Of a DNA stretch of 33,917 nucleotides, positions 1 through 33,917 are shown piece after piece (the stretch's first letter is position 1; each line of letters begins with the position of its first letter). The position numbers and the translations under genes are program-made. Below the pieces are notes generated by a model. It made no database searches. It saw nothing but the letters and a program-made list of their open reading frames with translations, and was not told the origin of the DNA. Location of the stretch: contig CAJBTJ010000412.1 in NCBI GenBank assembly GCA_903958565.1, positions 1 to 33,917 of the forward strand, read 5' to 3'. The stretch comes from an uncultured beta proteobacterium. Lineage in GTDB: Bacteria > Pseudomonadota > Gammaproteobacteria > Burkholderiales > Burkholderiaceae_B.

Positions 1-14
1 AGATAAAAGCGAAA

Positions 15-45
15 GGCCAGCGTCTACGTCGAGCAGACGCTGGCC
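15..45 (-). terminator. Hairpin downstream of petC, likely intrinsic terminator of the pet operon
   Basis: Perfect 11-bp inverted repeat GGCCAGCGTCT (15-25) / AGACGCTGGCC (35-45) with a 9-nt loop; on the minus strand it is followed by TTTCGCTTTTATCT, just past the petC stop at 57. Confidence 0.75.
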
Positions 46-56
46 CGAAAAAAAAC

Positions 57-914
57 TTACTTGACGTGCTTCCAGAACGATGCGTTCAGGCGCCAAGCGA
101 TAACAAAGAACACGCCCAAGAAGAGCAAGACCCACACGCCGATTTGTTTGCGTTTTTGCTGAATAGGTTCTGACATCCAAGTCATGAATGCCGTCAAATC
201 CGCGATGTCGCTGTCGTAGCCCGCTGTGCGTTGAGGCTCAAGCGCTTTGAACTTATGGTCGACACTTGCCTTTCCACGGTAGTTCGACAGAGGCTCGACT
301 TTTGATGTGACGTAACCGGCCGCATCATAGGTGGTAACGATACGTTCCCAGCCAGCAGGCTTGCCTGCCTGTGTAGGGAGCTGATGCACGGTCGTTGTTG
401 TTAACTCGCGCGGTCCCTGACGATCCCACAACACGTGAGGCATAGCTGAGTTTGGAAATGCAAGGTTATCCCAACCCGTCGCTTTGCTTGTATCCCTGTA
501 GTAAGTCCGCAGGTAGGTATAAATGTAGTCAGATCCTGTTGGACCGGCATTGATTGATTTTGCTCTTGCCATGACAGACAAGTCAGGAGGCGTCGCACCA
601 AACCACACTTTTCCATCTTTGGCTGACACAGAGCCCATCATCAGGTCGCCCACTTTTTCGCCGGTAAACAACAAGCTATCGCGGATTTGTTGATCGGTTA
701 GGCCAATATCCTTGAGCTTGTTGTAACGCATCGCAGAGGCGCTATGACAGTTCAGGCAATAGTTGACGAACAGCTTGGCGCCGTTTTGTAATGCAGCAAG
801 GTCGCTAATACGATTGGGTGCTTGCTCGAGAGGGAACGCTCCGCCCGCAGCATGCGCACCCGAGCAGGTGATTACTAGGGCAAGAGCACAAAGCAGCTTC
901 TTGATCATGGTCAT
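57..914 (-). CDS. petC: Cytochrome c1 subunit of the bc1 complex
   Basis: Signal peptide MTMIKKLLCALALVITCSGAHA, heme motif CLNCH, C-terminal TM anchor; adjacent to petB/petA. The track start at 956 is a GTG inside petB; ATG at 914 or 908 is more likely. Confidence 0.95.
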   Translation of the reverse strand: MTMIKKLLCALALVITCSGAHAAGGAFPLEQAPNRISDLAALQNGAKLFVNYCLNCHSASAMRYNKLKDIGLTDQQIRDSLLFTGEKVGDLMMGSVSAKDGKVWFGATPPDLSVMARAKSINAGPTGSDYIYTYLRTYYRDTSKATGWDNLAFPNSAMPHVLWDRQGPRELTTTTVHQLPTQAGKPAGWERIVTTYDAAGYVTSKVEPLSNYRGKASVDHKFKALEPQRTAGYDSDIADLTAFMTWMSEPIQQKRKQIGVWVLLFLGVFFVIAWRLNASFWKHVK

Positions 915-933
915 TCCGTAATTAAAGTTAGGC

Positions 934-2313
934 TCAATGGGCGTGGAACGTGACACGGTCAGGGACCGGCTTGAACGTACCCAAGCGACTCCAGACTGGC
1001 ATCAGGAAGAAAAATGCCAGATAGATGAGCGTGCCAATTTGCGACATTAGGTTGAAAATGTCCGTCGGTGCTTGGGTGCCGAGATAACCCAACACGACGA
1101 AGTTTGCAAAGAAGATGCCATAAAGCGTCTTGTGCCAACCAGGACGGTAGCGAATGGACTTGACCGGACTGTAATCGAGCCAGGGCAGGAAGAAGAGCAA
1201 GACAACCGCACCACCCATGGCGACCACACCCCAAAACTTCGCATCAATGACACGCAGCAGCACGGCCACGGCGATCAGCACGACTGGAGCGATCAGTTTC
1301 ATGATGCCTTTGACGCGCACAAACAACACGATCGCAGCCAACACGGCACTACCAGCCAAGACCCAAGTAAAGTCATCGGTCGTTGCACGAAGCATCGAGT
1401 AGAACGGTGTGAAATACCAGACCGGTGCAATGTGCAATGGTGTGACTAGTGGGTTGGCTGGAACGAAGTTGTTGTACTCAAGGAAATAACCACCCATTTC
1501 AGGCGCAAAGAAAACAATGGCCATGAAGATAATCAGGAAGCCTGCGAGCCCCATGATGTCGTGTACGGTGTAGTAAGGGTGGAAAGGAATCCCATCAAGA
1601 GGGCGACCGAACTTGTCTTTCTTGGCTTTGATGTCGACGCCATCGGGGTTGTTGGAACCCACTTCGTGCAAAGCGACGACGTGTGCAACCACTAGGCCCA
1701 GCAAGACGAGCGGAATTGCAATGACGTGGAAGGCAAAGAAGCGATTCAGCGTAGCGTCCGAGACCACGTAGTCGCCGCGAATCCAGATTGAGAGCTCAGG
1801 CCCAATGAACGGGATGGCGGAGAATAGGTTCACGATTACCTGCGCGCCCCAGAACGACATTTGACCCCAAGGTAGGAGGTAGCCGAAGAAGGCTTCTGCC
1901 ATCAAGCACAAGAAAATACCGACACCGAAAATCCAGACGAGCTCGCGTGGCTTGCGGTAGGAACCGTAAATCAGGGCGCGCACCATATGGAGATACACGA
2001 CGACGAAAAACATCGAAGCGCCGGTGGAGTGCATGTAACGGATAAACCATCCGCCCGGGACTTCGCGCATGATGTATTCGACTGACTGGAAGGCAAACTG
2101 CGCATCTGGCTTGTAGTGCATGACCAGGAAAATGCCCGTCACGATTTGAAGCACAAGCACTACAAGGGATAAGGCGCCGAAAAAATACCAAAAATTGAAG
2201 TTTTTCGGTGCGTAGTATTCAGACAGATGCGCTTTGTAAGTTGATGTCAACGGAAAGCGACGGTCTATCCAGCCTAACAGTCCGGTCGTTTCGACGGATT
2301 TTTCGCCAGCCAT
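934..2313 (-). CDS. petB: Cytochrome b of the bc1 complex
   Basis: 459 aa polytopic protein with cytochrome b motifs (GYLLPWGQMSFWGAQVI, PLHIAPVWYF in place of PEWYF); flanked by Rieske and cytochrome c1 genes. Confidence 0.97.
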   Translation of the reverse strand: MAGEKSVETTGLLGWIDRRFPLTSTYKAHLSEYYAPKNFNFWYFFGALSLVVLVLQIVTGIFLVMHYKPDAQFAFQSVEYIMREVPGGWFIRYMHSTGASMFFVVVYLHMVRALIYGSYRKPRELVWIFGVGIFLCLMAEAFFGYLLPWGQMSFWGAQVIVNLFSAIPFIGPELSIWIRGDYVVSDATLNRFFAFHVIAIPLVLLGLVVAHVVALHEVGSNNPDGVDIKAKKDKFGRPLDGIPFHPYYTVHDIMGLAGFLIIFMAIVFFAPEMGGYFLEYNNFVPANPLVTPLHIAPVWYFTPFYSMLRATTDDFTWVLAGSAVLAAIVLFVRVKGIMKLIAPVVLIAVAVLLRVIDAKFWGVVAMGGAVVLLFFLPWLDYSPVKSIRYRPGWHKTLYGIFFANFVVLGYLGTQAPTDIFNLMSQIGTLIYLAFFFLMPVWSRLGTFKPVPDRVTFHAH

Positions 2314-2372
2314 GAAACGGCTCCTTTTACTTTGATCAGTATCGCGTTATGCGGTGTGGTTCAGGGGGCGGG

Positions 2373-3014
2373 TTAGGCCTTGTTGTTCTCGTCGACACCA
2401 ATAATGATGCGGGTGTCGCTCAGGTATTGGTATGGAGGCACTTCGAGGTTGTCCGGCGCAGGCTTATTTTTATAAGCGCGGCCCGCCATGTCGAAAGTTG
2501 ATCCGTGGCATGGGCACAAGAACCCGCCGTCCCAGTTATTAGGCAGGCTAGGCTGTGGGCCCGTCGTAAATTTCGGTGTGGGCGAGCAGCCTAAGTGTGT
2601 GCAGATGCCGACCGCCACAAACAGATCCGGCTTTCGCGAGCGCCATTCGTTTTTTGCATAAGTAGGCGTGAAGCCCGGACGCAGCGACTTTGGATCTGCG
2701 AGTTCGCCATCGTTCTGCTTGAGCGAACCAAGTTGTTCTTTGGTGCGATTAATGATCCACACCGGTTTGCCGCGCCACTCGACCGTGCGCATTTCGCCCG
2801 GGGCAAGGGTGCTGACATCTACTTCAACCGGAGCGCCCGCAGCGCGCGCTTTCTCACTTGGCGCAAAAGTACTGACAAAAGGCACGGCTAGAGCCGCGCC
2901 CGCTGCTCCGCCGACGGCACAGGTTGTGCCGATCCAGAAGCGACGTGAAGGGTCTGACGGCAAGGTTGGGGGTACCGCACCTTCGTCATCGTGCACAGTT
3001 GAATCGTGACTCAT
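2373..3014 (-). CDS. petA: Ubiquinol-cytochrome c reductase Rieske iron-sulfur subunit
   Basis: Rieske cluster motifs CTHLGC and CPCHGS; twin-arginine-like N-terminus (SRRFWIGTTCAVGGAAGAALA). Confidence 0.96.
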   Translation of the reverse strand: MSHDSTVHDDEGAVPPTLPSDPSRRFWIGTTCAVGGAAGAALAVPFVSTFAPSEKARAAGAPVEVDVSTLAPGEMRTVEWRGKPVWIINRTKEQLGSLKQNDGELADPKSLRPGFTPTYAKNEWRSRKPDLFVAVGICTHLGCSPTPKFTTGPQPSLPNNWDGGFLCPCHGSTFDMAGRAYKNKPAPDNLEVPPYQYLSDTRIIIGVDENNKA

Positions 3015-3129
3015 CTTCTATCCTTATCGCAGCCAACGTGTTTGAGCCAACACATTGCAGACCAGTTCATTATGACGCTGCTTTGAAGGCATCCTATCGG
3101 GGCGACCCGCGCGGCTTGCTTCTGTACAG

Positions 3130-3159
3130 TTGTCACAACTTAAATTAACCCCTTATTAT
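3130..3159 (+). promoter_or_regulatory. Candidate sigma70 promoter for mscL
   Basis: TTGTCA (3130-3135), 18-bp spacer, TATTAT (3154-3159), 39 nt upstream of the mscL ATG at 3199. Confidence 0.45.
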
Positions 3160-3198
3160 AGCGCTAGCCAAGACAGACTCACAGTAAGGGAAAGACAA

Positions 3199-3663
3199 AT
3201 GATTCAAGGTAAAGAAATTTTGCAGGAATCCCGCGGAATATTTAAGGAATTTCGCGAGTTTGCGGTGCGGAGTAACGTTGTTGACCTCGCAATCGGTGTG
3301 ATTGTGGGTGCCGCTTTTGGCAAAATTGTTGATTCGCTTGTTAAAGATATCGTGATGCCGATCGTTAACTTTTTGGTTGGCGGATCGATGGACTTTAGTA
3401 ACAAGTTTGTGGTGTTATCCCGCCCTGCGGGTTACGTCGGCCCAGAAACCTATGCCGACCTGACAAAGGCAGGGGCAACTATTTTTGCCTGGGGTAATTT
3501 TTTAACCATCGTGATCAACTTTGTGTTGTTGGCGTTTGTGATCTTCTGGATGGTGAAGGCGATCAACACGGCGCGTAAAAAGATGGATTTGGAGGCGACC
3601 CCGCCCCCAGTGCCCGAGAACGTGCTGTTGCTGCGCGAGATTCGCGATTCGCTTAAAAAGTAA
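3199..3663 (+). CDS. mscL: Large-conductance mechanosensitive channel
   Basis: [54 protein letters not shown] is a characteristic MscL N-terminus. ATG at 3199 preceded by GTAAGGGAAAG; the track start at 3130 is too early. Confidence 0.95.
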
Positions 3664-3668
3664 GCAAA

Positions 3669-4463
3669 TTAAACCGGGTTGTCGATGTCTATAAAGTCAA
3701 CCTTAATGCCGAACTGCTGTTGGATCGCTTGGGCGAGCGCCTGGACGCCATAGCGCTCGGTGGCGTGGTGCCCAGCACCGATAAAGCCAACACCAGATTC
3801 TCGTGCCAAGTGCACAGTGGGTTCAGACACCTCACCCGTGATGAAGAGGTCTGCCCCCACATCAATTGCCTCACTAAACATTCCTTGAGCAGCGCCCGTA
3901 CACCATGCAATCGTCTCCGCAGGTTGCTCGGGTGCGCCGACCACAAGCGGTTCGCGCCCTAGTCGCAAAGCGACTTGCGCGGCCACCTCACCAAGGGTGG
4001 CGGCACCGGGCATGGCGCCCAGCCAAATCAGATTTGATGAGCCTGCCGTGCGCGGTGGCCCGACTGAATCGCCCGCGATCGGTTCTTGGCGAGCAACCAC
4101 TAAACCTAAGCGGGAGGCTAGCTGAGCGTTATTCCCCAGTGTTGGATGGGCATCAAGGGGTAGGTGATAGGCGAGTAGATTGATGTTTGCTGCAAGAAGC
4201 GAGGCCAGACGGGTGCGCTGGGTGCCTCGTATCCGAGGATCATCGCCCCGCCAAAACCAGCCGTGGTGCACGAGCAGTGCATCGGCGCCCCGCTCAATTG
4301 CGATATCGATCAGCGCCTGACTTGCGGTGACGCCCGCGATAATATGGGACACTCGCTCAAGGCCTTCGACCTGCAGACCGTTTGGGCAGTAATCTTTAAA
4401 TGATGTGACCTTGAGAGTGGTATCTAGCCAGGCACAGAGTTCGCGGGTCGAGACAGAGGTCAT
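3669..4463 (-). CDS. Nif3-like dinuclear metal center hexameric family protein
   Basis: LLVHHGWFWRG, YHLPLDAHPTLGNNAQLA and GAGHHATERYGVQAL are Nif3/YbgI motifs. Start MTSVSTREL at 4463 has AGGAAA upstream. Confidence 0.88.
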   Translation of the reverse strand: MTSVSTRELCAWLDTTLKVTSFKDYCPNGLQVEGLERVSHIIAGVTASQALIDIAIERGADALLVHHGWFWRGDDPRIRGTQRTRLASLLAANINLLAYHLPLDAHPTLGNNAQLASRLGLVVARQEPIAGDSVGPPRTAGSSNLIWLGAMPGAATLGEVAAQVALRLGREPLVVGAPEQPAETIAWCTGAAQGMFSEAIDVGADLFITGEVSEPTVHLARESGVGFIGAGHHATERYGVQALAQAIQQQFGIKVDFIDIDNPV

Positions 4464-4481
4464 AATTTTCCTGAAAACAAA

Positions 4482-5642
4482 ATGCGTCGAATTTGGCTGA
4501 TTTTTGCTCAAGCAGTAACGGTTTGTTTAGCGATTTTATTCGTGGTGGTGACTTTGCGCCCGGATTGGTTGGCGCGCCTCGATAAACTGAGTGTTTCTGG
4601 GGGCCAACGAGCGGCCCTGCCCGTTGTCGGACAGCCACAAGCTGGCGCGGCGCCCGGCTCATACGCTGAGGCGGTTGCCTTGGCGGCGCCCGCTGTGGTC
4701 AACATCCACACAACGAAGCGTATTGCGGCGCCGCGGATTGTGATGCCAACGGATCCTGTTTTACGAAAATTTTTCGAACAAATGCCCGGCTATAAGCAAC
4801 AGCAACAGGCAACGAGTCTTGGCTCGGGAGTGGTGGTGTCCGCGACTGGACATGTGTTGACGAATTTTCACGTGATTAACGGTGCCGATGAAATTGTGGT
4901 CGCCCTGCACGATGGTCGGCAGGCAAGTGCCAAGGTTGTGGGTGTCGATCCGGATTCCGATCTGGCCGTATTAAAAGTGCAATTGACGGGTCTTCACGCG
5001 TTACGTTTTTTGACTGAGGAATTGCCGCGTATTGGTGATGTGGTGTTGGCGATCGGCAACCCCTTTGGAGTGGGACAAACCATCACGATGGGAATTGTCT
5101 CGGCGCTTGGTCGTCAAGGATTGGGTATCAATACCTATGAGAACTTCATCCAAACGGATGCGGCGATTAACCCAGGTAACTCGGGCGGTGCGCTCATTGA
5201 TACCTTAGGCCGCTTGGTGGGAATCAATACCGCGATTTATTCGAAAACAGGTGGCTCCCTTGGAATTGGTTTTGCGATTCCTGCGGGAGCGGCACAAAAA
5301 GTCATGGAACAAATTGTTGCCCATGGGTATGTCAAGCGAGGCTGGCTGGGCATCGAGCCTCAGGACATGACGGCGGAGCTGGCGAAGGCCTTTGGCTTAG
5401 AGCGCCCAACGGGCGTGATTATCGCGGGGCTATTGCGCGACGGTCCGGGGGCAAAAGGTGGATTGCGCGTGGGCGACATCGTCCAGACCCTTGACGGCAG
5501 TCCAGTCGGAGACACGCCTAAACTGATGGCACGCATTGCTGCGAAGGAGCCAGGCGATAAGATCGAGCTAGGCGTCTACCGAAACGGGAACGTGCAGAAC
5601 CTTTCAGTCGTTGCGGGCGTGCGGCCCGTTCGGCCGCAATAA
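4482..5642 (+). CDS. Membrane-anchored HtrA-family (S1C) serine protease with one PDZ domain (DegS/AlgW-like)
   Basis: N-terminal TM anchor; catalytic triad context LTNFHVI / DSDLAVLKV / NPGNSGGAL; C-terminal PDZ (GVIIAGLLRDGPGAKGGLRVGDIVQTLDG). Confidence 0.9.
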   Translation: MRRIWLIFAQAVTVCLAILFVVVTLRPDWLARLDKLSVSGGQRAALPVVGQPQAGAAPGSYAEAVALAAPAVVNIHTTKRIAAPRIVMPTDPVLRKFFEQMPGYKQQQQATSLGSGVVVSATGHVLTNFHVINGADEIVVALHDGRQASAKVVGVDPDSDLAVLKVQLTGLHALRFLTEELPRIGDVVLAIGNPFGVGQTITMGIVSALGRQGLGINTYENFIQTDAAINPGNSGGALIDTLGRLVGINTAIYSKTGGSLGIGFAIPAGAAQKVMEQIVAHGYVKRGWLGIEPQDMTAELAKAFGLERPTGVIIAGLLRDGPGAKGGLRVGDIVQTLDGSPVGDTPKLMARIAAKEPGDKIELGVYRNGNVQNLSVVAGVRPVRPQ

Positions 5643-5657
5643 GCCCACGATCGCGCT

Positions 5658-6050
5658 TTAGTTTGCAGAGCCGGGCTGGGTGATGCCTGAGCCTGCGGGG
5701 GTATTGCTCGGCGGGTTTGCGGCGATAAGCGCTTCGGCCTGTGTGAGCAGAGGTCGCCGGGTGTTGGCCTCAAGGTGATAAAAAATCTCTTGGAGGCGTG
5801 CTTGCTCGTCGTCGGCAGTGTAAAACCAGCTGACAGGCATGTTCAAGATCTCTGCCACGCGACACATCAGTTGATAGTCGGGCGAGTGCTTGCCACGTTC
5901 ATACTGATTCATCCGCGCACTAGCGGACATGGGGTCTATGCCGGCGAGTTTGCCGAGTTTTTCCTGAGACAAGCCGGCGCGTAGACGGGCTTGTTTTAGA
6001 CGATGAGCGAGCACGATGATCCCTTTAAGGTTCGTTAGGTTGCGCCACAA
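5658..6050 (-). CDS. XRE-family helix-turn-helix transcriptional regulator
   Basis: HTH region HRLKQARLRAGLSQEKLGKLAGIDPMSASARMNQYERGKHSPDYQLMCRVAEILNMPVSWFY; Pro-rich C-terminal tail. The true start may be an internal GTG. Confidence 0.82.
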   Translation of the reverse strand: MWRNLTNLKGIIVLAHRLKQARLRAGLSQEKLGKLAGIDPMSASARMNQYERGKHSPDYQLMCRVAEILNMPVSWFYTADDEQARLQEIFYHLEANTRRPLLTQAEALIAANPPSNTPAGSGITQPGSAN

Positions 6051-6087
6051 TAGGCATAACCATGTGAACGATCCATATCAAATAGAA

Positions 6088-6101
6088 TTTAGAGATCTAA
6101 A
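6088..6101. repeat. Short inverted repeat, candidate operator upstream of the XRE gene
   Basis: TTTAGA (6088-6093) / TCTAAA (6096-6101) around GA, in the AT-rich gap between tatC and the XRE gene. Confidence 0.35.
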
Positions 6102-6167
6102 AGATATACCTTAAATACTAAGACAACAAGAGATTTGTCGTAAGAGTTCTTTGATAACAGCCCGTTT

Positions 6168-6959
6168 TCAGCTTGTGGACTCGGGTGTTGTTGTCTTTTC
6201 CTCTTCTTTGCTGCGGGGCTTGATCCCCCGAGCGACTAAGATCCCGATCTCGTAGAGGATGCAGAGCGGAACAGCCAATAAAAATTGGCTGACCACATCG
6301 GGCGGGGTGACGACGGCGGCGATCACAAACGCCCCGACGACGACATAACCGCGGGCTTCGCTCAGCTGCTTGATCGTCACAATCCCCATCCGGACGAGCA
6401 GTACAACCGCAACAGGGACTTCGAATGTGAGCCCAAAAGCTAAAAACATCGTCATGACGAACGTCAGGTAAGCCTCGATGTCCGGCGCCGGTGTAATCGA
6501 CTGCGGCGCAAACGAAGCGATGAAGCTAAAGATTGTTTTAAACACAACAAAGTAACAAAACGCCATTCCTGCCAAAAACAGCAGCGAGCTCGAAATAATC
6601 AGAGGCAAGGCTAAATTTTGCTCGTGTTTGTACAGTCCCGGCGCAACAAAGGCCCAGACTTGATACAAGACAACGGGCAGAGCAATCACAAAAGCGGCCA
6701 TCATCGTGACCTTGACAGGCACCATGAAGGGCGTGATCACGCCGGTTGCAATCATGCGGGTGCCCTCCGGCAAGGAGGCCAGCATGGGTGCCGCGAGCAG
6801 GTCGTAGATATCCGAGGCGCCGGGATAGAGAAATAAAATAAAAAAGATCACAACGATTGTGCCGACTGCTCGCAATAGGCGCGAGCGCAGTTCAACCAGA
6901 TGCGACATAAAACTTTCGTTTTGTTCGCCGGGCTCAGCGGTTTTTTCTGTAGTGCTCAA
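6168..6959 (-). CDS. tatC: Sec-independent protein translocase subunit TatC
   Basis: [18 protein letters not shown]-terminus, six-TM pattern, [22 protein letters not shown]; follows tatB with a 4-bp overlap. Confidence 0.96.
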
Positions 6960-7627
6960 GATTTTGATCCCGACGGTGGGGTAACTGAAGTCGGCGCGCT
7001 GGCCAAGGCCTTTTCTGCTGCTTGCGTCTTGCGGGCAACAGACTCGAAGTCGGCTGTGCTCGCAATTTCGAATTCAGTTTGAACTGGGGTGTCAAAGAGC
7101 CCGGTCATTCCCTGTGTTTGCGACGCGTTGGCAAGCGCAGCTTCTGGTGTCATCGCTGCGACCTCGCTCGGGGCAACAGGGGTGCTGACAGGAGAGGCGG
7201 CGTGCAAGCCGCTATCTTGGCCGCCGGTTGCATCGATCAAGACGGGGCCATCTGATGCCGCCTCGGCGACAAGTTCGGGCGCGGGTGTATTGAACGACGT
7301 CGCTTCTTTGAGGCCTGCCGTCGCTTCATTGAAGGTCGACATCGTGTTTTGCTCAAGTGCCTCGAGAGGTTTGGTGAGCGCATCACTTGTGCTCTGCAAG
7401 CTACTCTGCACACTTTGCGCAGCGTCTTGCATTTGGTCCTTCAGCTTACGAAGTTCATCGAGCTCAACTTCGCGTTGAATGTCTGATTTGACGTCACTGA
7501 CATAGCGCTGCGCACGGCCCACTAGGTGACCGAGTGTGCGCGCTACCTTAGGGAGGCGCTCAGGACCAATAACGACAAGCGCCACGACCCCGATTACGAG
7601 TAGTTCAGTAAAGCTGACATCAAACAT
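6956..7627 (-). CDS. tatB: Sec-independent protein translocase subunit TatB
   Basis: [33 protein letters not shown] is a typical TatB N-terminus; long Ala/Ser/Thr-rich C-terminal tail. Confidence 0.95.
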
Positions 7628-7675
7628 GTTTTATGCACCAAAGTAGCTCCAGGCGGAGCGATCCAGCAAAAATTA

Positions 7676-7921
7676 TTAGATGCTGGATTTTTCTTTGGCC
7701 TGTACATCAACAGTTCCATTTGAGGCAACGCGTTGCGCGGGCGCTGCTTCTGCTGTTGGGTTTGCGTCACCTTCTTTGGCGTTCGGATCTTTCATGCCCT
7801 CTTTGAAACCCTTTACAGCTCCGCCAAGGTCAGCGCCAATATTGCGAATTTTTTTCGTGCCGAAAATGAGCGCAACGATAACGAGAACGATTAACCAGTG
7901 CCAGATGCTAAAACTACCCAT
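7676..7921 (-). CDS. tatA: Sec-independent protein translocase subunit TatA
   Basis: [43 protein letters not shown] is a typical TatA sequence. Confidence 0.96.
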
Positions 7922-7935
7922 AATGACTCTCCGAA

Positions 7936-8304
7936 TTAGGCTGCGGTGACTTTTTGTCCCATCCAGGGACGCTTGCCACCCAAAATATGAAAATGTAGAT
8001 GAGGGACTTCTTGACCACCCTCAATACCAGAGTTAGTTGTAAGCCGAAATCCTCCTGCTGGCCCCGAATTACAGCCGTTTTCGATCGCGATCTGGGGAAC
8101 CTTAGCTAGCATTCTACCTAACCACAGGGCATCTTCGGGCAGAATATCTTGCATCGACACGACATGCTTGCGCGGGACCATAAGCAAATGTACCGGTGCT
8201 GCCGGGTTGATGTCATGAAAAACCACACAATCGTCATCTTGGTAAACGATTTTTGCAGGGATTTTTCCGTCGACGATCTTACAAAAAATGCACTGTTCGC
8301 TCAT
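7936..8304 (-). CDS. HIT-family protein (HinT-like)
   Basis: [43 protein letters not shown] and HLHFHILGG (HxHxHxx). Start at [10 protein letters not shown] (8304). Confidence 0.94.
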
Positions 8305-8353
8305 GATACGTTCTGCTGCTAAGAATTTTGATGAAAAATCCTGTCTACAAGGA

Positions 8354-8698
8354 TTATTTTTCCGTCCGCCCAGCTTTTTCGGCAAGACCCGATAGGCCTT
8401 CGCGACGCGCAAGCTCTGCGGTCACCTGTTCGGGGCGCAAACCGTTTTCCGCCAGCACCACCAGGCAATGAAACCATAAATCAGCCATTTCTGCCACGAT
8501 TCTGTCTGCCTGCCCGTCTTTGGCCGCCATTACCAGTTCGGTGGCCTCTTCGCCAATTTTCTTGAGTGCGGCTTCCGGCCCTTTTGAAAAAAGCTTTGCG
8601 ACGTAGGAGGTGGACGGATCTCCGCCGCGACTGGGCAGTCGAGTTTCGAGCAGATCGGCAAGCCTCTGTAAGACGGCTTCAGGGGTATTTGTCGTCAT
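8354..8698 (-). CDS. hisE: Phosphoribosyl-ATP pyrophosphatase
   Basis: [13 protein letters not shown] ... [17 protein letters not shown] ... [17 protein letters not shown]; downstream of hisI with ATGA overlap. Confidence 0.95.
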
Positions 8699-9132
8699 TT
8701 GTAGATGAGTTCGGGGTCTTTGAGAACGGGGTCAACAGTAACCCATTTGAGCACGGCATTGCCCGAGGCCTCAGTTTGCGACTCTAGTCGCTGGTAAAAA
8801 CAGCTGGCACGACCAGTGTGGCAGGCAATACCGCCAAGTTGTTCAACCTTTAGCAAAATCACATCTGCATCGCAGTCCAGGCGAAGCTCCAGCACGCGCT
8901 GCATATGGCCGGATTCCTCTCCTTTGCGCCACAGGCGGCTGCGAGAGCGCGACCAGAATACCGCACGTCCGGTTTGTGCGGTTTCCGCAAGCGACTCGGC
9001 ATTCATCCAAGCGACCATCAGGATTTGACCGTTGACGGCGTCCTGCGCAATGGCAGGCACCAAGCCCTGCGCATCAAAGCGCACGTCGGCGAGCCAAGAG
9101 GGCAATGCGGGGTTTGTAGTGAGCGTTGACAT
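8695..9132 (-). CDS. hisI: Phosphoribosyl-AMP cyclohydrolase
   Basis: [46 protein letters not shown] and [10 protein letters not shown]. Start MSTLTTNP at 9132. Confidence 0.95.
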
Positions 9133-9133
9133 A

Positions 9134-9937
9134 TCAGCCTCGCCTGACCGGAATACCGCGAGAAGCCATGAAATCTTTTGCCTCGCGCACGGTGAACTCG
9201 CCATAGTGAAAAATACTAGCCGCCAGCACGGCACTCGCACCGCCTAGCGTCACGCCATCAGCAAGGTGTTGTAGGGTTCCCACACCACCAGAGGCGATCA
9301 CTGGCACTGCGACCGCGTCTGATACCAAGCGAGTGAGCTCCAGATCAAAACCGGATTTAGTCCCGTCACGATCCATGCTGGTGAGCAAGATTTCGCCCGC
9401 ACCGTATTCAGCCATCTTGCGGGCCCAAGCCACCGCGTCAAGACCGGTCCCCTTGCGACCGCCGTGGGTAAATACTTCCCAGGTCGGGGTCGGTGCATCT
9501 TTGACGCGCCGCGCATCAATCGCCACAACGATGCATTGGGACCCGTGATAATCCGAGGCTGCGCGCACGAGGTCTGGGTTAGCGACGGCAGCGCTGTTCA
9601 TTGAAATCTTGTCGGCACCCGCATTAAGTAAGCGCTGGACATCGCTGACTTGTCGGACGCCCCCACCAACAGTCAGGGGGATGAACACCTGTGAGGCGAC
9701 TTGTTCGATGATGGGCAAAATCAAATCACGGCCATCACTCGTTGCCGTGATGTCTAAAAATGTAAGCTCGTCCGCACCTTGTTCGTTGTAGCGTCGTGCA
9801 ATCTCAACGGGATCTCCCGCGTCAACGAGCTGGACAAAGTTCACGCCCTTAACAACACGCCCAGCCGTGACATCTAGGCAGGGAATAATGCGACGAGTCA
9901 GTCCGCTGACCGCGCTCGGCGCCGTTGAGATGGTCAT
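9134..9937 (-). CDS. hisF: Imidazole glycerol phosphate synthase cyclase subunit
   Basis: [51 protein letters not shown]. Confidence 0.97.
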
Positions 9938-10674
9938 GGTGAAAGTTCGTCAGCGCGTAGTTGTGCCGCTTCGAAGTCCAGTGTGCCTTCGTAGATGCTG
10001 CGGCCCAAGATCGCACCTTCGATGCCTTCTTCTTCAACCGCGCATAAGGTATCGATATCGCGCAAGTCCGTCACGCCACCTGAAGCGATCACCGGGATGC
10101 GGACATGTTTTGCGAGTCGAACCGTCGCTTCGATATTTACACCGCTCAGCATGCCATCTCGCCCGATGTCAGTGTAGATAATTGCTTCACAGCCATAGTC
10201 TTCAAACTTTTTAGCTAAGTCTGTGACGTCGTGCTTGGTGAGCTTGCTCCAACCGTCGGTCGCCACTTTGCCGTCTTTGGCATCAAGTCCGACAATGATG
10301 CTTCCAGGGAAAGCGCCGCAGGCGTCATGCAAGAACCCTGGATTTTTCACGGCAGCGGTGCCGATGATGACGTAAGAGATACCAAAATCAAGATAGCGCT
10401 CAATCGTGTCGAGGTCCCGGATACCACCACCAATTTGCACCGGCATCTCTGAACCGACGGAGTTAACGATCGCTTTAATGACGGCTTCGTTTTTAGGTTT
10501 GCCGGCGACGGCACCGTTGAGGTCGACGAGATGCAAACGACGTGCACCAAGGTCATACCAGTGCATCGCCATTGCGACGGGATCTTCGGAGAATACAGTC
10601 GCATCCTCCATGTCACCTTGGCGGAGTCTTACACAGCGACCGTCTTTGAGGTCAATTGCAGGGATCAGCAGCAT
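9934..10674 (-). CDS. hisA: ProFAR isomerase
   Basis: [45 protein letters not shown]. Confidence 0.97.
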
Positions 10675-10742
10675 ATCTTTTCGTGATCAAGAGCGGGACG
10701 GCATCGTACACATTATGCGTACGCACCTAACGCTCGGTTGGG

Positions 10743-11399
10743 TTAAGGATTCCAGTCTACAAAATTACGGTAAAGACGCAAACCCGAATCAGCACTTTTT
10801 TCGGGGTGAAACTGTACGGCAAAGATATTTTCGTGCGCAACAGCACAAGTAAACAGCACGCCGTACTGGCTCTGGCCAACGGTTAACGCAGAGTCGGTCG
10901 GTGCAGCGTAGTAACTGTGTACAAAATAAAACGGAGTGAAATCAACAATGCCTGCCCAAAGCGCATGGGGGCGTGTTTGACGAACAGGATTCCAACCCAT
11001 GTGGGGGACTTTAAGCCGACTGGCACGATCGGTTTGTTCGCCGAGCTGTTCTGCAAAGAGCGGCCCACTGAAGCGTTTGACTTCGCCTTTGAAAATACCG
11101 AGGCTTGCTGTATTGCCTTCGTCGCTGCGTTCAAAGAGCATTTGCTCGCCCACACAAACACCCAGCAAAGGCTTGTTGCGTGCGGCGCGCACGACTGCCT
11201 CGCGCAAGCCAGCTGCGTCTAGCGTACGCATACAGTCTGACATCGCACCTTGCCCAGGAAACACGACGCGATCTGCCGCGTCAATGTCTTGCGCGCGCTT
11301 GCACAGATGAATATCAGCCTCAGGCGCTGCGTGGCGCAAGGCTCGTTCAACGGAGTGGTAGTTGCCCATGCCGTAGTCGACGATGGCAATCGAAGTCAT
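10743..11399 (-). CDS. hisH: Imidazole glycerol phosphate synthase glutamine amidotransferase subunit
   Basis: [62 protein letters not shown]. Confidence 0.96.
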
Positions 11400-11402
11400 A
11401 GG

Positions 11403-12008
11403 CTAGAGCACGCCTTTGGTCGAAGGCACCACGCCAGCAATCCGTGGATCGAGCTCGAGCGCCATACGTAGCGCGCGCCCAGTTGCTTTGAAAATTGTCT
11501 CGCACTGGTGATGCGCGTTGACACCGCGCAGGTTGTCGATGTGCATCGTCAGCAGAGCGTGGTTCACGAGTCCTTGGAAGAACTCGATCGTCAGATCAAC
11601 GTCAAAGTCACCCACGCGTGCGCGGGTGAAAGGAACATGAAACTGCAACCCGGGACGACCAGAGAAGTCGACCACCACGCGCGAGAGCGCTTCGTCGAGG
11701 GGCACATAGGCGTGACCGTAACGACGAATACCCGCCTTATCGCCAACAGCCTTCGCGATGGCTTGGCCAAGCGTGATCCCCACATCTTCCACGGTGTGGT
11801 GTGCATCAATGTGCAAATCACCTTCTGCATGAACGTCGAGATCGATCAAGCCATGGCGCGCGATCTGATCAAGCATGTGATCTAGAAAGGGCACGCCGGT
11901 ATTGAGTTTCTGTCGGCCGGTGCCATCTAAGTTGATCGCTACGCGAATACGCGTTTCGTTTGTGTTGCGGGTAATTTCTGCAGTACGCATGTCGTGCACT
12001 CGTGTCAT
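11403..12008 (-). CDS. hisB: Imidazoleglycerol-phosphate dehydratase
   Basis: [53 protein letters not shown]. The track start at 12173 lies inside hisD; start likely at 12008 or 11990. Confidence 0.95.
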
Positions 12009-12060
12009 CGGACTCGATATTGTATGGCGGTCTGGGTCGTTTATGAGTGATGTAGGCCGA

Positions 12061-13365
12061 TTACTTACCCGTGAGTCGGAAACTGGCGCTGGCCGCGTGC
12101 GCAGATAGTCCCTCTCCCAAGGCGAGTTCATTGGCGATTTTGCCCAATGTTTGTGCCCCGGCGGCAGACACATGGATCAGGCTCGAACGTTTTTGGAAGT
12201 CGTAGACCCCTAAGGGCGACGAAAATCGCGCAGTGCGTGACGTGGGCAACACATGGTTTGGTCCGGCACAATAGTCGCCGAGCGCTTCGGAGCTGTGCGC
12301 CCCCATAAAAATAGCCCCAGCGTGGCGCAAGCGGGATAACCATTGCTCGGGCTGTTCAGTAGAGACCTCAAGGTGTTCGGGGGCGATCCGGTTGCTGATC
12401 TCGCAAGCTTCGGCGAGGTCGCGCACGTGAATCAGAGCGCCACGATCGCGCAGACTCGTGCGAATAATGTCAGCGCGGGGCATGGTGGGCAACAGACGCG
12501 CGATCGAAGCCTCAACGGCGTCAAGATAGTGCTCATCCGGGCAAAGCAAGATTGCTTGAGCCAGCTCGTCGTGTTCTGCCTGCGAAAACAGATCCATGGC
12601 GATCCAGTCTGCGGGCGTCTTGCCGTCACAAATAATCAAAATTTCACTTGGCCCAGCGATCATATCGATCCCGACCGTGCCAAATACGCGTCGTTTGGCG
12701 GCGGCCACATAGGCATTGCCCGGCCCGACGATCTTGTCAACCGCAGGGACGGTCTCAGTGCCATAGGCCAGGGCGCCGACCGCTTGGGCGCCACCGATCG
12801 CAAAACAACGATCGACGCCGGCAATCGCAGCCGCAGCCAACACCATGGCATTGCGCTGACCGTGTGGCGTGGGAGTGACCATAATGACTTCGGACACACC
12901 CGCTACTTTGGCGGGGATTGCATTCATGAGGACCGACGAGGGATAGGCGGCTTTGCCACCCGGCACGTACAGGCCGACACGATCTAAAGGCGTAATTTGT
13001 TGTCCTAGCTTGGTGCCGTCTTGCTCGACGTAAGACCAGCTCTCTTGGCGCTGGTGGTCGTGGTAGGCGCGCACGCGCGCCGCCGCAACCTCAAGCGCTT
13101 TTCTCTGAGGGGCAGGTAAGCTTGTAAGCGCTCGCTCCCACTCTTGCTTAGGTATTTCAAGGGCGGCAACGTTAGCTGCATTGACTTGATCAAACTGATT
13201 GGTGAGTTCGAGCAGGGCGGCGTCACCTTCGTGGCGCACGCGTTGCAGGATACGAGCCGTGACGGCTTCGATTGCATCGTCTTGCTCTGCATCAAAAGCC
13301 AGTAGTTTTTTGAGGGTGGCCTCAAAGTCCGGCGCCGATGATTTCAGCCTAGTGATCGTCGACAT
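12061..13365 (-). CDS. hisD: Histidinol dehydrogenase
   Basis: [59 protein letters not shown]. Confidence 0.97.
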
Positions 13366-13367
13366 AG

Positions 13368-14039
13368 TTACTCGCGGCTCGCACGTTCGAAGGCATCAAG
13401 AAGGGGTTGCAACTGCGTGTGACGAGTTTTTAGCGCCGCCCGGTTCACAACCAATCGAGATGAAATCGGCATGATGTCTTCAACAGCGACCAGATCGTTC
13501 GCCTTGAGCGTATTGCCGGTTGAAACAAGATCGACAATCGCATCGGCTAAGCCGACGAGCGGCGCGAGCTCCATGGAGCCATAAAGCTTAATGAGGTCGA
13601 CGTAGACCCCTTTGGCCGCGAAGTGCTCACGGGCCGCTTGCGTGTATTTTGTGGCGACACGCAAACGCGCGCCCTGATGCACGGCAGCGCTGTAATCAAA
13701 GCCTTTGCGCACGGCAACGGACAATCGGCACTTTGCAATATTCAGATCAATCGGTTGGTACAGGCCGCCTGGGTGCTGGGCCGCGTGTTCGATGAGCACG
13801 TCTTTACCCGCAATGCCGAGATCTGCTGCGCCGTACTCAACATAGGTCGGGACATCAGAGGCGCGCACGATAATTAAGCGCAAATTCGGATCGCTTGTCG
13901 CGATAATGAGTTTGCGGGATTGCTCGGGATTTTCGCTCACGCGAATGCCCGCCGCCTCCAGTAAAGGCAGAGTTTCTTCAAAAATGCGCCCTTTTGAGAG
14001 CGCCATCGTCAGTGGCCGATCGAGCGCTTGCGTGCTCAT
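13368..14039 (-). CDS. hisG: ATP phosphoribosyltransferase, short form (HisG-S)
   Basis: [68 protein letters not shown]; about 223 aa, without the C-terminal regulatory domain. Confidence 0.95.
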
Positions 14040-14049
14040 GAGGTTTCCT

Positions 14050-15305
<1,256 letters not shown>

Positions 15306-15306
<1 letters not shown>

Positions 15307-15548
15307 TAGCGATTTCCGTTGAACTCTTCAGGGGTCAGTGTCTGCATGGAGAGTGCGTGGATCTCTTGCTTCATGCGGTCGCCCAGTGCGGCATACACGA
15401 GTTGGTGACGCGCGATCAATCGCTTGCCTGCAAACGCAGCACTTACGATAACCGCCTCAAAGTGGGCGCCGTCACCGGTCACTTCAATATGTTCGCAGTC
15501 CAGACCATCGGCGATGTAAGTACGAATGTTTTCTGGGGTGGGCAGCAT
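15306..15548 (-). CDS. BolA-family protein (IbaG-like)
   Basis: [75 protein letters not shown]; next to murA as for ibaG. Start at 15548. Confidence 0.9.
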
Positions 15549-15564
15549 AGTAGTCAACGTCCTT

Positions 15565-16356
15565 TTAAGTTCTAAGTTTGTAGCCATTGCCCAGGAGTCT
15601 CAAGGCAAAGAGAGTCAGTACACCAAACACGCCTGCGACAACAGCTAGGCTATGCCAGGGTGATACATCAGCCACCCCAAAAAAGCCGTACCGAAAGCCA
15701 TCGATGGTGTAGAACAAAGGATTCCAGTGCGATACGTGTTGCCAAAAAACGGGTAAGGAGTGGATGGAATAAAAAACACCAGATAGAAATGTAGCAGGCA
15801 TGATCAAAAAGTTTTGAAAGGCCGCCAGCTGATCGAATTTTTCGGAAGTCAGCCCTGCAATCAGGCCAAGGATGGACATGATGCCGCAAGAAAGCACAGC
15901 AAACACAAGCATCCAGACAGGGTGCTTAACCAAGAGCGGGGCAAAGTAAAGCGACACAAGCCACACGCAGGCTCCGACCGCGACACCACGCACGATGCCC
16001 GCCAACACATAGGCACTAAAAAACTCCCGGTGTGAAATAGGTGGCAGCAGCACAAAAACGAGGTTGCCCGTCACACGACTTTGAATGAGCGAAGACGATG
16101 GGTTTGCAAAGGCGTTTTGCAACATGCTCATCATCATGAGGCCGGGAATGAGAAAAGCGGTGTAGGGCACGCTGCCGTATACCTGTACGCGATCTTGCAA
16201 CACTTGCGCGAAGATCACCAAATAAAGTAGCGCGGTGATGACGGGTGCAGCAATCGTCTGAAAACCAACTTTCCAAAAACGCAGTAATTCCTTGCCTAGC
16301 AGCGTTGGAAATCCTGAGCCTGCGCCAGCGCGCACGGTAAGAACGGGTGTGGTCAC
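15565..16356 (-). CDS. ABC-2 type transporter permease (YadH-like)
   Basis: Polytopic ABC-2 permease: PVITALLYLVIFAQVLQDRVQVYGSVPYTAFLIPGLMMMSMLQNAFANPSSSLIQSR. Confidence 0.88.
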   Translation of the reverse strand: MTTPVLTVRAGAGSGFPTLLGKELLRFWKVGFQTIAAPVITALLYLVIFAQVLQDRVQVYGSVPYTAFLIPGLMMMSMLQNAFANPSSSLIQSRVTGNLVFVLLPPISHREFFSAYVLAGIVRGVAVGACVWLVSLYFAPLLVKHPVWMLVFAVLSCGIMSILGLIAGLTSEKFDQLAAFQNFLIMPATFLSGVFYSIHSLPVFWQHVSHWNPLFYTIDGFRYGFFGVADVSPWHSLAVVAGVFGVLTLFALRLLGNGYKLRT

Positions 16357-17144
16357 GCGAGCACCTCCGTTATATTTTTGTCATCAGCACTCATGATCTG
16401 TACGAACGCTTGCTCCAGATTTCCGCCAGCACGCGCGAGCAGAGCCTGCGTTGTGTCGAGGGCAACCAGTTTGCCGCGCTTGAGCATGGCGATACGGCCG
16501 CAGAGCGCTTGGGCCTCTTCAAGATAATGCGTCGTCAACAGAATGGTGTGACCGTCCCGATTGAGTCGAGAAATAAACTCCCATAAACTTCGACGCAGAT
16601 CGACGTCTACACCAGCAGTGGGCTCATCCAAAATAATGACAGGCGGGCGATGGACTAAGGCTTGTGCGACCAACACGCGGCGCTTCATCCCGCCCGATAG
16701 AGCGCGCATGTTTTCATCGGCCTTATCGGTAAGACCTAGGTTAGCCAAGATTTCATCGATCCAGTCGTCATTGCGGCGAAAACCAAAATAGCCAGATTGA
16801 ATACGTAGTGTTTCACGCACGGTAAAAAATGGATCGTAGACGAGCTCTTGTGGCACGACGCCGAGTGAACGCCGGGCAGCTTGATAGTCCGTGACGACAT
16901 CGTGACCACAGATGCTCGCGCGACCACTGGTGGGCCGACTTAATCCAGCCAGAACCGAAATGAGGGTGGTTTTGCCCGCGCCGTTGGGCCCAAGCAGTGC
17001 AAAAAACTCTCCGTGATCGACGGTGAATGAAACATCGTTAAGGGCCTGAAACCCAGGACCAGTCGGCGGCATAAACAAACCGCGCCAGCCCGTTGCACGC
17101 GGCGCATAGGTTTTTGAAACGTGGTTGAGAGAAACAGCATGCAT
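16353..17144 (-). CDS. ABC transporter ATP-binding protein (YadG-like)
   Basis: Walker A GPNGAGKTT, signature LSGGMKRRVLVAQAL, Walker B VIILDEPTAGVD; overlaps the permease gene by 4 bp. Confidence 0.93.
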   Translation of the reverse strand: MHAVSLNHVSKTYAPRATGWRGLFMPPTGPGFQALNDVSFTVDHGEFFALLGPNGAGKTTLISVLAGLSRPTSGRASICGHDVVTDYQAARRSLGVVPQELVYDPFFTVRETLRIQSGYFGFRRNDDWIDEILANLGLTDKADENMRALSGGMKRRVLVAQALVHRPPVIILDEPTAGVDVDLRRSLWEFISRLNRDGHTILLTTHYLEEAQALCGRIAMLKRGKLVALDTTQALLARAGGNLEQAFVQIMSADDKNITEVLA

Positions 17145-17150
17145 AAATTG

Positions 17151-17783
17151 TTATTGAGCTCGTTTGTTAAGTGCCGCGATCAGACCATCGATGCCACTTT
17201 TACTGATTTCTTGTGTGAATTGGTTCCGATAGTTTTCGATGAGCCAGATGTTTTCAACGTTTAGATCATAAATTTTCCAACCATCGCTTGTTTTTTCAAG
17301 TCGATAGTCCAGCGCGATCGGTTGGGTATTGCTGCTTTGCATGACCTGGGATTTCACCACTACATCGGCGGCCGCAGCGTCGCCACGAAACGCAAGCGTT
17401 TTCATTGCGGTGCCTGCATCGACGCGCGTAAAGGCGCCACTATAGGTGCGCGAGAGCGTACCTCGGAATGCTTTAACAAGCGCCGTTTTTTGTTCGGGCG
17501 TGGCATCCCGCCAGTTGCGTCCAGCTGCGAGACGCGTCGTTTTTTCAAAATTAACGTAGGGCAGAATCAGCTCATCGACGATCTGATTGATACGAGCGAT
17601 GTCCCCGGCCTTTACCCCAGCATCTGCCTTAAGTGCCGCGAGAACTTGATCGGCCACTTGCTGTACAAACTCGTTCGGAGCCCCCATCGCATTTGGCTTG
17701 TTTTGGGCGTGCGCAGGAGCGCCAAGGGCCAGACTGATCAAGAGAGTGGTGTAGGCGGAGAGGCGCAAAAAAAAGAGAGTCAT
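17151..17783 (-). CDS. mlaC: MlaC/Ttg2D-family periplasmic phospholipid-binding protein
   Basis: Signal peptide; VDELILPYVNFEKTTRLAAGRNWRDATPEQKTALVKAFRGTLSRTYSGAF ... LDYRLEKTSDGWKIYDLNVENIWLIENYRNQF. Confidence 0.94.
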   Translation of the reverse strand: MTLFFLRLSAYTTLLISLALGAPAHAQNKPNAMGAPNEFVQQVADQVLAALKADAGVKAGDIARINQIVDELILPYVNFEKTTRLAAGRNWRDATPEQKTALVKAFRGTLSRTYSGAFTRVDAGTAMKTLAFRGDAAAADVVVKSQVMQSSNTQPIALDYRLEKTSDGWKIYDLNVENIWLIENYRNQFTQEISKSGIDGLIAALNKRAQ

Positions 17784-17798
17784 GGTTGTCGTACCTTG

Positions 17799-18563
17799 CT
17801 ATTTTTTATTAGTTGTTTCTGTTTCGACGTCTTCGTAGTTAGGCAGAGCTTCACCCTCTGCACCCGGACCACGAACCTGTGCGCTCCGACGCTTCAGGTA
17901 GGCGTCACGAATGAAGCTGTAGCGATCGATTGCGGTGCGATCAATCACATTAGAAATATCGAGTAGCGCCTCACGTCTGATGACGGCCTCTAATCCATAG
18001 AGGGAGTTTCTGAGGTCGATGTTACTCACGGCTGAGCCCCAGCCGACTTGGTTGACATAGAGGTCAACGATTTTCCCCGAGCCATCTCGTAGCGTCGATG
18101 CGCCAATAATTGGTAGCACGACATAGGGCCCAGCGCCGACACCCCAAACGCCGAGTGTGACACCAAAATCATTTGGAATGCGCTGCGCACCGCGTGCGCT
18201 CGCCAGATCAAGACAGCCCCCGAGGCCCGCGGTGGTGTTCAGCAGAACGCGGCCCATGGTGTTGAGTGCGTCAACTTGGCGACCTTGTATGGCGCTATTA
18301 AACATCGACCAGACATCGCCAATGTTCAGAAAAATATTGTAGATACAGGTGCGAATAGGCTGGGGTGTAATAAACGCATAGGCTTCGGCGACAGGCTTGA
18401 AAACAGCACGATCAATAGTTTCATTGAACTCAAACATGGCGCGATTGGAGGCTTCGAGCGGATCGTTGACGTTTGCTGACCCGCCTGGTTGCGTCGAAAC
18501 ACATCCCGTCAGTGCACACAGAGTTAAGACGCTTAGCCAACGGAGTAGAGATGTTCTGTTCAT
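17799..18563 (-). CDS. mlaA: MlaA/VacJ-family outer-membrane lipoprotein
   Basis: Lipobox LTGC; DPLEASNRAMFEFNETIDRAVFKPVAEAY, FNSAIQGR, LPIIGASTLRDGSGKIVD. Start at MNRTSLLRW (18563). Confidence 0.95.
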   Translation of the reverse strand: MNRTSLLRWLSVLTLCALTGCVSTQPGGSANVNDPLEASNRAMFEFNETIDRAVFKPVAEAYAFITPQPIRTCIYNIFLNIGDVWSMFNSAIQGRQVDALNTMGRVLLNTTAGLGGCLDLASARGAQRIPNDFGVTLGVWGVGAGPYVVLPIIGASTLRDGSGKIVDLYVNQVGWGSAVSNIDLRNSLYGLEAVIRREALLDISNVIDRTAIDRYSFIRDAYLKRRSAQVRGPGAEGEALPNYEDVETETTNKK

Positions 18564-18576
18564 AGGATCAAAGGCT

Positions 18577-19071
18577 TTACTTTGCCGCAGGTGGCGTGGT
18601 GGCTTGGGGGCTGCCTTGCTTCTCGGCCTGCCCATATAAAAACTGACTAATGAGGCTTTCTAGGACGATGGCGCTTTGAGTGAGCTTGATCGTAGCGCCC
18701 GCAGCGAACGCGGCATCATCGCCACCGGGCTCAAGGCCGATGTATTGCTCGCCAAGAAGGCCCGAAGTTAGGATCTTTGCGGAGGAGTCCAGTGGGAACT
18801 GATAGGATTTTTGCATCTGTAAGGTGACGACCGCTTGAAAAGTCTTCTCGTCGAGTGTGATTGACGCGACGCGTCCCACTACAACGCCAGCGCTTTTGAC
18901 AGGCGCTCGCACCTTCAGGCCGCCGATATTATCAAACTTTGCGGTGAGCGAATAAGTGGGTGCGAAGGAAAAGCTACTGAGGTTGCCTGCGCGCAGCGCG
19001 AGGAAGGTCAAGGCGATCGCCCCGAGCAACACGAAGAGCCCTACCCACCAATCTGTTTTTTCGTTGGACAT
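18577..19071 (-). CDS. mlaD: MlaD-family MCE domain protein
   Basis: N-terminal TM followed by MCE domain: TAKFDNIGGLKVRAPVKSAGVVVGRVASITLDEKTFQAVVTLQM. Confidence 0.94.
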   Translation of the reverse strand: MSNEKTDWWVGLFVLLGAIALTFLALRAGNLSSFSFAPTYSLTAKFDNIGGLKVRAPVKSAGVVVGRVASITLDEKTFQAVVTLQMQKSYQFPLDSSAKILTSGLLGEQYIGLEPGGDDAAFAAGATIKLTQSAIVLESLISQFLYGQAEKQGSPQATTPPAAK

Positions 19072-19085
19072 ATTTGACTCCGAAA

Positions 19086-19871
19086 TTAGTTACTGAACAT
19101 CAAGGCAGTTAGCAGAAAATCGAGACCTAGTACGGCGAGCGAGCCTGCGACAACGGTGCGTGTGGTGGCGCGAGCGACCCCTTCGGGTGTGGGCCGAGCC
19201 TGCCAGCCCTCAAACAATGCGATCAGAGTGACTGCCACACCGAACACAATACTTTTAATCACGCCATTCATGACGTCTTTCCACACATCGACACCGCTTT
19301 GCATTTGCGACCAGAACGCACCTGTATCGATGCCGATCAGAAGCACACCTACAATCCAACCACCTAGGATGCCCACCATTGAAAAAACGGCGGCCAAGAC
19401 AGGCATCGCAATCACGCCACCCCAAAAGCGGGGCGCTAATACACGCCGAACAGGGTCAACGGCCATCACTTCCATCGCAGCCAGTTGTTCGCCGGCTCTC
19501 ATCAGCCCAATTTCCGCGGTGAGCGAAGTGCCGGCGCGTCCGGCAAAAAGTAGCGCAGTGATCACGGGGCCGAGCTCGCGGGTAAGAGAGAGTGCGACCA
19601 GTAGCCCGAGCGCTTCTTCGGAGCCATAGCGGTTTAGCGTGTAATAGCCTTGTAGACCCAACACGAAACCGACAAAGAGCCCCGATACCGCAATGATCAA
19701 TAAGGAGTGGTTACCGATAAAGTGAATCTGTTGCGAGACGAGCCGCGGGCGCTTGAACACAATGCTACTGGCTGCAAGTAAGCGAATAAAGAAACGGGTG
19801 AAGACGCCCAGGCCGACAACACGTTTGCGTACTGCGGCCCCAAGTGCGGCAACACCCTTTGGGGAAGTCAT
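19086..19871 (-). CDS. mlaE: MlaE-family ABC transporter permease
   Basis: [84 protein letters not shown]. Confidence 0.95.
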
Positions 19872-20701
19872 TGAAGGGCTCCTTGCCGCGCCAGCCAAGA
19901 TTCAAAGGCTGGCGTGCTTGGATAATCGAATGGGACCGGTCCGTCGGGATGACCATTTAAAAATTGTTGTACGTAAGGATCGGTTGATGCGTGGAGCGAG
20001 GCGGGCGCGCCTTGTGCTTTGATGCAGCCTTGGCCAACAAGGTATACCTGATCCGCAATCGCGAAGGACTCTACGATGTCGTGGGTGATGACGACGCTTG
20101 CGCAACCGAGGCGGTCAGACAGGTTGCGGATGAGTCGCGCTGTGATGCCTAGGGAAATCGGATCGAGACCGGCGAAAGGCTCGTCATATAAAACGAGTTC
20201 TGGTTCAAGAATGACAGCCCGCGCTAAGGCTACGCGTCGAGCCATGCCGCCCGACACTTCAGAAATTTTGAGATGCGCGGCACAGCGTAAGCCGACAGAA
20301 TCTAGGGTGTTGAGCACGCGCGAGAGTGCCTCGCCTTGGCTGAGCGAAGCATGTTCGCGCAGAGGGAATGCGACGTTCTCAAATACATTTAAATCGGTGA
20401 AGAGCGCGCCTTGTTGAAACAAAACGCCCATGCGTTGGCGCAGGGTTTGAAGTTGGCGGGCATCGATCTGCGCCAGATCTTGATCAAACAAGGTCACCAC
20501 GCCAGTGCGTGCCCGCAACTGTCCTGTGGCGGCGCGCAGCAAGGTTGTTTTGCCTGAGCCCGAGCCGCCCATCATGGCTACTACCTGGCCGCGGGACACT
20601 TCAATGGAAATGTCACGCAATACAGTGAACTCGCCATAGCCTAAGGAGACGCTATCTAGGCGTAGCACCGGATGACTAGAGTCGGAGGCGGGCGAGGGCA
20701 T
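19868..20701 (-). CDS. mlaF: MlaF-family ABC transporter ATP-binding protein
   Basis: Walker [47 protein letters not shown]; followed by mlaE. Confidence 0.94.
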
Positions 20702-20822
20702 GTTGAACCAAAAGGATCGGGTCTTTGCCGTAAAGCTCAGTTAGAGCGTGCGGGCAGTCGTGGCCGTATTGTAGCCCCGACAGCCCGCTAGCTGCACCAC
20801 AATTGCAGCGTCTGGGAGGTCT

Positions 20823-22289
20823 TTAGCGAGGCAAGACGCTCGAGCCCATCAGGAATTCATCCACCGCGCGCGCGCACTGACGACCTTCCCGAATAGCCCA
20901 TACCACCAAGGACTGACCGCGGCGCATATCACCCGCTGCGAAAACCTTGTCGTCGCTACTACGATAGTCGTCCGTATTGGCGCGGGCGTTGCCACGTGGA
21001 TCCTGGTCAATACCAAAGGCTTTAAGTACATTGCTCACTGGGGCGACAAAACCCATCGCTAACAAGACGAGATCAGCCTGAATATCGAACTCAGAGCCCT
21101 TCACTTCCTGCATTTTCATCTGGCCAGTCGACTCGTCCTTGATCCACTCGACGCGGCAAGCGACGAGTTTTTCTACTTTGCCATTCTTGCCAACCAGTGA
21201 TTTGGTGGTCAGTGCCCAGTCACGCTCTGCACCCTCTTCGTGGGAGGATGAGGTGCGCAGTTTCGCGGGCCAGTAAGGCCAGGTCAGCGCTTTATTTTCG
21301 CTTTCAGGGGGACGAGGCATCAATTCGATCTGAGTGACGGACTTCGCGCCATGGCGATTACTGGTGCCGACGCAGTCTGAGCCGGTATCGCCACCGCCAA
21401 TCACGACCACATGCTTGCCCTTTGCCAACACTTGACCGGCGACTTTGTCGCCAGCGACGATCTTGTTCTGTGGACGCAGGAAGTCCATGGCATACATCAC
21501 GCCGTCGAGCTCACGCCCGGTGACGGGTAGATCGCGAGGTGTCTCGCAGCCGCCCGCCAACACGACCGCATCAAACTCTTTTTTAAGCGCTTCAGGTGTC
21601 TTAACCGTGAGCGCTTTGTCAGGCGAGTCTCCAGCCTGACCGATATAGTGTGAGGTTTTGAAGGTCACGCCTTCGGCTTGCATTTGCGCCACGCGCTGAT
21701 CGATCAATTGCTTTTCAAGCTTGAAATCAGGGATGCCGTAGCGAAGCAAGCCACCGATCCGATCATTTTTTTCAAAGACGGTGACGTCGTGACCGACGCG
21801 TGCCAATTGCTGCGCGCAAGCCAGACCTGCAGGACCCGAGCCGATGACAGCAACCTTTTTGCCCGTTTTTTGCTCAGGAGGTTGGGGAGTGACCCAGCCT
21901 TCAGACCAACCCTTGTCGATGATGGCGTGCTCGATGGACTTGATGCCCACCGCGTCGTTATTGATATTGAGTGTGCAGGCAGCTTCGCAGGGGGCAGGAC
22001 AGATGCGGCCCGTGAACTCCGGGAAGTTGTTGGTGGAATGCAGCACATCCAAAGCGCCACGCCAGTTTTGGCGATAAACAAGATCATTCCAGTCAGGGAT
22101 GATGTTGTTAACAGGACAGCCGTTGTTGCAAAACGGGATGCCACAGTCCATGCAGCGCGCGGCTTGTTTGCCGGCTTGTTCGTCTGTCAGGTGGAGTACG
22201 AATTCGCGCCAGTGTTTGAGGCGATTCGCAGGGACCTCAGACGCTTCTTGCAACCGATCGACTTCGAGAAATCCAGTAATTTTTCCCAT
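20823..22289 (-). CDS. gltD: Glutamate synthase small subunit
   Basis: [36 protein letters not shown] motifs [17 protein letters not shown] and [13 protein letters not shown]. Confidence 0.97.
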
Positions 22290-22298
22290 GATAATTCC

Positions 22299-25200
22299 TT
22301 AAGCTGCTTTAGGCTGAGGGTTCGCCGCACGCCACATTTCACCGAGCGCGCGCTTGTAGTCGACAGGCATAACTTTGACAAACTTGGAACGAGCACTTTC
22401 CCAATTGCTAACCAGATCGCGCGCGCCGAAACTGCCTGTGTAGCGGAAGTGGTTTTCTACTAAACGTTTCAAAATTGCTTCATCGGTCTCACGATCACCG
22501 GCGCGAACCATGCTGTGCCAGACATCGATACCTTGCGCTTTCTGCTGTTCGCTCGAGGAGAGAACCGGCTCGATCTCGACCATTGTCATGTTGCAACGCT
22601 CGGCGAAGGTTTTTTCTGGATCCCACACGTAGGCCACACCCCCGGACATGCCGGCAGCAAAGTTACGGCCGGTTTGACCCAACACGACGACCGTACCCCC
22701 GGTCATGTATTCACAACCGTGGTCGCCCGTGCCTTCGACGACCGCCGCAGCGCCCGAGTTCCGCACGGCAAAGCGTTCGCCGGCGACACCGTTGAAATAG
22801 GCCTCGCCGGCCGTGGCGCCGTAGAGCACCGTGTTGCCGATGATGATGTGTTCGGGACCAAAGCCACGGAAATCGTTGGGCGAGCGAACAATGATTCGGC
22901 CACCTGACAAGCCTTTGCCAACATAGTCATTGCCTTCGCCCACCAGATCCAGTGTCACGCCTCGCACAAGGAAAGCGCCAAAGCTTTGTCCTGCGGTGCC
23001 GTTGCATTGAATATGAATCGTGTCATCTGGCAGGCCTTCATCTCCGTAACGTGAGGCGATGCGACCCGACAACATGGCGCCGATCGTGCGGTTACGGTTG
23101 CGGACTGGGACAATAAAGGAGACTTTTTCGCCACGCTCGATAGCAACTTTGCTGCGTTCAATCAGTTCGTGATCAAGGGCGGCTTCGAGGCCGTGATCCT
23201 GAACTTCAGTTTGACGGCGTGGGCTGTCGTTGCTTGGCTGATAGAACACGCGGCTGAAATCCAGACCGTGTGCTTTCCAGTGCTCGATACTTGTGCGTGT
23301 ATCGAGCAAGTCGACACGTCCCACGAGGTCGTCGAAATTGCGGATGCCCAACTGCGCCATGATTTCACGCACCTCCTCGGCGACGAAGAAGAAGTAGTTC
23401 ACGACATGTTCAGGCTTGCCTTGAAACTTTGCGCGTAGAACGGGGTCTTGCGTAGCCACCCCGACCGGGCAGGTGTTCAGATGGCATTTGCGCATCATGA
23501 TGCAACCTTCTACGACCAGCGGTGCGGTGGCGAAACCAAATTCGTCAGCGCCTAACAACGCACCGATTGCAACGTCGCGACCCGTTTTCATTTGACCGTC
23601 AGCCTGAACACGAATACGACTGCGCAACTGATTCAACATCAGTGTTTGCTGCGTTTCAGCCAAACCGAGTTCCCACGGTGTCCCAGCGTGCTTGATCGAA
23701 GAAACCGGCGAGGCACCGGTGCCACCATCGTGTCCAGAGATCGTGACGTGATCCGCTTTCGCTTTCGCAACGCCCGCGGCAACAGTACCTACGCCAACTT
23801 CGGAGACGAGCTTGACCGAAATCGATGCTTTGGCATTGACGTTTTTGAGGTCATGAATAAGCTGAGCCAAATCTTCGATCGAGTAGATGTCGTGATGAGG
23901 GGGAGGCGAAATCAGACCAACACCAGGGACTGAGCAGCGCAACTTGGCAATGTATTCAGACACCTTGTGACCAGGAAGCTGGCCGCCTTCACCAGGCTTG
24001 GCGCCCTGTGCCATCTTGATTTGAATCTGATCGGCGCTGGACAGGTATTCGGCACTGACACCAAAACGTCCCGAGGCAACCTGTTTGATTTTCGAGCGCA
24101 TGGAGTCGCCCGCTTGCAGGGGAACATCAGCAGCGATGCGATCAGCACCGAGCTCGGTGGCCAGCGTGGCGCCAGCGACAATACCGCTTTTTCCGGTACG
24201 CAACTCGTTACGATAACGCAGCTCATCTTCACCGCCTTCACCGGTGTTGGATTTGCCACCAATGCGGTTCATGGCAACTGCCAAGACAGAGTGAGCCTCG
24301 GTCGAGATCGAGCCTAATGACATCGCACCCGTTGCGAAACGCTTGACGATCTCTTTGGCGGGCTCGACTTCGTCTAGCGAAATTGCGCGAGCGGGATCCA
24401 CTTTGAATTCAAACAAACCGCGCAACGTCATGTGACGACGGCTTTGGTCGTTGATCAGCTGTGCGTACTCTTTGTAGGTGCGGTAGTTGTTTGAGCGCGT
24501 AGCGTGTTGCAATTTTGCGATGGAGTCTGGTGTCCACATGTGCTCTTCGCCGCGTACGCGGTAGGCATATTCGCCGCCCGTGTCAAGCGCATTGGCCAAG
24601 ACGGGATCGTTGCCAAACGCGGCGCGATGTGTGCGAAGAGCTTCTTCCGCGACCTCGAAGATCCCTATGCCTTCGATCGTGCTTGCCGTTCCAGAGAAGT
24701 ACTTGTTGACCAACGCGGTGCGCAAGCCAACGGCTTCAAAGATTTGGGCGCCGCAGTAAGACATGTAGGTCGAGATGCCCATCTTTGACATCACCTTGTT
24801 CAAGCCTTTGCCAATCGCCTTGACGTAATTCTTGATGGCTTTGTCTGCGTCTTTGCCCATGGAGGCGAGCGTTTCCAGTGCAAGGTAGGGATGGATGGCT
24901 TCGGCGCCGTAGCCACCGAGTAGGGCGAAGTGATGTACCTCACGCGCTGAGCCTGTTTCGACGACCAATCCAGTGTTGGTGCGCAAGCCTTCGCGAATCA
25001 GGTGCTGGTGAATGGCCGAAGTGGCCAGCAACGCGGGAATCGCGACGTGAGCGTTGTCGACGTTGCGATCAGTCAGAATCAATACGGTTGTACCGCTTTT
25101 CACGGCGTCGACAGCGCGTGCGCACAAGGCGGCAAGGCGTGCTTCGATACCGTCCGCACCCCATGCCGCGGGGTAGCTGATGTTCAGCTCTGAGCTGCGG

Positions 25201-27038
25201 AACTTGTCTCCTGTTACTTCAGAGATCGCACGAATACGCGCCATTTCTTTGAAGTCCAGAATGGGCTGTGTGACTTCAAGACGCAGAGGTGGATTGACGT
25301 TATTAATATCGAGCAGGTTTGGCTTGGGACCAATGAACGACACCAACGACATCACCATCTGTTCGCGAATAGGGTCGATTGGTGGATTGGTGACCTGTGC
25401 AAACAACTGTCGGAAGTAGTTGTAGAACGGTTTGGCGCGGCTCGACAAAATCGCGAGCGGCGCATCGTTGCCCATAGAGCCAATGGCTTCTTCGCCCGAT
25501 TCTGCCATGACTTCGAGCACGAACTTGTAGTCTTCCTGTGTCCAGCCAAAAGCCTGCTGACGATCGAGCAAGGATGTCGGTGCACCAATGGGCGCGTCAA
25601 GCTTTGCTGGGGAAGGTAATGAGTCGAGCTTGACACGCAGGCGGTCGATCCATTGCCGGTAGGGACGCGAGCTTGCCAACTGTGCTTTGATTTCAGCGTC
25701 GTCGATGATGCGACCTTGCTCAAGGTCGATCAAGAACATCTTGCCAGGTTGCAGACGCCATTTTTTGACGATACGGTTTTCAGGAATAGGGAGGGTGCCG
25801 GCTTCTGAGGCCATGATGACCATGTCATCATCGGTGATGAGGTAGCGCGCAGGGCGCAGTCCGTTACGGTCGAGCGTCGCGCCAATTTGGCGGCCATCGG
25901 TAAAGGCGACGGCTGCTGGGCCATCCCAAGGTTCCATCATCGCGGCGTGATATTCGTAAAACGCGCGGCGGCTAGGATCCATGTGTGTATGCTGCTCCCA
26001 AGCTTCCGGGATCATCATCATCATTGCGTGCGCGAGTGAGTAGCCGGACATGACAAGCAGCTCAAGGCAGTTGTCGAACGTCGCGGTGTCAGACTGACCT
26101 TCGTACACAATCGGGTAGAGCTTTTTGAGATCGTCGCCCAGCACAGCGGACTGCATCATGCCTTCGCGCGCGCGCAACCAATTGAAGTTACCTTTAACGG
26201 TATTGATCTCTCCGTTGTGCGCAATCATCCGGTACGGGTGTGCGAGTGGCCAAGCGGGGAAGGTGTTTGTTGAGAAGCGCTGATGGACGAGTGCGACCGC
26301 TGACACGGTGAGTGGATCGGCCAAATCGCGGTAGTAGCGACCGACTTGATCGGCGAGCAGCAAACCTTTGTAAACAACCGTACGCACCGATGCCGAAGGG
26401 ACGAAATACTCTTTGCCGTGCGCCAGACCCATCGCTTGAATTGCGTGGCTTGCTGTTTTGCGAATTACATAGAGTTTGCGTTCTAGTGCATCAGGCACCA
26501 TCACGTCGGCGCCACGACCGATAAATAGTTGACGAATCACGGGTTCACAGGCACGCACCGTGGGCGACATCGGCATGTCGGTGTCTACGGGCACATCACG
26601 CCAACCCAGTACGACTTGACCTTCAGCGCGCACTGAACGCTCGAGCTCTTGTTCGCATGCCAGACGCGAAGCGATTTCTTTTGGTAGAAACACCATGGCC
26701 ACGCCATACTCGCCAGGAGCGGGCAATGTGATGTTTTGTTTGGCTAGATCTTGCCGATAAAACGCATCGGGGATTTGGATCAGAATGCCTGCACCGTCAC
26801 CCATGAGTTTGTCCGCGCCCACTGCGCCCCGGTGATCCAGGTTTTCCAGAATTTTGAGGCCTTGCTCAACGATGGCGTGCGTCTTGTTCCCTTTGATGTG
26901 CGCCACAAAGCCCACGCCACAAGCGTCATGTTCGTTGGCGGGTGAGTACAGCCCTTGGGCGACAGGTAGTCCCGGTTGAGGGGCTGCTGCGGTGCGGGTG
27001 GTCTTGGTAGGGTGAAAACTCAAAGGGAACGTCGACAT
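22299..27038 (-). CDS. gltB: Glutamate synthase large subunit
   Basis: About 1,580 aa; [22 protein letters not shown] (Ntn glutaminase Cys), FMN and 3Fe-4S domain motifs ([25 protein letters not shown]). Start at [10 protein letters not shown] (27038) proposed instead of 27086. Confidence 0.97.
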
Positions 27039-27082
27039 AAAAAGCTCCGAGGGCTTGCGCCATGTTGCAGTGCGAGGGCGAA

Positions 27083-27111
27083 ACAATACGCTTGGTTTTG
27101 TGGCAACGCAA
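27083..27111 (-). promoter_or_regulatory. Candidate sigma70 promoter for gltB
   Basis: Minus-strand TTGCGT (27106-27111), 17-bp spacer, TATTGT (27083-27088), 45 bp upstream of the proposed start codon at 27038. Confidence 0.4.
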
Positions 27112-27115
27112 GAAA

Positions 27116-27186
27116 ATTAATTGGGGTGCGTCCCTAATTAATAGCCCGACAGATTTGCCTTAATTTAATTGGGGACGCACCATTAA
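27116..27186. repeat. REP-like compound inverted repeat between gltB and the RAYT-like gene
   Basis: Arms GGTGCGTCCCTAATTAA (27125-27141) and TTAATTGGGGACGCACC (27165-27181), 17 bp with one mismatch. The left unit is itself palindromic: ATTAATTGGGG (27116-27126) tgcgt CCCTAATTAAT (27132-27142). Confidence 0.75.
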
Positions 27187-27194
27187 CATTGGCA

Positions 27195-27896
27195 TTAAGC
27201 CAGTGCGGATACCGTCTTTCTGGGTCGCCCACGTTTCTCGGGGCACACACGTCTGTTGGCAAGCTTGCTCAGCTCAGACAGGAAAGCGTCGTCGCCCAGA
27301 GCCCATTGCCCAGTTAAGCAGGCCTGGAGTTGAGCATTTTCCGCTGGGGGGTTGCCCTCTTGCAAGAGCCTTCGGTAGACCGCTTGTCGATCAAAAGGGG
27401 TGTTGCCGCAAGCCCAGTAGTCTGCGAGTGGTTGCAGACCGACTGCAGAGGCCCCTACGCTCCCTGTGTGGGCGCCTGCAGAAGACCAGCGCCAAGTGTC
27501 TGCCTCAGTGACCAGACCCTCTCTGACCGGTTGGCGTTCAAGCCAAATCAAGCAGGGTAAAAGCCAGCGTTGCGGCTGCGCAATGGTGGAGTGGAACCGT
27601 CCCTCGAAGACGCCGCCCGCGTGAAGCCGGCTTGCCAGAAGGCGTCCGACCTGTTGGATGCTGCGGGCGAGGCTGGTTTCGTCGCCGGGTGTTGCGAGCA
27701 AAGTTAGACTGCTAGGCGTGACAACCCATCCGTGTAGCAACGTGTCGGTATCAGCCAGTGCCAATCTAAGCCAGCGCCCAATATCTGCAAACTGCAGCGA
27801 GAAGGACTGGCGCACAACAGCGTCGGCGTGGTGTGTGAAGCGGGCTTGAGCGAGCTGAGCAAAACCCTCTGCATACAGTCGGGGCAGCCTGGCCAT
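27195..27896 (-). CDS. RAYT/Y1_Tnp (IS200-like, REP-associated) transposase-family protein, apparently catalytically degenerate
   Basis: Family scaffold MARLPRL..., LLATP, GGVFEGRFHSTI, LERQPVREGLV, WRWSSAGAH, WALGDDAFLSEL...NRRVCPEKRGRPRK. Real start is probably ATG at 27896 (the track start 27908 is TTG). Confidence 0.75.
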   Translation of the reverse strand: MARLPRLYAEGFAQLAQARFTHHADAVVRQSFSLQFADIGRWLRLALADTDTLLHGWVVTPSSLTLLATPGDETSLARSIQQVGRLLASRLHAGGVFEGRFHSTIAQPQRWLLPCLIWLERQPVREGLVTEADTWRWSSAGAHTGSVGASAVGLQPLADYWACGNTPFDRQAVYRRLLQEGNPPAENAQLQACLTGQWALGDDAFLSELSKLANRRVCPEKRGRPRKTVSALA

Positions 27897-27907
27897 AGTG
27901 TGCGTCA

Positions 27908-27926
27908 AAGCCCTAAATCAGGGCTT
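27908..27926 (-). terminator. Short hairpin overlapping the stop of the YjiK-like gene
   Basis: AAGCCCT (27908-27914) / AGGGCTT (27920-27926) with a 5-nt loop; only a short T run follows on the minus strand. Confidence 0.35.
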
Positions 27927-28865
27927 CTTTAGCTTGTAGAAGAGATTGGGCTCACTGACGATGTAAATGTTGCCCTCATCATCAGTGGCGATTCCTTCGG
28001 GGCGCGGCAGAGGTTTATTGCCTTTTGTAGAAAGGGATAGCATGCCTTTGCCATCACCGCTGTCACCATCGAGCTGCACGATGAGCTGGGATTCTTCACT
28101 CAACAGGTAAACGCGGCCGGTGGTTGGATCGACCTCTACAGAGGAGAGGTCCGTCGCGAAGGGGACATCATTGAGCCAATGACTGATGTTTTCAATCCGC
28201 AGCCCTCGGGAGTCAGCCGCCTGTAGATTGTTCAGGCCACTAATGCGGTAAAGCGCGCGCGGACTGTGCTCTTTGGACAGGTACAGGCGATCGCGTTTGA
28301 GGTCATAACCCAACCCATTAAACCCATAGTTCGCATCGTCACCTTCGGTGAAACGCAAGACTAAGGCGAAAGCCCGGGTGACATCAAGCACTTGAGGGGT
28401 TGTGGGTACTTCCGCGATCACTACCCTATTGCGACGCCCGTTTACGAGCGCGATTTTATTCCCCCCAAGCCACGCGACACCATCGACGTCAGACATCCCT
28501 TTGACGGGGTAGGTCGCCAACACTTGGCCATCGGTTGAGAGCGCAATAAGCGCGGTGGGTTTATTGACAACAGTCCACAAGCGTTTTTGCAAAGGGTCGT
28601 AGGTCAGGCCGGAGAACTTGCCCCCGAGTTGCGTGTCAACCACTTGGGGCTCAGTTGGCCCCGCATAACCCGTTAGCGTGTTGCCGCCGGACTCAGCAAT
28701 CTTTTTCTCCCAGGCAGCTTGTTTGGCCGCGAGGCCTGAAATCCATCGGTAGGCCACCTGTTCAGCGTGGTAGTAGCGCACGCCGATGTAGGTTGCCCAG
28801 CCTACGCCAATGACGAGTAAGCAAGCCAGCAGGATCTTTGAAAGAAATTTGACTAAATCGGACAT
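27918..28865 (-). CDS. SdiA-regulated / YjiK-like beta-propeller protein with N-terminal membrane anchor
   Basis: N-terminal TM, then KFSGLTYDPLQKRLWTVVNKPTALIALSTDGQVLATYPVKGMSDVDGVAWLGGNKIALVNGRRNRVVI and PEGIATDDEGNIYIVSEPNLFYKLKK. Start at MSDLVKF (28865). Confidence 0.8.
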   Translation of the reverse strand: MSDLVKFLSKILLACLLVIGVGWATYIGVRYYHAEQVAYRWISGLAAKQAAWEKKIAESGGNTLTGYAGPTEPQVVDTQLGGKFSGLTYDPLQKRLWTVVNKPTALIALSTDGQVLATYPVKGMSDVDGVAWLGGNKIALVNGRRNRVVIAEVPTTPQVLDVTRAFALVLRFTEGDDANYGFNGLGYDLKRDRLYLSKEHSPRALYRISGLNNLQAADSRGLRIENISHWLNDVPFATDLSSVEVDPTTGRVYLLSEESQLIVQLDGDSGDGKGMLSLSTKGNKPLPRPEGIATDDEGNIYIVSEPNLFYKLKKP

Positions 28866-28982
28866 ACCCAAATCCAGGGACGGACGTTGCGGCTGGGATA
28901 GACGGCAGCCTTGCGCCCGGAGCATACCGAGATTAACACCCCCGCAAGAATTGCGGAACTTTTGCACAAATCGATCGTCTTA

Positions 28983-29009
28983 TTAGCACTCGCTAGCTCA
29001 GAGTGCTAA
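28983..29009. promoter_or_regulatory. CIRCE operator (HrcA binding site) upstream of rpoH
   Basis: Perfect TTAGCACTC (28983-28991), 9-bp spacer, GAGTGCTAA (29001-29009). Confidence 0.95.
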
Positions 29010-29046
29010 AATGGCACCGAAAGCTCCGAGGTCAGGAGCTAGTTTA

Positions 29047-29931
29047 ATGACAACGAGTTCTACCGCTTTGACACTTCAGCCTTCACAACTCGCGATGGCG
29101 ATATCGAACCCCGGCGCCTTGGGAACGATTGATGCCTATATTTCGACGGTCAACCGACTGCCGATGCTCACGGCTGAGCAAGAGAATGTGCTTGCGCGTC
29201 GCCTGCGCGACGAGCAGGACATCGCTGCGGCCCGTGAACTGGTGTTGTCGCATTTGCGTCTGGTCGTTTCGGTCGCGCGACAGTATCTCGGATACGGCCT
29301 GCCGCACGCGGACCTGATTCAAGAGGGTAACGTTGGCTTGATGAAGGCCGTTAAGCGGTTTGATCCCGAGCGTGGCGTTCGACTTGTGTCGTTCGCTGTG
29401 CATTGGATCAAAGCAGAAATTCATGAATACATCGTCCGTAACTGGCGAATGGTCAAGGTTGCAACCACGAAGGCGCAGCGTAAGCTTTTCTTTAATTTGC
29501 GTAGCATGCGCCCTGACGGGCAAACCCTTGATCCTCGTCAAGTTGACGAAATTGCGGCTAATTTAAATGTCCGTCGCGAAGATGTGCGTGAGATGGAAGT
29601 GCGTTTGTCTGGGCGTGAAATATCGCTCGAAAACCAGAACGACGATGAGGACGCCTACGCGCCCATCGCCTACCTCTCAGACAATGGTCATGCGGATCCC
29701 GCGCAGGTCCTCGCTCGGCGGGACGCGGACGCCATGCATGGCAGCGGTTTGGACAAGGCGCTTGAGCAGCTCGACGAGCGCTCACAGCGCATCGTTCGTG
29801 CGCGATGGTTGCAAGATGAGGGTGGTGCAACCTTGCACGACTTGGCCGCAGAGTTTGGCGTGTCCGCTGAACGTATCCGTCAAATCGAAGTCGCTGCGAT
29901 GAAAAAAATGCGAGTGGCGCTAAGCGCTTAA
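29047..29931 (+). CDS. rpoH: RNA polymerase sigma-32 factor
   Basis: Sigma70-family regions 2 and 4; RpoH box QRKLFFNLR; LIQEGNVGLMKAVKRFDPERGVRLVSFAVHWIKAEIHEYI. ATG at 29047 has AGGAG upstream; the ATG at 29011 abuts CIRCE. Confidence 0.95.
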   Translation: MTTSSTALTLQPSQLAMAISNPGALGTIDAYISTVNRLPMLTAEQENVLARRLRDEQDIAAARELVLSHLRLVVSVARQYLGYGLPHADLIQEGNVGLMKAVKRFDPERGVRLVSFAVHWIKAEIHEYIVRNWRMVKVATTKAQRKLFFNLRSMRPDGQTLDPRQVDEIAANLNVRREDVREMEVRLSGREISLENQNDDEDAYAPIAYLSDNGHADPAQVLARRDADAMHGSGLDKALEQLDERSQRIVRARWLQDEGGATLHDLAAEFGVSAERIRQIEVAAMKKMRVALSA

Positions 29932-30761
29932 TTTTCGGGCGCGCGGCGCCATAAGTCCTCGGTCAATACAATCGAGGCTTCAAGCGTAAAGTTGCCTGCC
30001 ACCAGCATTTCATAGACCCTTGGCGGCGCGAAGCAGTCGATCTCCATTACTTCACCGTCCCGATTTTTGGGGATAGTCCCGTCTGTGAGTACACACTCAC
30101 AGGTTAGGACTTCTTCATATTGATATCCCTCTGGGATTTGGCGCTGCATACGGGCGATTTTACGTAGGGGCGACCGATTCTGAATGTCCGCAAGATCGAG
30201 TCCGGCCTCTTCGTCCGATTCGCGCTCGAGTGCTAAGTCGGTCGGCTCTCCAGCGCTTACCAAGCCTCCGACCAAGGTGTCCCACATGCCTGGGTCCGTG
30301 GCTTTGGTCATGGAGCGCCTGGCCACCCATAATTTGCCGTCTTGCGACCAGCCGCTTAAGTGCACGGCCTGTGTGATCAGCCCGAGTGGGCGCATGGTGC
30401 CGCGTTCAATTGCACCGATCGGTGCGCTGTCCGGAGCGTCAGGTACGACGTCCAGCAATTCGCCACGCCATCCGGGTGTTTTGCCGGCTTGTCGCAAGGC
30501 CTGCGCGATCTCAGCTAAGAGGTTGTTCAGCGTCTCTCCAGTCGGGTGATGACGTCCAAAATCGGCGCGATTGGTCGCAAGCTCAACCCCGGGTACGTTA
30601 GCGATGGCCGAAACGGCCCCTGGGAATAGCGTTCCGCAGCGGCGGCCAGCGATAAACAAAGGCAGAGAGCCGTGGTGCGGCGCCTGCGCCGCACGAGACA
30701 GCAAGGTCTGCAGAAAGCGGTACAAGTCGGCTTTGTTGGGTAAGCGGTTGGTCTGTTGCAT
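29928..30761 (-). CDS. NUDIX hydrolase (DUF4743-containing type)
   Basis: Nudix box GLVSAGEPTDLALERESDEEAGL; long N-terminal domain typical of the DUF4743/TPK-associated class. Confidence 0.88.
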   Translation of the reverse strand: MQQTNRLPNKADLYRFLQTLLSRAAQAPHHGSLPLFIAGRRCGTLFPGAVSAIANVPGVELATNRADFGRHHPTGETLNNLLAEIAQALRQAGKTPGWRGELLDVVPDAPDSAPIGAIERGTMRPLGLITQAVHLSGWSQDGKLWVARRSMTKATDPGMWDTLVGGLVSAGEPTDLALERESDEEAGLDLADIQNRSPLRKIARMQRQIPEGYQYEEVLTCECVLTDGTIPKNRDGEVMEIDCFAPPRVYEMLVAGNFTLEASIVLTEDLWRRAPEN

Positions 30762-30852
30762 CGATATTGATTGTCAAATGGGGTTTTACAATTGTAGTGG
30801 AGCAAGCTAGACGAGCCTCCGCTATAATCCCACCCGTTTCCATACGATACGC

Positions 30853-30890
30853 GGGCTTATGCGTACGTGGCCTCGCCGCGGAGTAAGCCC
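30853..30890 (+). promoter_or_regulatory. Hairpin in the coxB 5' leader
   Basis: Outer stem GGGCTTA (30853-30859) / TAAGCCC (30884-30890); inner stem CGTGGC-CTC-GCCGCG (one G-U pair). Confidence 0.5.
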
Positions 30891-30970
30891 TCTGATAATT
30901 TTTGCGCAGTATCTGTCGCGGTTTGAATCTCATTCGTGAACAGAGAAGTGCGATGTGTTTCGAGGTAAGC

Positions 30971-32128
30971 ATGAAGAAGTTGACAGGGTTGCTGGGTGCC
31001 TGTGCCATGTTCTGGATTGGCGCTGCCAGTGCACAAGTTAAAGACATGCCGGGAGGTCCGCGTGTCAATCAACTTAATCTCCCCGAGGGAGTTAACCAGA
31101 TCGCGCGCGACGTGGCCTGGCTGCACTGGTTCATGCTTATTGTCTGCCTGGTGATTTTCGCCGCCGTGTTTGGGGTGATGTTTTACTCAATTTGGGCGCA
31201 CCGAAAGTCCAAGGGTTATAAGCCTGCAACCTTCCACGAGCACATGGGTGTCGAAGTCGCCTGGACGGTCGTGCCATTCTTGATCGTGATTGCCATGGCG
31301 TTGCCCGCAACACGCACAGTCGTTGCAATGAAAGACACCAGCGGTGCAGATCTTACGGTCAAAGTGACAGGCTACCAGTGGAAGTGGGGCTACGAGTATA
31401 TCGATGGCCCAGCCACTGGTGTGAAGATTCTGTCGAACCTTGCTACCCCACGTGCGCAGATTGAGGGTCGCGAACCCAAGGGCCCAACTTACTTGATGGA
31501 AGTGGACAATCCCCTCGTCGTCCCTGTCGGTAAAAAGATCCGCGTTGCAGTCACTGCAGCCGACGTGATTCACTCATGGATGGTTCCAGACCTGGCCGTC
31601 AAGCAAGATGCGATCCCCGGTTTCATACGCAATACGTGGTTTCGCGCTGACAAAATCGGTGAGTATCGCGGGCAATGTACAGAGCTCTGCGGTAAAGATC
31701 ACGCGTTTATGCCAATCGTTGTCAAGGTCGTGTCTGAGGCTGACTACGCTAAGTGGGCAGATGAGCAGAAAAAACTACTTGCTGCGCAGGCTGACGATCC
31801 TAACAAAGAATGGACCGGCCCTGAGCTGATCGCCCGTGGAGAGAAAGTCTATGCGGCGAATTGCGTGGCTTGCCACCAAGGTAGCGGTAAGGGTGTGGTG
31901 GGTGCGTTCCCTGCGCTGGATGCGAGCAAGATCGTGATGGGCCCCAAGGCGGACAACATCCAGATTTTGCTTAAGGGTAAGCCTGGCACTGCGATGCAGT
32001 CGTACGCCGCGCAGTTAAACGATGTTGAAATCGCCGCCGTGATCACCTACACACGCGCATCTTGGACCAATGCAGGGAAGGGCCAGGATCCCGTGGTGGC
32101 GCCGGCGGATATCAAGGCAGCGCGATAG
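30971..32128 (+). CDS. coxB: Cytochrome c oxidase subunit II with fused C-terminal cytochrome c domain
   Basis: CuA motif CTELCGKDHAFM; two TM helices; C-terminal CVACHQ heme site. Start at MKKLTGLLG (30971). Confidence 0.95.
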   Translation: MKKLTGLLGACAMFWIGAASAQVKDMPGGPRVNQLNLPEGVNQIARDVAWLHWFMLIVCLVIFAAVFGVMFYSIWAHRKSKGYKPATFHEHMGVEVAWTVVPFLIVIAMALPATRTVVAMKDTSGADLTVKVTGYQWKWGYEYIDGPATGVKILSNLATPRAQIEGREPKGPTYLMEVDNPLVVPVGKKIRVAVTAADVIHSWMVPDLAVKQDAIPGFIRNTWFRADKIGEYRGQCTELCGKDHAFMPIVVKVVSEADYAKWADEQKKLLAAQADDPNKEWTGPELIARGEKVYAANCVACHQGSGKGVVGAFPALDASKIVMGPKADNIQILLKGKPGTAMQSYAAQLNDVEIAAVITYTRASWTNAGKGQDPVVAPADIKAAR

Positions 32129-32145
32129 TTGATTAGAGTGATGCG

Positions 32146-32206
32146 GCCGCATATTGTTGCGGCTGTTCGTAAAGATGCGTTGATCACCAATAGAGTATGT
32201 TGGTGA
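32146..32206 (+). repeat. Two successive hairpins in the coxB-coxA spacer
   Basis: GCCGCA (32146-32151) / TGCGGC (32158-32163), 6-nt loop; TCACCAA (32184-32190) / TTGGTGA (32200-32206), 9-nt loop. Confidence 0.5.
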
Positions 32207-32233
32207 CAGCTTAAAGCGGGATAGGAGTCCAAC

Positions 32234-33865
32234 ATGAGTAGCGTTCCAGCAGATCACGTAGCAGGTCACGGCCATGGTCATGGGCATGACCACGACCACG
32301 CACACGATCACGACCATCACGGCCCATCTTTGCATGGGTGGCGACGTTGGTTATTTGCGACCAACCATAAAGACATCGGAACGATGTACCTGATTTTCTC
32401 GTTCGCGATGCTGATGCTTGGGGGCGTCTTGGCGTTGTTGCTGCGTACGGAGCTGTTTCAGCCCGGCTTGCAGTTCTTCCGCCCTGAGTTGTTCAACCAA
32501 TTCACGACCATGCATGGCTTGATTATGGTGTTTGGCGCCATCATGCCCGCCTTTGTTGGCTTCGCGAACTGGATGATTCCTTTGCAGATTGGTGCATCGG
32601 ACATGGCCTTCGCGCGCATGAACAACTTCAGTTTCTGGCTCCTGCCAGTGGCGGGTATCTTGTTGTCGAGTTCGTTTTTTGTGCCAGGCGGTGCAACGGC
32701 AGCCGGCTGGACACTTTATGCGCCACTGACCTCGCAGATGGGTCCAGGAATGGACATGGCGATTTTTGCCATGCACCTCATGGGCGCCTCGTCCATTATG
32801 GGCGCGATTAACATCGTTGTGACGATTTTGAACATGCGCGCGCCTGGCATGACCTTGATGAAGATGCCTTTGTTTTGCTGGACATGGTTGATCACCGCTT
32901 ATCTGCTCATTGCTGTGATGCCTGTCTTGGCGGCTGCGATCACAATGGTCTTGACAGACCGTCACTTCGGCACAGGCTTCTTTAACGCAGCGGTTGGCGG
33001 TGACCCGGTTCTTTATCAGCATATTTTCTGGTTCTTCGGTCACCCCGAGGTATACATCATGATTTTGCCGGCGTTTGGAATAGTGTCGGCAATCATCCCA
33101 GCCTTCGCCCGTAAACAGCTGTTCGGTTATGCATCGATGGTGTATGCGACTGCATCGATCGCGATCCTCTCGTTCATTGTTTGGGCACACCACATGTTTG
33201 CGACCGGCATGCCGGTGACAGGCCAGCTGTACTTCATGTATGCGACGATGTTGATTTCTATCCCTACGGGTGTGAAAGTATTTAACTGGGTCGCGACGAT
33301 GTGGCGTGGCTCGATGACATTTGAAACACCGATGCTGTTTTCGATCGGCTTTATTTTCGTGTTTACGATCGGCGGATTTACCGGTTTGATCTTGTCAATG
33401 GCTCCAATCGATATTCAGGTGCACGATACGTATTACGTGGTCGCACACTTTCATTACGTATTGGTTGCCGGCTCCCTGTTTGGACTATTCGCAGGGACCT
33501 ATTACTGGCTACCCAAGTGGTCGGGATATATGTATGACGAACGCCTGGGCAAGTGGCACTTCTGGATGAGCATGATTTCGTTCAACATCACGTTCTTCCC
33601 GATGCACTTCATGGGCCTCGCCGGCATGCCACGGCGTTATGCAGACTATGCCGCACAGTTCACTGATTTCCACCAGGTCGCAACACTTGGTGCATTTTGG
33701 TTTGGTCTGTCGCAGCTCTTGTTCTTGTACATCGTGTTGAAATCATACGCTGGCAAAGGCGAACGGGCTGCCGCCAAGCCATGGGAAGGTGCTGAAGGTT
33801 TGGAGTGGACGGTACCTTCGCCTGCCCCATTCCATACGTTCGAAACACCCCCCGAGGTTAAGTAA
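32234..33865 (+). CDS. coxA: Cytochrome c oxidase subunit I
   Basis: WLFATNHKDIGTMYLIF, WFFGHPEVYIMILPAFGIVS, HDTYYVVAHFHYVL. His-rich N-terminal extension. Confidence 0.97.
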   Translation: MSSVPADHVAGHGHGHGHDHDHAHDHDHHGPSLHGWRRWLFATNHKDIGTMYLIFSFAMLMLGGVLALLLRTELFQPGLQFFRPELFNQFTTMHGLIMVFGAIMPAFVGFANWMIPLQIGASDMAFARMNNFSFWLLPVAGILLSSSFFVPGGATAAGWTLYAPLTSQMGPGMDMAIFAMHLMGASSIMGAINIVVTILNMRAPGMTLMKMPLFCWTWLITAYLLIAVMPVLAAAITMVLTDRHFGTGFFNAAVGGDPVLYQHIFWFFGHPEVYIMILPAFGIVSAIIPAFARKQLFGYASMVYATASIAILSFIVWAHHMFATGMPVTGQLYFMYATMLISIPTGVKVFNWVATMWRGSMTFETPMLFSIGFIFVFTIGGFTGLILSMAPIDIQVHDTYYVVAHFHYVLVAGSLFGLFAGTYYWLPKWSGYMYDERLGKWHFWMSMISFNITFFPMHFMGLAGMPRRYADYAAQFTDFHQVATLGAFWFGLSQLLFLYIVLKSYAGKGERAAAKPWEGAEGLEWTVPSPAPFHTFETPPEVK

Positions 33866-33869
33866 GGCG

Positions 33870-33917
33870 ATGGGGATGACGCCAGAGCAACGTAAGAAAA
33901 ATAGACGGGCAGGTTTG
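33870..33917 (+). CDS. Truncated start of a small ORF, possibly a cytochrome oxidase small assembly protein
   Basis: ATG 4 nt after the coxA stop gives MGMTPEQRKKNRRAGL..., open to the window end. Resembles the short MTPEQR... protein that follows coxA in Burkholderiales (from memory). Confidence 0.5.
   Translation, partial: MGMTPEQRKKNRRAGL

Follow-up and report, generated by a model that had tools for sequence, protein, structure and literature searches.

Why would a transposase gene that has lost its catalytic residues persist, full length, beside a central housekeeping gene? RAYTs have been called domesticated, yet how they benefit the host is an open question. We analyzed a window (here, the whole 33,917-nucleotide stretch of DNA) in which a RAYT-derived gene devoid of catalytic residues lies next to gltB, a gene of central nitrogen assimilation. 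The explanation we consider likely is that a former TIR-associated tyrosine transposase (TIRYT, PMC3733652) has been domesticated as a DNA-binding regulator of gltB, with the old terminal repeat as its operator and with catalysis dispensable; binding and the effect on gltB are inferred. To this reading the present work adds a feature absent from the first-pass annotation of the locus, a two-box element abutting the gltB promoter. We found no link between RAYTs and gltB in the open-licence literature searched.

A RAYT homologue without an active site lies upstream of gltB

The gene, its landmarks and its neighbors are arranged as follows.

27195..27896 (-): catalytically degraded RAYT/TIRYT homologue, 233 aa, with a conserved ATG at 27896-27894; coordinates and translation confirmed
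27702..27710 (-): former HUH motif, now Ser-Leu-Thr (S63 L64 T65), from alignment with intact paralogues
27543..27545 (-): Trp118 codon at the position of the nucleophilic Tyr, from alignment with intact paralogues
27249..27425 (-): conserved C-terminal domain (family pattern ADYWACGNTPFDRQ..YR ... QWALG), from family conservation; a DNA-binding role is proposed by inference
27216..27230 (-): basic GRPRK tail, from translation; AT-hook match below threshold
22299..27038 (-): gltB, large subunit of glutamate synthase, its start taken as the ATG at 27038
27918..28967 (-): upstream neighbor, SdiA-regulated (PF06977) protein, separated from the RAYT ATG by 21 bp

The first-pass annotation, made from sequence alone, had described a full-length ORF with a RAYT scaffold and a lost active site, and this description held in all but one detail. 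The ORF and its translation are correct, and MARLPRL, LLATP, FEGRF, QPVREGLV, WSS..AH, ALGD..F and GRPRK are all present. Alignment with intact paralogues, which carry MTNHVHLL, RYIELNPVR and RGNNRQ, confirmed that S63-L64-T65 (27710-27702) replaces both HUH His residues, that W118 (27545-27543) occupies the Tyr column, and that the RGNNRQ-type N-terminal segment is absent. The detail corrected is the SSLT reading at the former HUH motif, which is confined to the window's genus; most relatives have DRI(L/T). Trp at the former catalytic Tyr column is near-universal in the family.

Three criteria were applied for a functional RAYT/Y1 transposase, namely the HUH motif, the Tyr and a curated profile score, and the window protein meets none of them. 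The position of the Y---NP motif reads WLERQP, and the protein reaches 18.9 bits against NCBIfam REP_Tyr_transpos (NF047646), for which the cut-off is 80. There is no conserved HxH elsewhere in the ORF, the only invariant His residues across 46 family members being H55 and H143. A Pfam Y1_Tnp (PF01797) profile search with the window protein gave no match; among gltB-linked relatives, the intact ones are matched by Y1_Tnp and reach 69-84 bits with NF047646. Searches of Pfam, PHROGs and PDB sequences with the window protein returned nothing informative. Weak NCBIfam matches to OXA beta-lactamases were treated as chance.

Descent from RAYTs is nonetheless firm, given full-length homology and a shared fold. 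An hhalign comparison of the window family against an alignment of ten intact RAYTs, eight of them gltB-linked and two free, gave probability 100 and E=2e-52 over 219 columns, and the top Foldseek match of the AF2 model (mean pLDDT 74) was 4er8, a RAYT with its REP hairpin (E=3.5e-6). In their C-terminal part, 132 of 137 gltB-clade members carry a GNTPF-type signature, as against 0 of 7 free RAYTs. The C-terminal extension is conserved in the window family; an HTH profile search gave no match.

The placement beside gltB, which had been claimed to be fixed, also held: gltB lies directly downstream in 60 of 61 first-pass loci, and the same placement is widespread in Burkholderiales. These 61 relatives come from Bordetella, Achromobacter, Pigmentiphaga, Zwartia, Verticiella, similar genera and MAGs, and from the named ones we infer the window's family (f1), which we take to be Alcaligenaceae. 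The nearest named relative is Zwartia hollandica (L005). In two MAG records titled Bordetella parapertussis (L001, L003) the protein is 88-92% identical to that of the window, other Bordetella proteins being 45-49% identical, and these titles look wrong. On the upstream side, the PF06977 gene could possibly share a transcript with the RAYT gene.

The gene is under purifying selection and has probably lost its catalytic residues repeatedly

Within the window's family, 117 of 150 genomes carry the RAYT-derived gene, nearly always in one copy, the exceptions being some genomes with additional intact paralogues. Both His residues are absent from all 115 gltB-family rows of this family (several genomes are represented by more than one locus), and these rows contain no internal stops. 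Across 22 pairs, dN/dS was 0.01-0.23. The earlier claim of a selected, non-decaying ORF therefore held, dN/dS being far below 1 and orthologues being kept across the order. Two outcomes had been named as refuting the reading, an intact HxH and Tyr elsewhere in the ORF, or dN/dS near 1 without orthologues; both were examined and neither was found. One locus, L083, is the sole window-family member found with Tyr at the catalytic column, both of its His residues being gone.

Three other Burkholderiales families carry a homologue in 58/60, 59/61 and 45/59 genomes (162/180 together), usually one per genome, usually directly upstream of gltB and often with an intact catalytic triad. The genomes of the third family that lack the gene are small (0.2-2.8 Mb). 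Outside the window's family, HH+Y is kept in 55 of 95 gltB-adjacent rows and not in the other 40; these rows comprise loci from the three families plus an order-level sample, with a few genomes counted twice. The gltB-linked clade splits from free RAYTs at SH-aLRT 97, and the tree requires at least 15 changes in the state of the triad. This tree was built without the trait columns, and it was quick and has many weak forks, so the figure is only rough. Most of these changes should be losses, given how improbable it is that all three catalytic residues would be regained. An intermediate-looking active site occurs in L164 and L243-L248, which are gltB-linked and keep HUH and Tyr, with NA replacing NP after the Tyr.

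A two-box element with fixed spacing abuts the putative gltB promoter

Between the RAYT-derived gene and gltB we identified three further features.

27172..27181 (-): distal operator-like box GGTGCGTCCC, from cross-genome comparison; no binding data
27123..27134 (-): promoter-proximal box GGGACGCACCCC, a palindrome flanked by A/T, with a 37-bp spacer between it and the distal box
27083..27111 (-): putative gltB promoter TTGCGT-N17-TATTGT, assigned by eye with partial cross-species conservation, 11 bp after the proximal box

A sigma-70 consensus scan found no gltB promoter. A PWM, tested with each genus group left out in turn, detected the two-box element in 126 of 133 gltB upstreams from gene-positive genomes, and the spacer is exactly 37 bp in 110 of 127 element hits, above the 95th percentile of shuffles. 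Close relatives are among the sequences counted, notably ~70 of Bordetella/Achromobacter type; by group, at least one hit was obtained in 30 of 32 gene-positive groups, the exceptions being g12 and g31. The element was found in none of six ordinary gltB upstreams from gene-negative genomes, a set limited to two genera (g2, g42). Information content is 1.3-1.4 bits per column in the boxes, 0.58 in the spacer, where it mostly reflects A/T richness beside the boxes, and 0.3-0.4 outside; conservation of the element thus exceeds that of the sequence around it. Changes in the two boxes looked paired by eye, an impression on which no conclusion here rests. An Rfam search found no RNA element.

In six Pigmentiphaga-like loci (L007, L036, L046, L047, L050, L058), a TGCGTCCC box also lies immediately 5' of the RAYT ATG, an arrangement that might permit autoregulation.

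Gene and element share a distribution, with exceptions

Among the 150 genomes of the window's family, 115 have both gltB and the RAYT-derived gene, 24 have neither, 9 have only gltB and 2 have only the RAYT gene (Fisher p=3e-18). The test ignores kinship among genomes, and deletion of linked genes contributes to joint loss. Two of the nine gltB-only genomes carry a distant gltB (48% identity).

Adjacency is not universal. By our count, made by eye, ~30 of the 115 two-gene genomes have the RAYT gene somewhere other than immediately 5' of gltB, either on a different contig or at a distance of ~1 kb to tens of kb. The element usually remains at gltB despite the distant RAYT (L122-L124, L126-L129, L132, L134-L142, L144-L148). 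No clear two-box element was found in seven gene-positive cases (L012, L077, L125, L130, L131, L133, L143), of which the separated-gene loci are those of genus g12 (L125, L131, L133), L130 and L143. Conversely, the draft genome G012 has the element, and no RAYT gene was found there even with a closer query. In family f31 the RAYT is degraded and the boxes are diverged or unrecognised.

The boxes resemble terminal repeats of free RAYTs and are not part of a dispersed repeat family

Free intact RAYTs are flanked by GGGGTCAGA-type terminal repeats, which the gltB box resembles, and the box is similar to the consensus GGGGWSAS shared by TIRYT repeats (PMC3733652). In the outgroup families, which have intact RAYTs, CTGTCCC/CTGACCC half-sites lie 5' of gltB, mostly 48-50 bp apart, and the CCC half-sites in the window are separated by the same distance. 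In these families, 38 of 110 cases also have a GGGWCNG repeat, flanked by A/T, ahead of the RAYT start. The outgroup CTGWCCC boxes fit GGGGWSAS; in the window there is a variant, GGGACGCACC, and it lies to only one side of the gene. We dropped a simple inverted repeat as a description of the element, since the outgroup half-sites form direct repeats spaced by 48-50 bp; in the window's family, the palindromic proximal box is what makes the element look inverted.

In the window's own genome, a search for dispersed REP/TIR repeats placed GGGACGCACC at 7 places, compared with 11 for the reversed control. Among the listed genome-wide matches to the paired pattern, AT-rich ones occur solely at gltB, and the others are GC-rich and at or below the reversed-control level. 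These results give no indication of repeats dispersed like REPs, and we rejected such a family. The suggestion in the first-pass annotation of a DNA- or REP-binding role accordingly held only in part: the DNA-binding guess is strengthened by the co-distributed element, without binding data, and the REP part changes to TIR-type (GGGGWSAS-like) boxes rather than REP hairpins, with a likely role specifically at gltB. Palindromes of GGTGTCAGACACC type adjoin intact RAYT paralogues (L118, L119) and cluster between the dead RAYT and gltB in L008; they may be a live repeat family of the paralogue.

A model for the origin of a probable gltB regulator

These comparisons show that the protein is homologous to RAYTs, lacks their catalytic residues and is under purifying selection, and that synteny is conserved. 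They also show an element of fixed spacing that is nearly restricted to gltB and is co-distributed with the gene. The model we propose starts from an ancestor of several Burkholderiales families, in which a TIRYT (TnpAREP subclass 2.1) would have landed immediately 5' of gltB and its RAYT protein would have been kept as a DNA-binding regulator of gltB. The boxes, immediately upstream of the gltB -35 region, would descend from the terminal repeat of the element, and the protein would most likely bind both of them, perhaps as a dimer. Because the retained job was binding and not cleavage, we propose, HUH and Tyr disappeared from many lineages, among them every sampled member of the window's family; the ORF, the C-terminal domain and the boxes would have stayed while the catalytic residues went. 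Activation is slightly favored over repression, by inference, since the putative -35/-10 is preceded, not overlapped, by the boxes.

Binding, dimerization, the direction of regulation and the signal sensed are all inferred, as the evidence is comparative only and includes no binding or expression data. The RAYTs studied so far bind single-stranded hairpins in a strand-specific manner (PMC8266576), so binding to duplex DNA would be a changed activity. It is also possible that physical linkage accounts for part of the joint loss of the gene and gltB. A bolder reading, towards which we lean with less assurance, is that a Y1 transposase gave rise to a transcription-factor family spanning several Burkholderiales families, the terminal repeat having turned into a rigid two-box operator that serves a single housekeeping operon, and that catalysis was then lost repeatedly and independently.

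If that reading is true, the locus is a natural experiment that separates the host role of RAYTs from transposition chemistry. The locus brings together gltB as the proposed host target, a defined site and orthologues of both kinds, catalytic and dead, which makes that role directly testable.

Alternative explanations

The boxes could instead bind an unrelated transcription factor of gltB, the RAYT gene being a linked passenger selected for something else. The absence of binding data, the seven gene-positive upstreams without a clear element and the single gene-negative genome that carries one would suit this alternative. We nevertheless regard it as unlikely: the TIRs of free intact RAYTs and of TIRYTs are similar to the box, and the element, although missing from gene-negative genera, is usually still present in genomes whose gene has moved elsewhere. 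Less likely still is a structural role, in which gltB is merely a bystander and the protein binds hairpin or cruciform forms taken by the TIR-derived site while the DNA is replicated or supercoiled. The palindromic proximal box with its A/T-rich arms would fit such a role, as would the binding of RAYTs to folded single strands (PMC8266576) and a best structural match that is a RAYT with a REP hairpin. Against it, the near-exact spacing of the boxes, their proximity to the promoter and the joint loss of gltB and the gene point to control of gltB.

That the ORF is simply a decaying transposase, held in place only by linkage to gltB, is all but ruled out. The catalytic residues are indeed gone and Pfam Y1_Tnp no longer matches, but the dN/dS values indicate purifying selection on the ORF, gltB-family copies lack internal stops, and the gene is retained order-wide, mostly in single copy. 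The domesticated gltB regulator remains our preferred reading.

Relation to known systems

The closest published counterparts are the TIRYTs, which probably correspond to TnpAREP subclass 2.1 (PMC6006769), a subclass whose C-terminal extension resembles HTH motifs (PMC6006769). The window protein shares with them a RAYT core followed by a C-terminal extension, and the window's boxes resemble, in a variant form, their repeats with a GGGGWSAS-like core. It differs in having lost the HUH and Tyr that published members keep, and in that the repeat upstream of its gene is gone, the remaining repeat being the fixed two-box element at gltB. Members lacking HUH were excluded from an earlier survey as presumably non-functional (PMC6006769). 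The E. coli TnpAREP/RAYT (PDB 4er8) is the best structural match of the window model; unlike the window protein, which has no catalytic residues and whose genome has no repeat family, the E. coli protein is catalytic and binds single-stranded REP hairpins, with many REPs in its genome. A further parallel is TldR, nuclease-dead descendants of TnpB that act as repressors. In both cases a protein of an IS200/IS605-type element lost its nuclease residues and turned into a regulator of transcription, an outcome that for the window protein is inferred. TldR, however, is RNA-guided and derived from TnpB, whereas the window protein derives from the unrelated Y1 transposase TnpA.
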